From: Desulfosporosinus acididurans
Lineage (GTDB): Bacteria > Bacillota > Desulfitobacteriia > Desulfitobacteriales > Desulfitobacteriaceae
Assembly: GCF_001029285.1 (NCBI RefSeq)
Contig: NZ_LDZY01000004.1
Location: 1-64,000 of the forward strand
DNA length: 64,000 nucleotides
Direction: 5' to 3'
The translations under genes were made by a program, and so were the position numbers. The notes under the pieces are model-generated. The model was not told the DNA's origin. It made no database searches and saw nothing but the letters and a program-made list of their open reading frames with translations. Each line of letters begins with the position of its first letter. The stretch's first letter is position 1. Positions 1-64,000 of the stretch are shown here, one piece after another.

Positions 1-2
1 CA

Positions 3-218
3 GTGATGCCGCTAGTCGCAAAAAACGCAGAGTTTGCAGAGATACACAACTACTACACAACAAGGATCAAGAATCCCCTGAAGAAGAAACAATCACTAAT
101 TGCCTTAAGCTGTAAACTAATTCGGGTGTTCTATGCAATATTAACAAAAGGTACAGAATACGATCCAGAAAAGCTAATTAAGGACATTCATCGTCCAGTT
201 GAGCATTTAGCAGCGTAA
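3..218 (+). pseudogene. IS110-family transposase, C-terminal part (gene enters from outside the window)
   Basis: This is the last ~71 residues of a transposase of the IS110/IS1111 family, judged from the basic stretch KNPLKKKQSLIALSCKL and the following RVFYAILTKG, which resemble the C-terminal region of these DEDD-type transposases. The frame is open to the window edge, so the real start lies upstream and it cannot be told whether the full gene is intact. The downstream 430 bases hold no gene, as in IS110-type elements with a long non-coding end. Family assignment is by recognition only. Confidence 0.7.
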
Positions 219-650
219 TTAGAATAGCAGCGAAACCATAAGAAACAAACGATCTGTGGGTTAAAGCGTCACCACAGAAGCGAGCAATCCAGGTAACCTA
301 GCAAAACAAAAGAGCTGGTAGTCAGTCGCATATTTTTCCATTAGAGCAAGGACTCGGTAGAGGAGCATAACTGACACCCAATCATGGATAGGTGGAACGA
401 AGGAATTTAGGGCAGATTTATAATCTTGACCCTGTTAGACATGGGAGGTTTACCACCGTGAGAATCATGGGTTTACAACGGCCAACATATCCACAAATAG
501 TAGACGTTGGCTTTGCCATATCCAATTTCTCCGAATTAGACATTTTATGCGAATTCTATCCGTGGTGAGCTAATTTGGTTAGCTAGGAATTCTATGAAAA
601 TACGAGATATCTAAAGAAAATATCAAGATATTATAGGGAGGGAATTAGCT
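219..650 (+). other. Non-coding region between transposase end and thiC; possible IS right end / bridge-RNA region
   Basis: No gene is visible. Several short hairpins are present: CTGTGG/CCACAG at 254-277, GCCAAC/GTTGGC at 481-511, and AGCTAA/TTAGCT at 568-584. The last is flanked by a 9-bp direct repeat GAATTCTAT at 551-559 and 587-595. The upstream part probably belongs to the IS110-type element, whose non-coding end can encode a bridge RNA. I looked for a TPP or cobalamin riboswitch in front of the ThiC gene and saw no conserved core. A GGGAGG ribosome site precedes the ThiC start. Confidence 0.4.
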
Positions 651-1922
651 ATGACAACACAAATGGCGGCGGCCAAACGAGGCGAAATTACCGAAGCAAT
701 GAGAATTGTTGCTCAAAAAGAGAATCAGTCCCCTGAAGATATATGTGCACGTGTTGCCCGAGGAACTGTGGTCATTCCGGCAAATATTAATCACTTAACT
801 TTAAGCCCTGAAGGCGTTGGGCAAGGCCTTAAAACGAAAATCAATGTCAACTTAGGAATTTCCAAAGATTGTGCGAATATTAATCTAGAACTGGAGAAGG
901 TACAAACAGCCATTAATATGAAGGCTGAAGCTATTATGGATTTGAGCAACTATGGAAAAACTGCTGAATTTCGTTCGCGTCTAATTAACATGTCAACGGC
1001 AATGATCGGTACAGTTCCTATGTATGATGCAATTGGTTTTTTGGATAAAAAACTTGAAGATATCACTGTAGAAGAGTTTCTAGCGGTTGTAGAAAAGCAT
1101 GCCCAAGATGGTGTCGATTTTATGACGATACACGCTGGACTTAACCGTCAAACAGTGGCTCATTTTAAAAAAAATAAACGCGTCACAAATATTGTTTCAC
1201 GTGGAGGTTCGCTTTTGTTCGCCTGGATGGAATTAAATGATCGCGAGAATCCATTTTACGAGTATTTTGACGATCTGTTGGATATTTGCGCCAAGTACGA
1301 TGTAACCCTGAGCTTGGGGGATGGCTGTCGCCCGGGATCCCTTGCGGATGCTACTGATCCTGCACAGATTGAGGAACTTATCGTGTTAGGTGAATTAACC
1401 TTGCGCGCTTGGGAAAAGAACGTTCAAGTTATGATCGAAGGTCCTGGTCATATCCCTCTCAATGAAATCCAAGCCAATATGTTATTAGAGAAGAAATTAT
1501 GCCATAACGCACCTTTCTATGTATTGGGCCCAGTAGTGACAGATATCGCTCCGGGATATGATCACATTACCAGTGCCATAGGCGGTGCCATAGCTGCCGC
1601 ATCGGGAGCGGACTTCTTATGTTATGTAACCCCGGCAGAACATCTTCGCCTTCCATCCCTCGAAGATATGAAAGAAGGAATAATAGCTACTAAAATAGCG
1701 GCCCATGCGGCAGATATTGCCAAAGGAATCCCAGGTGCTGCTGATTGGGACCTTAAAATGAGTAAAGCAAGACAAGCGTTGGATTGGTCTACTATGTTTG
1801 AATTAGCGATTGATCGGGAAAAAGCTGAACGTTATCGGAGAGAATCATCTCCAACTCACGAAGATAGCTGTACAATGTGTGGAGAAATGTGCCCGATGAG
1901 ACTGATGAATAAAATTCTATGA
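651..1922 (+). CDS. thiC: ThiC-family phosphomethylpyrimidine synthase
   Basis: Radical SAM enzyme of the ThiC family, which rearranges aminoimidazole ribotide to the thiamine pyrimidine in the cytosol. The 423 residues are co-linear with short clostridial ThiC. Visible motifs are [11 protein letters not shown], the [12 protein letters not shown] stretch, and a C-terminal cluster motif CTMCGEMC, spaced C-X2-C-X3-C as in shorter clostridial forms rather than the C-X2-C-X4-C of E. coli. The start has a good GGGAGG site. No thiamine genes or TPP riboswitch adjoin it, so a ThiC paralogue such as the hydroxybenzimidazole synthase BzaF cannot be excluded. The gene stands alone and ends in a hairpin. 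Confidence 0.88.
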
Positions 1923-1954
1923 TTCTTAACTAATGTATCAAAAAGTATACTTTT

Positions 1955-1977
1955 AGAGACACCCTTTGGGTGTCTCT
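1955..1977 (+). terminator. Hairpin after thiC
   Basis: Perfect 10-bp inverted repeat AGAGACACCC / GGGTGTCTCT with a TTT loop, 33 bases after the thiC stop. The T-tract after it is weak, so termination is likely but not certain. Confidence 0.65.
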
Positions 1978-2029
1978 TCGTCTCTAATTTGTTAAGTACA
2001 CGTCCGACATAATACGCTAATTCTAATTT

Positions 2030-2374
2030 TCACTCTGGATAATGAGCAGTCTCCTTTGCCTCCGCCCCCTTGGGCAAATAAATTCTTGTTCGAATCATTC
2101 CGGCGAACTCCCCATCCTTGAAATAACTGCTATAGGTAATAACCATCCCAAAGGCTATTTTGGTAAAGGATTTTAATTCCCCGGTTTTAAACCGCTCTAC
2201 AAAGCCGGCAATTTTTTGACGATTTTCTTCCCTGTGACAGTCTATAGCACGCAAACCTACAACGGGTTTTCCGTAGAACTGTTCCTCAAATTTATTGGCC
2301 CAAATCACATTAAAATCTGCATCTGTAACCAAGAGTCCCGCAGAAATATCTTTAAAAACCTCACCAAAATCCAT
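2030..2374 (-). CDS. Stand-alone PAS domain protein
   Basis: A 114-residue protein consisting of one PAS domain: GLLVTDADFNVIWANKFEEQ forms the usual first strands, followed by a CHREENRQKI helix region and a C-terminal sheet ending in RTRIYLPKG. There is no output domain, so it probably works as a small sensor that binds a partner. The CH pair resembles PAS domains associated with haem or DUF438-type sensors, but ligand binding is only an idea. GGAGGT lies eight bases before the start on the minus strand. Neighbours give no functional hint. Confidence 0.75.
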   Translation of the reverse strand: MDFGEVFKDISAGLLVTDADFNVIWANKFEEQFYGKPVVGLRAIDCHREENRQKIAGFVERFKTGELKSFTKIAFGMVITYSSYFKDGEFAGMIRTRIYLPKGAEAKETAHYPE

Positions 2375-2594
2375 TTCAATATACCTCCAACTATTTTGTT
2401 ATCTTGTTTTTAGTATCGCAAGTACTTAGAAACCATCCCTTTGTTTTATTTTATATCTTTCGGTATAACTCTATCAAACATATAGAAGATTTTATATTAG
2501 GAAAGAATTTTGAAAATGTGTGTTGAATTTTTAGTGAATCTATAATCTATTTTTGTAGGGGTTCAGGGAATTTAGGGACTACATGCATTGACCG

Positions 2595-2634
2595 CAACTC
2601 CCATATGGTGTAATATTACACCATATGGGAGTTG
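2595..2634. promoter_or_regulatory. 40-bp perfect palindrome containing the ribosome-binding site of the XRE gene
   Basis: Bases 2595-2614 are followed by their exact reverse complement at 2615-2634 (centre TAATATTA). The GGGAG ribosome site at 2627-2631 lies in the right arm, eight bases before the ATG at 2640. It could serve as a DNA operator for the XRE regulator, as an mRNA hairpin hiding the ribosome site, or both. Confidence 0.8.
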
Positions 2635-2639
2635 TTTTA

Positions 2640-3101
2640 ATGACTAAAGATGAATTTGTAAAAAAACTGGACCAAAAATTAAAATTAGTTCGTACAGAGT
2701 TTGATTATTCACAGGATAAAATGGCAGAAGTACTTGGCATGTCTAAAAAAACGCTTGTACAGATTGAAAAAGGCAGATCGACACTCGGTTGGATGGGTGC
2801 AGTAACACTTTGCACAATTTTTGGGAAGAGCGAAATTTTATCAATAACGTTTGGCGGTCAGCCCAAGGAAGTGATTATGGCTCTTGCCTTTGACAGCACC
2901 GAACGGGACTATCCTAAAACTCTTGGTGGTAAAATATGGTGGGAGGAGCTTGAGGCTTCTTTTGGCTATAAGATGCAAAAAAACCTAATCTCCCAGCATT
3001 ATCGAATCCTTGACACCCAGGAAAGGCGGATTTGTTCTTCCTTTGAATTTGACCATATAAAAAAACGCTTTGAGGAGCTTACTCGTCATGGAGAAATTTA
3101 A
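2640..3101 (+). CDS. XRE-family helix-turn-helix transcriptional regulator
   Basis: A 153-residue DNA-binding protein. The helix-turn-helix is at about residues 16-55, with the pattern YSQDKMAEVLGMSKKTLVQIE typical of the Cro/CI (XRE) family; the C-terminal half is not recognised. I chose ATG 2640 over ATG 2625 because 2625 lies inside the palindrome and has no ribosome site, whereas GGGAG is spaced correctly for 2640. It overlaps the next gene by 14 bases, so the two are probably co-transcribed and the regulator may control the pair through the palindrome. Confidence 0.85.
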   Translation: MTKDEFVKKLDQKLKLVRTEFDYSQDKMAEVLGMSKKTLVQIEKGRSTLGWMGAVTLCTIFGKSEILSITFGGQPKEVIMALAFDSTERDYPKTLGGKIWWEELEASFGYKMQKNLISQHYRILDTQERRICSSFEFDHIKKRFEELTRHGEI

Positions 3102-3771
3102 TACAGGATGCTTATTAATTCACGGTTTTGCAGGAAGTCGTCGTGAGATTGATTCTCTTGTTACTAAACTCAATGAATCTGGGTTTCCAACAGCAGTGCC
3201 TCTGCTTGCAGGACACGAATCAAGTCGCAGGGACCTAGCCAGAGCGAAATATACTGATTGGATTCAATCTGTCGTGGCTGCTTATGCTGATTTAGAAAAG
3301 CGTTGCCATAATGTGGTGGTTATCGGATTTTCAATGGGTGGCTTGCTTGGAATTCAACTTTGCCAAGTACATAAGATCCAAGCATTGGTTCTAATCAATA
3401 CGCCAATATTTTATGGGAATATGAAACAAGTAATTTTCAATTTGAGATGCGATTTTAGATTTTATGCTAGGAAATATCTAAGCTCAAGTGCCAAGGTCCC
3501 CCCTTTTCCGGCTTTAATCCAATTTGTGATTTTACTTAATAAAACTAAATCTCTCTTAGCAAACATTAAATGTACTTCAATGATCATTCAAACCCTTGAC
3601 GATGACACAGTTAAGCCAGAGAGTGCTAATTATCTGAATTCTAGAATTGCTGGACTGAGGGTCTTAAAAACTTATCCTACTGGAGGACACGTCGTTTTTC
3701 AGAGTGCAACCGGTGAAAAAATTGGGGCTGAGCTGTGTCTTTTTTTGCAAGAACTAGAAAGACTGAACTAA
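3088..3771 (+). CDS. Alpha/beta hydrolase (carboxylesterase-like)
   Basis: A 227-residue cytosolic hydrolase resembling the Est30-type carboxylesterases. It shows the oxyanion region LLIHGFAGS, the nucleophile elbow GFSMGG (catalytic serine), an acidic residue near DDDTV and the C-terminal histidine in TGGHVV. The substrate is unknown. ATG 3088, preceded by GAGGAG, is preferred to the upstream TTG at 3070. The start lies inside the end of the XRE gene, which indicates coupling. Confidence 0.85.
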   Translation: MEKFNTGCLLIHGFAGSRREIDSLVTKLNESGFPTAVPLLAGHESSRRDLARAKYTDWIQSVVAAYADLEKRCHNVVVIGFSMGGLLGIQLCQVHKIQALVLINTPIFYGNMKQVIFNLRCDFRFYARKYLSSSAKVPPFPALIQFVILLNKTKSLLANIKCTSMIIQTLDDDTVKPESANYLNSRIAGLRVLKTYPTGGHVVFQSATGEKIGAELCLFLQELERLN

Positions 3772-3939
3772 TTCCCTTCCACATACCGGAACAGAATTAT
3801 CGATGCCATCTATAACCTGGACGGAGAAACACTGGAAAAAGGAGCAAGGTATATTAACCCTCTATTGCATTCAGAATATGGCAATGATAAAATGAACACA
3901 TTCATAAATGAATGTGGAGGTAAATCATTGTTACCATGA
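3772..3939 (+). pseudogene. Gene remnant ending in an ATGA overlap with the TetR gene
   Basis: An open frame of 55 codons follows the hydrolase stop without any start codon until M at 3892. It reads RIIDAIYNLDGETLEKGARY and onward with protein-like composition. Its TGA stop (3937-3939) overlaps the TetR ATG (3936). I do not recognise the family. It looks like the tail of a gene whose front was deleted, with the old translational coupling to the TetR gene kept. Confidence 0.4.
3898..3915. promoter_or_regulatory. Palindromic operator candidate before the TetR gene
   Basis: ACATTCAT-AA-ATGAATGT, two perfect 8-bp arms with a 2-bp centre, lies 20 bases before the TetR start. It shares the ATGAA/TTCAT half-sites found at 4950-4969 and 5006-5017, so autoregulation is likely. 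Confidence 0.6.
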
Positions 3940-4520
3940 ACACTCGGCGTGAACGAAAAAAAATGCAGGCAAAAAAATCTATATCAGAAAACGCCTTAAG
4001 GCTCTTTCTGACAAAAGGCTTTATGAATACCACGGTAGCGGAAATAATGGAAGAAGCTGACTTAGGAACCGGCACCTTTTATAACTACTTTGATTCAAAG
4101 GAAGATGTACTCAAATATTGCCTCGGGGAAAAAATAAATGAAGTCCGGCATACAGTTGAAGAGATACAAAAATCCTCTTTAGAGCCGTCACAAAAATTGT
4201 CGGAAATTCTTTTAACCGCCGGTAAGAATTTTGAAGAGAACAGTCAGCTTATAAGCATGTTTATGCAGTTTCGACGCCAGGCCTCGGGTGCCCGACGGGA
4301 GTCCCCCCATGGCTCTACTTTTTGGGAGATACTGGTTGATATTGTGCGCGAGGGGCAGGGAAAAGGCGTATTCCGTAAGGATATCCCTGTGGGAATAATT
4401 ATCGAAATGTTCATGGGCTTACTACAATCCACCATGAATAGCAACATGGAAATGCCGTTTATGGATAACCTGAAACAAAAGCTGTATTTATTCCTGGAAG
4501 GGCTTGGAGTAAAGCAATAG
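3936..4520 (+). CDS. TetR/AcrR-family transcriptional regulator
   Basis: A 194-residue repressor-type protein. The N-terminal helix-turn-helix is classical: ALRLFLTKGFMNTTVAEIM, then TGTFYNYFDSKEDVL at about residues 45-60. The C-terminal part is a ligand-binding helical domain of unknown specificity. The start is ATG 3936; GGAGG at 3916-3920 is rather far (15 bases), so an ATT start at 3927 is an outside possibility. Matching palindromes lie before its own gene and around the promoter of the C_GCAxxG gene, which is the likely target. Confidence 0.9.
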   Translation: MNTRRERKKMQAKKSISENALRLFLTKGFMNTTVAEIMEEADLGTGTFYNYFDSKEDVLKYCLGEKINEVRHTVEEIQKSSLEPSQKLSEILLTAGKNFEENSQLISMFMQFRRQASGARRESPHGSTFWEILVDIVREGQGKGVFRKDIPVGIIIEMFMGLLQSTMNSNMEMPFMDNLKQKLYLFLEGLGVKQ

Positions 4521-4537
4521 ACCTGATGACCTGATTG

Positions 4538-4910
4538 ACACTCCCACGGCTAAAGCCGATGGGATTCTTGGGTGATTAAACCGAAGTACATTTCTGCTAT
4601 CGGAGTATGACCCCAAGTTCAGGGCTATGCCATTAGCCCGTCCTAGAGCAGTACACAATGGTACTCTAGGCTGATAGCCTGTTACCAGCTACCACAGTTT
4701 CTTTGAAAACGATCGTTTTAACGTCTTTTTTCTTGACGACACATAGAGTTTTACCTGATAGACGCATTAGCTATCAGAACCTCTTACTCTATCCAGTTTT
4801 CAAAGATCAAACTAATACTAGTTTATCATAGTGCTAAGACATTTACATGTACATGAAATTACGAAGCCGCCTTCATCCCACGATTAAAACCGTGGGCTTT
4901 TGGCTACGTT
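4538..4910. mobile_element. Relic or non-autonomous copy of an IS200/IS605-type element
   Basis: A ~370-bp non-coding stretch bounded by terminal hairpins: CCCACGGCTAAAGCCGATGGG-like at 4542-4562 and CCCACGATTAAAACCGTGGG at 4877-4896. Such G/C-rich subterminal hairpins, together with CTTCATCCCACG, are typical of ends of TnpB-carrying elements. No transposase or TnpB reading frame remains between them. Confidence 0.5.
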
Positions 4911-4949
4911 TCTGTAATGTAATGGAAGAGTTGAAAATGAACGCATTCT

Positions 4950-5017
4950 AAAATGAATACGTTCATTTTTTATTGACAAAAAATATTTCGCGGGATAAAA
5001 TAAAGTGAACGCGTTCA
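4950..5017 (+). promoter_or_regulatory. Promoter flanked by two TetR-type operators
   Basis: TTGACA at 4973-4978, 17-base spacer, TAAAAT at 4996-5001. Operator one, AAAATGAA/TTCATTTT at 4950-4969, ends just before the -35 box. Operator two, the perfect palindrome TGAACGCGTTCA at 5006-5017, lies just after the -10 box. A third imperfect copy is at 4937-4950. The layout suits repression by the TetR protein encoded upstream. Confidence 0.75.
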
Positions 5018-5084
5018 TGTATGTATTTATTCATAATGTCTCTGTGAAACTAAATATGTATTAAGACTGTGGGAGGAATGTAAA

Positions 5085-5516
5085 GTGAAGGGTTCCGATA
5101 AAGCGGTAGCCATGATGAAGAATGGTTTTTTATGTAGTCAGGCAGTTTTTTTCACCCTGGGTGAACAGCTTGGAATGGAGCGCAGCCAGGCCATTAAATT
5201 GGCCACCGGATTTGGAGCTGGGGTTTCCGGAATGGGTGAAATTTGCGGCGCAGTAAGTGGGGGAATCATGGCTTTAGGCTTAAAGCACGGCAACGACGAA
5301 AACACTGTTTTTGATCCTGGAAATAAGACTTTTCCCTTAGTACAGGAACTAATAGAAAGAATTAAGGTTAAACACGGCTGTTATACGTGCAAAGGCCTAA
5401 CTGGAATTGACTTTACCTCAGAAGGATCTAAGTTGTTTAAAGAACAGAATATAGCAGAGAAGATCTGCTTTAATGTTATAAGGGATGTTGTAGATACTGT
5501 TGAGGATCTCTGGTAA
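5085..5516 (+). CDS. C_GCAxxG_C_C family redox protein
   Basis: A 143-residue protein of the C_GCAxxG_C_C family (putative redox-active proteins with conserved cysteines). Cysteines occur in FLCSQAVF, in the glycine-rich EICGAVSGGIMALG and in HGCYTCKG. The family function is not established; members often sit beside regulators and metal or redox genes. GGGAGG precedes the start (GTG). It is the likely target of the upstream TetR regulator, whose operators bracket its promoter. Confidence 0.85.
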   Translation: MKGSDKAVAMMKNGFLCSQAVFFTLGEQLGMERSQAIKLATGFGAGVSGMGEICGAVSGGIMALGLKHGNDENTVFDPGNKTFPLVQELIERIKVKHGCYTCKGLTGIDFTSEGSKLFKEQNIAEKICFNVIRDVVDTVEDLW

Positions 5517-5627
5517 GTTGTGGTATTAAATAGAAAGGGAAAGAGTCTTATGCATTTGCTCAAATTGAGACAGTACTTGGCTTAATTTGAGATAAAGAAA
5601 AAGAACCAAATTTATTTTTACTTAAAA

Positions 5628-5682
5628 AATGGCCTTGCTTTCGAGGGAAAAATGCACCTTGAAGCGAGGCCATGATTTTTTC
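5628..5682 (+). terminator. Intrinsic terminator after the C_GCAxxG gene
   Basis: The imperfect stem ATGGCCTTGCTT...AAGCGAGGCCAT is followed by a run of T residues, 110 bases after the stop. Confidence 0.75.
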
Positions 5683-6030
5683 TTGCTGGAAAGTCATTGG
5701 GGCTCTGAATAAAATGACGCGGCTGAGTTGATTCAATTTATATGAACCGATAGAGTAGTTAAAGCTAACATAAGATAACTATAAATTACGTTTCTGTAGA
5801 TAATATTAAATAGAATCTAGTGCCAAAGCTTAAACGTGTGGGGAAAGTGAGTTGCACTTACTTTTATTTGAGTGTATAACAAAGCTTTCCGCTATTTGAA
5901 AGGCTTTGTTTTTTGCGTTTAGAAGGTGAGATAATCACATTCTCCGAAAATCGCCCTATAATGTAAATGCAATAGTGTCTGAAACATTACTTATAGTCGA
6001 GACATATTTTTCCTAAATGGAGTGATTTTT
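5683..6030 (+). other. Intergenic region with a second terminator
   Basis: No gene is visible. A clear intrinsic terminator, AACAAAGCTTTCC...GAAAGGCTTTGTT plus six T residues, lies at 5879-5912 with no reading frame in front of it, so a short untranslated transcript may end here. I checked for an M-box magnesium riboswitch before the MgtE-like gene and could not support one. Confidence 0.5.
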
Positions 6031-7275
6031 ATGTTGACAGTATCAACGTTTTACCTAAGTCGAGTGCTGGGAAACAAAGTTATTTCAAGCAAGCAGAAAG
6101 AAATTGGCAGGCTCTTGGATTTAATCGTTGATGTAAATGAGATCAGACCAAAAGTTATCGCTGCTAAAATTAAGGTTGACAGACAAGTGAGAGTTATCAA
6201 CTATTCGGGTATATCCGTGTTTAAACGGACAGGGCAGTATATTCTTCAGTGTGAAGAGTTAAACGATGTGGAAGTTGCAAAAGAGAATATTATGTTCCTC
6301 AAAAAGCATGTTCTGGATAAGCAAATAGTGGACATGGATGGCCGGAAAGTTGTCAGAGTTAACGATTTAAGGTTAGCAATACTCAAAAGCGGTACTTTTA
6401 CCGTTGCAGTCGATGTGGGTGTCGATGGACTTTTGAGACGAATTGGAGTTGCTAAACCCATAAAAATTATCTGTAAGCCATTTGGAATTCACGTGCCGAG
6501 TAAGATGATTTTATGGGATGAGGTAGCTTCCGTAGACTACTCCCATGTTGGGATAAAGCTTACTAAAGAACATGATAAACTTTTAACACTTCATCCATCG
6601 GATCTAGCGGATATTATTGAAGATTATGACAGGCATACTCAGGTCGCCATCTTTAATTCTCTTGACGAAGAGAAGGCTGCCGACGTACTGGAGGAACTCG
6701 AAACTGACGCTCAACTAAACGTTCTGAGAAATCTTTCAATAGAAAAAGCGGCCGATGTTCTTGAGAAAATGCCAGCAGATGAAGTAGCAGATATTCTTGA
6801 TGAGATGAGAGATGAAGACGCCGAGAAACTGTTAAATGAGATGGAACAAGAAGTATCTCTTGAAGTTCGGGAATTGATGGAATACCCGGACGACACGGTA
6901 GGAAGTCTAATGATCACAGATTATATTTCTCTCAATGAGAATATGACCATTAACCAAACCTTAATAGCGCTAAGAAAGTTAAAACCTGAACCGGACACTG
7001 TCTATTATCTCTATATTGTTGATAATAACGAAAGGCTTGTTGCGGCAGTTTCCTTGCGCGATATCGTGATTTCAGAACTTGAGGTAAAACTCAAAGAGAT
7101 AATGCATAGAGACATTTTTTATGTTTATGATTATGAGAAACCTGAAAAACTAAACGAAATTATAACCAAGTATAATTTGCTTTCTGTTCCAGTAGTAGAT
7201 AAAAACAAAAAAATTCTTGGAATAGTTATTATCAATGATGTTATGGACCTTATATTAAGAAAAAGAAAAATGTAA
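6031..7275 (+). CDS. Soluble MgtE-like protein: PRC-barrel-like N-terminus, MgtE N domain and CBS pair
   Basis: A 414-residue protein with no membrane segments. Residues ~1-170 contain PRC-barrel-like repeats (NKVISSKQKEIGRLLDLIVDV). The acidic superhelical MgtE N-domain follows (LHPSDLADIIEDYD, EKAADVLEE, EKMPADEVADILDEM). A CBS pair occupies the last ~120 residues (DDTVGSLMITDYISL; LLSVPVVDKNKKILGIV). It carries the magnesium-sensing half of MgtE but lacks the channel domain, so it is probably a sensor or regulator. ATG 6031 has GGAG nine bases upstream; GTG 6022 is less likely. The next gene on the same strand is a cation/amino-acid-type permease that may be its partner. Confidence 0.85.
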   Translation: MLTVSTFYLSRVLGNKVISSKQKEIGRLLDLIVDVNEIRPKVIAAKIKVDRQVRVINYSGISVFKRTGQYILQCEELNDVEVAKENIMFLKKHVLDKQIVDMDGRKVVRVNDLRLAILKSGTFTVAVDVGVDGLLRRIGVAKPIKIICKPFGIHVPSKMILWDEVASVDYSHVGIKLTKEHDKLLTLHPSDLADIIEDYDRHTQVAIFNSLDEEKAADVLEELETDAQLNVLRNLSIEKAADVLEKMPADEVADILDEMRDEDAEKLLNEMEQEVSLEVRELMEYPDDTVGSLMITDYISLNENMTINQTLIALRKLKPEPDTVYYLYIVDNNERLVAAVSLRDIVISELEVKLKEIMHRDIFYVYDYEKPEKLNEIITKYNLLSVPVVDKNKKILGIVIINDVMDLILRKRKM

Positions 7276-7476
7276 GATTATTCCGAACGTTATAATTATA
7301 TTTTCTTTATACCCTTCGTTGTATTATTTATGCTTTATTTATTTATAGATAGGCTATAATAAAACATATTTCATTGGGTGATAATAATTTATCTACATAT
7401 TTAGAGTTTCTGGGTCACTTGATCTGTACAAGAACGGTTTTATATTGACTTCGAAGTTATTATGGGGGTAATCCAA

Positions 7477-9408
7477 ATGGTATCTAAAAGTAATAAGATT
7501 TTCTGGCTACGCTTAAGGACAGTGATTTTTGGTCAACCACTGTCTACTCAATATGCTGAACATGCCCGTGTTGGGGTTTGGGGCGGTATACCAATTTTTG
7601 GCTCAGACATCATATCGTCCGAAGGGTATGCCCCGGATGCAATCCTATATGTTTTACTCGCGGCTGGTGCCCTGGGATATGCCTATGTGATGCAAGTTTC
7701 TTTGGTTATTGTATTGCTGCTCGCTAGTATTTTGCTAGTCTATCGTAAGGCAATTCAAAAATATCCTCAAGGGGGTGGTTCGTACACTATTGCTAGAGCC
7801 TATCTGGGTGAAAACGCGGGCTTAGTGGCCGGAGCCAGCCTGTCCTTGGATTATGTGCTTACAGTAGCAGTAAGTGTTAGTTCTGCAATTGAAAATTTAA
7901 CTGGGATGTTTCCCTGGTTGGCTCCCACAGGACATAAAGTATTAGCCGATTGCTTAGTCATCGCTTTTGTTGCTTGGATTAATTTACGTGGTCTTAAAGA
8001 ATCGGCACGTATATTTGCCCTACCCGTATATTTGTATATTATTTGTTTGGTATGTCTGGTTGGAACCGGTATTGTTGAAATAATGGTCCACGGGATAACC
8101 CAACATACGACAAGTCATCTTCAACTTCCTGCTACTACTGGAATAACCATGACAGCTTTCTTATTTGCAAGAGCTGTAGCCGGTGGAACGACTGCATTGA
8201 CAGGAATTGAAGCTGTAAGCAATGGAGTAACGGCTTTTAAAGCACCTAGTCAAAAAAAGGCAATAACTACGTTAATTATATTAGGATTTATTGTGGCTTT
8301 TGGCCTTATTGGTCTCGTTTATATGGCAGGGGCTTATCACTTGGTGCCATCTGACGAAAACACAACACTTAACCAACTCGGTTTAATTGTTTTTGGGCAC
8401 ACGATTCCATATTTTGCTCTAATGGGAAGTGTTGCGGCGATCTTAGTTATTGCAGCAAATACGCCTTTCGCGGGTTTGCCCATTCTTCTTAGCCTGATGG
8501 CTAGAGATGGAAATGCACCGCGCTACTTTAAAAACCTTGGCGATCGATTAGTATACAGTGCCGGTATTTGGACTTTATTTATTATCTCAATCATTTTGAT
8601 CTTAGTATTCCATGGTGATACTCATATGATGTTACCTCTTTATGCGATAGGAGTATTGCTATCTTTTGCCCTAACAGGACTGGGACTTGCCCGTCATACG
8701 TTAAGTGAGCGAGGAAAGGGTTGGGTAAAGGATGCTGTCGTTTTCATATTTGGAGGGGTTGTTTCTTTCCTGGTATTTTTAGTGTTTATTACTACCAAAT
8801 TCACAGAAGGTGCTTGGATAGTCCTCATAATTTTACCGCTATTGATATTTTTCTTTCACACAGTGCATCGGATCTATAGAAACGAAATTAAAGTATTGCA
8901 TCCGACTTCTGAGGCTTTGACTGATTTTCGTCGACATTACGACAATGTAACTCAGCGGCGTGCTCATACCCAAATAACTGAATATCGTAATAAAATTATT
9001 GTACCTGTTTATGACTTAAATCTAATGGTCTTAAAAACGTTAAAATATGCCTATGCGTTCACACCTCAAGTTACCGCTGTGCACGTCGCTTCTGACCCCG
9101 AGAGAAAAGATAAACTATTACGACACTGGTCAGAAGCCAAGATAGAAATTCCGCTCGTAATTGTTGAATCGCCTTACCGAGCAATAGTTCATGACTTTAT
9201 GAAATATCTTGATGATTTAGAGGATAGAACAAATTTTGATACGATTACCGTAGCTATACCGGAATATATACCGACTAAGATACGTTATAATTTCTTACAC
9301 AACCAAACAGGGCAATTGTTAAAGTTAATGCTTTTGTATCGAGAGAATATTTTGGTAACAAGTGTACCCTATCATTCCGAGGATGCAGAAGTATTAACCG
9401 CGACTTAA
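7477..9408 (+). CDS. APC-superfamily permease, KimA-like (potassium or amino-acid uptake)
   Basis: A 643-residue permease with about 12 membrane helices in residues 40-470 and a ~175-residue cytosolic C-terminal domain. This architecture and size match the KimA (YdaO) potassium importers of the APC superfamily. Features are IFGSDIISSEGYAPDAILYV near the first helix and YPQGGGSYTIARAYLG. ATG 7477, with GGGGGT just upstream, is chosen over ATG 7462. In Bacillus KimA is governed by c-di-AMP; no c-di-AMP riboswitch is visible in the 200-base gap here. Substrate specificity is inferred from the family only. Confidence 0.8.
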   Translation: MVSKSNKIFWLRLRTVIFGQPLSTQYAEHARVGVWGGIPIFGSDIISSEGYAPDAILYVLLAAGALGYAYVMQVSLVIVLLLASILLVYRKAIQKYPQGGGSYTIARAYLGENAGLVAGASLSLDYVLTVAVSVSSAIENLTGMFPWLAPTGHKVLADCLVIAFVAWINLRGLKESARIFALPVYLYIICLVCLVGTGIVEIMVHGITQHTTSHLQLPATTGITMTAFLFARAVAGGTTALTGIEAVSNGVTAFKAPSQKKAITTLIILGFIVAFGLIGLVYMAGAYHLVPSDENTTLNQLGLIVFGHTIPYFALMGSVAAILVIAANTPFAGLPILLSLMARDGNAPRYFKNLGDRLVYSAGIWTLFIISIILILVFHGDTHMMLPLYAIGVLLSFALTGLGLARHTLSERGKGWVKDAVVFIFGGVVSFLVFLVFITTKFTEGAWIVLIILPLLIFFFHTVHRIYRNEIKVLHPTSEALTDFRRHYDNVTQRRAHTQITEYRNKIIVPVYDLNLMVLKTLKYAYAFTPQVTAVHVASDPERKDKLLRHWSEAKIEIPLVIVESPYRAIVHDFMKYLDDLEDRTNFDTITVAIPEYIPTKIRYNFLHNQTGQLLKLMLLYRENILVTSVPYHSEDAEVLTAT

Positions 9409-9506
9409 TTCTACCCAATAATGCAAGTCATTGGGTCAGCCATCAAGTGTGATAAATTCGCAAACTAATAATGCGATCACTGATTTGGAAATGTCCAGAA
9501 ACTTGA

Positions 9507-9541
9507 AGAGAAAGACTATTTTTAACGGTCTTTCTCTTTGT
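9507..9541 (+). terminator. Intrinsic terminator after the KimA-like gene
   Basis: Stem AAGAGAAAGAC / GGTCTTTCTCTT with a 9-10 base loop. It explains the short open frame 9431-9613, which I do not call a gene. Confidence 0.75.
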
Positions 9542-9654
9542 GTTACACTAATGGGGCGCCATAGCGATATGATTAGCAAAATCTGTTTGAAGTCTTTGAG
9601 AGGTTCTCTTTAAACTCAGATATATGTTCAACATAGATATATGCTACAATGAGC

Positions 9655-9822
9655 TTAAAAACAGCATAATGTTAGATAAATAGGAGAAAAAATAAGGCTA
9701 ACCGCAAGAGCAGTAAAGGGATTGGTGTCAGATTATTTTTCTTTTGCTAGTTTGAAAGCCTTAATAAGCTAAATCAAATGGTCAATAAGTTCCGGATTTT
9801 TAGAACATCTGACCTTTAAGTT
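9655..9822 (+). pseudogene. Remnant of a chemoreceptor gene (internal deletions), copy of the gene at 19140
   Basis: This stretch matches the first ~135 and the last ~50 bases of the methyl-accepting chemotaxis protein gene at 19140-20915. One deletion joins the two at GCTAAATC (9768-9775), an 8-base word present at both deletion ends in the intact copy (19268-19275 and 20864-20871). A smaller deletion lies around 9735, and the start codon is lost. The following ~225 bases remain co-linear with 20885-21140. Confidence 0.85.
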
Positions 9823-9907
9823 TCCTTGGACAACTATACTCACTAGGCGAAAAAACCAGTTTCGGTTTCTGTGCCTGTTAGCTATTATAGAAAGAAAGTG
9901 CCGAATT

Positions 9908-11134
9908 TTGATTATTTCTGGATTGATTCTAACGATTTCTATGCTGGTTTTTGCCTTGGGAAAAAGTCCGGTGTTTAGAGTAGATCGTGCTGGAATTGCA
10001 ATTATTGGTGCTGCTCTAACGGTTGGGACAGGAGTAATGAGTTTCGATCGGGCAGTACAGGCTGTAGATTACCGGACGATAGTCCTTTTATTCTCAATGA
10101 TGATTATTACATCCTACTTAAATATGTCAGGATTCTTTCAACTAGCCGGAAATCAGTTTCTAAATCGTTTGCATAGCAAAAGTCAATTAATGTTAATGGT
10201 CATTCTTATAACAGGTATTTTGTCTGCCTTCTTTATTAACGATATTATCTGTTTAATCTTAACCCCGATTGTAATCATGATTACTAGGCAGGCAAAGTTA
10301 AATCCCACACCTTACTTACTAGGAGTAGCGACCGCTTCGAATATAGGCAGCGCTGCCACCTTAATTGGTAATCCTCAAAACATCCTAATTGGCAGCCTTT
10401 CACATATTAATTTCGCTTGGTATATGGCGCTGGCAATTCCACTGACACTCTTAGGACTTGGGCTTATTTACGTTATGATAAGCTGGATGTACAAAGTGGA
10501 ATTAAGCGGGCAACTTCCAGAGGTTCGGCCGATGATAGGGGTAGTGCATGGATATTTAGTTAAAAAAGGTTTAGTCGTTGTATTTTTAATTTTGGTAGGA
10601 TTTTTAATGGGATTTGATCCGGCGCTTGTTGCCAGTCTAGGAGCAGCATATTTGCTTATAACTCGTCGAATTAAACCGAATAAAATATATAGCGGCATCG
10701 ACTTTAATCTTTTAGTCATATTTATAGGATTATTTGTAATTATTGGTGGAGTTGAGCATAGTGGCTTGCTCATGTTACTTATTAATACGCCATGGATGAA
10801 AAGTATCCAAAGTTTATGGGTGTTTTCAATATTGACTGTGATACTTTCCAATATTATTAGCAATGTACCAGCTGTCATGCTGCTGAAATATCTAGTTCCG
10901 CTCCATATGGGGCATATTTGGTGGGCTTCATTGGCTGTTTTCAGTACGTTTGCAGGGAATCTTACGCTGACTGGTTCAATTGCCAATTTGATTGTTGTGG
11001 AGCTCGCAAAAAAAGAAAAGGTGGAGATAAATTTTGTGACCTATCTTAAAATAGGGCTCCCTTTGACAGTTATCATGGCGTCGGTTGCACTTGTATATTT
11101 TACAATCGTAACGAAGGTCTTCCATATAATTTAA
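9908..11134 (+). CDS. SLC13/ArsB-like (ion transporter superfamily) membrane permease
   Basis: A 408-residue protein with about 10-11 membrane helices, of the ion transporter superfamily that includes ArsB, NhaD and CitMHS/SLC13 permeases. Landmarks are the two repeat signatures: FINDIICLILTPIVI followed by SNIGSAATLIGNPQN, and ILSNIISNVPAVMLL followed by AGNLTLTGSIANLIV. Substrate cannot be decided (arsenite, sodium/proton or organic anion). The start is TTG 9908 with only a weak ribosome site. A truncated second copy of its first ~135 bases is at 21004-21140. A repeat element follows the gene directly. Confidence 0.8.
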   Translation: MIISGLILTISMLVFALGKSPVFRVDRAGIAIIGAALTVGTGVMSFDRAVQAVDYRTIVLLFSMMIITSYLNMSGFFQLAGNQFLNRLHSKSQLMLMVILITGILSAFFINDIICLILTPIVIMITRQAKLNPTPYLLGVATASNIGSAATLIGNPQNILIGSLSHINFAWYMALAIPLTLLGLGLIYVMISWMYKVELSGQLPEVRPMIGVVHGYLVKKGLVVVFLILVGFLMGFDPALVASLGAAYLLITRRIKPNKIYSGIDFNLLVIFIGLFVIIGGVEHSGLLMLLINTPWMKSIQSLWVFSILTVILSNIISNVPAVMLLKYLVPLHMGHIWWASLAVFSTFAGNLTLTGSIANLIVVELAKKEKVEINFVTYLKIGLPLTVIMASVALVYFTIVTKVFHII

Positions 11135-11145
11135 GTACGTTTATG

Positions 11146-11259
11146 ATCCAATCGTAAGACTCCCACTTTTTAAGTGGGAGTGGATCTCCCGTACTCTGCT
11201 TCGGGGTAGAGTCCCCCACCGAAGTCTCGATGTTCAGCTTTAGCTGAACGAGTTCACTC
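11146..11259. repeat. Palindromic repeat element, short subfamily, copy 1
   Basis: Runs from ATCCAATCGTAAGACTCCCA to the AGTTCACTC end. It contains the hairpin CCCACTTTTTAAGTGGG at one end, GTTCAGCTTTAGCTGAAC at the other, and internal complementary CTTCGG/CCGAAG segments. Same family as 21141-21231 and 29978-30096. The hairpin-ended layout resembles non-autonomous IS200/IS605-type repeats. Confidence 0.8.
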
Positions 11260-11281
11260 ATACAAGGACAACTCTTCTGGA

Positions 11282-11334
11282 AAGGGCTGGATGATAAGTT
11301 TTCATTCAGCCCTTATGTGATCTAAATCACATAT
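11282..11334 (+). promoter_or_regulatory. CRP/FNR-family binding site upstream of the octaheme cytochrome operon
   Basis: TGTGA-TCTAAA-TCACA at 11316-11331, a perfect two-fold-symmetric CRP/FNR-type site, about 305 bases before the cytochrome start. Just before it is an AAGGGCTG/CAGCCCTT hairpin (11282-11313) that may end the previous transcript. Confidence 0.65.
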
Positions 11335-11637
11335 CAATAATTGCATTTAGTTTATGATTAATTAATGGGTAAACCAGAATAGTTGAGAGAGTTTTATGTT
11401 AAGGAGGTCAGCAACAGTAAAAAAGTCTAAACTTATGGAAAAAAGGAGATGGGATATGCGATAATTTCTTACTGTCGAAAATTGACGAAAAATTATGATT
11501 AAAGGGAGGCAGGAATTAACAATAACTTAAAGAATTAGAGTATATTCGTACTTATTCTTATTAAAAACACATAGTTATTACCAAAAAACACCCACTATTA
11601 ATGGGAAATTACTTATGAGGAGGGGATTGTCCTAACA
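11335..11637 (+). other. Long leader before the octaheme cytochrome gene
   Basis: No gene of credible length is seen. Three good ribosome-site-like words, AAGGAGGT (11400-11407), AAAAGGAG (~11446) and AAAGGGAGGC (~11500), are not followed by useful reading frames; the second opens only a 17-codon frame. This may be a degenerate small-gene region or a long regulated leader downstream of the CRP/FNR site. Confidence 0.4.
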
Positions 11638-12903
11638 ATGAAGTCGACTTCAAAACGTATGATTACTCTGTTAGGGTTGGGAACTGTTTTTGTATGTGCT
11701 CTATTATTCTTATCTTACCACTACATCATTGGCCCTGGAGGACTAAGTACGAGTGTACCATCTTTGAGTGCGGTTGCAACTGGGGATAATAAGGCTTGTG
11801 TAGAATGTCACCAGAAAGAAAATCCGGGAATTATCCAGCAATATCATGACAGCGAACATTCCAGCCGTGGAGTTCAATGTCTCGATTGCCACAAAGCAGT
11901 GAAAGGGCAAGACACGTTAACGACACAGCATTACAATGTTGCAATTATCTCTAAACCGACTCCTAACAATTGTGCCCAATGCCACGCAACCGAGGTCAAA
12001 CAGTTCGAGGCAAGCAATCATTCCGCAAGATCATGGTATGCGGTTCAAGGAGCTGAAAATTTCACATCGGAAGAACTGGCTAAATATCATTTGCTCGATG
12101 CTAATGGCAAGCCTCTCAATGGGGGTAATGCTAATGCTGTTTACAATCTCATCGGTAAAGATGCCAGCGCTCAATCTTGCGAGGTTTGTCATGCTATTGG
12201 TCAAAAGAATGGTGATGGCAGTTTCGGAGATTGCACAAAGTGTCATTTAAGGCATACTTTTGATGTAGCACAAGCACGTAAACCCGAAACATGTGCCCAA
12301 TGCCATCTAGGCCCCGATCATCCGCAGGCAGAAATATATAACGAATCGGCTCACGGAACTTATTATCAAGCCAATCAATCAAAATATAATATGGACGCGC
12401 CTCCAGGAACATTGACTGTCAAAGACTTCCCGGCTCCAACTTGTGCCACTTGTCATATGTCGGCCTTTGGGAGCGTTCAAGGAACTCACGATGTAGGGCA
12501 GCGTCTAAAAGATAACCTAACTCCTGAAATTGCTTCACTGCGCAAGGATGGGGATGTTCACCAGCAAACGATGAATTCAATTTGCCTTAATTGTCATGTC
12601 CAGTCGTTTATCAATAATGTCATGAGCAAAGCAGACAAAACTATTGCTCTTACCAATCAAAATGTGCTAAAGGGTAAATCGATTGTCCAAGATCTGCGCA
12701 ATTCTGGTTTGCTAGGCACGAAACCTTTTGGAACCCCAATCGACTTTGAATATTTTGAGCTATGGCATCATGAAGGCCGTAGAGCACGGTTCGGAGCAGT
12801 CATGGGGGGAGCAGATTACGTGAATTGGAATGGGATTTATGAGCAAGAAAAAGCATTAGTTGACATGCAATCAAAGGCCGATGCTTTGAAAGCGAAGCAT
12901 TAG
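11638..12903 (+). CDS. Octaheme c-type cytochrome, hydroxylamine oxidoreductase (HAO) family
   Basis: A 421-residue exported, membrane-anchored multihaem protein. Helix 9-30 is a signal anchor, followed by eight CXXCH haem motifs starting at Cys 54, 81, 112, 181, 199, 219, 269 and 316. The C-terminal stretch WHHEGRRARFGAVMGGADY resembles the HAO family. In that family the fourth haem is catalytic, and related enzymes oxidise hydroxylamine or reduce nitrite or hydroxylamine. In an anaerobe a reductive, respiratory or detoxifying role is more likely, but this is inference. GAGGAGGGG precedes the start. A membrane protein gene follows after 15 bases, and a CRP/FNR-type site lies upstream. Confidence 0.88.
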   Translation: MKSTSKRMITLLGLGTVFVCALLFLSYHYIIGPGGLSTSVPSLSAVATGDNKACVECHQKENPGIIQQYHDSEHSSRGVQCLDCHKAVKGQDTLTTQHYNVAIISKPTPNNCAQCHATEVKQFEASNHSARSWYAVQGAENFTSEELAKYHLLDANGKPLNGGNANAVYNLIGKDASAQSCEVCHAIGQKNGDGSFGDCTKCHLRHTFDVAQARKPETCAQCHLGPDHPQAEIYNESAHGTYYQANQSKYNMDAPPGTLTVKDFPAPTCATCHMSAFGSVQGTHDVGQRLKDNLTPEIASLRKDGDVHQQTMNSICLNCHVQSFINNVMSKADKTIALTNQNVLKGKSIVQDLRNSGLLGTKPFGTPIDFEYFELWHHEGRRARFGAVMGGADYVNWNGIYEQEKALVDMQSKADALKAKH

Positions 12904-12918
12904 GGGAGGATTGAAGAT

Positions 12919-13725
12919 ATGATCCGTCGGTTCTATCAAATAGCTATTCGCTATAAAACCTCTCTATTGCTCGGTATGATGGGAATAAACTTTCTGCTAA
13001 CGGGTGTTGACGTCTTCATTGCCCATTCGCAAAACAATTTTTTTCGTTGGGAACTAATTCCCTTGATTTATACCCCGCTTGCCGTTCTAGCTATTCTTGG
13101 CCAACTCTTTCTTGGAACTAATAAAGGAGTAAAGAGAGTCTTTCAGGGAGTTATGTGGTTAGGTGTTGTTGTCGGTGTATTAGGGACATTTTTCCACTTG
13201 TCGGGAAATGCTACATTCAGCCGTGAGAGCTTGTTTCGACTATTAGTCGAGGGCTCTCCGGTAGCTGCTCCGATCGCTTTTGCAGGAATTTCCAGTTATG
13301 CTTTGGTGAGTGAACATTATCGAGGAACAGAGAGACGATCAAAATTACTGATGCTGGTCGCTCTTGGCTTCTTAGGTGCGGTTGTTGCAGCATTTTTGGA
13401 TCATGCACGCTTGGCTTTTATTCCGGTCTATACCCTAATTCCTATCGTTTCTGGCTCACTTGCCACAATTGCCTGTTTCTATGCGGCTTATTATCAAGTA
13501 AACACTATGGAAAGTTGTATTTATTTAAGCATTGTAACACTTAACCTATTCGTAGGGTTATTGGGATTTGGGTTCCACGTCTGGGGTGATTTAGCAGGAA
13601 CTCAGAGTATTGTCTGGGCAAGGATCATGTATCGAAATCCATTACTTGGTCCCTTGCTATTTTCTAATCTTGCATTTCTGGGTGGACTAAGCCTGCTGCC
13701 AGAAAATGATGAAATGTTCGTTTAG
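12919..13725 (+). CDS. Eight-helix membrane protein, probable partner of the octaheme cytochrome
   Basis: A 268-residue integral membrane protein with about eight hydrophobic helices and no CXXCH motif; I do not recognise the family. Histidines in or near helices (TFFHLSGN, FLDHARLAF, FGFHVWGD) could ligate haem b, which would let it pass electrons between quinol and the cytochrome in place of the usual NrfH/NapC-type tetrahaem partner. That role is inferred from position: 15 bases after the cytochrome with GGGGAGG before its start. A cupin gene follows 69 bases later. Confidence 0.7.
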   Translation: MIRRFYQIAIRYKTSLLLGMMGINFLLTGVDVFIAHSQNNFFRWELIPLIYTPLAVLAILGQLFLGTNKGVKRVFQGVMWLGVVVGVLGTFFHLSGNATFSRESLFRLLVEGSPVAAPIAFAGISSYALVSEHYRGTERRSKLLMLVALGFLGAVVAAFLDHARLAFIPVYTLIPIVSGSLATIACFYAAYYQVNTMESCIYLSIVTLNLFVGLLGFGFHVWGDLAGTQSIVWARIMYRNPLLGPLLFSNLAFLGGLSLLPENDEMFV

Positions 13726-13794
13726 AATATATTTTATGATTCATACTACTATTTAAGTAGTTTATCAATTAATTTTAGGCGGAGGGTTAAGCCG

Positions 13795-14136
13795 ATGACA
13801 CAACATTTTATTAAAAATATTGATTTTTCCAAGGCTTTGTCGATGGAAACTTTGGTTCAATACACTGAGGGGCAGGTTGTGAGCAGAACTCTGACCCAAG
13901 GGAAATCCCTAAGTATTACGTTATTTGCTTTTGCTGAGGGGGAAGAAATTAGTGCACATTCTTCAAGCGGAGACGCTTTGGTCTATCTTCTTGACGGAGA
14001 AGCGGAAATTACGATTGGGGAAGAGAAATTTTCTTTGAAAAAGGGAGAGACAATAGTTATGCCAGCTGGAGTCCCACACGCGTTGCTGGCGGTTAAGAAA
14101 TTCAAAATGATCTTGACTGTCGTGTTCACCCAATAA
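13795..14136 (+). CDS. Small cupin-domain protein
   Basis: A 113-residue single-domain cupin. Motif one is EEISAHSSSGDALVYLLDGEAE (one His retained) and motif two is GETIVMPAGVPHAL. Such proteins bind a metal or small ligand; the function here is unknown. It is the last gene of the cytochrome operon, with GGCGGAGG before the start and a terminator after it, so it may assist or sense the substrate of the cytochrome system. Confidence 0.85.
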   Translation: MTQHFIKNIDFSKALSMETLVQYTEGQVVSRTLTQGKSLSITLFAFAEGEEISAHSSSGDALVYLLDGEAEITIGEEKFSLKKGETIVMPAGVPHALLAVKKFKMILTVVFTQ

Positions 14137-14181
14137 GAAATTAGGATAAGCTGATTTTTTATCTGTGGCAGATGTGACGAA

Positions 14182-14222
14182 CGAAAGGCTCCCTTTTAGT
14201 AGAAGGAGAGCCTTTCGATTTT
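14182..14222. terminator. Bidirectional terminator between cupin and slipin genes
   Basis: Stem CGAAAGGCTCCCTT / AAGGAGAGCCTTTCG followed by GATTTTTT. It serves the convergent genes on both sides. Confidence 0.8.
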
Positions 14223-15131
14223 TTAATCATTAGAAGGTTTAACCGTTGAAGCCAGGCTTGTTAAACCAGAGACCGCACCAAGTCCCATCGTTTCTACAAT
14301 AGAAGAGGGTACTATGACCATAGCTCCTTTTTCCTTGATACCCTCATATAAGATATTCATTGCCCGCAGATGTAAAGCAACGGGATTATTCTCATAAGAT
14401 TTGGCGGCTTCGGAGAATTTGGCCGCAATTTCTGTCTCAGCAGTCCCTAAGATTATTCTGGCCCGACGCTCCCGTTCAGCTTGAGCTTCCCGGCTCATGG
14501 CATCTTGTAGTCCTGAGGGCAATACGACATCCCGTATCTCGACGGCGTTAACAACAATACCCCAGGGTTCAGTCCGTCTATCAATTACCTCTTTTAGTTC
14601 ACGATCAATTCTTTCCCTGTCGGAAAGCATTTCAGCTAAATTTGTTCGGCCGATAACATCTCTTAAAGCTGTTTGCGCTGCCCAAAAAATTGCGTCTCTA
14701 TACTGAGCTACTTCTAATGAAGCTTTCTTGGCATCTACTACGGTCCAAAACAACACAGCATCAACGTCAACGGGCACTGTATCTTTTGTCAGAGTTTGTT
14801 CAGCCTTAAAAGTCGTGGTGATCGTCCGGTGGTCAATCCAGTTACTTACAGAATCTATTATTGGAATTACAAAGAACATGCCTGGCCCAGCTAAGTGGCT
14901 AAATTTACCAAGACGGAGAATGACCGCTTTCTCCCATTGATTTGCGACTTTTACGCCATACCCAACCAAAAGGGCTAAGATAACACCAATTATTATCCAG
15001 CCCAGCCACCCAGTTATAAACCAAATCAAGCCACCGGCTAAAAGAAAAATAAATCCTAATAACATAGATAGAGGACTAGGTCCACGAAAATCAAAAATGG
15101 GGAGGTTTACATTTTGATTAGGCAATCTCAA
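14223..15131 (-). CDS. Slipin / stomatin-like SPFH-domain membrane protein
   Basis: A 302-residue protein. Two hydrophobic segments near the N-terminus (residues ~22-60, LLGFIFLLAGGLIWFI and WIIIGVILALLVGYG) are followed by an SPFH domain (EKAVILRLGKFSHLAGPGMFF), RTEPWGIVVNAVEIRDVVLP and the alanine- and glutamate-rich coiled coil EAQAERERRARIILG. Slipins form oligomers on the inner membrane face and organise membrane domains; no partner NfeD gene is next to it. The start is a TTG, either at 15131 or two codons later, with GGAAGGTG upstream. Confidence 0.88.
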   Translation of the reverse strand: MRLPNQNVNLPIFDFRGPSPLSMLLGFIFLLAGGLIWFITGWLGWIIIGVILALLVGYGVKVANQWEKAVILRLGKFSHLAGPGMFFVIPIIDSVSNWIDHRTITTTFKAEQTLTKDTVPVDVDAVLFWTVVDAKKASLEVAQYRDAIFWAAQTALRDVIGRTNLAEMLSDRERIDRELKEVIDRRTEPWGIVVNAVEIRDVVLPSGLQDAMSREAQAERERRARIILGTAETEIAAKFSEAAKSYENNPVALHLRAMNILYEGIKEKGAMVIVPSSIVETMGLGAVSGLTSLASTVKPSND

Positions 15132-15241
15132 ACACCTTCCTAACTATTTAGTAGATTTCTTTACTAAGGGTATTTTGCACAGCTTTCTATATTTATATGG
15201 ATGTTTTTGCTTGAATAACTCTATTGGAACTGATATTTATA

Positions 15242-15276
15242 ATGACAAAGCAGTAGTGAATGAACTGCCGCTTTGT
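15242..15276. other. Hairpin between divergent slipin and permease genes
   Basis: GACAAAGC...GCTTTGTC forms an imperfect ~14-bp stem in the 290-base divergent intergenic region. It may be a leader structure; no T-run follows on either strand. Confidence 0.4.
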
Positions 15277-15421
15277 CGTTAAATTGTTAAAAATTATAAG
15301 CTAGGAAATTAATGAGTAATATTATATAATGCTTCAGTGATGCTTATATATGATTAAAATATTATTGGAGAGAAAAAGCATCATCAGAGAATCATAAATG
15401 GGAGGAGACATTGAAGTACAG

Positions 15422-16462
15422 ATGAATCAGAAAACCCGAAATTATTTACCTTATGTTCTGTTATTAGCAATTATATTTTTAGTGGGTGTATGGTATGTAA
15501 AATGGAATCCTTATTATCACAAAGCTTTTTTGGCGGCTGCCAAACATTCCATTGGAGATTCTATTGTTTCGGGTAAAGCCGCAGCTCCTCCAGCCCCCTC
15601 CTGGACAGCAGCTTGGAATTATACGATTACCTATTTTAAGGCAGTGTGGCAAGCCATTATTTTAGGACTCTTGTTAGGATCTCTAGTGCAGGTATTATTA
15701 CCAAGGAATTGGATTTATAAAATCTTTGGGGAAACTAATGTTAAGAGCACAGTGCTTGCAGGGGTTGCAGGAATTCCATCCATGATGTGTACATGCTGCT
15801 CGGCCCCGGTCGTCGTTGGTCTGCGCCAGAGGAAAGCTTCTGTTGGAGCGGCTCTGGCATACTGGCTTGGTAATCCTGTGCTTAACCCGGCAACGATTAT
15901 CTTTATGGGCTTTGTACTTTCTTGGAAATTAGCTCTTTTTAGAATCGTGGTTGGAATTATTATGGTTTTTGGGATCGGATACTTCGCTAACCATTTTGTA
16001 AATGATAAGGAGACTATGGAGCATTTCATAACAGATGATTTAACAGGCGAAGCGCAAGGGAATCTTTTTAGACAATGGATTAAGGCTCTGTTGCCTCTAA
16101 TGCGAGATACCCTTCCTGCTTACTTCATCGTTGTTGTTATTCTAGGGGCTATTCGTGCCTGGTTATTTCCGGCAATAGGCACAGAGTGGGCTGACAGTGT
16201 CTTGGCAGTAATTGGACTTGCCATAGCTGGAACTTTGTTTATCATACCAACTGCAGGGGAAGTTCCTATTGTACAATCACTGATGGCCTTTGGTTTAGGT
16301 ATTGGTCCAGGGGTCGCTTTACTCATGACGTTGCCGGCAGTTAGTTTGCCATCTCTAATTATGGTCAAGCGGGTCTTCCCAAAGAAGGTTCTTCTTTTTG
16401 TAACAGGCGCTGTAATGCTTATAGGTATAATTAGCGGTGTTGTGGCAATGTTGATATTTTAA
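15422..16462 (+). CDS. ArsP/YraQ-type permease (DUF318 family)
   Basis: A ~346-residue membrane protein with about eight or nine helices. The motif MCTCCSAPVVVGLR with vicinal cysteines, followed by LAYWLGNPVLNPATIIF, is diagnostic of the DUF318/ArsP_1 permease family. Some members export organoarsenicals or other thiol-reactive compounds; the others are uncharacterised. GGAGGAG at 15401-15407 fits ATG 15422 only loosely (14 bases); ATG 15398 is the alternative and would add eight residues. It is followed by its own terminator, then a siroheme reductase gene. Confidence 0.8.
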   Translation: MNQKTRNYLPYVLLLAIIFLVGVWYVKWNPYYHKAFLAAAKHSIGDSIVSGKAAAPPAPSWTAAWNYTITYFKAVWQAIILGLLLGSLVQVLLPRNWIYKIFGETNVKSTVLAGVAGIPSMMCTCCSAPVVVGLRQRKASVGAALAYWLGNPVLNPATIIFMGFVLSWKLALFRIVVGIIMVFGIGYFANHFVNDKETMEHFITDDLTGEAQGNLFRQWIKALLPLMRDTLPAYFIVVVILGAIRAWLFPAIGTEWADSVLAVIGLAIAGTLFIIPTAGEVPIVQSLMAFGLGIGPGVALLMTLPAVSLPSLIMVKRVFPKKVLLFVTGAVMLIGIISGVVAMLIF

Positions 16463-16489
16463 GGGTGTAAATAAATTCATCATATAGCA

Positions 16490-16540
16490 AAATGTCCAGA
16501 GGCTATGCTTTCATATTCTGAGAAGTATAGCCTCTTATTA
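16490..16540 (+). terminator. Intrinsic terminator after the ArsP/YraQ permease
   Basis: The stem AGAGGCTATGCTT / AGAAGTATAGCCTCT is followed by TATTAAT, a moderate T-tract. Confidence 0.65.
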
Positions 16541-16661
16541 ATGAAAACTTTACTGCTATTAATGATTCTAGTAGTCTTACATTATTTTTGGTTTTAGAAG
16601 GATTGGTCGTATTTATACCGAATTAGAAGTATTTGATACAACCAGATTTGGAGGGTTTACT

Positions 16662-17330
16662 ATGTCAGATCAGAATGCACCAAAAGGAGCTTTTATTCAA
16701 AGGGATAAAGAAACGTATGCCATTGTTCCACGAATCCCTGTCGGGGTAGTTACTCCTGAATTATTGGAAAAGATCGCGAGTGTTGCCAAGAAATACGAAA
16801 TTCCAATCATTAAGATTACTTCCGCTCAGAGGATTGCTTTAGTGGGAATGAAACCTGAGATTGTCAATTCTGTGTGGGAAGAGTTAGGAACCGGTATTGG
16901 ACCAGCAGTTGAGAAATGTGTTCATTATGTTCAGGCTTGCCCAGGTACTACCGTTTGCAAATTTGGAATTCTTGATTCTCTTGGTCTGGGAATGCGGTTA
17001 GAGGAACTTTTAGTGGGAGAAGAACTCCCCGCAAAAGGGAAAATAGGTGTATCCGGTTGCCCTCTATGTTGCGCTGAGAGTTTTGTACGTGATTTTGGCA
17101 TTTTTGGAAAGCGAACGGGTTGGACTTTTGTGTTTGGGGGGAATTCAGGCAGAATTCCTCGTATTGGGGATGTCATCGCTGAAAATTTAAGCGATGATCA
17201 GGTCGTCGAATTGACTAAAAAATGCTTGGAATATTATCGGGGAAATGCGAAACCTAATGAGAGAACTGCTCGATTTATGCAGCGCATAGGAATTGAGGAA
17301 TTTAAAAAAGCTGTATTAGCAGCAGAGTAG
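16662..17330 (+). CDS. Small siroheme nitrite/sulfite reductase (low-molecular-weight type)
   Basis: A 222-residue soluble enzyme. The N-terminal ferredoxin-like half domain (PRIPVGVVTPELLEKIA, KITSAQRIALVG) is followed by the siroheme/4Fe-4S motif pair CPGTTVC (C-X5-C) and CPLCC (C-X3-C). The length fits the single-domain, ~25-kDa assimilatory-type sulfite reductases of sulfate reducers and clostridia, which reduce sulfite or nitrite by six electrons. GGAGGG lies before the start. It is monocistronic, convergent with the SQR-like gene, and may serve sulfite or nitrite detoxification. Confidence 0.85.
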   Translation: MSDQNAPKGAFIQRDKETYAIVPRIPVGVVTPELLEKIASVAKKYEIPIIKITSAQRIALVGMKPEIVNSVWEELGTGIGPAVEKCVHYVQACPGTTVCKFGILDSLGLGMRLEELLVGEELPAKGKIGVSGCPLCCAESFVRDFGIFGKRTGWTFVFGGNSGRIPRIGDVIAENLSDDQVVELTKKCLEYYRGNAKPNERTARFMQRIGIEEFKKAVLAAE

Positions 17331-17531
17331 CTAACTTGCGCCCTGCTAAAGCGGCTATACTATTATGTTATTAAATCTGTACTAAAATAAATGACGTGAT
17401 TGATATGGTAACTGCTTTGCTACTTTAATATATACTCATATATTAAATGAGTAATTGGTTAAATTTAAATTTGAAAAGTAGCCGTGATAAAGCCTAGCTG
17501 CTGGTTAAGTGCTGGTACTTGTATGGCCAAA

Positions 17532-18674
17532 CTAAAACCATCGTTTAAACCAATACTTTTCAAAAGCTAATTTTGCATAATAAGATAATTTTGAAGGGTG
17601 TAATAAGGTAACATAAGGTTGAGGTTTCTTATAATAATGAACTGTTGAATACCGGGCTCGACCGAACCCGGTATTCATGATGCACAAGCCTTTCCCATCA
17701 TAACGAAATTTGGGTTTCAACCCTCGAGATAATAGACGAATGTTTTTTGCTACGACAACTGCTTGGGCATGTGCAAAAGATCCTGCTTTCGGAGCATAGG
17801 CACCTAAGACAGGTAATCTGATCGCTGTTGCATCTCCAATTGCATAAACACCGGGATACCTTGTTTCCAGAGTTAATTGATCTACTTCAATGTATCCGCT
17901 TTTGTCTACCAAGTCTGTATTACGTATTACTTCGGGGGTCCAATGAGAAGCTATACCAAGCAAAAGGTCTGAGGGAACCTTTGTATCGTGATCTAACATT
18001 AATATGTTCCTTTCAACCTTTATAACTTTGGCCTCAGTAATCAATTCAATATCCTTATCGTCTAACATTTTTCTAACGCTTTGACCAACTTTTGGTGGAG
18101 CTATAGGTTCGGGTGAATAATCTGGGGTAACTATAGTGAGTTTGATTTTATGGCGAAGCCCACGTTGACGGAAGAACTGATCAAGAAGAAACATCATTTC
18201 ATAAGGTGCCGGGGGGCATTTATAGGGTAAGCTGGAAATAAAGAATACGATCTGGCCGGAAGTGAAATTCTTTAATCTTTGGCTTAATTTCACCACGTCG
18301 TAAAAATCGTAAGCATTGAAAACGAATTCGCTAAAGCCTGGTACAGTTTCCGGATGGTACTCAACCCCTAGGGATATTATGAGATAATCATATTCTAGTT
18401 GTTCCCGGTTAGTAGTTACCAAATGTTCAATAAGATCGATATTTTCAATTTCTCTATGTAAAACTTCGATTTTCCTTTTTTCTAAAATGTTTAGCTGCTT
18501 GGTTATTTTTGAGGGCTTCGTTTCTCCGATCATTAAGCGAGGAAAAGAAGGAGTAAAATAGTGATTTGGTTCCCGGTCAACCAAAGTTACCTTCATTGAA
18601 GAACCCATAGTATTTTTTAAAGCATTAGCAGCAACTATTCCACCAACTCCGCCACCAAGAATCAGGGTTTTCAT
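17532..18674 (-). CDS. FAD-dependent oxidoreductase, sulfide:quinone reductase-like
   Basis: A 380-residue flavoprotein. The FAD-binding GGGVGGIVAANAL motif is at residue 7, a second nucleotide-binding region contains LEYDYLIISLGVEYHP, and GVYAIGDATAI is near residue 275. The family is sulfide:quinone oxidoreductase/NDH-2. Only two cysteines exist, in PYKCPPAPYE and GKGLCIMNTG; these match the two redox cysteines beside the flavin, whereas classical SQR has a third. A C-terminal aromatic and basic tail (YAKLAFEKYWFKRWF) could bind the membrane. The likely role is sulfide or polysulfide oxidation to quinone. Confidence 0.82.
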   Translation of the reverse strand: MKTLILGGGVGGIVAANALKNTMGSSMKVTLVDREPNHYFTPSFPRLMIGETKPSKITKQLNILEKRKIEVLHREIENIDLIEHLVTTNREQLEYDYLIISLGVEYHPETVPGFSEFVFNAYDFYDVVKLSQRLKNFTSGQIVFFISSLPYKCPPAPYEMMFLLDQFFRQRGLRHKIKLTIVTPDYSPEPIAPPKVGQSVRKMLDDKDIELITEAKVIKVERNILMLDHDTKVPSDLLLGIASHWTPEVIRNTDLVDKSGYIEVDQLTLETRYPGVYAIGDATAIRLPVLGAYAPKAGSFAHAQAVVVAKNIRLLSRGLKPKFRYDGKGLCIMNTGFGRARYSTVHYYKKPQPYVTLLHPSKLSYYAKLAFEKYWFKRWF

Positions 18675-18814
18675 AAGCTCACCTCATAAATTAAGTTTTC
18701 CCTTAAGCAGAATTTTATTCTTCCTTTCTTAATAAATCTCGGTTAATTGTCTAATTCATCCATGACTAAATCCTTACGTCACTTGCTCCTTGCCTGAAAT
18801 TTCATTTTCGCATT

Positions 18815-18961
18815 GTGGAAGCTCCTCTATACAAGCGCTTTCAGAAGATTATTGAGGCGATAAACATTTCTAAACCATTGATTACAGATGAAGTTAGTAA
18901 AAAGAATGGCGGCAACAATTTGTCGGATGCTTTAATAGTGATAAAAAGGATCTCTCCTTAA
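18815..18961 (+). pseudogene. Short gene fragment of unknown origin
   Basis: A 49-codon frame with protein-like composition (EAPLYKRFQKIIEAINI) starts without a ribosome site and ends inside a terminator stem. I do not recognise it; it is probably the tail of a deleted gene. The remaining 320 bases around it, between the SQR-like gene and the chemoreceptor, show nothing else. Confidence 0.35.
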
Positions 18962-18977
18962 ATTGGAGAGATCTTTT
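18949..18977 (+). terminator. Intrinsic terminator
   Basis: Perfect stem GATCTCTCC / GGAGAGATC with a 7-base loop, followed by TTTT. Confidence 0.75.
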
Positions 18978-19139
18978 GGTGTCGGCTAAAAAGTATGCGA
19001 GGCGAATATTAGTTAATTATATATTGCAGAGGAATATAACGAAATATGTCGAATATTGATATTGACCTGCAAAACCATAGGACCTGTTTTTTATGGCAGA
19101 TCTAAAAATAACATAATGTTAGATTATAGGAGGAAAAAA

Positions 19140-20915
19140 TTGAAAAATAGCCGTAGCAAGAGTAGTAAAGGGATTGGTGTCAGATTATCTCTATTGCTAG
19201 GATTTGTTTTAATTTATATCCTAGGCTCTAGTATTTTATCTTTTGCTAACTTTGAAAGCCTGAATAAGCTAAATCGAGAGAATGTACAAAAAACAATGGC
19301 ATTTACCAATATGGTTAATGAATCAAGACAAGCTCAAGTTGAGTTCAAAAAGCAAGTACAAAATTGGAAGGATACGTTGATAAGAGGTAATGACCCGAAA
19401 TCTTTCCAGAATTACTACACTCAGTTTCAACAAGAGAATAATACTGTTCAAACTCTTTTGAAAAAGCTTAAAGAAGATATGGCTAAACAAGGGATGAGTA
19501 CCGTTTCAGTTGATTCTTTAATAACCAATCATAAAGAGCTTTTTGAAAAATACACTTCAGCTATTAAAAACTATGATATGAATAACAGGGAAAGTTTACA
19601 TATTGTTGATGGGCTTGTGAAAGGTATTGATCGAAAACCAACGGACGATATGGATTCATTGGTGAATCAAATTGTCGATAAAACGAATTCAGAAAATGAA
19701 ACCATGGTTGAGCAGACGGATATTAATGCTAACAATTTTAGAAAAAATTTAATGGTTATAGCTGGATTTGGCGTATTCTTAACTATTGTCCTATCAGTTC
19801 TACTATTTTCCACTTACCGGGGAATAGTAAAATCTATCGGACAACTCAATACGCTTATGGATAAAGCTGGGGGCGGGGACCTCACTATAAGGGGCGAGAT
19901 CTACAGAAACGATGAATTAGGTCAGCTAACTGAAAGCTTTAATCAATTTATAGAAAGTATCAGAGGCTTGCTTACAAAAATACTGCAGGACTCGAATCAA
20001 TTGAATACAGAAAGTAAAACTATTTCATCGTCTATAAGAGAAATTTCTGCCCAAACTCAGATGGTCAATGCATCGACTCAAGAAATTGCTGCAGGCATGG
20101 AAGAAAATACTGCAGCAACTGAAGAAGTGAGTGCATCAAGCCAGGCTATATTAGATTCTACCAAGCAACTCCTTAATATGGCCGATAAAAGTACAGAACA
20201 CACACGCGAAATCAAGGAACGAGTTCAAAATCTAAAAACTGATACTGTAAATTCAGCTAATCTTAGCAAAGAAATTTACATACAGAAACAAGAGCATATC
20301 TTAAGGGCCATTGAAAGTGGCCAAATCGTTAACGAAATTACAAATATGGCTGATATTATTTCTAATATTGCAAGCCAAACTAATTTATTGGCTCTGAATG
20401 CTGCAATTGAAGCTGCTAGGGCAGGAGAGAGCGGCAAGGGTTTTGCTGTTGTAGCAGAAGAAGTTCGTAAACTTGCGGAACAATCGGCGAAAACAGTTTC
20501 AAGCATTCAAACAGTTACTAAGGAGGTCAAAACAGTATTTGGAAATCTCTCGGAATATGCACGGGATTTGTTGGATTACATTAATGGGCCTGTAACTAGT
20601 GACTATGTAAAGATGATTGAAACGAGCAGGCAATATGATGAGGATATGGACTTTGTATATGAGTTAATCCGGAAATTCAAATCAAACACTGAGGAAATTT
20701 CTATTTCAATCGAGGAAGTTTTAAGGACTATTGAATCAGTTGCTGCATCGACAGAGCAAAGCGCTTCCAACTCAGGACAAATCTCAATAAGCATGAATGA
20801 TACAGCAAAAGCTATTGAAAGTATTTCCAAGATCGCCCAGGAACAAAGTTATTTAGTTGAGGAGCTAAATCAAATGGTCAATAAGTTCCAGATTTTTGGA
20901 ACATCTGACGTTTAA
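19140..20915 (+). CDS. Methyl-accepting chemotaxis protein
   Basis: A 591-residue chemoreceptor. An N-terminal membrane helix ([20 protein letters not shown]) precedes a helical extracellular four-helix-bundle-type sensor of ~170 residues and a second membrane helix ([21 protein letters not shown]). A HAMP domain and the signalling hairpin with [19 protein letters not shown] complete it. TTG 19140 is chosen because AGGAGG at 19128-19133 is ideally spaced; an upstream ATG at 19056 lacks a ribosome site. The ligand is unknown. A deletion remnant of a second copy is at 9655-9822. Confidence 0.92.
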
Positions 20916-21140
20916 GTTTCCTTGAACAACTATATTCACTAGGCGAAAAACCAGTTTCGCTTTCTTTGCCTGTTAGCTATTATTGAAAGGAAGTGCCAGA
21001 TTTTGATTAGTTCTGGCTTGATTCTAACGATTTCTATGCTGGTTTTACTTTGGGAAAGAGTCCAGTGTTTAGAGTAGATCGTGCCGGAATTGCAAGTATT
21101 AGTGCAGCTCAAAGGGTTGGGACAGGAGTAATGAGTTTCG
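20916..21140 (+). pseudogene. Truncated copy of the SLC13/ArsB-like permease gene (5' end only)
   Basis: Bases 20885-21140 align with 9792-10040, about 90 percent identical by eye, covering the chemoreceptor tail, the spacer and the first ~45 codons of the permease (from TTG 21004). A one-base deletion near 21045 shifts the frame. The homology stops exactly where the palindromic repeat begins at 21141. Confidence 0.85.
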
Positions 21141-21231
21141 ACTCCCACTTCTTAAGTGGAAGTGGGTCTCCCGTACTCTGCTTCGGTGGGGTAGAGTCCC
21201 CCACCGAAGTCTCGATGGTTCAGCTTTAGCT
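21141..21231. repeat. Palindromic repeat element, short subfamily, copy 2 (truncated)
   Basis: Begins with ACTCCCACTTCTTAAGTGG and ends at CAGCTTTAGCT. Compared with the copies at 11146 and 29978 it lacks the ATCCAATCGTAAG end and the final AACGAGTTCACTC. It abuts the truncated permease copy. Confidence 0.75.
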
Positions 21232-21270
21232 CTATTTTCGAATAAGACCAAATGACTATGGCAAATAGTT

Positions 21271-21308
21271 TATGCGTTGGTAAGTGCTTCTCGCCAACGC
21301 ATTTTTTG
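21271..21308 (+). terminator. Intrinsic terminator
   Basis: Stem ATGCGTTGG / CCAACGCAT with a 13-base loop and a following T-run. No gene now precedes it; it may be left over from the lost permease transcript. Confidence 0.7.
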
Positions 21309-21474
21309 TTGGGGTAAAAATATTCAGATTATTCACTAAAACATTTCCCTGACATAAAGCCAAAAATTGGAGTATGGATCGGGTTTTTATTTAACTATAT
21401 ACTGTTTATATAATGATATCTGTAAATGTCCTGGCCTCAAACAAGTTCATAATAATAAATAATGGGGTTAAATT

Positions 21475-22620
21475 ATGACGTCACGAAGAACTTTCATTAA
21501 AATGATCGCGGGGACAGCCGCAGGTATTTACTCTTTTGGGTTATTTTCATTCAAGAATGGCCCACTTGAAGTTCTCACTCAGAAATCTATTACTCAGAAA
21601 TCTGTTTCAGTAATTGCTTCAGAACCGAAGCCACATTATTTACCCCAAAAAGTACTGAACAAGTCCCTAATTAACGCATTTAACTATATTGTAACCCCGA
21701 CATATGATCATTCTGGCCAAGCTGTTCATCCAAGTGTCATTGATTTTAAAACAGAATATGGAATGGAGGCTTGGGGGAACTTTCGTTATTGGATGGCTCT
21801 TACACCGTATCCGAATTTTAATAGTGCGTGCGAAAATCCAAGTCTCCTGGTGAGTATGGATGGGATCAACTGGGTTAATCCACCAGGTATAAAGAACCCT
21901 TTAGCTCCAAAACCCTTCGGGATTTTGGAAAAAAATTATAATTCTGACCCTGAATTAGTCTATGATCCAGGTGATAATACACTGATTTTATATTGGCGTG
22001 AATATAGTAACAACGCTTTTGAGAAAATATGGGCAAGAAAAATAAGTCCAACCCATGAGTTAAGTAATAAAGTCCTTTGTTTTCAAAAAGCGTGGGACTT
22101 TACAAAAACAGGTTTAGTTTTATCTCCTACCATTTGGCGTAAAAGTGCTCAAGAATGGTATATGTGGACTACTGATTCGCGATTTACAATGTATCTGTAT
22201 ACTTCGAAAAACGGCTTGACATGGAGTGAAGGTCAACCTTGCAGTTCTCCCTGGGATACATGGAATGGTGGATATATTCCTTGGCATATAGCAGCTAAAC
22301 CCAATTATCCCGAACAAAGGATTGAGTTCTTAATTGCGGGTTGGCCTAAAAGAGAAACTATTAATAGTTGTCAATTATTTTATGCAACTGCACCAATGGC
22401 ACAACCCAAAGAACTTAGTATCCCCTTTGAGAGGGCCTTAATTGAACCCAGCTCAGGGCCCAGGTGGGATAATGGATACATTTATCGGAGCAGTTTTGTT
22501 ATAGAGCACGGGAATACAACGAAATTACGTATCTGGTATTCAGCTTGTTCAAAGAAGAAAGTTTGGCACATCGGTTATACTGAAGGAACTTTAGATAATA
22601 AGACATTCCAACGTGTCTGA
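21475..22620 (+). CDS. Tat-exported beta-propeller protein, glycoside-hydrolase-like
   Basis: A 381-residue protein with a twin-arginine signal (SRRTFIKMIAGTAAG at residues 3-17). The rest is rich in W, Y and aspartate-containing blade-like repeats (NPSLLVSMDGINWV, NSDPELVYDPGDNTLILYW, YLYTSKNGLTWSEG). This pattern is seen in five-bladed propellers of GH43/GH32-type or sialidase-like proteins. No specific family or catalytic residues are certain. It stands alone, with a weak start (only GGGG before ATG), and ends in a strong terminator. Polysaccharide binding or hydrolysis outside the membrane is a guess. Confidence 0.65.
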   Translation: MTSRRTFIKMIAGTAAGIYSFGLFSFKNGPLEVLTQKSITQKSVSVIASEPKPHYLPQKVLNKSLINAFNYIVTPTYDHSGQAVHPSVIDFKTEYGMEAWGNFRYWMALTPYPNFNSACENPSLLVSMDGINWVNPPGIKNPLAPKPFGILEKNYNSDPELVYDPGDNTLILYWREYSNNAFEKIWARKISPTHELSNKVLCFQKAWDFTKTGLVLSPTIWRKSAQEWYMWTTDSRFTMYLYTSKNGLTWSEGQPCSSPWDTWNGGYIPWHIAAKPNYPEQRIEFLIAGWPKRETINSCQLFYATAPMAQPKELSIPFERALIEPSSGPRWDNGYIYRSSFVIEHGNTTKLRIWYSACSKKKVWHIGYTEGTLDNKTFQRV

Positions 22621-22647
22621 GTATCTGCCTAATAGGTAAGAATATGC

Positions 22648-22680
22648 AAATAGCCTGCTGCTTAGGCAGCAGGCTATTTA
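22648..22680 (+). terminator. Strong intrinsic terminator
   Basis: AAATAGCCTGCTGC-TTAG-GCAGCAGGCTATTT, a perfect 14-bp stem, 28 bases after the propeller gene. Confidence 0.85.
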
Positions 22681-22974
22681 ACCCTGAACTTTCAGATATT
22701 ACTCATCTTCTTTTAAGTTTTATCCTCCATAATTGAACCTTGGGGTTCCATTCATTTATAATAGTGCTAAAATATTTATACTTGGTCTGGATATACTTTT
22801 AACATAGATGGACAAAATAGTAATCCAGTGATAATAGCTTAGGAAAAATTTTAGACGCAAACAACAGACTGCCTATAGGGCAGTTTCTTCGATTTATCTT
22901 CTTTCTAGGAGGGCAAAAGATGATGTAGAAAATTCAGTTATATTATCAAGGTGAAATGGAAAGGATTTAATTAA
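22681..22974 (+). other. Intergenic region, AT-rich
   Basis: No gene is seen. An ACTGCC-TATA-GGGCAGT hairpin lies at 22869-22885, preceded by AGACGCAAA, a word reminiscent of the c-di-GMP-I aptamer core. The rest of that aptamer is absent, so I do not call it. A strong AGGAGG at ~22907 leads only to a two-codon frame (ATG ATG TAG). Confidence 0.4.
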
Positions 22975-23145
22975 ATAATAAGGGTCAGGCTGGGGTACTG
23001 CAGTACGATAACGGCGCAGCTTCGACCTATATTGAGGTGCGTCGCTCAGGATATTTTTGAATCTGGAACCTTCGAAGCCGGTGAAAAGTCTGGCATTTTA
23101 GAAACAATTGAGGCTATAAAATGTTTGGAGGTGTTGCGGGCATGA
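22975..23145 (+). pseudogene. Tail of a lost gene, translationally coupled to the VWA gene
   Basis: An open frame without a start (readable as RCVAQDIFESGTFEAGEKSG and onward) ends in TGA at 23143-23145, overlapping the ATG at 23142 of the metallopeptidase/VWA gene. In related operons a MoxR-type ATPase gene precedes such VWA genes, so this may be its remaining tail; I cannot prove the family. Confidence 0.4.
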
Positions 23146-24368
23146 TTTTTCCCCTGGAGCTGCAGGCAGCCCGCATCCGCCTAGTTAAAGAACGTCCCTA
23201 TTTAGCCTCAGCTGCCTGGGCTCTCCGTCCGGTTCCCAAACGCGGTTTGAAAACAATGGCGGTTGATATGTATTGGAGGCTCTACTATGACCCTTCAGGA
23301 TTATCCCAATGGCCGGTAGAAGTTATCGAGGGTGCTTTGTACCATGAAATTTGTCATCTTCTCCGTAACCACTCCGAAAGGATGAAGGATTTTAATCCAC
23401 GTTTAAGTAATATAGCAACAGATGCGGAAATCAATGATGACCTTATTCGTGAAGGTGTAAAATTTCCGGCTCAACCTGTAACTCCCGATCATATTGGACA
23501 ACCGGAAAGCCTTTTGGCAGAGGAATACTATGCTGCTTTGGAGAAACAGGAACAGTTGCCGTTAGTTTATCAAAAGAAGAATCAAACTTCAGGTTCACCG
23601 GTTCTGAATTTTTCTCCCAGGCCGGGTTCCGGTTTGTCCGGTTCTTGTGCAACCGGTCAAATGGCGTCTTGGGGGGATCAACCGCCCAGCAATGGGTCTC
23701 CGTCTGGAGTCGGTCTAACTGAGGGAGAATTAATTCGCCGCAATGTTGCTCAACAAATCAGAGAACATGCCAGAAGTCAGGGCAGTGTTCCGGGGCATTG
23801 GTTTCGTTGGGCAGGAGACAAGCTTCAACCTAAAGTTGACTGGCGAAAACGGCTTGCTGCGGCTATCCGCTTTGCTGCTGCAGATACAACCGGGGCCACC
23901 GATTATTCATACTGCCGTCCCTCGCGCCGGCATCGACAGATCGGAAAAGAAAATGTTATATTTCCGTCCCTGCGCTGTCCCCTTCCTTCAGTGGCGGTGG
24001 TGGCGGATACCAGTGGAAGTATGTCTGAGAAAATGCTTTCTCAGGCTTTGGCTGAAATATCCGGTATTTTAAGGTTCTTGGCACAGAAGGAGAAAATCTG
24101 TGTTTTGGCTGTAGATCAGACAGTTGAGTTTTGTCGCCGAGTGTTTCGTCCAGAACAGATTCGACTTACGGGTGGCGGCGGAACAGATATGAGAGTCGGC
24201 TTAGAAGCCGCGGCAAGATTAAAGCCTTTACCTCAACTAGGAATTGTCATTACTGATGGACAAACCCCATGGCCCGATCATCCTCCGCAAAGGATGAAAG
24301 TCATTGTAATATTGTTCGGAGACGGAACAGCCCCTGATTGGGCTGATATTATACATATCAAAGCATAG
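23142..24368 (+). CDS. Putative metallopeptidase with VWA-like domain (DUF2201 family)
   Basis: A 408-residue cytosolic protein. The N-terminal putative metallopeptidase domain contains the zinc-type motif YHEICHLLRNHSER (HEXXH) at about residue 75. A variable proline/serine-rich linker follows, then a C-terminal VWA-like domain with the MIDAS motif VADTSGSMS and a TGGGGTDMR segment. Family members usually work with a MoxR AAA ATPase, but here the upstream gene is only a remnant. ATG 23142, with GGAGGTG upstream and an ATGA overlap, is preferred to ATG 23121. Confidence 0.85.
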   Translation: MIFPLELQAARIRLVKERPYLASAAWALRPVPKRGLKTMAVDMYWRLYYDPSGLSQWPVEVIEGALYHEICHLLRNHSERMKDFNPRLSNIATDAEINDDLIREGVKFPAQPVTPDHIGQPESLLAEEYYAALEKQEQLPLVYQKKNQTSGSPVLNFSPRPGSGLSGSCATGQMASWGDQPPSNGSPSGVGLTEGELIRRNVAQQIREHARSQGSVPGHWFRWAGDKLQPKVDWRKRLAAAIRFAAADTTGATDYSYCRPSRRHRQIGKENVIFPSLRCPLPSVAVVADTSGSMSEKMLSQALAEISGILRFLAQKEKICVLAVDQTVEFCRRVFRPEQIRLTGGGGTDMRVGLEAAARLKPLPQLGIVITDGQTPWPDHPPQRMKVIVILFGDGTAPDWADIIHIKA

Positions 24369-24459
24369 CTTGAAAACCTAAGAGAGCAGTTGAGCTTTTT
24401 ATGCTTAAGAATAGGAACCTTGCCAAATGGTTTGGCAAATAACATAAGAGGTGAAATAG

Positions 24460-25034
24460 ATGAAAAAAAGTATGGGAGCAAAAGCCTTAGTTTATCCAAC
24501 ACCGGTTTTTGTTATTGTACTTATGATGATGAAGGTAATCCAAATGCCATGACTGCAGCCTGGGGAGGTATTTGTTGTTCATCTCCGCCCTGTGTCGCGG
24601 TTTCACTACGCAAAGCTACTTATACTTACGGCAGCCTTCTAGCTAAAAAGGCCTTCACTCTAAATATTCCGTCAGAAAACTTTATTAAAGAAGCCGATTA
24701 TTTTGGCTTAGTATCTGGAAAAAAGGAAAACAAATTTGCTCATACCGGTCTAACAGCGGTAAAAAGTGATCTGGTTGATGCACCTTATATCAAGGAATTT
24801 CCGATTAATTTAGAATGTAAAATCATAAACATTCTTGAAATTGGCCTGCATACGCAGTTTATTGGTGAGGTTTTGGATGCAAAGATTGATGATACCCTTC
24901 AGGAAAAAGGAGATCATCCGCTTATAGAACAAATAAAACCATTAATATTTGCGCCTGAAAGCAGAAGTTATCATGTTGTGGGTAAACAAATTGCCCAGGC
25001 ATTTGCTATAGGCAATGACACTAACATTAAATAG
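24460..25034 (+). pseudogene. Flavin reductase-like FMN-binding protein, frameshifted near codon 19
   Basis: The natural start is ATG 24460 (AGAGGTG before it): MKKSMGAKALVYPTPVFVI. The reading frame then breaks at 24515-24518, where one G appears to be missing, and continues in another frame as TYDDEGNPNAMTAAWGGICC to 25034. Joined, the two parts give a standard ~190-residue flavin reductase-domain protein that binds FMN. Either the gene is inactivated or the base is a sequence error. An upstream in-frame extension from 24390 is spurious. A terminator follows. Confidence 0.85.
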
Positions 25035-25049
25035 AAATGAATTTAGCGC

Positions 25050-25084
25050 AAGAGGCCACTCTACTTAAGTGTGGCCTCTTTTTC
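25050..25084 (+). terminator. Intrinsic terminator after the flavin reductase gene
   Basis: AAGAGGCCAC / GTGGCCTCTT with a short loop and a T-run. Confidence 0.85.
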
Positions 25085-25391
25085 AACGTTCTTTTCAATA
25101 CCAAATTGACTGCACTGGCGATATTAGGTATTCGTTTTATCTGGATATGTGATTAGGAGAAAATTTCAGAATTAAATTATATTATCACAGAATTCGAAAT
25201 AGCAATTTTATTCCTGTAAAATAAAGTGCTATACTTAAATAAATTAAATTATTGCGAAAAATAAATCAATTAAAAATTCGATTTTAGTCAAATATATATC
25301 TAAAAAACGCAAAAATTTAAATTTTAATAATTATATTCAATATGCTTAAAGATTTATCTATAAAGAAAAATTATGATAGGAGTGATGTTAG
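25085..25391 (+). other. Very AT-rich intergenic region
   Basis: About 300 bases with strong AT bias, no reading frame and no clear stem. It presumably holds the promoter of the next gene. Confidence 0.5.
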
Positions 25392-25925
25392 ATGGGAAAA
25401 AGAAATATCGTTATTGGAGTTACCCCAGTAGAATTCGATAATATGCCAGATTCATTAATTGGCAAGTATACTCTCGCAGTTTTGGGCGTTCGCGATTTAT
25501 ACAACAAAATGACCAAGGAGTGGGCTAAAGAATACAATATTGATCTTAAAGTTAACAATAAATGTAATATGCAGAAAGCTATATCAATATCAATGACAAA
25601 TAATTGTGTGTCATTAGAGGCATTGAGCATTTTAATGAGAATAGGCAGAAAGCCAGTGTTAATTTCACTGGCTCAGAAGAGTAATATACCACATACAATA
25701 TTCCGTGTGAAAAACAAGGTGCTCTATAGCTATACACTTTTAATTTTTGACTCGTTAGAAGATGCGGCCAAAATGGCTGAATTCTTTGTTGAAAAAGCCA
25801 ATAGCTATTCCAGTGTTCTTGAAAGGTGTTCCTATGAGGCTGCCGGGTTAATAACTGATAATCATGTATATTATGGTGAAGCAGATCCTAGTCATACTAT
25901 TAATTCTCCATCTGCCTTTTACTAA
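25392..25925 (+). CDS. Hypothetical protein
   Basis: A 177-residue soluble protein that I do not recognise. It begins GKRNIVIGVTPVEFDNMPDS, has no membrane helix or signal peptide, and contains four cysteines in no recognised pattern. An AGGAGTG ribosome site is well placed before ATG 25392, and an intrinsic terminator follows, so it is a genuine single-gene unit. The very AT-rich upstream region sets it apart from its neighbours and could reflect recent acquisition. Confidence 0.65.
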   Translation: MGKRNIVIGVTPVEFDNMPDSLIGKYTLAVLGVRDLYNKMTKEWAKEYNIDLKVNNKCNMQKAISISMTNNCVSLEALSILMRIGRKPVLISLAQKSNIPHTIFRVKNKVLYSYTLLIFDSLEDAAKMAEFFVEKANSYSSVLERCSYEAAGLITDNHVYYGEADPSHTINSPSAFY

Positions 25926-26028
25926 GGTTTTCGCTCTGGGCAACCATAGCGTTATGTTTGGCCTTAAAGGTCTTAAAATACCTTAATAGACCGATTCATC
26001 CTTAAAATTACTAGTCTTATCTCGATTA

Positions 26029-26058
26029 GCCCCCATCAGGATTGGTGGGGGCATTTTT
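26029..26058. terminator. Intrinsic terminator
   Basis: GCCCCCA / TGGGGGC stem followed by ATTTTTT. Confidence 0.85.
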
Positions 26059-26190
26059 TGGCTTTGAGTTAAAAGAGTTGAGTAAATAGAGTGTTGCTTC
26101 TCACTTCTAGTATATACATTAAGGCATATACAAAAGGTAGAGGGAGTAAGAGAAGATTTAGTGATCCAATTTATCTTGCGCTAGAATTGA

Positions 26191-27132
26191 CTACTGACGA
26201 TTTTTACGAATTACACGTTGAACGGATTGTGTAATCGCCTTTGCCGTTAAGCCCAGGATATTATGCAATTCATCATAGGGAGCACAAACGGCAAAACGAT
26301 CTTTAACGCCAACTCTTTGCAAGGGAACGGGAAATTCCTCAACCAAAAGTTCTGCTACAGCGCTTCCCATTCCGCCGAGGATCGTGTGTTCTTCAGCAGT
26401 GACCACGGCACCGGTTTTTTGAACTGAGCGCAGTAGTGTCTCCTCGTCTAAAGGCTTTATGGTATGAAGATTAATGACTTCAGCTGAAATTCCCAATGAG
26501 GCAAGCTCCTCGGCCGCCTCCAGCCCTTTGGCAACCATTGCCCCGGTGGCTATGATGGTTACATCTTGTCCTTCCCTTAAGATACGAGCTTTTCCCAGTT
26601 CAAAAGGATCCTCTTCACAGGTGACAAGGGGAACCGGCAAGCGCCCGACTCGCAGATAAATCGGCCCTTGGTGCTGGGCCGCCGCTCGCACCGCTTTGCG
26701 CATTTCAATGGCATCGGCCGGCTCTACAATCATGATGCCCGGCAAGACACGCATTAGAGCAATATCTTCAAAGGGCAAATGGGTTGGGCCATCTTTGCCG
26801 GAAGAGGCGCCAATATTGTGCCCAACAATTTTTACATTTTGATTTGCATAAGCCACCGAAATGTGGATTTGCTCCCAGCCGTTTCCAAGTAGAAAATTAG
26901 CATAGGCATTTATAAATGGAATTTTCCCAGCAACGGCGAAGCCGGCACCTGTTCCTACGATATCGGACTCTGAAATTCCTAAGTCGAAAAATCGTTCAGG
27001 AAATTTTTCTTTAAACAAATATGTCATTGAGGCTTTGGCGACGTCTGCATCGAGGACAACGATATCAGGATTCTCTTGTCCCAAGCGAACAAGTTCTTCC
27101 CCGTAAGCTTGACGTGGTGCAATCTTTGTCAT
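26191..27132 (-). CDS. Transketolase, C-terminal subunit (split enzyme)
   Basis: A 313-residue subunit carrying the pyrimidine-binding and C-terminal domains of transketolase. Visible features are the pyrimidine-domain region FFDLGISESDIVGTGAGFA with the conserved glutamate, GKDGPTHLPFEDIALMR, and the C-terminal TAEEHTILGGMGSAVAE. With the N-terminal subunit encoded directly upstream it transfers two-carbon ketol units in the pentose phosphate pathway. Its start codon abuts the stop of the partner gene without spacing, so the two are made together. Split transketolases are common in clostridia. Confidence 0.93.
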   Translation of the reverse strand: MTKIAPRQAYGEELVRLGQENPDIVVLDADVAKASMTYLFKEKFPERFFDLGISESDIVGTGAGFAVAGKIPFINAYANFLLGNGWEQIHISVAYANQNVKIVGHNIGASSGKDGPTHLPFEDIALMRVLPGIMIVEPADAIEMRKAVRAAAQHQGPIYLRVGRLPVPLVTCEEDPFELGKARILREGQDVTIIATGAMVAKGLEAAEELASLGISAEVINLHTIKPLDEETLLRSVQKTGAVVTAEEHTILGGMGSAVAELLVEEFPVPLQRVGVKDRFAVCAPYDELHNILGLTAKAITQSVQRVIRKNRQ

Positions 27133-27960
27133 TTACTTCAACTCCTCTAGTGCAATTTTTAATTCTGCATCACTGGGAGCGGCCGCATGCCAGTCGACTT
27201 GATCTTCCATGAAAGATACACCTTTTCCCTTAATCGTATGAGCGATGATCACGCTTGGCTGCAGTTTGACTGCTTGAGCTTGAGCAAAAGCCTTTTCAAT
27301 CTGGGGGAGGTCATGTCCGTCGATTTCGAGGACATTCCAGTCAAAAGCTCTCCACTTTCCCGGCAGATCTCCTAACGATTTTACCTCGTCGAGACGACCG
27401 TCAAGCTGTAATTTGTTGTAGTCGACTATAGCGCAAACATTATCTAAATGGTAATGAGCAGTTGTTAACATAGCCTCCCAGACCTGTCCCTCATGCAATT
27501 CTCCGTCACCCAGCATCACATAGGCACGTTGATCGGAGCCTTTAAGTTTCGCCGCTAGTGCTGCTCCATTGGCAATAGATAGACCTTGGCCCAGCGAGCC
27601 TGATGCCATATCAACACCTGGGGTAGATTCACAGCTTGGATAAGCAGGAAGCCTACTCTCAGCTTCACGAAAAGTGAAAAGCTCTTCTTCCGGGAAAAAA
27701 CCCCGTTCGCATAAGGCTGCATATAGTGCCGGTGCCGCATGTCCCTTAGACAAAAAGAAAAAATCCCGTTTATCCCAGTGAGGGTTTTGCGGATCGACTC
27801 GGAGAACGTTCATATATAAAACGTCAAGGAGATCTGTTGCCGACAAGCAGCCCCCTGGGTGTCCTCCCTTGGCTTTGTGGGTCATCTTCAGAATATGACG
27901 GCGCATTCGCCGGGCAACTTCGCTAAGCTCCGAATGGGACAAGCTTTTACCCTGGATCAT
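27133..27960 (-). CDS. Transketolase, N-terminal subunit (split enzyme)
   Basis: A 275-residue subunit carrying the thiamine-diphosphate pyrophosphate-binding domain. It shows KGGHPGGCLSATDLL near the N-terminus, SKGHAAPALYA, and the ThDP/magnesium motif GDGELHEGQ...YNKLQ at about residues 150-183. GGAGG lies before ATG 27960 on the minus strand. It forms a two-gene operon with the C-terminal subunit gene that follows it. Confidence 0.94.
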   Translation of the reverse strand: MIQGKSLSHSELSEVARRMRRHILKMTHKAKGGHPGGCLSATDLLDVLYMNVLRVDPQNPHWDKRDFFFLSKGHAAPALYAALCERGFFPEEELFTFREAESRLPAYPSCESTPGVDMASGSLGQGLSIANGAALAAKLKGSDQRAYVMLGDGELHEGQVWEAMLTTAHYHLDNVCAIVDYNKLQLDGRLDEVKSLGDLPGKWRAFDWNVLEIDGHDLPQIEKAFAQAQAVKLQPSVIIAHTIKGKGVSFMEDQVDWHAAAPSDAELKIALEELK

Positions 27961-28202
27961 GGCGTTTTCCTCCTTAACTTGAATATTTTCTGCGATCTAA
28001 TTGTACTCCGCGATGAAAAAAAACGAAAGGCCGCATCAAATGGTGTGCAATAAAGAGAAGAGTAATTATAATTTTGATAGCGATTTCAGGAGCAAAATAC
28101 TATGACAAGGAGGAAATAACGAATAATCGTGGAATGATAGATGATATAAGACGATATCTTATCGATAGTTAATTATTATTTTAATGGCAAGGAGGCAATA
28201 TC

Positions 28203-28640
28203 TTGAGTAATTTACGTGCCCCAGAACTCTTTATTGATAAGAATGGTTTATGGTTCGCTGATGGCTTGGTAATGATCAGGAAAGAAATTGTCAACTTATT
28301 TGCTTCTAATCTCAAAAAAGATGATCTTAATAACTTTAATATAGAATGGCAGAATCAATTGTACCCTGTAAAGGTAGAAGACGTCCCCTTTTTTGTTCAA
28401 TCGGTAACTGTACAGGCTGGTCAGATAATATTACAACTTTATGATGGGCGAAAATTCCCCCTGCCTTCAGGCAATATTTTAATCAAGAACCAGATCCCTT
28501 ATATTTCTTTGTTTTGGCCGCGTGATACGAAACTGTCCCGTTCTTCCTATTGCGAGTTGTGTAAAAACTTGATCGAGCGTGATGGACAGTACTTTATTAA
28601 TTACGGCGAAAAAGAATGGCTTGTTGAAGAGTTGCAATGA
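28203..28640 (+). CDS. DUF1285-like hypothetical protein
   Basis: A 145-residue soluble protein beginning MSNLRAPELFIDKNGLWFAD followed by GLVMIRKEIVNLFASNL. This resembles DUF1285 proteins, whose beta-rich fold is known but whose function is not. The TTG start at 28203 is supported by AAGGAGG. A two-cysteine CELC motif is near the C-terminus. It is convergent with the acetyltransferase gene, eight bases apart, with no strong terminator between them. Confidence 0.65.
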   Translation: MSNLRAPELFIDKNGLWFADGLVMIRKEIVNLFASNLKKDDLNNFNIEWQNQLYPVKVEDVPFFVQSVTVQAGQIILQLYDGRKFPLPSGNILIKNQIPYISLFWPRDTKLSRSSYCELCKNLIERDGQYFINYGEKEWLVEELQ

Positions 28641-28648
28641 ATTAGGGT

Positions 28649-29218
28649 TTACTCCATAGCCTCATTGAGCAGAACCATATGAATATGATCTTGCCATTTG
28701 CCGTTAATTCGCAAATAGTTCTTGGCCAGGCCTTCGTTATAAAAACCGAGTTTTTCTACTACTCGCATCGATCGTGCATTCCGCGGCAAAATATTGGCCT
28801 CAATTCGATGAAGCCCTAATTTTGTAAAGGCGAATTCAATAACTTTTTTTAAGGCCTCCGTCATGTAGCCTTGGTTGATTTCAGTATGATCCAATTTGTA
28901 GCCTAAATGGCATGAAAGGAAGGCCCCATGAACGATATTGTTTAAGCCAATTGATCCAATTGTTTTAGACAACGCCTCATCTTTTTTAAAAAGCCAGACC
29001 CTAAATGTATCCCCATCATTAATTTTGGACAATTCTTTGTGCAACGCTTCTCGATGATAACGAATCGTATAAAATTCAGGTTCCTTTTTAGCTTCCCATT
29101 CCTGGAGAAACTTATCATTACGCTTATAATAATCCAAAATTAAATCGGCAAAGGATTCATTCAGAACCATTAGTATTAGTCGTTCAGTTTCTAATTGAAG
29201 CTGATTTAAAAACCCCAT
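28649..29218 (-). CDS. GNAT acetyltransferase, RimJ/RimL type
   Basis: A 189-residue N-acetyltransferase. It has the opening LQLETERLILMVLNESFADL, the central HLGYKLDHTEINQGYMTEALKK that forms the acetyl-CoA-binding loop, and HRIEANILPRNARSMRVVEKLGF, typical of the RimJ/RimL branch that acetylates protein N-termini or other amines. The real substrate is unknown. It is a single gene; AGGAGGAT precedes the start on the minus strand. Confidence 0.9.
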   Translation of the reverse strand: MGFLNQLQLETERLILMVLNESFADLILDYYKRNDKFLQEWEAKKEPEFYTIRYHREALHKELSKINDGDTFRVWLFKKDEALSKTIGSIGLNNIVHGAFLSCHLGYKLDHTEINQGYMTEALKKVIEFAFTKLGLHRIEANILPRNARSMRVVEKLGFYNEGLAKNYLRINGKWQDHIHMVLLNEAME

Positions 29219-29508
29219 TTTCTCACATCCTCCTAATTCTAAGTTGGGAGAATTAGTATATCATTTAGCTGTTTTTCGAACAAGAAAAATTGTATTACCA
29301 TTTTCATGTGCCCGCTGTCTGGACCGTCAGTAGGAGCGGCATCTTTAAGAGCAGTTTAATAGCTGTTTCCTGATCTTAAGTAATGGTGCCGGCGGTGACT
29401 AAGTTATCCAGAGAGTTAAAGGGGCTGCGAATGGAAGATGAATGCAGGTTTTATCTGCATATACAAAAAAGCAGCCTCGAAGACTGCCGAATAATGTGAT
29501 TAACTAAA
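29219..29508 (+). other. Intergenic region without a convincing gene
   Basis: I see no gene. A 38-codon frame (MVPAVTKLSRELKG...) near 29380 and some open codons on the other strand have no ribosome site. It may be decayed coding sequence. Confidence 0.35.
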
Positions 29509-29523
29509 TTATAAGATGCGACA

Positions 29524-29698
29524 TCCTAAAAAGGGTGATGCCAAACCAACCTGATTGACATCACCCCCCAATCTTACGAAAAGAGACATGCCTAACTTGA
29601 TGTTAGACGAGCTCTTGGAAAAAAGTCCCTCCGAATTGCTGTCCCCGGAGGGCAAATATAAGTACCATGAAAAAGACTAAGGGACTTACCCCTTGAAT
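29524..29698 (-). ncRNA. Candidate small RNA locus on the minus strand with two tandem terminators
   Basis: Read on the minus strand, an extended -10 box (TGATATAAT, 29702-29710) is followed by CCCTCCG...CGGAGGG plus a T-run (29619-29652), then by GGGTGATG...CATCACCC plus TTTTT (29528-29566). The first terminator arm can also pair as AAGTCCC/GGGACTT (29623-29629 with 29681-29687), so two mutually exclusive folds exist. A CTAAC/GTTAG hairpin lies between. Two tiny frames (21 and 26 codons) overlap the stems. No known RNA family is recognised. Confidence 0.4.
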
Positions 29699-29977
29699 GT
29701 ATTATATCATGATAAACAGGAATAGCTATTGGTAATAACAGGTGGTTCCTTGGGGTCAGCTAACAATTAATAGTGAAAAATTCTTAGTTTCTTGATAAAA
29801 TTGTATCAACAAAAGTTCAATAAAGAATACTATAGGTGAATTTAGAAGAGTTCAATAGTATGTGATAAAAATAAGACCGAGGCCTTATAATCCGCATAGT
29901 TTTCTCTATATCAATTTACAAATGGTGAGGGGGAAAGAATTGCGCAGAGGAAATCAAGAAAGTAAAAAGGATGTTCT

Positions 29978-30096
29978 GAGTGAACTCGTTCAGCTAAAGC
30001 TGAACATCGAGACTTCGGTGGGGGACTCTACCCCCACCGAAGCAGAGTACGGGAGACCCATTCCCACTTAAGAAGTGGGAGTCTTACGATTGGATA
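29978..30096. repeat. Palindromic repeat element, short subfamily, copy 3 (reverse orientation)
   Basis: From GAGTGAACTCGTTCAGC to TTACGATTGGATA. It contains GTTCAGCT-AA-AGCTGAAC, the palindrome CTTCGGTGGGGG...CCCCCACCGAAG and CCCACTTAAGAAGTGGG. It interrupts a short frame starting at TTG 29939 that has a fair ribosome site, so it may have disrupted a small gene. Confidence 0.8.
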
Positions 30097-30144
30097 AAAA
30101 GGCCAAATGAATCTATCGCAAAATTAGGCAAGGAGGAAGTAGTT

Positions 30145-30468
30145 ATGAACTGGAAGTACGAAGATCGACGGATATATGCAACCGATGAAAAAGGCGAACT
30201 TATGTGTGAAGCAACATTTGTTTCTAAGGAAAACGGCGATTTAGATATAGACCATACTTATGTAAATCCAAGCTTGAGAGGGCAAGGTATGGCTGGAAAG
30301 ATGATGCAGGTTGTAGCCGATTATTTAAGAGAAAAGGGTCTTAAGGCTTCGGCTACTTGTAGCTATGCTAATAGCTGGCTGAAAAGACACGAAGAAGGGT
30401 ATGCGGATATCTTATCAAAGGATATGGTTGATCAAGCTGTTGCCTGTAAAATTAATTCTAAGCATTAG
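30145..30468 (+). CDS. Small GNAT-like N-acetyltransferase (YjdJ type)
   Basis: A 107-residue protein of the short GNAT branch (Gcn5-related, PF14542-like). It shows the DIDHTYVNPSLRGQGMAGKM motif that binds acetyl-CoA and ATCSYANSWLKRHEEGYADI near the end. The family's substrate is unknown. AAGGAGG precedes ATG 30145. Repeat elements lie on both sides of it (29978-30096 and 30531-30715). Confidence 0.9.
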   Translation: MNWKYEDRRIYATDEKGELMCEATFVSKENGDLDIDHTYVNPSLRGQGMAGKMMQVVADYLREKGLKASATCSYANSWLKRHEEGYADILSKDMVDQAVACKINSKH

Positions 30469-30484
30469 GTTTTTTAAATTAGAA

Positions 30485-30513
30485 TTGACAAAAGCGAAGT
30501 TTGCAACTAGTAT
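30485..30513 (+). promoter_or_regulatory. Promoter of the SAM riboswitch transcript
   Basis: TTGACA (30485-30490), 17-base spacer, TAGTAT (30508-30513). The start of transcription would be near 30520, about ten bases before the repeat element and ~200 bases before the aptamer. Confidence 0.6.
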
Positions 30514-30530
30514 ATTAATCATTATCAATT

Positions 30531-30715
30531 GAGTGAACTCGTTCAGCTAAAGCTGAACATCGGGGCTTCAGATACAATAATGTCCAGTGAACATTATTGT
30601 CGAGCCGCCTTTTCCAATAGGAATACTTAGCGGCGAAGGAGGACTCTACCCCACCTGAAGTTAACGAAGGACCCACCTCTACTTATAGAAGTGGAGGGTC
30701 TTAAAAACTGAATAA
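30531..30715. repeat. Palindromic repeat element, long subfamily, copy 1 (reverse orientation)
   Basis: From GAGTGAACTCGTTCAGC to TTAAAAACTGAATA. It shares both ends with the short family but has an insert with CAATAATGTCCAGTGAACAT and GCCGCCTTTTCC segments. It lies between a promoter and the SAM riboswitch aptamer, so it should be transcribed as part of the leader. Confidence 0.85.
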
Positions 30716-30716
30716 A

Positions 30717-30816
30717 TCTCTTATCGAGAGTGGTGGAGGGACTGGCCCGATGAAACCCAGCAACCAGCGTAAGCATGGTGCTAAATCCTGTAGGAGTATT
30801 CCTAACAGATGAGAGT
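30717..30816 (+). ncRNA. SAM-I (S-box) riboswitch aptamer
   Basis: It has the conserved core GATGAAACCCAGCAACCAGC after the GGTGGAGGGACTGGCCC segment, a P1 stem formed by CTCTTATC (30718-30725) with GATGAGAG (30808-30815), and the internal GGTGCTAAATCCTG stretch. It binds S-adenosylmethionine and turns the downstream genes off when SAM is plentiful. Confidence 0.95.
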
Positions 30817-30819
30817 TAT

Positions 30820-30853
30820 AAATATCTCTTCATGTTAGAGGAGATATTTTTTT
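30820..30853 (+). terminator. Riboswitch expression-platform terminator
   Basis: AATATCTC...GAGATATT followed by eight or more T residues. The alternative antiterminator pairs CTAACAGATGAGAG (30802-30815) with CTCTTCATGTTAG (30826-30838), so P1 and the antiterminator compete as expected. Confidence 0.9.
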
Positions 30854-30895
30854 TTGCAGCAAAAATTAATGTTTTCTAAAAGAGAGGTGCTTTTC

Positions 30896-31102
30896 ATGGA
30901 TGATATAATTTGGTTTCCTGTTACAAATTATGAAAAACAACGTATCAGACGTATCTGTGATTTAACTGGAATGACTCAACAAGAATGGTTTGAGGTGGCC
31001 TTGAAAAAATCCGAAAGGGATCTGGTTTCATTGACTGCCGAGAAAAAAGTTGTTTTGTATGGCACTGTGTTAGGAAAGAAATTGGAGTTAAAATGGAGCT
31101 AG
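30896..31102 (+). CDS. Small hypothetical protein under SAM riboswitch control
   Basis: A 68-residue soluble protein (MDDIIWFPVTNYEKQRIRRI...). I do not recognise the family; a region such as LTGMTQQEWFEVALKKSERD could form a small helical DNA-binding-like or adaptor fold. ATG 30896 has GAGGTG upstream. It is the first gene behind a SAM-I riboswitch, which normally controls methionine or SAM metabolism, so a role in methionine supply or translation start is plausible. Peptide deformylase follows 62 bases later with no terminator between. Confidence 0.75.
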   Translation: MDDIIWFPVTNYEKQRIRRICDLTGMTQQEWFEVALKKSERDLVSLTAEKKVVLYGTVLGKKLELKWS

Positions 31103-31164
31103 TGAAGGGTGATAAGTAAAGTAACTTTAAAATTAAGACGGAGAATAGAAGAGGTGTTATTTAA

Positions 31165-31620
31165 ATGGCCTTGAGGCAGCTTAGGTTTTTTGATGATGAA
31201 CTTTTACGAAAAAAGAGCAAACCCGTTGAAGTAATCGATGACAAAATAAGACAAATACTCGATGATATGGCAGAGACAATGTATAAAGAAAATGGCGGTG
31301 GATTGGCTGCCCCTCAGATTGGATTGCTTAAAAGATTGGTTGTCATTGATATGGGACAAGGGCTTCTAAAGCTAGTAAATCCGGAAATTATTGAACGCGA
31401 AGGGAATCAAAAGGTTATTGAGGGATGTTTAAGTATTCCTAATATTTGGGGCAAACTTAACAGGCCTGCTAAAGTAAGGGTAAAGGCTTTAAACGAAAAT
31501 GGGAAGGAAATAGTATTACCCGGGACAGGAGATTTAGCAAAATGTTTTTGCCATGAAATAGATCATTTAGATGGTATTCTTTTTGTAGACTCGGTTACTG
31601 AATATGTTAAAGGATCATAA
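31165..31620 (+). CDS. def: Peptide deformylase
   Basis: A 151-residue metalloenzyme that removes the formyl group from the N-terminal formyl-methionine of new proteins. All three motifs are present: [10 protein letters not shown] (motif 1), EGCLSIP (motif 2, metal-binding cysteine) and CHEIDHLDG (motif 3, HEXXH). The length is typical of short class 1B forms. Probably co-transcribed with the 68-residue gene from the SAM riboswitch promoter, an unusual setting, since def usually sits with fmt. Confidence 0.95.
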
Positions 31621-31731
31621 ATAATTGGTTAACAGGAGATAAATGAGTGCCTAAATTGAACTAGTTCGTGCAATATTTAATTTTCTTCGAATTTAAATGT
31701 TTGACAATAATTCAGAGGAAATTGATGAAAT

Positions 31732-31779
31732 ATGTAGAATTAAAGCATACGAGTTGATGTAGAATTAAGCATATAAGTT
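31732..31779 (+). repeat. 24-bp tandem direct repeat directly before the exopolysaccharide operon
   Basis: Two nearly identical units, 31732-31755 and 31757-31779, each beginning ATGTAGAATTAA and ending AGTT. The second runs straight into the ATG of the first gene. A TTGACA lies at 31701-31706. It may hold regulator sites or be a simple duplication. Confidence 0.6.
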
Positions 31780-32976
31780 ATGACATTTAATAAGTCGTTT
31801 GGATTACTTCGCAAAAGAGGAGTGGATCTTAAAATTAAAAAGAAAATAAAATTATTTGCTATCTTCCTAATTCCTTTTGCCGGATTGTTTTTTGGATCGT
31901 TTACATACTACAACTATAAAATAAACCATTTGGAACCGGGTAATTATGCTGGCAAATATTTGCTTAATGTTGACACCTCAAATAGCACTGAAAAGAAAAT
32001 TGATCAATTATTATCTCAGCGCTTCATTACGAGTGAGGGGCTGCTGACAAGCTGTCAGGGTGTTGGAACAGAAAGTGATAGGTATATTCTTTTAGAATCC
32101 CAAGGTCAACTTATAGAGTATGCTCTGCTTGTTAAGGATAAAAATCTATTTGAATCTGTTCTTAATAATCTGCAAGCGTATTTTGAAGCCCCCAAAGGAT
32201 ATTATTACTGGCGGCTAAATTTGCAGGAGAAACAACCGGACAATGCAACAGCCTTGGTTGATCAACTTAGAGTATTGAGGAGTCTAGACGAAGCAAGTAC
32301 TGACTTTGGCGAGCCAACTTATAAAATCAAAGCTTTTTTCATGGCCTTTAATCTCTTTAGATATAATCGGTACGAAAATGTATTTTGCGACAGCTACGAT
32401 GGCAGAATAGGAAAAGCAGAACAAAAAATTTCTTTATTCTATATCGATCCGGTGGGATTGCAAACCTTATCCGACGATTTTCCTCCAGCTAAACAATCGG
32501 TTCGCAGAACTTTAGATATTCTTAAAAATGCCCCCCGTAATAATCAGGGCTTTTTCCCGTCCAATTATAATTTGCAGACTGGAAGTTATGTCTGGCCGGA
32601 AAAGTTCACAACTGTCGAACAATTATACACGATTGATTACGCTCAGAAAGCCGGGATGAATGTTAATACGTTCTTGGATTTTCTGCATAAAAGTATTCAG
32701 GCGAACGGTAAGATTTTCAGTACCTATCATGCAGATGGCAGTCCAGACGGTCTTGATGATTCAGCAGCGGTTTATGCGTTAGCGGCACGGATTTTTCATC
32801 AGGCTGGGGATAATAAGGATGAGCAATGGTGTTATGAACGAATGCTCGCCTATCGCATTTCAGATCAACCTGAATTGCAGGGGGCCTTTGGTTATGAGAC
32901 GGCCAAATCAGCGTTTGCTTTTGATCAAATGGAAGCTTTGTTAACACTGCATCAAGAAGGGAAGACTATAAAGTAA
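31780..32976 (+). CDS. ydaJ: YdaJ-like glycosyl hydrolase (GH8-related), exopolysaccharide operon
   Basis: A 398-residue protein anchored by a hydrophobic N-terminal helix (IKLFAIFLIPFAGLFFGSF, residues ~25-43), with an extracytoplasmic alpha-helical barrel-type domain of the glycosyl hydrolase family 8/BcsZ type. Position and gene order match ydaJ of the Bacillus ydaJKLMN and Listeria pss operons, where the enzyme trims the polymer made by the operon. The start is uncertain: ATG 31780 has a weak ribosome site, while AGAGGAG at ~31816 would suit a start near codon 15-18. The next gene follows after four bases. Confidence 0.8.
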   Translation: MTFNKSFGLLRKRGVDLKIKKKIKLFAIFLIPFAGLFFGSFTYYNYKINHLEPGNYAGKYLLNVDTSNSTEKKIDQLLSQRFITSEGLLTSCQGVGTESDRYILLESQGQLIEYALLVKDKNLFESVLNNLQAYFEAPKGYYYWRLNLQEKQPDNATALVDQLRVLRSLDEASTDFGEPTYKIKAFFMAFNLFRYNRYENVFCDSYDGRIGKAEQKISLFYIDPVGLQTLSDDFPPAKQSVRRTLDILKNAPRNNQGFFPSNYNLQTGSYVWPEKFTTVEQLYTIDYAQKAGMNVNTFLDFLHKSIQANGKIFSTYHADGSPDGLDDSAAVYALAARIFHQAGDNKDEQWCYERMLAYRISDQPELQGAFGYETAKSAFAFDQMEALLTLHQEGKTIK

Positions 32977-32980
32977 TAAA

Positions 32981-33844
32981 ATGTTAGAACATAAAAATAA
33001 AGCAATTCGCAAAGATTACTTTTTTTTTGCAGAGATTTTTCTTCTTTGGTTAGTTTTATTAGCCATTAATATGTCCACAATTCCAGGGGCTAATCTTTCC
33101 ACATTCGTGCTAATGGGTTGTACCGTAGCCGCCTTATTAATTGGTTATATTTTTGGCTCCATGACTGGGCTTATTACTTCCTTAGTGTTTGTCTTTGTCT
33201 ATGGATCATATTTAATTTACAATGTGTTGGTGAGCGGCAGTATAACTGAGCTTAAAGTGCAATATGTCGTTTGGCTGTTCGTCGTTCCTTTGGGTTCCTA
33301 TTTAGCGGGACAGATGAGTGCTTATGTAACTGGCCTTTTCTGGCAGTTGGAAAGAAAGTCAGATCTTGAAGAGTTTATCACCATCGATGCACAAACTAAA
33401 TTTCTTAATCACAAGGCTTTTTTTGCTAAGCTGGAAGAGGAAATGTCCCGCTCCCGGCGATTTGAGCAACCTTTAACCCTTATTATAATCGTTCTCGTCA
33501 ATGAGACAGAAATGCGCACAGTTTACGGCCGAGATGGAATGAGCCAAATTACTCTTGAAATGGCTAGAGTCATCGAGGAACATACTCGCATCATAGATGT
33601 TAAGGGTTGTATCGATGAAAAAACTACTGCCATAATTCTTCCGGGCACTCCTGGTGAAGGGGCTGCAGTTGTAATTGAAAAGCTTAATAATTCCTTAGAT
33701 AGAATTAGCGTCAACATAAATGGGAAACACAAAATTATAAAACTAAGGGTTCGATTGGGAAAAGCAGAAGTTAGGAAAGGTGAGGACGATATTTTTGCTC
33801 TTTATGACCGTGCCGTGGAAGAAACTAAGTATGATCTTGGCTAG
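32981..33844 (+). CDS. ydaK: YdaK-like membrane c-di-GMP receptor with degenerate GGDEF domain
   Basis: A 287-residue protein with four hydrophobic segments in residues ~15-120 and a C-terminal GGDEF-fold domain. The catalytic GGDEF motif is replaced by DEKTT (residues 212-216), so it should not make c-di-GMP. The inhibitory-site motif RXXD survives as RIID (203-206), exactly five residues before that position, as expected for c-di-GMP binding. By analogy with Bacillus YdaK and Listeria PssE-type systems it switches on the polysaccharide synthase on binding c-di-GMP. Its last 14 bases overlap the next gene. Confidence 0.85.
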   Translation: MLEHKNKAIRKDYFFFAEIFLLWLVLLAINMSTIPGANLSTFVLMGCTVAALLIGYIFGSMTGLITSLVFVFVYGSYLIYNVLVSGSITELKVQYVVWLFVVPLGSYLAGQMSAYVTGLFWQLERKSDLEEFITIDAQTKFLNHKAFFAKLEEEMSRSRRFEQPLTLIIIVLVNETEMRTVYGRDGMSQITLEMARVIEEHTRIIDVKGCIDEKTTAIILPGTPGEGAAVVIEKLNNSLDRISVNINGKHKIIKLRVRLGKAEVRKGEDDIFALYDRAVEETKYDLG

Positions 33845-35441
33845 TCTTTTGCTATTTCTTATAACTGTTTTTGTTCCCACAGCCCAAGGGGATACCGCCG
33901 AAAACGATCTGATGTCACAGCTTCGGCCGAAAGCTGTGATTCTTTATGAAAGCAGGATAAGGTTTGGTGAAAGTTTTCCTCTTGTTAGTGCCTTAGAAGA
34001 ATATTTAGGACACTTTAATGTTCAAGTTGAAGAATTAGAACGTTCAAAATGGACTCCCGGCAGTTTAAAGGGATTTGACTATATCTTTTATTTAGGTGAC
34101 AATAAGGCGAATCTGCCGAAAAGTATGCTTTCAGAAATGAGCAAAGCACGTAAATTGTTTTGGTTCGAGCAGAATATTCAACAGTACTCAAACTATAAGA
34201 AATGGGTCGGCTTTCAAAGTCTAGGTCAACAAAGTGATTTTGTATCGCTTCATTATCGAGGAGAGGATCTTCCCATTGATCCCGCTGCAAAATTCAATGT
34301 TGCCTATCCAGCTGGTGCGAAAAACCTAGTCACTGCCGATAATTTACAACATACTGTTCCTTTTGTTTGGAAAATGGATAATGTTGTATATGTAAGCAGA
34401 CTGGATTTTCAGACGCCTTTGAACTTAATTTTGGGCGGAATTTTAGAAGATACCTTAAGCGGGAATCTCGTTGAGAGTCGTCAAGTATTATTGAGAATTG
34501 AGGACGTTCAGCCCCTCACTCCCTCCGCTGCCGTGGCTAAGTTAATAACCACTTTAGCGGCCGCGCGAGTTCCTTTCGCCCTGACTGTGACTCCTGCCGT
34601 AAACGTAGGGGGAAAAACGGTTACTTTGGCAGACTATCCGCAATTAGTTAAAGTCCTTAAAACCGCTGAAGCAAATGGGGGATGCCTAATTCTCAAAGGA
34701 TATGAGGCCACGAATGACAATGAATTGGAGTATTGGAATACTGCTGACGATAAACCTCTTGCAGAGGACAAAGAAACTCTTGCTCTAAGCAAGATAAGAC
34801 AAGGCATTGAACTCTTAGCAGGGTTAGATTTGTATCCGCTGGCCTTTGAAGTGCCGGGTTCAGCCATGTCTCCCCGTGGCTATAAGACTTTAGCCCAGAA
34901 TTTTACGACGTTGTCCGGTCAGGTTCAGCTTTCTGATACCTCATCCTCTGTATCTGTTAACGTTCCTTTTACATATCAATCAAAACGGGCAGGGATGTTG
35001 GTGTATCCCAACAATCTTGGCTATTATGATCCGAAACTGTTAGACCCTACCGGAACGATTCTGGAACAAGCTCGTCAATTATCGGTGGTTTCTGATTGCA
35101 CTGCCGGCCTTTTTTTTCATAGCTACTTGCCGCCTGAAAAGCTGTTGCCTATTATAAAGGGTTTGAGCCAACTGAAATACCGGTTTGTGGATCTGCGAAC
35201 TACAACTTACCGGGTAACTACTCCTCATGTCTCGATTACAAGTGAGAATGGGCACCGCCGAATAAAATCGGATATTCCAGTCATATCCATTGACCAATCC
35301 CTAAGTGGTTTGAGATTATCAGTACGTAATTGGTTTTATGTACTGGCTTCGTTACTTTTAATCATTCTGTCACTATTTCTCTTGATCCTGTCTCGAATCC
35401 GTCGGAGCAAAAGCATTTTGTACGAAAAAAGGAGGAGTTAA
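33831..35441 (+). CDS. ydaL: YdaL-like exported DUF2334 protein of the exopolysaccharide operon
   Basis: A ~536-residue protein with an N-terminal signal sequence (MILASLLLFLITVFVPTAQG) and a C-terminal membrane helix (WFYVLASLLLIILSLFLLIL). Its body resembles the DUF2334/polysaccharide-deacetylase-like fold of YdaL (VLLRIEDVQP near residue 220). It may modify the polymer outside the membrane. ATG 33831, with GGAAG upstream, is preferred to ATG 33780, which lies deep inside ydaK. It sits one base before the synthase gene. Confidence 0.82.
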   Translation: MILASLLLFLITVFVPTAQGDTAENDLMSQLRPKAVILYESRIRFGESFPLVSALEEYLGHFNVQVEELERSKWTPGSLKGFDYIFYLGDNKANLPKSMLSEMSKARKLFWFEQNIQQYSNYKKWVGFQSLGQQSDFVSLHYRGEDLPIDPAAKFNVAYPAGAKNLVTADNLQHTVPFVWKMDNVVYVSRLDFQTPLNLILGGILEDTLSGNLVESRQVLLRIEDVQPLTPSAAVAKLITTLAAARVPFALTVTPAVNVGGKTVTLADYPQLVKVLKTAEANGGCLILKGYEATNDNELEYWNTADDKPLAEDKETLALSKIRQGIELLAGLDLYPLAFEVPGSAMSPRGYKTLAQNFTTLSGQVQLSDTSSSVSVNVPFTYQSKRAGMLVYPNNLGYYDPKLLDPTGTILEQARQLSVVSDCTAGLFFHSYLPPEKLLPIIKGLSQLKYRFVDLRTTTYRVTTPHVSITSENGHRRIKSDIPVISIDQSLSGLRLSVRNWFYVLASLLLIILSLFLLILSRIRRSKSILYEKRRS

Positions 35442-35442
35442 A

Positions 35443-36711
35443 GTGAGAAGCCTTACTTTGACGGATTGGTTATTTATTTCAACGGTTTTGGCCATTTGGG
35501 TGCTCCTCTTTTACCATGTGATTCTAACGTTTGCCGGATATCGCCGGTTTGTGGCATCATTTTCAGAAGAAGAAAATTCTCCGGGCATTAGTTTAGAGTC
35601 TTACCCGACAGTATCGGTTCTTGTTCCTGCTCATAATGAAGAACAAGTAATTGGCCGTACTGTAGAAGCTTTAGCAAGATTGGAATATCCTAAAGACCGT
35701 ATTGAAATCATTGTTGTCAATGATAGTTCCACAGATGGAACTGGTAATGTACTGGCCGAAAAACAGAAAGTGTATCCGTTTTTAAAAATTGTTACGATTA
35801 ACCCTCCTTTAGGAGCCAAAGGTAAGTCTAACGCCCTTAACCAAGGTTTTCTTGCTTCAAGCGGTGAGTATATTGTTATCTATGATGCGGATAATACTCC
35901 TGAAAGGCGAGCGGTTCGCAGATTGGTGGAGAGGATTGTAAACGATCCTGAACTCGGCGCTGTCGTTGGGAAGTTTCGCACGCGCAACAAGAACGCTAAT
36001 ATCCTTACCCGCTTTGTTAACATTGAAACTCTAAATTTCCAATGGACTGTTCAAGCGGGTCGCTGCAGTCTATTTGGCCTGACAACAATTACGGGAACAA
36101 ACTTTTTAATTAGGCGCAGCATCTTAGAAAAAATTGAAGGCTGGAATATCAAAGCATTAACCGAGGACACTGAGTTGACCGTTCGGTTATATGACGAGGG
36201 TTACTACATTACTTGGGTGCCTGATTCTGTAACCTGGGAGCAAGAACCGGAGAAATGGAGGATCTGGATCAAGCAGCGAACTCGTTGGGCTCGCGGAAAC
36301 TTAGGCGTTATTAATTACTATATTCGTAACATCTTTAAGTTAAGAAACAAACGTATCGCCGGGGACATTATTTATTTCTTTTTTACCTATGGTATTTTCT
36401 TCTTTTCGATTCTAGTTTCAGATGCGATTTTTCTTCTCGGTTTATTGGGAAGAAGCAATTTAACCCTCACAGGACCATTTACGATTATCTGGTTTATGGC
36501 CTATGCCATGTTTATCTTCGAATCGTTCATTTCTGTAAACTTCGAATCGGGTGAGGGAACATTCCTCAATCTTCTTCTTATTTGCCTTATGTATTTTACC
36601 TATTGTCAGTTGTGGCTTTTTGTCGTCGTAAAGGCAACAATTTCAGCAATTAGCGATCGGATTTCGGGGACCAATGCACGTTGGTATAAGACCGAACGGT
36701 CAGGAGGTTAG
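35443..36711 (+). CDS. ydaM: YdaM-like family 2 glycosyltransferase (cellulose-synthase-like)
   Basis: A 422-residue processive GT2 enzyme. One N-terminal membrane helix precedes the catalytic domain with VVNDSSTDG, the metal-binding YDADNTPE, the catalytic TEDTEL and the processivity motif QRTRW; three or four C-terminal helices follow (GIFFFSILVSDAIFLLGLL and others). It builds and exports the polysaccharide chain. GTG start at 35443 with GGAGGAG. It is the core enzyme of the operon, likely controlled by the YdaK-type receptor. Confidence 0.92.
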   Translation: MRSLTLTDWLFISTVLAIWVLLFYHVILTFAGYRRFVASFSEEENSPGISLESYPTVSVLVPAHNEEQVIGRTVEALARLEYPKDRIEIIVVNDSSTDGTGNVLAEKQKVYPFLKIVTINPPLGAKGKSNALNQGFLASSGEYIVIYDADNTPERRAVRRLVERIVNDPELGAVVGKFRTRNKNANILTRFVNIETLNFQWTVQAGRCSLFGLTTITGTNFLIRRSILEKIEGWNIKALTEDTELTVRLYDEGYYITWVPDSVTWEQEPEKWRIWIKQRTRWARGNLGVINYYIRNIFKLRNKRIAGDIIYFFFTYGIFFFSILVSDAIFLLGLLGRSNLTLTGPFTIIWFMAYAMFIFESFISVNFESGEGTFLNLLLICLMYFTYCQLWLFVVVKATISAISDRISGTNARWYKTERSGG

Positions 36712-36717
36712 GAAACG

Positions 36718-38760
36718 GTGTCTAAGAAACTTATCACACTAGCATTGGTGCTAATCTTACTTCTATTTCCGTCTGGTGTTAGGGCCGCTGAAGTGCCTAG
36801 GCAAGAACTATCTAATCTCACCTTATTTTCCACTGAGCAAGTATTTAAAGCGCCTTTCAATCAGGCAACGTATTACTTTACCTTACAGCCCTATTTTCAA
36901 GTCAGCGGACATTGCTTTTTGGACTTATTTTATACTCATTCCGATATTCTTGATTATGAAGCTTCCAACATTAGCGTTCTCCTCAATGGGATACCTATTG
37001 CCAGTCGAAGGTTTTCGCAGGAAGACACAAAAAATGGATCATGGCGGGTGGATTTGCCGGCTCGGAGCTTCGCTCAAGGAATCAATCAAATTCAGATTGC
37101 AACCAAACAGAGTACTTCCGGATCAAACGATCAGGACATTGACAATCTGGGTAATTGGGTTGTTCTTTCGCCCCATTCGAACTTACACCTCGAATTGACG
37201 GCAAATTCAATCGGTTTGTCCACATATCCGTATCCTTTTTTAAATCCTCTTGCTCAGAAGCCGGTGCAAAGTACGTGGTATTTACCAAACAATACTAATG
37301 TCGATGATATAAAATCCATGTTGGCGACAGCTGCTGATTGGGGTTCTAAAGAACCCTATCAGCAGCTCAAATTTAATGTTAAAGTTGGAAAAGATAATTC
37401 TGGAGACGGTGACAAGATCCTTTTCGGGCAGCTCAAGGAATTGCCCGGTACCGGGAACTCTGATTTACCGGCTCAGGTAGGCGTGCTTTCCTTCAACCAA
37501 AGCTCAAACGGGAACGGAGATACTCTGCTTGTCTCAGGAACTGACTCTTCAGGCTTAGCCAAGGCAGCGGCGTCTCTGAGCAGTCCTGATACGGTTAAAC
37601 AGATCAAGGGCAATACACTGATTGTTCAAAATGATCCCGCTGCCAACCGGCCGCAAAAACAAACCATCGGTTTAGCCGGTTCCTATACTTTATCTGATTT
37701 AGGCTACTCGGATATCGTCTTGGGTGGGGCATTTCACCAGCAAACCAGTATCGTCCTTAACCGCCCCTTAAATTGGCAGCCCGGAAGTTCCAGTTATATC
37801 AATGTGCATTTTAGGCATGCTGTACAATTGGATCCTGCCAAGTCCGCTCTCACAGTTTACATAAACGGGATTCCGGTAAAAAGCACTCCTTTAGATGCCA
37901 ATAATTCCGATCAGGGTGAACTTCGTGTTCAGATTCCGGCATCAGAATTAAATAAACCTTCATGGACCGTCAACTTTGCTTTTATGAACTATCTCAATGT
38001 TAATGGCAGCGCGATGCGTTATGATGAAGTCGCTTGGTCGGTTCTTTCTGCGGATACAGAAATTTATCTGGCTCCAGGCCCAATTGATAATTCATGGGGA
38101 CTGAAGGAATTCCCCACGATTTCCCGTCCCGGTCAGCCTTCTATACAAGCCACGATGTGGTTATCTCAACAACCGGATCAAGAAGAATTGACCTTGGCCG
38201 CGATAATTGCTGCCAGGGCAGCTCAAAAAGGGCAACAGGTTAATTGGAATGTTGTGTTGGGGGCAAGGACGAAGCAAATGGAAGATAACGGCCCTGTAAT
38301 AATGGTAGGATATACTCAGGAGAAAGAACGTTTAGAAGCGTTAAAAAAATATATTCCTGCCTGGCCTGAGCAAAATGGCAGTTATGAAGTTGCACCTTTT
38401 GTCAGCTTCATTCCAACTCAAAATAATACAGCAGCTCTTCTTGAGGCGGCCACATTGCCTTGGAATAAACAGCAGCCTCTTTTTGTAGTCCTTGGAACGA
38501 AAGCTGATTCCCTCAGTAAAGTGAGTGAGGTTCTTACCAACAGTAAATTAGCGGATCAAGTAACCGGACAACTAAGTATTATTTCCGCTGATGGAACCAT
38601 TACTTCCTTATCCCCGACAGTGGAAAATCAAAGAAATCAGCCCAACATTATTCAACAAAGACCTGTTCTCGGATACGCGGTGGTTGTAGGAGCAGTGTTG
38701 CTGCTCACCCTTGGCGGTTTATGGCTGATTCGAAGAAGGGATAGGGTGGGCAGACTATGA
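36718..38760 (+). CDS. ydaN: YdaN-like BcsB-family exopolysaccharide subunit
   Basis: A 680-residue protein with a cleavable signal (LITLALVLILLLFPSGVRA), a long beta-rich extracytoplasmic region with repeated BcsB-type carbohydrate-binding modules (e.g. ISVLLNGIPIASRRF and LTVYINGIPVKSTPL), and one C-terminal membrane helix (LGYAVVVGAVLLLTLGGLWLI). BcsB proteins guide the nascent polymer away from the synthase. GTG start at 36718, seven bases after the synthase stop. Overlaps the next gene by four bases. Confidence 0.9.
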   Translation: MSKKLITLALVLILLLFPSGVRAAEVPRQELSNLTLFSTEQVFKAPFNQATYYFTLQPYFQVSGHCFLDLFYTHSDILDYEASNISVLLNGIPIASRRFSQEDTKNGSWRVDLPARSFAQGINQIQIATKQSTSGSNDQDIDNLGNWVVLSPHSNLHLELTANSIGLSTYPYPFLNPLAQKPVQSTWYLPNNTNVDDIKSMLATAADWGSKEPYQQLKFNVKVGKDNSGDGDKILFGQLKELPGTGNSDLPAQVGVLSFNQSSNGNGDTLLVSGTDSSGLAKAAASLSSPDTVKQIKGNTLIVQNDPAANRPQKQTIGLAGSYTLSDLGYSDIVLGGAFHQQTSIVLNRPLNWQPGSSSYINVHFRHAVQLDPAKSALTVYINGIPVKSTPLDANNSDQGELRVQIPASELNKPSWTVNFAFMNYLNVNGSAMRYDEVAWSVLSADTEIYLAPGPIDNSWGLKEFPTISRPGQPSIQATMWLSQQPDQEELTLAAIIAARAAQKGQQVNWNVVLGARTKQMEDNGPVIMVGYTQEKERLEALKKYIPAWPEQNGSYEVAPFVSFIPTQNNTAALLEAATLPWNKQQPLFVVLGTKADSLSKVSEVLTNSKLADQVTGQLSIISADGTITSLSPTVENQRNQPNIIQQRPVLGYAVVVGAVLLLTLGGLWLIRRRDRVGRL

Positions 38761-39407
38761 AAATAATGGGAAAGGGCAAAGCGATTCTTATAGTTTTTAT
38801 AGTATTAGCAATTATAGCTGTTTCTTTGGTTCTGGTACTTTGGAAACAGAGGTCGGTTCCCCAAAATTATACATCGGTTCGTTATCTCGCGCCGCTGCCA
38901 AACTCGGAGCAACAGACGATCCAGAATTCCTTAGATAATTTTTGGCACGCATACTTCCTGCAAAATACTACCAAGGGAGATGAAAAGGACCCAGCTCCAG
39001 TTCCAAAATCGGAATCAATAAACCCTGTAAGCAGTGAAATAAAACCAACAACAGATACAACGACGAAATTACTTTATCCAGGCATACCCCAAGGGCTAGC
39101 GACTGTCCCTCTGAGCAATTCTAGTATCAAATTAGGCTGGGATCCTGCTCCGTATGCGTCAACTTATAACGTTTATCGCTCGACGAATCAGGAGCGAGGT
39201 TATCGTAAGATTGCCAACGTGAAGAACCCAGAGTATCTGGATACAGGACTTAATCCAGGTACCAAATATTTTTATAAAATTAGTTCTGAGAAAAGTACCG
39301 GTGTTGAAAGCTATTTTGCAAACCCAGTTGGCGCTGTGACCAATGCCTCAGATGTCTCGGATGATCCGGATGCTTCAGCCACAGCCAAGGAAACCAAAAA
39401 TCCGTAA
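38757..39407 (+). CDS. Membrane-anchored fibronectin type III domain protein
   Basis: A 216-residue protein: one N-terminal membrane helix (ILIVFIVLAIIAVSLVLVLW), a low-complexity acidic/proline linker, and one fibronectin type III domain (IKLGWDPAPYASTYNVYRST ... LNPGTKYFYKISS). It ends the exopolysaccharide operon (ATGA overlap with the BcsB-like gene) and is an addition to the ydaJKLMN set. It may bind the polymer or other surface proteins. A second ATG three codons in is also possible. Confidence 0.8.
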   Translation: MKIMGKGKAILIVFIVLAIIAVSLVLVLWKQRSVPQNYTSVRYLAPLPNSEQQTIQNSLDNFWHAYFLQNTTKGDEKDPAPVPKSESINPVSSEIKPTTDTTTKLLYPGIPQGLATVPLSNSSIKLGWDPAPYASTYNVYRSTNQERGYRKIANVKNPEYLDTGLNPGTKYFYKISSEKSTGVESYFANPVGAVTNASDVSDDPDASATAKETKNP

Positions 39408-39455
39408 AAAAGGAAGTGCCTTTCGCTTTTGCTAAGGCACTTCCTTTCTTGTGAT
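39407..39455. terminator. Terminator between the exopolysaccharide operon and the chemoreceptor
   Basis: AGGAAGTGCCTT / AAGGCACTTCCT with an 11-base loop and flanking A/T runs, usable from both sides. Confidence 0.85.
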
Positions 39456-39463
39456 GCAAGGTT

Positions 39464-41176
39464 CTAAACAATAAATTTGCCAATGACACTTTGAAGTTCT
39501 GTGGCTAAGGAAGCCAGTATATTGGCAGATGAGGCTATTTGTTCCATTGATGCTGCTTGTTCCTCGATGCCTGCTGATACCGTTTGGGCTTGAGAAGCAG
39601 TCTCCTTACTATAGGTATCGATTTTTTTGGCTGAAGTTGCCAGCTGCTGAGCACCAACTGACACTTGTTGAACCGTTGCTGTTATTTCTTCGATTTGAGT
39701 TGTAACAGACTCCACAAGTTTGCTGATCTCCTTAAATGATTGTTCAGCGACATTTACGACATCAAGGCCTTCTTTTACATTTTTAACTTCATGGTCCATT
39801 GCTGTAACTGTTAAATCGATGTTTTCATTATTTTGCTCAATAAGAGAAGTGATTTCTGTTGTCGATTTTCGTGACTGCTCAGCAAGTTTTCGTACTTCTT
39901 CGGCCACCACTGCAAATCCACGGCCATTTTCTCCTGCTCTTGCTGCCTCAATTGCGGCGTTTAAAGCTAGTAAATTGGTTTGTTCCGAAATTTGAGTTAT
40001 AAACTGAATGATGGTGCTGATTTTTTTGGAGCTGATTGAAAGCCCTTCAATACGTTCTTGAATGATATTTGTCCCATCACTGATGTTAGTCATCTGGAAG
40101 GTTACTTCATTCAAAGCCTTTTGGCCGGCTTGAGTTGTCATCAATGTTTTTGTCATCGAGTCGGAAATTTCACTGCTGCTGGCCGCAACTTCCTGTGTGC
40201 TGGCAGAAATTTGTTCAATAGAAGAAGTTACGTCATTAACAGCCATTGCCTCTTTTTCTGTCTCGTTGGCAACAAGCTCCATGGATGAAGCAATTTCATT
40301 GGCAGCTTGTGTGTTTTCTTCAATTATGGCACTAAGTTCTTCAGATGATGCAGTAACTTGTTGTGAGGTATGACTAACCTGGTTAACTAGTTCAAGGAGA
40401 TGTTTTTTCATGAGGTTAAAACTCTGGGCTAACTTACCTGACTCATCGTTTCCCTTGACTATAACATCTTCAACCGTTAAATCACCATTCGAAACTCGTT
40501 CTACCCCTGCTAAGACTTTCTTAAGGTTAATGGTAATTAAATTCGCAATTAGATAACTGATTAGAAGGCCCAAAAGAGCCGCGATGAGGGTTAAAACAAT
40601 GATGACTCTTTGGGCATTGCTATTTGTTGAGTCATTTTGAGTATAGATAGTATCTGCTTTTTGGGCACAGAAATCAGCAAGTTCTTGCAGGGTCGTGTTT
40701 ATTATATCGAGATGTGCTTGAGCGTTATTAGCGAAATATTCATAAGCCGTTGGATTTCCCTGGTTGGCCAGCGCTATTGCTTTTTGCTGTTCAGTTCTAA
40801 AGGCGGTTAGCTCCTGATTAATTTTCGATAATCTTTCTTTTTCATAGGAGTTATTAGCTAATTTCAAGTAGGAAGCATAACTTTTATCAAAGGCATCAGA
40901 GAGAGAAATGATCTCGTCTTGCAACTTTTTTTGAGTGGTTTTATCTTTGACTAAAAAATAATGAAAGGTATCTGCTTCATCAGCCCTGGACAAAGCTCGC
41001 GCATCATTTATGTATTTGACAGACAGAAGGTAATTTTCATAGATATCGTCCATTTGAGAATTGTCGACGGCACTAAAGTGGTAACCAACAAAACCCACTG
41101 CGCAGATGAACAATACCATGATTACGACCAAGGCTAAAATCTTTTTCCGAATTTCCCAATTTCTAAACCAACTCAT
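39464..41176 (-). CDS. Methyl-accepting chemotaxis protein under a c-di-GMP riboswitch
   Basis: A ~570-residue chemoreceptor. Membrane helix one ([21 protein letters not shown]) precedes a four-helix-bundle ligand domain, helix two ([21 protein letters not shown]), a HAMP domain and the signalling domain with [22 protein letters not shown] 41176, with GGAGGCGC upstream on the minus strand, is preferred to an upstream in-frame start at 41236. A c-di-GMP-I riboswitch lies ~210 bases before it. It is convergent with the exopolysaccharide operon. Confidence 0.92.
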
Positions 41177-41343
41177 ACATAGCGCCTCCAGATTATTGGT
41201 ATTTGGCAAAATTAGTTGAGTTATCTCGTCTAGCACTTTTACAGTTTTTTACTTCATACGTTTTTTTCATCATTCGCTTTAAGCGCAGCATCTGTTGCTG
41301 AGGTTTTGAGCCCTCCTTTTATTAGGATTTTAAGTGGAAATAC

Positions 41344-41375
41344 AAATCGCCACACCTTTGCGGTATGGCGATTTG
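41344..41375 (-). terminator. Expression-platform hairpin of the c-di-GMP riboswitch
   Basis: AAATCGCCATACC...GGTGTGGCGATTT is a strong stem, but no good T-run follows on the minus strand, so the switching mechanism is unclear. Confidence 0.5.
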
Positions 41376-41380
41376 AGCGT

Positions 41381-41462
41381 TTCGGAAGCTTGGCAGTCAT
41401 CAGCTTAACTGGAAGACCCATAGCTTTGCGTCCTTGGCTTTCGCCAAGTTTGCCTTTATCGT
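41381..41462 (-). ncRNA. c-di-GMP-I (GEMM) riboswitch aptamer
   Basis: On the minus strand: AAAGGCAAACTTGGCGAAAG, then CCAAGGACGCAAAGCTATGG, a GTCTTCCAGTTAAGC stretch and a closing GACTGCCAAGCTTCC. These are the conserved P1a/P1b features of the GEMM-I class, including the GNRA tetraloop and GGACGCAAAGC. A 70-codon frame across it is a shadow. Confidence 0.92.
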
Positions 41463-41476
41463 CCATCCCATAATTT

Positions 41477-41757
41477 TTTGTACAGAACTCTTTCGTATAG
41501 TTATAATACTACCTTTAATTTCTCGAATGTTGATGTTGACAGTATCTTAATGACTTTATCAAAATTCATTAAACTATAGCATCGTATCATTCAAAATGGT
41601 GTTATAACTCCATCATTTATATTCCTTGTTTTCCTTTAAGATTAAGCGTTATCAACAATTGAAGCAAAACCTTGATAGAACAATCACACTTTAGTCACGA
41701 AAATACCAAATGTCTGGTTTAGAGTAACGTTAGGACAAAAAGGAGGTGAGTTGAACC
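41477..41757 (+). other. Intergenic region between divergent chemoreceptor leader and SHOCT gene
   Basis: AT-rich with no gene. It should hold the promoter of the riboswitch-chemoreceptor transcript (minus) and that of the SHOCT gene (plus); AAAGGAGGTG at 41740-41749 is the ribosome site of the latter. Confidence 0.5.
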
Positions 41758-42120
41758 ATGAATTCCTACAGCGGAGGCTTTAGTTTTGGAAGTGGTCAGG
41801 GGCATATTTCGCCTATTCCCAATGCTCCTGGTTCGAATTTTTCTGTCCCCAATAGTGGCGGCAGCAATGTAATAGGTAACGGTTTAAACGTTTACGCCTT
41901 AATTAACATGGGGTTGCATTTTATTCTCGTAATCGCTGTTCTTCTGCTAATATTCTATACTGTTAAACACTTAAGCAAACTTCTCCTTTCAGTTAATAAA
42001 CAGAGTGATAAAGCTCTTGAATTGCTGAATGAGCGCTATGCCCGCGGAGAAATTGATACGGAGGATTATATTACAAGGAAAAAGATGTTAGGCTGCATGT
42101 CTGAAACGAAGACAGGTTAA
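41758..42120 (+). CDS. Small membrane protein with SHOCT domain
   Basis: A 120-residue protein: a glycine/serine/asparagine-rich N-terminal third (SYSGGFSFGSGQGHISPIPN), one membrane helix (LINMGLHFILVIAVLLLIFY), and a C-terminal short SHOCT-type domain (LLNERYARGEIDTEDYITRKKML). SHOCT motifs are oligomerisation or interaction modules at the ends of many membrane proteins. Function unknown. Strong ribosome site AAAGGAGGTG; single gene with its own hairpin downstream. Confidence 0.85.
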   Translation: MNSYSGGFSFGSGQGHISPIPNAPGSNFSVPNSGGSNVIGNGLNVYALINMGLHFILVIAVLLLIFYTVKHLSKLLLSVNKQSDKALELLNERYARGEIDTEDYITRKKMLGCMSETKTG

Positions 42121-42159
42121 CAAGAATCAGGAACCAAGACGTTATAAATAAAATTTGCT

Positions 42160-42199
42160 GCCCAAGAATCTTCCGAATGCGGAGTGCTTCTTGGGCTTT
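42160..42199 (+). terminator. Hairpin after the SHOCT gene
   Basis: CCCAAGAA...TTCTTGGG with an internal TCCG/CGGA stem, followed by CTTTAT. Confidence 0.7.
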
Positions 42200-42381
42200 A
42201 TCCAGTTTTTAAGACCCGCACTCCTTGTAAGTGGGGGGAGGTCCTTCGTTAACTTCAGGTGAGGTAGAGTCCTCCTTCGCCGCTAAGTATTCCTATTGGG
42301 AAAGGCGGCTCGGCAATAATGTTCACTGGACATTATTGTATCTGAAGCCTTGATGTTCAGCTTTAGCTGAACGAGTTCGCT
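42200..42381. repeat. Palindromic repeat element, long subfamily, copy 2
   Basis: From ATCCAGTTTTTAAGACCCG to GAACGAGTTCGC. Includes the long-subfamily insert (GGAAAGGCGGCTCGGCAATA and the palindrome around TTCACTGGAC) and GTTCAGCTTTAGCTGAAC. Confidence 0.85.
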
Positions 42382-42404
42382 TTGCTCAGAACCTGTAAAC
42401 AATA

Positions 42405-42456
42405 TTGACAGTAATAGAAAAAATAACTATTATAATAGTTAGTCGACTAACTATTA
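42405..42456 (+). promoter_or_regulatory. MarR-gene promoter with a 24-bp perfect palindrome
   Basis: TTGACA (42405-42410), 17-base spacer, TATTAT (42428-42433). A perfect 24-bp palindrome (42433-42456, core AGTTAGTCGACTAACT) starts at the -10 box and covers the likely transcription start, a typical site for MarR autorepression. Confidence 0.8.
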
Positions 42457-42489
42457 GTCGTAAAACTATATGTACTGGAGCGAATTTTT

Positions 42490-42984
42490 TTGGGATTTGA
42501 ATTCAATTCACTTGAATGGTTATTCCCTGTATTTGACCGCATGCATCATAATTGTTTAAAAGAAGAAATTGTAAAGAGGGGGTTAGGCGAAGTAAGTAAC
42601 CCACAAATTTTGTTTGTGCTTAAAAATGAAATGAATAATATGTCAGCATCGCAGAAGGAATTGGCAGAAATAATCGGAATTAGTCCACCAACTATTGCAA
42701 TATCTATCAAGCGGATGAAAAAATCCGGGCTTATCTATCAGTACCCGGATGAAAAAGATTCTAGACGCAATCTCATAAAGCTTTCTGAAAAGGGATTGGC
42801 CTACATAGAAGAATGCGAGAGCGCTTTTAACAAAGTGGATAGAGCGATGCTTATGGGGTTCACAGAAACTGAACGCGAACAAATGAAACAATTTTATTGT
42901 CGTATGATTAGCAACCTTGAATCTTTGGGGGCAAAACCTCCAGCTCAATTTAAAAAGGAGCATGGTACGAACGATGGAAATTAA
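42490..42984 (+). CDS. MarR-family transcriptional regulator
   Basis: A 164-residue winged-helix protein. It shows the recognition-helix region SQKELAEIIGISPPTIAISIKRM followed by the wing GLIYQYPDEKDSRRNLIKLSEKG, characteristic of MarR proteins. TTG start at 42490 with TGGAG nine bases before it. It overlaps the efflux gene downstream and faces a perfect palindrome over its promoter, so it most likely represses the pair until an inducing drug or metabolite binds. Confidence 0.92.
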   Translation: MGFEFNSLEWLFPVFDRMHHNCLKEEIVKRGLGEVSNPQILFVLKNEMNNMSASQKELAEIIGISPPTIAISIKRMKKSGLIYQYPDEKDSRRNLIKLSEKGLAYIEECESAFNKVDRAMLMGFTETEREQMKQFYCRMISNLESLGAKPPAQFKKEHGTNDGN

Positions 42985-44185
42985 TGATCTAAAAAAGCAA
43001 AAATATCTTGGTGATAAAGGAATGATTGTGCTAATTGCGGTTCTTAGTGCTTTCATCCCCCTTTCTATGGATGTTTATCTTCCAGCCTTGCCTACTATGA
43101 CAGAATATTTTCGGGCATCTCAGTCAATCATTAATCTCACATTAATAATGTTCTTTATTTTCTTTGGCTTTGGCACCCTGTTCTGGGGACCGTTAAGCGA
43201 TAAGCATGGCCGAAAACCGATAGTATTAATTGGTCTCTCCATTTACACTGTTGCCAGTTTTCTATGTTCCTTATCATCAAGTGTATATTTACTGATCGCT
43301 TTTAGGGCTTTACAGGCATTTGGAGGAGGAGCCGCTTCTAGTGTGGCAACAGCGCTTGTCAAGGATGTTTATAGCGGCAGAAAACGAGAATCTGTTTTGG
43401 CAGTGGTTCAGTCGATGGTTGTAATTTCTCCTGCTGTGGCTCCTGTTGTTGGATCATTCTTGTTGAACGTAACTTCTTGGCGGGGAGTTTTTGTGGCTCA
43501 AGCCTTAATAGGTATTTCCGCTCTAGCCGGTTCTTTAGCTTTACAGGAAACAATTGTTGAGAAAAGTTCTGCTAGTGTGATGAGGACCATTGGCAGACTC
43601 GGTGTAGTTCTTAAGAACATGAGATTCACGTCACTTCTTCTCATCTTTTCAACCATGAGCATACCTGCCTTAGCTTTTATCACAGCATCTTCCTATATCT
43701 ATCAGGAAAATTTTCATTTAAGCAGTCAGGTTTATAGTTACTACTTTGCTTTTAATGCCTTGGGGATGCTGTTTGGCCCACTCATTTATATCCGTTTATC
43801 AAACTATTATAAGCGTACTACAATTATCAACACTTGTTTTGCCCTAACAATCATAAGCGGGTTACTTATCAGTCTCGTTGGCAGCTATTCACCACCGTTG
43901 TTTGCTGTTACTTTGGTGCTCTCTACTGTTTCCGGGAGCGCAATGCGTCCGCCGAGCGCATTTTTGATGTTGGAACAGCAACAGGGAGACACAGGTTCCG
44001 TCTCATCACTTATGGGTTCCTTTGCCACAGTTATGGGAAGCGTTGGCATGGGCATTGTTTCTCTGAGCTCGAATAATCAAATTGCTGTTATTGGAGTTTT
44101 GAATATTATTTTGGGATTGATATGCGGAGCAGTTTGGCTATATCTTTCCAGCAGGCCATATTTAAAGCAAGCAACAGCCGATTAA
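42974..44185 (+). CDS. Bcr/CflA-type multidrug efflux transporter (MFS)
   Basis: A ~403-residue, 12-helix major facilitator. The opening SMDVYLPALPTMTEYF is typical of the Bcr/CflA drug-resistance branch, with the loop 2-3 motif GPLSDKHGRKPIVLIG. It likely exports drugs or related toxic compounds using the proton gradient. ATG 42974 or 42962 are the likely starts, both inside the end of the MarR gene, so the two are coupled and co-regulated. Confidence 0.9.
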   Translation: MEINDLKKQKYLGDKGMIVLIAVLSAFIPLSMDVYLPALPTMTEYFRASQSIINLTLIMFFIFFGFGTLFWGPLSDKHGRKPIVLIGLSIYTVASFLCSLSSSVYLLIAFRALQAFGGGAASSVATALVKDVYSGRKRESVLAVVQSMVVISPAVAPVVGSFLLNVTSWRGVFVAQALIGISALAGSLALQETIVEKSSASVMRTIGRLGVVLKNMRFTSLLLIFSTMSIPALAFITASSYIYQENFHLSSQVYSYYFAFNALGMLFGPLIYIRLSNYYKRTTIINTCFALTIISGLLISLVGSYSPPLFAVTLVLSTVSGSAMRPPSAFLMLEQQQGDTGSVSSLMGSFATVMGSVGMGIVSLSSNNQIAVIGVLNIILGLICGAVWLYLSSRPYLKQATAD

Positions 44186-44207
44186 GAAGCAGAATTATCG
44201 CTGCTTC

Positions 44208-45608
44208 TTAGGCGCTCAACTGTTTCGGCAGCAAGGGGACAAGAACTAATCCGGATACGATGAGCAACATGCCAAGGGCTAAAGTTTTTAAATCGCTTAA
44301 GCCTGATTTCAAAACCCAGAAAGAGTAAAGAGAGGCTCCCAAAGCCATTGTTCCATCCAATAAACGTTTCCAAAGATTAATTTTTTCGTAGTTCTCTCCT
44401 TTTAAAACGACTACCAAAGAATAAATGCCGGAGAAAAGGTAAGGAACTAAATTTGCAAGGGTGGCAATAACAATCATTTCGTTAAACGCATTGGCAATAG
44501 TATCCGAAATCATTGAGAGCAGGAATAATTGGGTAAGACCGTTTGTTATCCAGGCAGCTCGGTAGGGTGCCCCATTTTTGTTTTCTTTAACGAACCAGTG
44601 AGGGAAGAGATTAAGGCGAGCGGATTGGTAGGGGACCTCAACACTTAGTAATATCCAACCAACTGTTGCACCGAGCATGGAAAGAACACCGAGAGCCGCC
44701 ATAATCAAAGAACCCTTTGACCCAATAATTCTCGTAAGAACGTCAACTAAAGGTTTGTCGGCAACCATCAATTCTTTAGCCGGCAATGCCCCCATTGCCA
44801 AAAATGTAATGAGAAGGTAAATGGCTAGGGCAATTACCAAACCTGTTAGTGTTGCCCATTTAACATCTTGTTGGTTCTTGGCACGTCCGGATAGCCATAC
44901 TGCAGATTCAACACCGACGAAGGCCCAGAGTGTAAGAATAGCTCCTTGATTCATTTGCTGAAAAAGTCCGATTGTTTCACCTGATTTAAGCGTCTTTTCT
45001 GCAATAAACGGATGGAGATACGTAACATCGAAGATGGAAAGAGCAATTATTATAAAAAAGATAAATCCTAGGATTTTAGTCACAGTAGCAAAAAAGTTAA
45101 TTTTGCTGGCAGCATAGGTTCCTTTGAACATAAGATAATGAACAAACCAAAGTACCGCCGAAGCAATAACAAAAGAGAAAAAATTACCTGTCTGAATATT
45201 AAAGCTGCCTAGGGAAAAGAGAATTGTTTTAGATTGTAAAACAGGCAGGAAATACGTTAGATATCCAACAAGTGTAATAAGAATTGCAGCATTTCCAGGT
45301 GAGTTTGAGGTCCAATATCCCCATGAGATTTCGAATCCCATGATTTGTCCCAGCTTGCTTTTGCTGCCAAATAATTCTCGTGTATAACTGGGTGGACCGC
45401 CGATTAATTCAGACTTAAAATCTGACAGCTGGCCATATACATGGGCCAGCATTAAAACCCCGAGGCCGGTGAATAGCCAGGCAAGCAACACACCTGCGGG
45501 GGAGCCGACGTTGGAGAGAGATTGTGGGAGCATAAATATTGCCGATCCAACCATGTTTCCGGTAACAAGTGCGGTTAATAACCAAAACCCTAGCTTTTTG
45601 TCACTCAT
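44208..45608 (-). CDS. APC-family amino-acid permease under a lysine riboswitch (probable lysine transporter)
   Basis: A 466-residue, 12-helix permease of the basic amino acid/polyamine antiporter branch (GFWLLTALVTGNMVGSAIFMLP at helix 1 and the GGPPSYTRELFGS loop). The family exchanges or imports arginine, ornithine, lysine or polyamines. The lysine riboswitch in its leader makes lysine the likely substrate: uptake would be shut off when lysine is abundant. AGGATT is the weak ribosome site. It ends convergent with the efflux gene. Confidence 0.88.
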   Translation of the reverse strand: MSDKKLGFWLLTALVTGNMVGSAIFMLPQSLSNVGSPAGVLLAWLFTGLGVLMLAHVYGQLSDFKSELIGGPPSYTRELFGSKSKLGQIMGFEISWGYWTSNSPGNAAILITLVGYLTYFLPVLQSKTILFSLGSFNIQTGNFFSFVIASAVLWFVHYLMFKGTYAASKINFFATVTKILGFIFFIIIALSIFDVTYLHPFIAEKTLKSGETIGLFQQMNQGAILTLWAFVGVESAVWLSGRAKNQQDVKWATLTGLVIALAIYLLITFLAMGALPAKELMVADKPLVDVLTRIIGSKGSLIMAALGVLSMLGATVGWILLSVEVPYQSARLNLFPHWFVKENKNGAPYRAAWITNGLTQLFLLSMISDTIANAFNEMIVIATLANLVPYLFSGIYSLVVVLKGENYEKINLWKRLLDGTMALGASLYSFWVLKSGLSDLKTLALGMLLIVSGLVLVPLLPKQLSA

Positions 45609-45640
45609 ATTAATCCTCCATACTTTTTCTTAAGGCAAAA

Positions 45641-45687
45641 TAAAAGTAAGCCCTCGAAGCGATCTATGTGCTGCGTAAGGGCTTACC
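45641..45687 (-). terminator. Lysine riboswitch terminator
   Basis: On the minus strand GTAAGCCCT...AGGGCTTAC is followed by TTTTATTTT, between aptamer and permease start. Confidence 0.88.
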
Positions 45688-45709
45688 CTGTTTAGAAGGT
45701 ATATCTCCG

Positions 45710-45884
45710 AAGGAGGTAGCTCTCCACAAGACGCTTGTGACAGTTATGTTCCTTTCAAATACATAACCAGCATGTGAGTTTTTGGGAATTATCTCACACA
45801 CTTCGGCGATGCTCCCTTTCAAGCCATAATATTGCCCAAATTAAAAATGACTTTACTCTTGAGGACCGCGCCTCTACCCTGAAA
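45710..45884 (-). ncRNA. Lysine riboswitch (L-box) aptamer
   Basis: On the minus strand: GGGTAGAGGCGCGGTCCTCA, AAGAGTAA, GGGAGCATCGCCGAAGTG, TGCTGGTTATG, AACTGTCACA and TGTGGAGAGCTACC in order, the conserved five-helix lysine aptamer. It sits ~100 bases before the permease gene. Confidence 0.93.
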
Positions 45885-46010
45885 TTATGGTTCTATGGAA
45901 TTAAAATTGATCCTTAAGTATCGTAACTGGGATAAGCCCTCTTGTCAATGAGCATTCTGCTCATTTGAACTGTAAGTTTATGGATTTTATCTTGCCGATT
46001 TTTATATTTT

Positions 46011-46192
46011 ATCTAGTTTTTAAGACCCCCACTTCTTGTAAGTGGGGGTGGATCCTTCGTTAACTTCGGCGGGGTAGACTCCTCCTTCGCCGCTAAGTAA
46101 CCCTATTGGAAAAGCGCCTCGGCAATAATGTCCACTGGACATTATTGTATTTGAAGCCCCGATGTTCAGCTTTAGCGTAAGCGAGTTCACTT
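46011..46192. repeat. Palindromic repeat element, long subfamily, copy 3
   Basis: From ATCTAGTTTTTAAGACCCCC to GCGAGTTCACTT. The terminal hairpin is CCCCCACTTCTTGTAAGTGGG, and the internal palindrome ATAATGTCCACTGGACATTAT is intact. Confidence 0.85.
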
Positions 46193-46468
46193 GGACTCAA
46201 CCCTCATGTTGAAACAGAGAACTAGAGAATAGTTGTAGAAAACAAGTGATGAAAAAACAGAGAACGACTAAAATTTTTAAGCGATTTAATTGATTCTGAT
46301 CCGCATTTGGAATATAATAGCATTTGTGTTGGGGTCTTGATTCATTACTTAATATTTACAACAGCCTGTAGATTAAGGAGATTCTACAGCGGTATGGATA
46401 CTACTCGTGTTTTCCTTTGGATTACGGCTGACATGTTAATCCTAAATATATAATAAGGGGGAGTACTT

Positions 46469-46609
46469 GTGGATGCACCAATGAGAATCGTTTTACTTCG
46501 CGATGCGGATAAATGCAGCCTTAATAAACAACTCAGAGATGCGAGAAATGAGTATACGCTTGGTCAATTAGAGAATGAATATTTTCAGTGGCTTGATCAG
46601 TTGGTTTAA
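46469..46609 (+). CDS. Small hypothetical protein (46 residues)
   Basis: A GTG-started frame with GGGGGAG upstream (46457-46463) encodes VDAPMRIVLLRDADKCSLNK and 26 further residues, ending FQWLDQLV. The composition is protein-like, with no membrane helix. An intrinsic terminator follows 70 bases later. Family unknown. Short length and lack of comparison leave some doubt. Confidence 0.55.
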   Translation: MDAPMRIVLLRDADKCSLNKQLRDARNEYTLGQLENEYFQWLDQLV

Positions 46610-46679
46610 AATCCCTTGATATCTTCCCTTTAATGAAAAGGAAAATTGCCAGGAACATTGTATTATGAAGACTGAAAAA

Positions 46680-46728
46680 GTAGGGATCATCAGAAACTTT
46701 TTTAAAGTTTTTGATGATCCCTTTTGCC
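46680..46728. terminator. Bidirectional terminator
   Basis: AAGGGATCATCA / TGATGATCCCTT with a long AT-rich loop, flanked by A and T runs. It serves the small plus-strand gene and the minus-strand DoxX gene. Short frames here are shadows. Confidence 0.8.
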
Positions 46729-46777
46729 ATTGCTTGTTCAAGCTGATAACAGCAAAGACAGATTCTTCGGTCGCCAC

Positions 46778-47305
46778 CTATGATCTTTGCTCTTTTTTAG
46801 ACTTGAGATATCCGCTTAAACCAATTAACTCAAAATATTTGGCAAAATTCATGACAATAATATTTGTCCAAATATAGCCGAAGTTGTTACCGGAACCAGC
46901 GGTAATAAACTGTACATTGAGAAAGAGTCCAAGAAGTGCAACCCATAAGAGCCTGAAGCCGATGATCATCCCAATACCAACGGCTATTTCACAGAGAGGG
47001 ACTAAGAAATCAGTTACACCAGGCATGCCATTAAAGATGTGAACTGCAACCCATGCCCATAATTTATTGATATAAAGAGGATCAAAACCATGAGCTTTAG
47101 GTGGCAGCATGTTGGCAGCCATCCCCGCTATAAGCCCCTTTGCATGGCCTCCGGCAAAGTTAAGCCAGCCTGAAGTGGCTTTTTCCCAACCAGCTTGAAC
47201 CCAAGCAAAACCATAAATAATTCGAGCAACTGTGAAGATAATAACAAAAACAGCCTTTTTCCAATCACGCATTTCATTTTTAACAGTATCAACGTATGAG
47301 TTCAT
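46778..47305 (-). CDS. DoxX/DoxD-like membrane protein
   Basis: A 175-residue membrane protein with four hydrophobic segments: IIFTVARIIYGFAWVQAGWEK, a middle helix near VAVHIF, VPLCEIAVGIGMIIGFRLLW and LLGLFLNVQFITAGSGNNF. This is the DoxX pattern. DoxD is the small subunit of an archaeal thiosulfate:quinone oxidoreductase; most bacterial DoxX proteins have no proven role, and a link to sulfur or redox metabolism is only suggestive here. GGAGGCC lies before the start on the minus strand. Single gene. Confidence 0.82.
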   Translation of the reverse strand: MNSYVDTVKNEMRDWKKAVFVIIFTVARIIYGFAWVQAGWEKATSGWLNFAGGHAKGLIAGMAANMLPPKAHGFDPLYINKLWAWVAVHIFNGMPGVTDFLVPLCEIAVGIGMIIGFRLLWVALLGLFLNVQFITAGSGNNFGYIWTNIIVMNFAKYFELIGLSGYLKSKKEQRS

Positions 47306-47699
47306 TTTATGAAGGCCTCCTTGATTAAAAACTTAAAATCTAACTTGACCATACTAACATAAAATTAAAACCCTATCAATACATTATTTATTGCATAAAA
47401 AACAAAATTATACAATTAGATACAACCTACATTTGACTATCAATTTATTATAAAGGAGTTCTAGGATATTAATATGAAAAAAATTCACAAATAAGAAGTT
47501 AATTGCTTTTTATTAAATTATAAACCTATAAAATATTTAATAATTTAAAAGAAAATGTGCAATTTTACGCCTTGATGCCGTTTGAATCTGATCAGAGTGA
47601 AAGAAAGTTTCAAGAGAAACAATTTCTGCCATAAGTTTTTTGAGTAAATAAAAGAACTACTGTACATAATAATTTCAAATGATTAGGAGGGATTAACCT
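47306..47699. other. AT-rich divergent intergenic region
   Basis: No gene or clear hairpin. It should contain promoters of the DoxX gene (minus) and the DUF1657 gene (plus). Confidence 0.5.
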
Positions 47700-47909
47700 A
47701 TGACTGTTCAAGCAGATTTAGAAAAGGCTGTAGCTGCGGCACAATCGGCACTAGGAACCTACGAAACCTTCTCCACCTCAACTTTGGATGAGTCAGCTAA
47801 ACAAATGTTTAAGGAGATGTCGAGTGACATGCAGCGTCATGTTACACAACTTAGAGGGCGTTTAGCCTATGTAACTCAGAATAACAGCATGAACAAGCCC
47901 CTAAGTTAA
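47700..47909 (+). CDS. DUF1657 family small protein
   Basis: A 69-residue helical protein (VQADLEKAVAAAQSALGTYE ... YVTQNNSMNKPLS), recognised as DUF1657, a family of spore-forming Firmicutes often expressed late in sporulation next to SpoVA-type genes. Here it stands alone, with TAGGAGGG before ATG 47700 and a terminator after it. Function unknown. Confidence 0.85.
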   Translation: MTVQADLEKAVAAAQSALGTYETFSTSTLDESAKQMFKEMSSDMQRHVTQLRGRLAYVTQNNSMNKPLS

Positions 47910-47943
47910 AACAGAATCGATTGATTATACGTTCATAAAGATA

Positions 47944-47976
47944 TAAGCCGCATTCATATTAGCGGCTTTTATTAAT
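47944..47976 (+). terminator. Terminator after the DUF1657 gene
   Basis: AGCCGC / GCGGCT stem with TTTTATT after it. Confidence 0.7.
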
Positions 47977-48192
47977 GAGCTGCAAACAAAATATTTTTGT
48001 GAATTAAATCACCAGTTTTTATACAATTGTAATACTCCCACTTCTCCTATTATTAGCAGGAACAGAAAGTGTCAGATTTAAACGCTTTAATTTTTTATCA
48101 CAATTATCAACCTTACAGAGGAAATATAGTAAATATGTGGAATACTTATTAAAAAGGTTCTCGTGAGGGGACAATTATAAGAAGGTGACGAT

Positions 48193-48852
48193 TTGAAAAT
48201 TAGCCAATTTAAGATGAAACTTTTGCCGGGACTTCGAGTTGATATTGTTGTACCTGAAGGGGAGTACGCCGGAAAATATCGGACTCGCATTGAAGAAGTG
48301 GGAGAAACAATCATAGCAGTAGGGACACCTTTTGAAAAGAGTAACATTGTTCCCTTGCGTATTGGGACGAACTTAAAACTAATATTTTGGGATGAAGTAT
48401 CTGCCTATTCCTTTGCAACGAAGATCAAACAAAAAATAGCAGTTCCGATTCATATGCTTCTTTTAGAGTTGCCGGAAACTATTGTAAAGGTTCAGCGGCG
48501 TAATTATGTTCGAGTTACAGCTATCTACCCTTTCATCTTTCAAATAGTAACACTTGAAGGGTTTAGCGATGACTTCAAAGGAACCATGCTAGATTTTAGC
48601 GGCGGCGGGATACGCTTTTTAACGGAAGAACTTGTGGAGGATCAAGCTATACTCAATGTTTCTTTAGACTTAACCGATGGACGTGTGCAAACTAAGGTTC
48701 AGGTTCTCCGAATTGAAGAGACTGAGGAAAGAAATCTACAACGATATTGTGTCTCGGCGGAATTTATAGAAATATCGGAGCGGAGTCGAGATCGGATCAT
48801 CCGCAGCGTTTTTGAAAAACAAAGAACGATGCGTAAGAAAGGATTAGAATAA
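48193..48852 (+). CDS. PilZ-domain c-di-GMP receptor (YcgR/YpfB-like flagellar brake)
   Basis: A 219-residue protein with an N-terminal YcgR-like beta domain (~residues 1-95) and a C-terminal PilZ domain. The c-di-GMP motifs are intact: RRNYVR at residues 102-107 (RXXXR) and DFSGGG at 134-139 (DXSXXG). Proteins with this layout slow the flagellar motor when c-di-GMP is high. TTG start at 48193 with AGAAGGTGA upstream. Strong terminator at 48853-48894. It completes the c-di-GMP theme of the region. Confidence 0.9.
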   Translation: MKISQFKMKLLPGLRVDIVVPEGEYAGKYRTRIEEVGETIIAVGTPFEKSNIVPLRIGTNLKLIFWDEVSAYSFATKIKQKIAVPIHMLLLELPETIVKVQRRNYVRVTAIYPFIFQIVTLEGFSDDFKGTMLDFSGGGIRFLTEELVEDQAILNVSLDLTDGRVQTKVQVLRIEETEERNLQRYCVSAEFIEISERSRDRIIRSVFEKQRTMRKKGLE

Positions 48853-48895
48853 TCAAAATCACTCATTGCTTTTCAATGAGTGATTTTGATTATTT
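48853..48895. terminator. Terminator after the PilZ gene
   Basis: A perfect 18-bp stem with a short loop, AATCAAAATCACTCATTG and its complement, with flanking A/T runs. Confidence 0.85.
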
Positions 48896-49016
48896 TTGAG
48901 GTTATTGTTATAAAGTTTGACACCTTTTGGACAAGATTCATACTATATACTAATACAAGAAAGGAAACAAGAAAAAGTCCTTAATCCCAAAAACTCTTAA
49001 TCTGATCAAATTCCCG

Positions 49017-49072
49017 GCCCCCCTCCTAATCCTCTTATGCAGGCCATTTTAGGCCTATCTTTAGAGGAGGGG
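49017..49072 (+). promoter_or_regulatory. Potential ribosome-site-hiding hairpin
   Basis: CCCCCCTCCT (49017-49026) can pair with the ribosome site AGGAGGGG (49064-49071) of the following gene; an internal AGGCCATTTTAGGCCT hairpin stabilises the loop. Confidence 0.5.
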
Positions 49073-49078
49073 ATCTAA

Positions 49079-49399
49079 ATGTTAAAACTGCCGCCTTATC
49101 CGCCTTATGTTCCGCATACTCCGCTGCCGCCAACAGTTCGCTGGTCTCATGTTCCTTATCCGCCAGTCGGAACTCCGCCATATCCGAATGTATGTATATT
49201 ATTTGACACTCTTCCTATCGGAGCAAGAGTCGTAGTTGGACTTGGATCAAGTGAATGGGTTGGAAATTATGGCGGAGTTATTGATGGAGTATTATTCTTA
49301 ACGAATGCTCAACTGTTTTCCAATGTAGGCAACCCAATCGATGGCATTCAATCTGTGGTCAGGATTCCAGTCATTAATCTTCAATATATTAGTTATTAG
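49079..49399 (+). CDS. Small proline/tyrosine-rich protein, possibly spore- or surface-associated
   Basis: A 106-residue protein. The first ~40 residues are proline- and tyrosine-rich (LPPYPPYVPHTPLPPTVRWS). The rest is a beta-rich segment with RVVVGLGSSEWVGNYGGVID, resembling small coat-type proteins of spore-formers; I do not recognise a defined family. A very strong GAGGAGGGG ribosome site precedes ATG 49079 and may be masked by a hairpin. A classical terminator follows. Confidence 0.7.
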   Translation: MLKLPPYPPYVPHTPLPPTVRWSHVPYPPVGTPPYPNVCILFDTLPIGARVVVGLGSSEWVGNYGGVIDGVLFLTNAQLFSNVGNPIDGIQSVVRIPVINLQYISY

Positions 49400-49438
49400 A
49401 TTATCAGTTATTAAAAAATAGGAATTGTGTAAACAGTA

Positions 49439-49478
49439 AACCGCCAGAAATCGTAAGATATCTGGCGGTTTTTTGTCG
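49439..49478 (+). terminator. Intrinsic terminator
   Basis: ACCGCCAGA...TCTGGCGGT followed by six T residues. Confidence 0.88.
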
Positions 49479-49587
49479 TTTTCGGAAAATGGTATAACTA
49501 GGGAGAAGAGGGGGGAGATCATTTGTCTTGAGGGTTCGAAAAGGGAAAACTTGAATGGGAGGAATTGATATGGGGTAATTTTAATTC

Positions 49588-51651
49588 CTAGAATTGGAAT
49601 TTCTTAATTTCTTCTTTTAATTTATTTGTACTTTCTTTAGTCCTAACTACTTGTTGTTTGACTTCATCAGACTTGCTTTTTACTTCAGCGGCTCGATTTG
49701 CAATGTTGGTGATTCCGATAGCCCCTTCATTAGCAGCATTAGCAATTCCATCTATTGCAGCCAAGATATTTTGGATCGAATTCATAAGCTCCTTAGATGT
49801 TGCACTGAATTCAGCAACAAGTTCATCGACAAAGTTGGCATCTTCTCTATATTTTCCAGCTACATTGAGCATAACCTTATAATCATTAGTTACGTCGTCA
49901 GAAACAAAGGAAAGTAAATTATCGGAATTACTCGAGAGATTATTAACAGAGTTTGTGACTTTTGTGGTAACCTCTTGTATTTCCATGACAGCGCCTTTTG
50001 ACTGCTCAGCAAGTTTTCTTATTTCGTCAGATACCACAGAGAAACCTCTGCCCGCTTCACCAGCCCTGGCAGCTTCAATCGCAGCATTTAAGGCAAGCAA
50101 GTTTGTTTGCTCAGTTATTTGCATAATCGATTGGGTTAAGAGGTTAATTTGATCAACAACTTTTGATTCGACGATTGCCTGTTCTAACGTTTCCTTAGTT
50201 CCTAAAAATACATTATAGGCTTTCTGTTGGGCGGTATCAACATTTCTCTTAGTATCTTCTGCTCTTTCTGCAATTTTCCCCGCTGAAAGGGCACCTTCGT
50301 GAGATTTCTGAGCAATTAACTGTACGGATTTTTGTATTTCTTGTGAAGTTGCAGCCATCTCCTCTGAAGATGCTGATGTTTCTTCCATACTTGCTGCTAA
50401 CTCTTCTGTTGTAGACGATATTTCTTCGAAGTTTTCAGCTAAGACAATAACGTTATTCATTACATCCTGAACTTCTTGTTCAATCACAGCCGATTCATCT
50501 CGAATACTATTGATCAAATGTTTGATGGAATTTTTCATATCATTTATAGCGTTTGTGATTGAGCCAATTTCATCGGATCGAGCCAGGTATTTAGGATCAA
50601 TATCCCGAGTAAAGTCTCCGCTGGCAACAATTTCTAAATACTCCGCGGACTTTATGATAGGAGTAGTTATTCGTTTAGTAGTTATAGTGATTAACAATAT
50701 TGTAATCAGCAGCATAATAACGGAAATACTTAAAACCATAAACGATATTTTTTTAGCGCCTTGATTTAATTCGCTTTCAGCCATAAATGACGCTAAAATC
50801 CAGTCTGTGCCGGTAACTTTGTAGGGATTAACTATGTACATTGTGCCATTGATATTGACATCAAAGGGCTTTAAGTCTTTGGCAAGGAGATTTTCCAAGC
50901 CCGGTATCTTAACATCAGATAATTTTTTGAAATTATTTTTGGCATTATTGCCATCAGCTAAGATAACACCAGTGTTATGAACTATCATGTAATAGCCTGT
51001 CTTGCCAGGTTTCATAGAACTTAACATGCTGCTGATCACAGATTGCTGAACATCAATTCCGATTGTTCCGATGAGGTTTCCCTTAGCATCGGTAAAGGAC
51101 CTAACGTTGCTGGTAATCATTTGATGAGAAATGCCATCCACATAGGGAGCCGTTCTAACGATAGCCCCATTGCCGCTTAAACCGGTTTTATACCAGTCTT
51201 TTTCAGGAGGATTAAATTTGGCCGAGATGCTTGTTTCAGGCCATTGGAGATAAGCACCATTTTTCGTACCGAAATACACATACATTGTTCCGGGATGACT
51301 TTTAGCATACTGATCAAAAACTTCATAAATTTGTTGTTCCAAACCTCCGTTTTTGGAAGGTGTCATGTTAACCGACTGATTGTTATTAGCATATGAGGTT
51401 ATATTTCCTTCATTTGCTTCCATGACTAAGGGATTGGAGGCCATCATATTGATATCTTTATCGATCCGGTCATAAAAAATTTGAATTGAATTGGCAGCAA
51501 TTTTCATCTGTTCGTTGGAATTGTTAAAATAATCACTTTTTGCTTGGGTTGTTACTTCGTAACTGGCAATAGAGCCAACCGTTGCCAGGGCGATAATAAT
51601 AATTGATAAAGAGATCACTAGAAACCTAGATTGGATACTTTTTAATTTCAT
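49588..51651 (-). CDS. Methyl-accepting chemotaxis protein with dCache sensor
   Basis: A 687-residue chemoreceptor. Membrane helix one ([21 protein letters not shown]) precedes a ~250-residue extracellular double-Cache domain ([40 protein letters not shown]). A second helix ([20 protein letters not shown]), HAMP and the signalling domain with [19 protein letters not shown] follow. dCache receptors usually bind amino acids or other small metabolites; choline or amine sensing would fit the adjacent BMC locus but is only an idea. The minus-strand start is preceded by AGAGGGTTC. Confidence 0.92.
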
Positions 51652-51828
51652 CCATGAACCCTCTTTCTATATTATTTTATAAAGAATTATGTAGTTTTAC
51701 GTTTATCAAACACAATACCTTAATTTTCGGCAAAATTCAATATAAATTTCTTGATTTTGAGTTAATTCTGGGTTAATTCGAAGTTACCTATACCTTATAT
51801 TTCATGATTTGAACCACAGATAAGAGCT

Positions 51829-52008
51829 AGTGAACTCGCTTACGCTAAAGCTGAGCATCGGGGCTTCAGATACAATAATGTCCACTGGACATTATTGCCG
51901 AGCCGCCTTTCCCAATAGGATTACTTAGCGGCGAAGGAGGACTCTACCCCACCTGAATTTAACGAAGACACCCCCACTTATAGAAGTGGGGCCTTAAAAA
52001 TTGGATAA
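51829..52008. repeat. Palindromic repeat element, long subfamily, copy 4 (reverse orientation)
   Basis: From AGTGAACTCGCTTACGC to TTAAAAATTGGATAAA. Intact internal palindrome around TGTCCACTGGACA and GCCGCC/GGCGGC-type pairing segments. Confidence 0.85.
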
Positions 52009-52337
52009 ACATCTTAGTGAGCATGTCGTCGGGCGGCTGAAAAGGGTATAGCGTATTACGTCTTCCTTATATCCCCTATAGCTGTTTGGTATATTACAGT
52101 TTTATCCGGAGGTAATATAATTATCTGCAAAGAATATTGTCGAATCCAAAGTTTTTAAAGTCTTTAAAGTCTTAGAAATAGTACATTCTAGGCCTATCAA
52201 AATCGCTTAATACTCTAAACCCATTATTAAATTTAAAAGCAAATTGCAATTAGAGCTAATGTATTTTTGAACTAATGTATTAACGAAAGCAGATAACCTT
52301 TGTAAGTTTTCTGCATATTTAAATGAGGAGTAGTTCC
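52009..52337 (+). promoter_or_regulatory. Upstream region of the choline microcompartment operon
   Basis: No gene is seen. A direct repeat CTAATGTATT occurs at 52256-52265 and 52272-52281 near the likely promoter, and could be a regulator site. The hairpin-like GGGTATAGCG...ATATCCCCTATAGC lies near 52048-52083. No riboswitch is recognised. Confidence 0.4.
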
Positions 52338-52634
52338 ATGGAATATTTCGGAGAAGAAGCCTTGGGTCTTGTCGAAACAAGAGGGATGGTCCCAGCCATT
52401 CAAGCCGTAGATGTCATGTGTAAAACTGCCGATGTTGTTCTTGTTTCTTATGAAAATATGGGTTCAGGTCTTGTCACAGTCATGGTGAAAGGTGATGTTG
52501 CCGCAGTAAGGTCTGCAGTGGAACAAGGGGCAGCAGCGGCAGCTGCCATTGGTGAAATGGTTGCTGCACACGTTATCCCGCGCCCCATAAGCCGAGTAGG
52601 GAAAATTGTTTCCCGGCATGATATTGATAACTGA
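52338..52634 (+). CDS. BMC-H microcompartment shell protein
   Basis: A 98-residue single BMC domain (ALGLVETRGMVPAIQAVDVMCKTA; SGLVTVMVKGDVAAVRSAVEQGA), which forms the hexagonal tiles of the protein shell. The C-terminus extends slightly (RVGKIVSRHDIDN). ATG 52338 with GAGGAG is chosen over the upstream in-frame ATG 52323. First gene of the operon. Closest to the PduA/EutM-type hexamers. Confidence 0.93.
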   Translation: MEYFGEEALGLVETRGMVPAIQAVDVMCKTADVVLVSYENMGSGLVTVMVKGDVAAVRSAVEQGAAAAAAIGEMVAAHVIPRPISRVGKIVSRHDIDN

Positions 52635-52662
52635 CATGAATTACTTGAAAAAGGGGAATTGC

Positions 52663-52953
52663 ATGGAGAGAAATGATGCCTTGGGATTTATAGAGACCTA
52701 TGGACTTGTATCGATACTTGAGGCTGCAGATGCGATGTGCAAGGCAGCAGACGTAGAACTGGTTGGATATGAGAATGTAGCTTCCGGATTAATTTCTGTG
52801 GTAGTACGTGGTGATGTTGGGGCTGTGAGAACCGCGGTTGAGGCTGGCGTTAAAGCAGCCGAAAAAGTAGGTAAGATTTATAGTACTAATGTTATTGCCA
52901 ACCCTCATCCGGATGTTGAAAAAATTGTCGCTAAGCACGTTATAGATTGGTGA
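52663..52953 (+). CDS. BMC-H microcompartment shell protein
   Basis: A 96-residue BMC domain (ALGFIETYGLVSILEAADAMCKAADVELVG; GLISVVVRGDVGAVRTAVEAG), a paralogue of the preceding shell protein with the same C-terminal HPDVEKIVAKHVIDW type of tail. ATG 52663 with AAGGGGA. Having several non-identical hexamers is normal and tunes pore chemistry. Confidence 0.93.
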   Translation: MERNDALGFIETYGLVSILEAADAMCKAADVELVGYENVASGLISVVVRGDVGAVRTAVEAGVKAAEKVGKIYSTNVIANPHPDVEKIVAKHVIDW

Positions 52954-53000
52954 ACGGATGACCGTTGCTTTTTACTTGGATAGAGAAAGGAGGCGAGGAT

Positions 53001-54500
53001 ATGGAGCGGATCGACCAGGATTTACTTTCCATCCAGGAAGCCCGAATACTGGTGGAAAGTGCGCGAGAGGCACAGAAATCTTTGGCAGCATTCCCACAGG
53101 AAAAACTGGACAAAATTGTGGGAGCTATGGCTGCGGAAGTTTTAAACTGTGCCCGGGAACTTGCGGTGATGTCCTCCGAGGAAACGGGGTTTGGTAAATG
53201 GCAGGATAAGTATCTTAAAAATGTCTTCGCCAGCGACTATCTTTTTAAGAAAATCAGAGATATGAACGTCGTTGGTATCATTGCAGAAGACAAAGTCAAC
53301 AAGACCATGGATATTGGCGTTCCCATGGGTGTTATTGCTGCCTTGCCTCCTTCGACAAATCCGGTATCAACAACGGTCTATAAAGCCTTGATTGCCGTCA
53401 AATCGGGTAATTCGATTGTCTTTTCACCTCATCCCAGGGCCCAAAAGACCATTTCCAAAACTCTTGAAATACTGATACGGACGGCTGAAGCTAACGGTTT
53501 GCCCTCGGGAGCAATCGGATATTTAAGGACGGTTACTGTATCGGGCACAGTTGAAATGATGAATCATAAAGATACCGCTTTGATTCTGGTTACAGGTGTA
53601 CCTAAAATGGTTGCTGCTGCCTATTCTTCGGGAAAACCCGTTATTTACGGAGGACCGGGCAATGGGCCGGCATTTATTGAGCGTACTGCCGATATTAAGC
53701 AAGCGGTATCAGATATTATTGCCAGCAGAACCTTTGACAATGGCATCATCTCTGCCTCAGAACAATCAATTGTGGTCGAGGAATGTATCGCAGGGGAAGT
53801 TAGACAAGAGCTGAGAAATAATGGGGCTTGTTTTCTCTCCGAAGGAGAGTCAGAAGAGCTCAGCAAGCTTTTCCTGTGCCCGGATGGCAGTATTAATCCG
53901 GAAATTGTCGGTAAATCAGCTGTCGAGATAGCAGAGAAAATCGGAATGTGTGTTCCTGAAGAAACAAAAGTCTTAATTTCCGAACAGAAATATGTCTCGG
54001 ATTCCAATCCCTACTCGAAAGAAAAACTCTGCCCGGTGCTGGCTTTTTACGTTGAAAAGGATTGGCTTAATGCCTGTGAAAAATGTATTGAATTGTTGCT
54101 AAATGAAGGAAAGGGTCATACTCTTGTTATCCATTCTCGCAATGTGACTGTGATTCGAGAGTTTGCTCTGAAAAAACCGGTTTCCAGACTCTTGGTCAAT
54201 ACGCCTGCCACATTGGGGGGGATTGGAGCGACAACCAATCTTTTTCCGGCCATGACATTGGGCTGCGGTACAGCCGGCGGCGGTTTCACTTCTGATAATG
54301 TTTCGCCAATGAACTTGATTAATATCCGCAAGGTCGGTTACGGCGTTAGGGCTTTGGAAGATATCGCCAGGGGTGCAATAGAGAGGGAAAATTCAGAGAC
54401 GATCAGCGGACATTGTTTCCCTGTGAAGAGTTCTAGGGACCCTTCACAGGATTTGAAAGCTCTGCTGGAAAAATTGCTGGAGCAGCTTGCTGCCCGTTAA
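53001..54500 (+). CDS. CoA-acylating aldehyde dehydrogenase homologue (EutE/PduP-like), catalytic Cys replaced by Ser
   Basis: A 499-residue member of the microcompartment aldehyde dehydrogenase family that turns acetaldehyde, the product of choline cleavage, into acetyl-CoA with NAD. An N-terminal amphipathic helix (residues ~8-30) could target it to the shell interior. The nucleotide-binding region (GVIAALPPSTNPVSTTVYKAL) and C-terminal GGFTSDNVSPMNLINIRKV are normal. The active-site motif, usually FDNG-x-x-CASEQ, reads FDNGIISASEQ: Ser251 (TCT, 53751-53753) stands where the thiol nucleophile should be, so acylating activity is in doubt. ATG 53001 with AAAGGAGG. Confidence 0.9.
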   Translation: MERIDQDLLSIQEARILVESAREAQKSLAAFPQEKLDKIVGAMAAEVLNCARELAVMSSEETGFGKWQDKYLKNVFASDYLFKKIRDMNVVGIIAEDKVNKTMDIGVPMGVIAALPPSTNPVSTTVYKALIAVKSGNSIVFSPHPRAQKTISKTLEILIRTAEANGLPSGAIGYLRTVTVSGTVEMMNHKDTALILVTGVPKMVAAAYSSGKPVIYGGPGNGPAFIERTADIKQAVSDIIASRTFDNGIISASEQSIVVEECIAGEVRQELRNNGACFLSEGESEELSKLFLCPDGSINPEIVGKSAVEIAEKIGMCVPEETKVLISEQKYVSDSNPYSKEKLCPVLAFYVEKDWLNACEKCIELLLNEGKGHTLVIHSRNVTVIREFALKKPVSRLLVNTPATLGGIGATTNLFPAMTLGCGTAGGGFTSDNVSPMNLINIRKVGYGVRALEDIARGAIERENSETISGHCFPVKSSRDPSQDLKALLEKLLEQLAAR

Positions 54501-54532
54501 AGGTTTAAGTAAGTATAAGGGAGGACCATAGT

Positions 54533-57082
54533 TTGAATCCAAAAGACTTTTCAACCAAATTTGCCGATGCCACCAAAAACTTGTCTTCGGATGAAAAGGC
54601 GGCCATCATGAAACTGTTTGAGGGGATTTCCAAGGAATTAACTGTCAACAAACCTAAGCCTTTTTTGGCAAGTGAACCAAAATCGCCTGTATTTGCAGGA
54701 GAAATTACTAGCTTAACGCCGCGTTTGAAACGGTTGCGCGATGCTTATCTAAAAGCAAAACCCAGTGTCAGCATTTATCGTGCCAGAGCTTTTACGCAAG
54801 TAGCCAAAGAAAATCCGGGCATGCCTAAAATTTTGCTGAGGGCTAAATGCTTTCGAAGAGCTTGTGAGACAGCTCCTTTATTAATTCAAAAGGATGAGCT
54901 GATTGTTGGGCATCCTTGCGGAAAACCTCGCACAGGTGCCATTTCTCCGGATATTGCTTGGCGATGGGTTCGGGATGAGCTGGATACAATGGCGACGAGA
55001 CCGCAGGATCCTTTTCAAATCAGTGAAGAGGATAAGCGTGTTTTACGGGAGGAAATTTTTCCTTTCTGGGAAGGTAAAAGTGTTGATGAAATTTGCCAGA
55101 CGCAGTATGAAGAGGCCGGTGTCTGGTCGTTTTCCGGCGAAGCCTATGTTAGCGACCTTTCCTATCATCAACTTAACGGTGGGGGAGATACCTGTCCCGG
55201 TTACGATATTATCCTTATTAAAAAGGGAATTAATGGTGCAAGGCAAGAGGCCGTTGATCAATTAAATAAATTGTCCATGGAAAATCCTGATGACATTGAT
55301 AAAATTTATTTCTACAAAGCGGAAATTGAAACTTGTGACGGAATATTAGCCTACGCCAAACGTCTCTCAGACCATGCCCGGGAACTGGCTGACAGGGAAG
55401 AAGATTTAGAACGTAAAAAAGAACTTTATAAGATCTCTGAGGTTTTGACCTATGTGCCTGCTAATCCGCCGCGAACCTTCCAGGAAGCACTTCAGTCGGT
55501 CTGGACGCTGGAATCCCTCTTTATGGTGGAAGAAAACCAGACAGGAATTTCTCTTGGACGTTTGGATCAATATATTTACCCTATGTACAAAGCCGATATG
55601 GAAGAAGGACGCCTGAACAAATTACAAGCCTTTGAATTAGTAAGCTGTTTCATTATTAAGTGTGCTGAAGTTATGTGGCTGTCCAGTGAAATGGGTGCGA
55701 AATACTTCGCAGGCTATCAACCCTTTATTAACTGTACCGTGGGCGGTCAGAAAAGAACCGGCGGTGATGCGACGAATGATTTAACCTATCTGATCATGGA
55801 TGCTGTTCGGATTACCAGGATGTATCAACCGGCTCTTGCCTGTCGGATTCACAATAAATCACCCCATGAGTATTTAAAGAAAATTGTGGACGTTGTTAAA
55901 GCAGGCCTTGGCTTTCCTGCCTGTCACTTTGATGATACCCATATCAAGATGATGCTTGCTAAGGGTTTCAATATTGAAGATGCTCGTGACTACTGTTTGA
56001 TGGGGTGTGTTGAACCACAAAAGTCGGGCCGAATCTATCAATGGACGTCTACCGGGTATACTCAATGGCCGATCGCGATCGAATTTGTCTTGAACCGCGG
56101 CATGATGAAATGGCATGGAACAATGGAAGGGCTTGACACAGGAGACCTCGATAGTTTTAGCACCTACGAAGAATTTGATGCTGCCTGTAAAAAGCAAATT
56201 GAGCATATTATCCGCTTATCAGCTATCGGTACAGTTATCAGTCAACGTGTTCATAGAGAACTTGTTCCTAAACCGTTGATGTCCCTGCTTGTAGAAGGCT
56301 GCATGGAAAAAGGCACCGATGTGACCAATGGTGGAGCGTTGGTTAACTATGGACCTGGTTTGATTTTCTCTGGGTTAGGAACCTACGCAGATTCAATGGC
56401 AGCCATTAAAAAACTCGTCTATGACGAGAAGAAATATACCCTAAAACAGATTCGTGATGCCCTAAATTCCAATTTTAATGGGTATGAAGCCTTGCGTACG
56501 GATTGCCTGAATGCGCCGAAATACGGGAATGACGACGACTACGCAGACAATATTGCCTCGGATATTATCTCTTGGACAGAACGGGTTCACAATTCCTTTA
56601 AAATGTTATATTCCTTCTTAAGTCATGGTACTCTTTCAATTTCTAACAATACTCCCATCGGAGAAATTACAGGCGCAACTCCTAACGGCCGATTAGCTTG
56701 GACCCCATTGTCTGATGGAATCAGCCCGACCCAAGGAGCGGATAAATTAGGTCCCACAGCCATTATTAAATCCGTTAGCAAGCTGAATAATGATGCTATG
56801 AACATTGGCATGGTCCATAACTTTAAACTTTTACGCGGCATTCTGGAAACCCCGGAAGGAGAAAACGGCCTGATTACGCTGCTCAGGACAGCCTCGATTC
56901 TCGGCAACGGAGAGATGCAATTCAGCTATGTCGACAATGAAGTGTTGAAGAAAGCTCAATTGGAACCTGAGAAATACAGAGACTTAATCATTCGTGTTGC
57001 CGGGTACAGCGCCTACTTTGTCGAACTGTGCAAAGAAGTACAGGATGAGATTATCAGCAGGACCGTTTTGGATCATTTTTAA
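54533..57082 (+). CDS. cutC: Choline trimethylamine-lyase (glycyl radical enzyme)
   Basis: An 849-residue glycyl radical enzyme that cleaves choline to trimethylamine and acetaldehyde inside the microcompartment. The thiyl-radical motif GCVEP has Cys492 and Glu494, and the radical glycine is Gly824 in RVAGYSAYF. Tyr211, Asp219 ([10 protein letters not shown]), Phe398, Thr505 and Tyr509 line up, with a constant offset of three, with the choline-binding residues described for Desulfovibrio alaskensis CutC. A ~40-residue N-terminal helical extension may be an encapsulation signal. TTG start with GGGAGG. The activase gene follows after 26 bases. Confidence 0.96.
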
Positions 57083-57108
57083 GAACAGTTTAAAGGAACT
57101 ATAAAATT

Positions 57109-58089
57109 ATGAGTACAGAATCAACCGGCATCTTAGAGCGCAAAGCGAGGATCTTCAATGTTCAGAAGTATTCCATCTATGACGGGCCAGGCATTCGAAC
57201 CTTAATCTTTTTCCAAGGCTGTCCCCTAAGATGCCAATGGTGTTCAAATCCGGAGGGACTCGAACGAAAATTTCAGGTCATGTACATGGAAGATTTGTGC
57301 GTGCATTGCGGAAGTTGTGTCTCAGTTTGTCCGGAGAATATCCATTATTTCATTAAGGCAGAGGATGAGCCGCAATTCCACAACGAGAGGCCGAGGCATG
57401 ACGTCAACAGAAGCCTTACTTGCAGAGGCTGCCGCAAGTGTGAGACCATATGTCCGCAAAAAGCGTTGTCAATCGCCGGCGCGGATAAATCAATCTCCGA
57501 AATTTTAGAAGTTATTCAGCAAGATTCTCTCTTTTACCTAAGTTCTGGGGGAGGCGTCACTCTTGGGGGCGGCGAGGTTACAATGCAGCCTGAATTTGCC
57601 GCCAATCTCCTCATGGAATGTAAGAATATGGGAATTGATACGGCGATTGAAACCTGCGGTTATGCCAAACTGGATTCGCTGCTCAAAGTGGCCCAATTTA
57701 CAGATTTGATTCTCTTTGATATTAAGCATATTGACTCTGAAAAACATTATGAGCTGACAGGAGTACGCAATGAACGCATTCTAGAAAACTTAGGTGAGCT
57801 CCTGCGCCGCGGCTTTAATGTAAAAATCAGAATGCCGCTGATTCGCGGAATGAACGATAGTCTAGATACAATTCAGCGAACTATGAAATTCTTACAGCCC
57901 TTTAATAAACGTAAAAATTTTCGAGGTATTGATTTGCTGCCCTATCATAAATTGGGCATTAACAAATACAAGCAATTGGCGATGAATTACCCTATTACTG
58001 AAGACTTGAGTTTTAAAGAAGAAGAATTAGAGTCAATAGCTGCTGTGATAAAAGATTACGACCTAGAGGCTAAAATAGTGAAGCATTAA
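57109..58089 (+). CDS. cutD: Glycyl-radical enzyme activase (radical SAM)
   Basis: A 326-residue radical SAM protein that abstracts hydrogen from the CutC glycine. The radical SAM cluster motif is CPLRCQWC (C-X3-C-X2-C) after [14 protein letters not shown]. Two additional 4Fe-4S ferredoxin motifs follow at [12 protein letters not shown] and [12 protein letters not shown], as in CutD-type activases. It lies directly downstream of cutC. Confidence 0.95.
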
Positions 58090-58130
58090 AAGGGCTTAGA
58101 GTGTTTAGGCCGTCAGGACAGAGGGATGTT

Positions 58131-58481
58131 ATGAGTGCAGACGAGTTTGAGCGAAAACGTATAATTCAGGAATATGTGCCTGGCAAGCAAGTTACGCTGG
58201 CTCATATTATAGCTTCTCCCGTTCAGGAATTATACGAACGTCTGGGAATTGAAGAGCGGGGAGCCATCGGAATTGCGACTCTTACTCCTAGTGAGACAGC
58301 AATTATTGCCGGAGATATTGCGACCAAGACGTCTGACGTAGAGATCGGTTTTTTGGATCGTTTCACCGGCTCCTTGGTTATATCCGGCGATGTGGCTAGT
58401 GTTGAAGCAGCTATGACTGCCATTAATGAGACGCTGGAAAAGTTGTTGGGCTTTACTCCTGCGAGGATTACACGTACATGA
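58131..58481 (+). CDS. eutS: EutS/PduU-type BMC shell protein (circularly permuted hexamer)
   Basis: A 116-residue shell protein. It starts [20 protein letters not shown] and continues with [20 protein letters not shown] and [19 protein letters not shown], the permuted BMC domain of EutS/PduU, whose N-terminus forms a small beta-barrel cap over the pore. ATG 58131 (GAGGGA before it) is preferred to GTG 58101. It overlaps the GTPase gene by four bases. Confidence 0.9.
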
Positions 58482-58924
58482 AGAAACGCATTATGGTCGT
58501 TGGACCGACTCAAGCAGGCAAATCTACTCTGGCTAATCTCTTGAATGACACTGATAGACCCTTAAGAAAAACCCAGGATGTTATTTATGGAAAAAACACC
58601 ATCGATACACCTGGTTCCTATATTGAAAACGCTTCTATGTATAAATATTTGATTGCCACTGCTCAAACGGCATCCCATGTGCTTATTCTGCTTGATTCAT
58701 CAAGACCTGTTGATGTTTATCCGCCTGGATTCGCCAAGACCTTTACTTGTCCTGTTGTTGGCGTGATTACCAAGAAAGACTTGGGCCTGGAAAATGTTAA
58801 TTTGTGCACACAGAAGCTATCAGGTATTGGAGTTTCCGAACCGTATTTCTTGGTTTCGCTGAATGATAATACGGGGGCAGCGGCCTTAAAAACACATTTG
58901 CGGCTTGTTGATCAGAAGAAATAA
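58478..58924 (+). CDS. eutP: EutP/PduV-like small GTPase
   Basis: A 148-residue P-loop protein. It has the Walker A motif GPTQAGKST at residue 9, a DTPGSY G3 motif and TKKD for guanine specificity. EutP/PduV proteins accompany microcompartments and have been linked to compartment positioning or acetate-kinase-type activity; the exact role is unsettled. ATGA overlap with the EutS-like gene. Confidence 0.92.
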
Positions 58925-59005
58925 ATTTTAGGTGATAATGAGCAGTGTCTGTAGTGCAACAATGGATCGGGTGCCGAATTGAGATTTCTGAAAGTGGGTG
59001 AGGCC

Positions 59006-59683
59006 ATGAAATTTATAACTGAGATGGAATTACGCGATTTATATCAAAAAGAGCCTTTTACCACCTACTCTTTGGAATCGTCTATAAAGATCACTCCAGG
59101 TGCTCGTCAGTTTTTGGTGGACAGAGGTATCAAGTTGGTACAGCATCAAGAGGCTCAAAGTAATGATGGGATAAGTGTGAGACGTAACAAAGGGATGGGA
59201 GATCAAGGACTGAAAAGCTGCTGTATACAGAGATTACGGAGTACGATGGACACCCTCGAATCTCTTTTCCTACTGGTTGCAGCCGAGCTAATGTCCGGCG
59301 ACGCCATGTTGGCCGAGGAAGTTATAGAACTGGAAAAGTGTTTCCGCAATGTAAAAAATGCTGAACTTCAAGGCTTTCCCCCAGATCCGATAAAATTCTG
59401 GGACTGGTCGGAAGAGGAAATTAAAAATTGCGCCGACAATTTAGTGAAATTATTGGAGATTAATGAATTTCACTCTCGGTTGGCCAATGGCAAAACGGTT
59501 ACTTTGTTAAATTATTTACGCGCTTCACTCAGTGAGCTTGAACCAGCCATTTTAGAAGCATATTGGCTTGAAGAGCAAGAAGTTTGTTCGCGTCAAGATC
59601 TGATTGAAACTGTCAGTGTGATCATTAACATACTCTGCATAATGATGTGGAAATGTCTGGGAGGACAGAAATGCAAACCGTAA
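59006..59683 (+). CDS. EutT-like protein (cobalamin adenosyltransferase family)
   Basis: A 225-residue protein. Its N-terminus (MKFITEMELRDLYQKEPFTT ... LTPG-type ITPGARQFLVDRGI) matches the EutT/EutQ opening module, and the helical C-terminal part resembles adenosyltransferases. CutC needs no B12, so the protein may serve another role or be inherited from a B12-type compartment. ATG 59006, with GGGTGAGG just before it, is preferred to TTG 58979. Overlaps the next frame slightly. Confidence 0.7.
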   Translation: MKFITEMELRDLYQKEPFTTYSLESSIKITPGARQFLVDRGIKLVQHQEAQSNDGISVRRNKGMGDQGLKSCCIQRLRSTMDTLESLFLLVAAELMSGDAMLAEEVIELEKCFRNVKNAELQGFPPDPIKFWDWSEEEIKNCADNLVKLLEINEFHSRLANGKTVTLLNYLRASLSELEPAILEAYWLEEQEVCSRQDLIETVSVIINILCIMMWKCLGGQKCKP

Positions 59684-60513
59684 ATTCTGCGTTTCAAGAA
59701 TGCGATCAACTTGTTCGTGATTTTGAGAAAGTCATTGCCAAGCCTTTGATTAAGAAATCTAACGTCTATTATACAGGGATTGATTTGGGAACTGCCTATA
59801 TCGTCTTAGCAGTTTTGAATGAGAATTATCAGCCTGTTGCCGGGGCGTACCGCTTTGCCAATGTGGTTAAAGACGGGATGATTGTTGATTATATTGGTGC
59901 GATTCGTATCGTTAAAGAATTAAAGCAAGAACTCGAAGAAAAGCTGGGAACTGAACTGATTTTTGCTTCGGCGGCCCTGCCACCGGGAACCTTTACTTTA
60001 GATTCAGGGGCCATTAAGCATGTTGTCCAAGGTGCCGGTTTTGAGATCACCAAATTATTAGATGAACCGACTGCGGCCAATGCAGTACTAAAGATTAAAA
60101 ATGGGGCAATTGTTGATATTGGCGGTGGAACGACAGGGATTGCTATTTTAAAAGACGGTGAAGTGATCTATGTAGCCGATGAACCTACGGGCGGCACCCA
60201 TTTTTCCTTGGTTATTGCCGGGGCTTATAAACTAAGCTTTGACGAGGCGGAACAGTATAAACGGAATCCGCAAAATCACCGGGAATTGATTCCGGTCTTA
60301 AGGCCGGTTATTGAAAAAGTCTCTTCCATTATTAATCGTCATGTCCAGGAATATTCGGTCAAAGAAATCTATCTGGTTGGCGGAACCTGCTGTTTGGCAG
60401 GAATCGAAACGATTATTGCCAAACAAACAAAGCTTCCAACCTACAAACCGCAAAATCCTATGTTTGTCACCCCCTTGGGAATTGCTCTGAACTGCACACA
60501 GGAAATTCAATAG
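59671..60513 (+). CDS. eutJ: EutJ-like Hsp70-fold chaperone
   Basis: A 280-residue ASKHA-fold (actin/Hsp70 ATPase) protein with GIDLGTAYIVLAVL (phosphate 1), IVDIGGGTTGIAIL (phosphate 2) and YLVGGTCCLAG (adenosine region). EutJ is thought to help the assembly or reactivation of compartment enzymes. ATG 59671 with GGGAGG is chosen over ATG 59647. Confidence 0.9.
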   Translation: MQTVNSAFQECDQLVRDFEKVIAKPLIKKSNVYYTGIDLGTAYIVLAVLNENYQPVAGAYRFANVVKDGMIVDYIGAIRIVKELKQELEEKLGTELIFASAALPPGTFTLDSGAIKHVVQGAGFEITKLLDEPTAANAVLKIKNGAIVDIGGGTTGIAILKDGEVIYVADEPTGGTHFSLVIAGAYKLSFDEAEQYKRNPQNHRELIPVLRPVIEKVSSIINRHVQEYSVKEIYLVGGTCCLAGIETIIAKQTKLPTYKPQNPMFVTPLGIALNCTQEIQ

Positions 60514-60530
60514 ACAGGAGCGGTTTCTCT

Positions 60531-60836
60531 ATGGACTATCGGATTATTAAATCTCCTTCTCAAGGAACTCTGGAGATGCTTTTTCGACGCAAAGGCTCTG
60601 CCTCATCTGTCACGATTGAGAATTACGATGCTGTAGGCTTAGTTCAGGGACGACTCATTGATATGGTGTATGCTGCCGATATCGCAGAAAAAGCTGCAGG
60701 AGTTGTCGTGGAAGATATCAAGGGGCATTGTCCGCAGCATCTGATCATGATTGCCCTTTTCGGGGATACGGCATCAGTGGAAGCAGCCATTCAAGAAATA
60801 CGAGACAAACTAAATAAAACAGGTGAAATGCAGTGA
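60531..60836 (+). CDS. BMC-domain shell protein with N-terminal extension
   Basis: A 101-residue protein. A ~30-residue leader (DYRIIKSPSQGTLEMLFRRK) precedes a compact BMC-like domain (YDAVGLVQGRLIDMVYAADI; LIMIALFGDTASVEAAIQEI). The leader is unlike that of the other hexamers in this operon. GAGCGG lies before ATG 60531. The stop overlaps the next gene's GTG start. Confidence 0.82.
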   Translation: MDYRIIKSPSQGTLEMLFRRKGSASSVTIENYDAVGLVQGRLIDMVYAADIAEKAAGVVVEDIKGHCPQHLIMIALFGDTASVEAAIQEIRDKLNKTGEMQ

Positions 60837-61093
60837 TAGCAGCAAAAGTAATTGATAACATATGGGCGACTCGAAAAGCCGATTCGCTCCGTGGATTGAA
60901 ATTTATGCTGGTTGAAGTTCTGGGAGGAATTGATGCCGGTCGACTCCTGATCGCCGCCGATACTATCGGTGCCGGAATTGGTGAACGTGTACTGGTTTGT
61001 ACAGGCAGTTCTGCGCGTAAAATGCTGGACCGTGACGATACGCCTATTGACGCCGTTATTACAGGAATTATAGATGAAGATTGTACATTTTAA
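60833..61093 (+). CDS. eutN: EutN/CcmL-type vertex protein
   Basis: An 86-residue pentamer-forming protein that caps the vertices of the microcompartment. It has the typical MIAAKVIDNIWATRKADSLRG opening and GAGIGERVLVCTGSSAR. GTG start overlapping the previous stop. Confidence 0.94.
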   Translation: MIAAKVIDNIWATRKADSLRGLKFMLVEVLGGIDAGRLLIAADTIGAGIGERVLVCTGSSARKMLDRDDTPIDAVITGIIDEDCTF

Positions 61094-61117
61094 CAAATAA
61101 TTCGGAGGTGGAGAACG

Positions 61118-62446
61118 TTGGATCTTCTGGACATGATTAGGGATGCAGGAGTTATAGGGGCAGGAGGAGCTGGATTTCCAACTCATGCCAAGCTAACTTC
61201 GAAAGCAGAGTATATCTTGCTCAATGGTGCTGAATGTGAACCTCTTTTGCGGGTGGATCAACAACTGATGGTTCAGTGCGCCGATGAAATCATCATGGGA
61301 TTAGCTGCAGCAGGAAGATATATTGAGGCCAGAAAGGCTATTATCGGGATTAAAGGCAAACATAAAGAAGTTATCGCCCACATGCGTGCAAGAATCGCTG
61401 CTCAGGGCCTTGAAAGTTACCTGGAAGTTATGGAACTTCGGGATATTTATCCCGCCGGAGATGAACAGGTTTTGGTTCATGAGTTAACCCGGCGAATTGT
61501 TCCGGAAACGTCTATCCCTTTGAAAGTTGGGTGTGTTGTAATCAATGCTGAAACCGCACTCAACGTATTTAATGCCATGTCCGGAAAACCTGTGACGGAA
61601 ACCTATATCACAGTCGCAGGGGATATACCTCAGCGTCTGACTGTCAAAGTACCCGTCGGTTTGCCAATCCGTGAGCTCTTCAATCAATGCGGCATAGACA
61701 ATTTAGAAGACTATGCTGTTATTGATGGAGGCCCCATGATGGGGTCTATTCTTAAGACCTTGGATGGTCATGTCACCAAGAAAAGTAAAGGCTATGTTTT
61801 GCTGAAAAAAGATCATTTTCTCATGCGCAAGAAGTCAGTCAATCTCGATCAAGCACGGGTTATCAGCAAAACGGCTTGTGAGCAATGTAGAATGTGTACC
61901 GACTTGTGCCCGCGTTATCTCTTAGGTCATAATCTTCAGCCTCATAAAGTTATGCGGGCTTTGAACTACAATCTCGAAGATGTTAAAGAACAACAAATTG
62001 CTTTATTGTGTTGTGAATGCAATGCCTGCGAATTATTCTCCTGTCCGGCAAATCTCCACCCCAGGTCTATTAATCGTTATTTCAAAGGCAAGCTGGCAGA
62101 ACAGGGGATTAAATATCAACCGACAACCATGGAATTTCAGCCGAGAGAGGCTAGAGACTATCGCCTAATTCCAACCAAACGACTCATTGCCAGAATTGGC
62201 TTAACAGAGTTTGACAAACCGGCTCCGCTGACTAACGTCAATTTTCAGCCCCATTATCTGACGATTGCTTTGCGTCAGCACATTGGAGCCCCGGCAATCC
62301 CAGTAGTTGCTGCAGGTGAACAAGTTCAAGCCGGTCAGATGATCGGGAAAATCCCCGACAACAGTCTTGGGGCTTCAGTTCATGCCAGCCTGGCAGGTAC
62401 TGTTAGGGAAATTACCGATAACGCTATTGTAATAAAGGTGGGTTAG
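61118..62446 (+). CDS. PduS/RnfC-like flavin and iron-sulfur electron-transfer protein
   Basis: A 442-residue protein of the RnfC/PduS family. It has an N-terminal nucleotide/FMN-binding region (GVIGAGGAGFPTHAKL), an SLBB-like domain, and two 4Fe-4S clusters at CEQCRMCTDLCP and CCECNACELFSCP, followed by a RnfC-type C-terminal barrel. In Pdu systems PduS reduces cobalamin; in a glycyl radical compartment it may pass electrons through the PduT-like shell protein, recycling NADH or feeding the activase. TTG start with CGGAGGTGG. Confidence 0.9.
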   Translation: MDLLDMIRDAGVIGAGGAGFPTHAKLTSKAEYILLNGAECEPLLRVDQQLMVQCADEIIMGLAAAGRYIEARKAIIGIKGKHKEVIAHMRARIAAQGLESYLEVMELRDIYPAGDEQVLVHELTRRIVPETSIPLKVGCVVINAETALNVFNAMSGKPVTETYITVAGDIPQRLTVKVPVGLPIRELFNQCGIDNLEDYAVIDGGPMMGSILKTLDGHVTKKSKGYVLLKKDHFLMRKKSVNLDQARVISKTACEQCRMCTDLCPRYLLGHNLQPHKVMRALNYNLEDVKEQQIALLCCECNACELFSCPANLHPRSINRYFKGKLAEQGIKYQPTTMEFQPREARDYRLIPTKRLIARIGLTEFDKPAPLTNVNFQPHYLTIALRQHIGAPAIPVVAAGEQVQAGQMIGKIPDNSLGASVHASLAGTVREITDNAIVIKVG

Positions 62447-62447
62447 T

Positions 62448-62996
62448 ATGTTTAGAGCAATTGGAATGATTGAGGTTACTAGTATTGCAAGAGGAATTTT
62501 CGCAGCTGACCAGATGCTCAAAACTGCTTATGTTGACGTGGCCAGTGCTACTTCTGTCTGTCCTGGCAAATATATCACGATCGTTCACGGAGATGTAGCA
62601 GCGGTTGAAAGCTCTGTTAGTGCAGGTGTTGCTGTAGCAGGAGAATATTTGGCTGATAGCTTTGTTCTTCCCAATGTTCATCAAGGGGTTTTCCCGGCTA
62701 TTACGGCAACAACGGTACCGGAAGGTACTGGTGCGCTTGGAATTATAGAGTCATTTTCCATGGCAACCATGATTACCGCTGCTGATGCAGCCCTAAAAGC
62801 CGCCGATATTCAGGCTCTGGAACTTCGCCTGGGCAGGGGACTTGGCGGCAAAGCGTACTTCACCTTCACCGGAGATGTTGCCGCAGTAGAAGCCGGTATT
62901 GAAGCTGGGAAAGCCATTGCTCTGGAAAAAGGATTGCTCGTTGATACGGAAGTAATTCCTTCGCCATCTGAGCGATTATGGAGCTCTTTATTGTAA
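62448..62996 (+). CDS. pduT: PduT-like trimeric BMC-T shell protein with 4Fe-4S cysteine
   Basis: A 182-residue protein with two BMC domains in tandem (AIGMIEVTSIARGIFAAD; ALGIIESFSMATMITAAD). Cys38 in SVCPGKY matches the cysteine that, three per trimer, binds a 4Fe-4S cluster at the PduT pore. It probably conducts electrons between the cytosol and the lumen with the PduS-like protein encoded just upstream. Confidence 0.93.
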   Translation: MFRAIGMIEVTSIARGIFAADQMLKTAYVDVASATSVCPGKYITIVHGDVAAVESSVSAGVAVAGEYLADSFVLPNVHQGVFPAITATTVPEGTGALGIIESFSMATMITAADAALKAADIQALELRLGRGLGGKAYFTFTGDVAAVEAGIEAGKAIALEKGLLVDTEVIPSPSERLWSSLL

Positions 62997-63060
62997 AGCT
63001 GAATTTTTTCTTCCTATATAATGTATGCATTTTAAAGATTCAGTGAAAGGAGGTGTGATC

Positions 63061-63738
63061 TTGAAAAAACTTGTTTGCGCCGATGAGGTGAAAGCAGCAG
63101 CAGCAAAGGGACAAAAAATATTCTGTGTTGAGGGCAATGCGATTATTACACCTTCAGCCAGGGATATGGCTAAAGATTTGGGGATAGAATTCACTGAAGG
63201 TTCGGTTCCTGCAGTAGACCATAGTTGCAATGTAAGTGAAATGCAGAAGGATACAATCCGAGGAACAGAGATAGACAGAGATTTGATCTATCAAGTGGTC
63301 AAGGCCGTTTTGATGAATAAGGTTTTGCAAAATAGCTCATTGTCTGTTCCTGTAACACCGTTTTTGTCAGAGAGTGAACCGAAAAGCGGACTAAAAATTG
63401 TGCGGGGCAGAACAGTAAATTTTGAAAAGTTTGATACAGGAAATTCAAGTTCCAACGTGGCGTACCGAGAAGTTGTCAGTCAACATGATTCTCAAATGAG
63501 TGCGGGTTTTTTAACGATTGAAAAGTCCAGTTTTGATTGGGAATTATGTTATGAAGAGATTGATATTATTCTCGAAGGAAGCCTGTCCCTCACTATAAAT
63601 AATAAAACCTATGAGGCCTGCCAGGGTGATGTTCTTTTTATACCGAAAGGTTCGAAGGTAACTTGGAGTTCTACCGGGTATGTCAAACTCTTCTATGTAA
63701 CCTATCCGGCAAACTGGCCTGACCTTAAGGCAGAATAG
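63061..63738 (+). CDS. eutQ: EutQ-like cupin protein
   Basis: A 225-residue protein. The N-terminal module (KLVCADEVKAAAAKGQKIFC; ITPSARDMAKDLGIEF) resembles the EutQ/EutT opening, and the C-terminal half is a EutQ-type cupin (EEIDIILEGSLSLTINN; GDVLFIPKGSKVTW). EutQ has been linked to compartment assembly and acetate kinase activity. TTG 63061 with a strong AAAGGAGGTG site is preferred to ATG 63025. Confidence 0.9.
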   Translation: MKKLVCADEVKAAAAKGQKIFCVEGNAIITPSARDMAKDLGIEFTEGSVPAVDHSCNVSEMQKDTIRGTEIDRDLIYQVVKAVLMNKVLQNSSLSVPVTPFLSESEPKSGLKIVRGRTVNFEKFDTGNSSSNVAYREVVSQHDSQMSAGFLTIEKSSFDWELCYEEIDIILEGSLSLTINNKTYEACQGDVLFIPKGSKVTWSSTGYVKLFYVTYPANWPDLKAE

Positions 63739-63749
63739 GAGAGAATGTT

Positions 63750-64000
63750 ATGCAAGCGCTTGGCTTAATTGAGACACGGGGATTTCTCGCTGCGGTTGAA
63801 TGCGCAGACGTCATGCTCAAAGCGGCGCAAGTGGAACTTGTAGGGAGAACCTTTGTCGGCGGCGGTCTTGTCATGATTGCAGTAACCGGTGACGTGGGAG
63901 CCGTTCAAGCTTCAGTGGAAGCCGGTGCAGCAGCGGCTAAGCAGATAAGAAACACATCACTAGTTTCACAACATGTAATTCCCAGACCAGATAGCCATAT
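63750..64000 (+). CDS. BMC-H shell protein (cut by window end)
   Basis: The first 83 codons of another hexameric shell protein (ALGLIETRGFLAAVECADVM; GGLVMIAVTGDVGAVQASVE). AGGAGAG precedes ATG 63750. The frame is open at the window edge, so the operon continues. Confidence 0.92.
   Translation, partial: MQALGLIETRGFLAAVECADVMLKAAQVELVGRTFVGGGLVMIAVTGDVGAVQASVEAGAAAAKQIRNTSLVSQHVIPRPDSH

Follow-up and report, generated by a model that had tools for sequence, protein, structure and literature searches.

A conserved aldehyde dehydrogenase paralogue with serine in place of the catalytic cysteine beside cutC in a GRM1-type choline microcompartment locus

The choline microcompartment locus and its two aldehyde dehydrogenases

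The window analyzed, the whole stretch of 64,000 nucleotides at positions 1-64000 of contig C4 in the 4.64-Mb genome of Desulfosporosinus acididurans, contains near its end a choline microcompartment operon on the forward strand. Two EutM-like BMC-H shell proteins (52323-52634 and 52660-52953) are followed by an open reading frame at 53001-54500, with an ATG start at 53001 and a product of 499 aa that belongs to the EutE family of aldehyde dehydrogenases. Downstream lie cutC, encoding choline trimethylamine-lyase (54533-57082; TIGR04394, 1566.5 bits against a cut-off of 1050), and cutD, encoding the CutC-activating radical SAM enzyme (57109-58089; TIGR04395, 516.8 bits against a cut-off of 360). 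These are followed by genes for an EutS-like shell protein (58101-58481; NF012012), an EutP/PduV-like GTPase (58478-58924; TIGR02528), EutJ (59647-60513; NF011660), a small BMC protein considered GrpU-like by its CPQH motif (60531-60836; Pfam BMC), a PduS-like flavin/Fe-S protein (61118-62446; Complex1_51K, RnfC_N and Fer4_17), a PduT-like tandem BMC-T shell protein (62448-62996; two stretches matching Pfam BMC) and EutQ (63025-63738; PF06249). The operon continues beyond the window with a further BMC protein (contig 63750-64358), a Cys-type EutE-type aldehyde dehydrogenase (contig 64449-65939) and pduL (contig 65929-66582). The locus is of the GRM1 type, combining PduS, EutP, EutQ and EutJ with a CutC that has a short N-terminal extension, the model match of this protein beginning at residue 62 of 849. 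The small protein at 60531-60836 is likely the Fe-S shell protein GrpU, alongside PduT and PduS. At 58979-59683, a 234-aa protein shows a weak match to the EutT cobalamin adenosyltransferase, although the locus contains no evident B12-dependent enzyme; this protein is conserved in place across most relatives, yet fast evolving.

The initial annotation had pointed to serine at residue 251 of the 499-aa protein, a position where acylating aldehyde dehydrogenases have cysteine, and this reading is confirmed. The codon at 53751-53753 (+) is TCT, and the surrounding motif FDNGIISASEQ occupies 53733-53765, within which the originally noted span (53741-53763) falls. Immediate proximity to cutC also holds, with 33 bp from the end of the gene to the TTG start of cutC at 54533. 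The protein, hereafter the Ser copy, scores 652.9 bits with TIGR02518, the NCBIfam equivalog for EutE-type acetaldehyde dehydrogenase (cut-off 620.1), but Ser251 breaks the FDNGxxC(A/S)SEQ motif that carries the catalytic cysteine of these enzymes, and the cofactor motifs TGG and GVGxGN are not intact, reading TGV and YGGPGN. The accompanying remark that no second thiol lies nearby was inexact, as Cys262 is only 11 residues away from position 251. We rejected Cys262 as a relocated nucleophile because it is equally common in the active paralogues, occurring in 40/54 of them.

The second aldehyde dehydrogenase begins 450 bp past the end of the window, out of reach of the initial annotation, adjoins pduL and belongs to the same operon as the Ser copy, to which it is 46% identical. 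It has the motif FDNGTICASEQ and is therefore an enzyme of the pathway with a normal active-site motif, in agreement with the earlier suggestion that acetaldehyde might be handled by another dehydrogenase. The locus thus has the two AldDhs of GRM1, one of them with Cys replaced by Ser or Pro, and the combination of one non-Cys and one Cys copy was found in all relatives whose locus was covered end to end. An origin of the Ser copy as a recent duplicate of the active copy was rejected, as its clade groups with other Cys-type dehydrogenases (50-59% identity) and not with the Cys copy of its own operon, in a part of the tree where the inner branches have moderate support only.

Conservation of the non-cysteine copy and its linkage to cutC

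Relatives were drawn from named genomes (42 loci) and from whole-genome searches. Alignment of homologues, which had been proposed as a check for the recurrence of serine, revealed Ser in 36, Ala in two and Pro in one of the 39 full-length orthologues, which come from many Bacillota genera, and Cys in 54/54 Cys-type enzymes. A sequencing or assembly error at 53751-53753 had been one of the explanations first offered, TCT and TGT being a single base apart, but it is ruled out by the presence of Ser, Ala or Pro in 39/39 full-length orthologues from independent genomes, including that of the nearest named relative, Desulfosporosinus sp. FKB (94% identity for the Ser-copy protein), and we regard its probability as negligible. 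The absence of the cysteine is genuine, ancient and conserved.

Nor is it a rarity, as the initial annotation had implied. Loss of the cysteine in one GRM1 AldDh has been known since 2014 and is a regular feature of GRM1 choline loci: in the portions of the two accounts drawn on here, Axen et al. (2014) report that, in each GRM1 locus with two AldDHs, one of them has Ser or Pro (PMC4207490), and Sutter et al. (2021) describe a putatively inactive second AldDh copy in GRM1A and GRM1B (PMC8217296). The gene in the window is one more member of this group and differs from it in nothing essential, sharing cutC/cutD, PduS, EutP, EutQ, EutJ, the two AldDhs and the Cys to Ser replacement. The same portions of both accounts make no mention of Ala251, of the Gly to Val/Tyr changes in the pocket or of linkage to cutC; what is added here is the single origin, the pocket remodelling, the cutC linkage and a natural disruption.

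A tree of 99 proteins placed all 39 non-Cys sequences in one clade (SH-aLRT 100) on a stem branch of 1.11 changes per site, and the other 60/60 proteins have Cys. A still more divergent copy (L172) has Pro at the catalytic position. In all loci with sufficient coverage, cutC follows the non-Cys copy directly or with one intervening gene the length of an alcohol dehydrogenase; a few short loci end before the cutC position. In a sample of 398 Bacillota genomes, CutC scored over the cut-off in 14, and 12/14 of these had a non-Cys copy; the two without it (L170, L171) are from the same genus and have GRM1-like cut loci. One genome (G706) has two different Ser-type copies, in L138 and L145, each adjoining a partial cutC at the end of its stretch, and possibly contains two choline loci.

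Purifying selection acts on the Ser copy. Across the same genome pairs (n=68), with dN/dS calculated by NG86 for pairs with dS under 2, the Ser copy had a median of 0.086, compared with 0.057 for the Cys copy. The Ser clade keeps 88/118 of the positions that are invariant in Cys-type enzymes. Nevertheless, the gene is not strictly required, because a deletion plus a frameshift has broken it in a Desulfosporosinus genome assembled as a single contig (G017; L094:13027-14467), where cutC and the Cys copy are intact beside it, and because L170 and L171 are without the gene. These same cases, together with evolution slightly faster than that of the Cys copy, are what a decaying duplicate without function would predict. 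Such decay is nonetheless very unlikely, given that the gene is intact in many genera after its long stem, that its dN/dS is about 0.09 and that the clade has new invariant residues of its own. Other apparent disruptions were not retained: the in-gene stops in G029 and G074 are probably the genes' own stop codons read through at the alignment end, and that of Desulforamulus aquiferis (L048) was set aside on suspicion of poor assembly quality, because its other ALDHs are broken too.

Cofactor pocket and predicted fold of the Ser copy

Among the otherwise invariant positions that the clade has changed, three lie in the active-site region, namely residue 251 and two more. Codon 200 (53598-53600, +) specifies Val where the TGG loop on the NAD side has an invariant Gly, so that the motif here reads TGVP; residue 200 is Val in 39/39 clade members versus Gly in 54/54 Cys-type enzymes. 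At codons 216-217 (53646-53651, +), Tyr-Gly replaces the invariant Gly-Val of GVGPGN, with Tyr216 in 37/39 members versus Gly in 54/54 Cys-type enzymes; residue 217 is Gly instead of Val in 36/39. When NAD binds to the Clostridium phytofermentans enzyme, it is the TGG loop that shifts position (PMC4762007), residues 200 and 216 being assigned to the NAD side by motif and not by alignment to 4C3S. Other residues of the site are mostly kept, namely His373 (the base), Glu341 and Asn120, although three members have lost His373 and six have Ser in place of Asn120. Their retention would leave room for residual ligand binding.

These data bear on whether the protein might perform different chemistry, with Ser251 or a relocated thiol such as Cys344 carrying out acyl transfer, an esterase reaction or some other reaction. 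Cys344, which lies beside Glu341, is shared by all 39 clade members, Cys-type enzymes mostly having Thr or Ser there, and His373 and Glu341 are mostly kept, all of which speaks for this explanation. However, two members have Ala at position 251 and one has Pro, as does the divergent L172 copy, and the loss of His373 in three members further weighs against it. Covalent chemistry at residue 251 is unlikely in view of the natural Ala and Pro and of the altered cofactor motifs. As a moved nucleophile, Cys344 is a weak candidate and was rejected, because five Cys-type enzymes have it too and L172 has Ala in its place. On balance, different chemistry appears quite unlikely. In related enzymes, replacement of the catalytic Cys by Ala or Ser abolishes activity (PMC4762007, PMC5311937). 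Of the three options initially put forward, lost activity is the one supported by sequence; base error falls away, and different chemistry is disfavoured by the natural Ala/Pro at 251 and the altered cofactor pocket.

An AlphaFold2 model of the Ser copy (pLDDT 80.1, pTM 0.72, with active-site loops of low confidence) has the three-domain ALDH fold, and its best matches are acylating ALDHs, with a Z score of 49.1 and an rmsd of 2.6 over 442 aligned residues for 3k9d, and a Z score of 47.2 and an rmsd of 2.2 over 440 aligned residues for 5j7i. Both alignment and model point to a C-terminal amphipathic helix of the encapsulation-peptide type at residues 482-499 (54444-54497, +), after a flexible linker; in the model, the helix spans 482-498 and is preceded by a low-confidence stretch at 463-483. 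Type I AldDhs have a C-terminal encapsulation peptide according to the part of PMC8217296 considered, and the predicted helix would give the Ser copy the same feature. The protein therefore resembles EutE/type I acylating dehydrogenases (TIGR02518; 3k9d, 5j78) in fold, length, a score over the cut-off and the C-terminal helix, and differs from them in its lack of the catalytic Cys and in the altered Gly200 and GVGPGN motif.

Possible role in the choline microcompartment

The replacement of Gly200 and Gly216, together with the natural occurrence of Ala and Pro at residue 251, indicates a conserved pseudoenzyme. Because the fold is conserved, a helix ends the protein and cutC lies next to the gene, the best reading is a structural or assembly role. 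We infer both the absence of catalysis and this role, and propose that the Ser copy is a conserved pseudoenzyme that probably contributes to the GRM1-type choline microcompartment as a structural or assembly subunit, the acetaldehyde being oxidised by the Cys copy. According to this proposal, a paralogue of the acylating acetaldehyde dehydrogenase would have lost its catalytic thiol once, long ago; the cofactor pocket would then have been remodelled, with the fold and encapsulation helix kept by purifying selection. Acetaldehyde produced by CutC would be oxidised by the Cys-bearing dehydrogenase of the operon, and PduL would convert the acetyl-CoA to acetyl phosphate. The putatively dead copy, whose gene directly precedes cutC, would be packaged with CutC and may join the enzyme core and the shell, either by itself or as part of mixed tetramers that include the active copy.

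The main rival of this structural reading is a regulatory pseudoenzyme that, instead of acting as a scaffold, would tune activity or a private cofactor pool through mixed tetramers or through binding of CoA or a nucleotide. E341 and H373 of the CoA/cysteine activation site are mostly conserved, ALDHs of this type are tetramers (PMC4762007), and every locus covered whole has the Cys copy in the same operon. On the other hand, Val200 and Tyr216 should perturb the nucleotide cleft, the gene is more closely linked to cutC than to the active copy, and mixed tetramers are not assured at only 46% identity between the two proteins. A regulatory role is thus a possibility worth keeping in mind, albeit somewhat unlikely. 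A more specific version of the structural proposal, which we put forward tentatively and hold to be rather unlikely, is that the dead dehydrogenase is devoted to the assembly of CutC, which it would bind, package and perhaps shield; the lost active site, with Val200 and Tyr216, would in that case now bind a specific protein or ligand.

A possible parallel, and the element that would fill this assembly role in GRM2 compartments, is the dead N-terminal extension of GRM2 CutC (PMC6325248), likewise a non-catalytic copy of a pathway enzyme that has been proposed to organise a choline microcompartment. That extension is part of CutC itself and derives from a glycyl radical enzyme, whereas the protein in the window is a separate ALDH paralogue. 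No experimental study of the Ser-copy protein was found in the literature searched, beyond which papers may exist. Trimethylamine, the product of choline microcompartments, is important both for gut health and in methane-producing sediments, and why many of these compartments retain a dead copy of a core enzyme is a question standing since 2014. The present comparison makes it testable by defining residues 200, 216 and 251, a likely partner in CutC, the Cys copy as operon partner and a natural disruption.

A minor observation concerns the gene found between the Ser copy and cutC in many relatives, which encodes an iron-containing alcohol dehydrogenase in L008 (L008:11491-12660) and, by similarity, in other loci. 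It is absent from the window locus (54500-54533) and from many other Desulfosporosinus loci, and the nearest Fe-ADH of the D. acididurans genome itself, 44% identical, is on a different contig. Loci without this gene that were covered over the right span carry pduS, and pduT too where the span reaches it, which suggests that, in these loci, electron export by PduS/PduT may stand in for the alcohol dehydrogenase in the recycling of NAD+.
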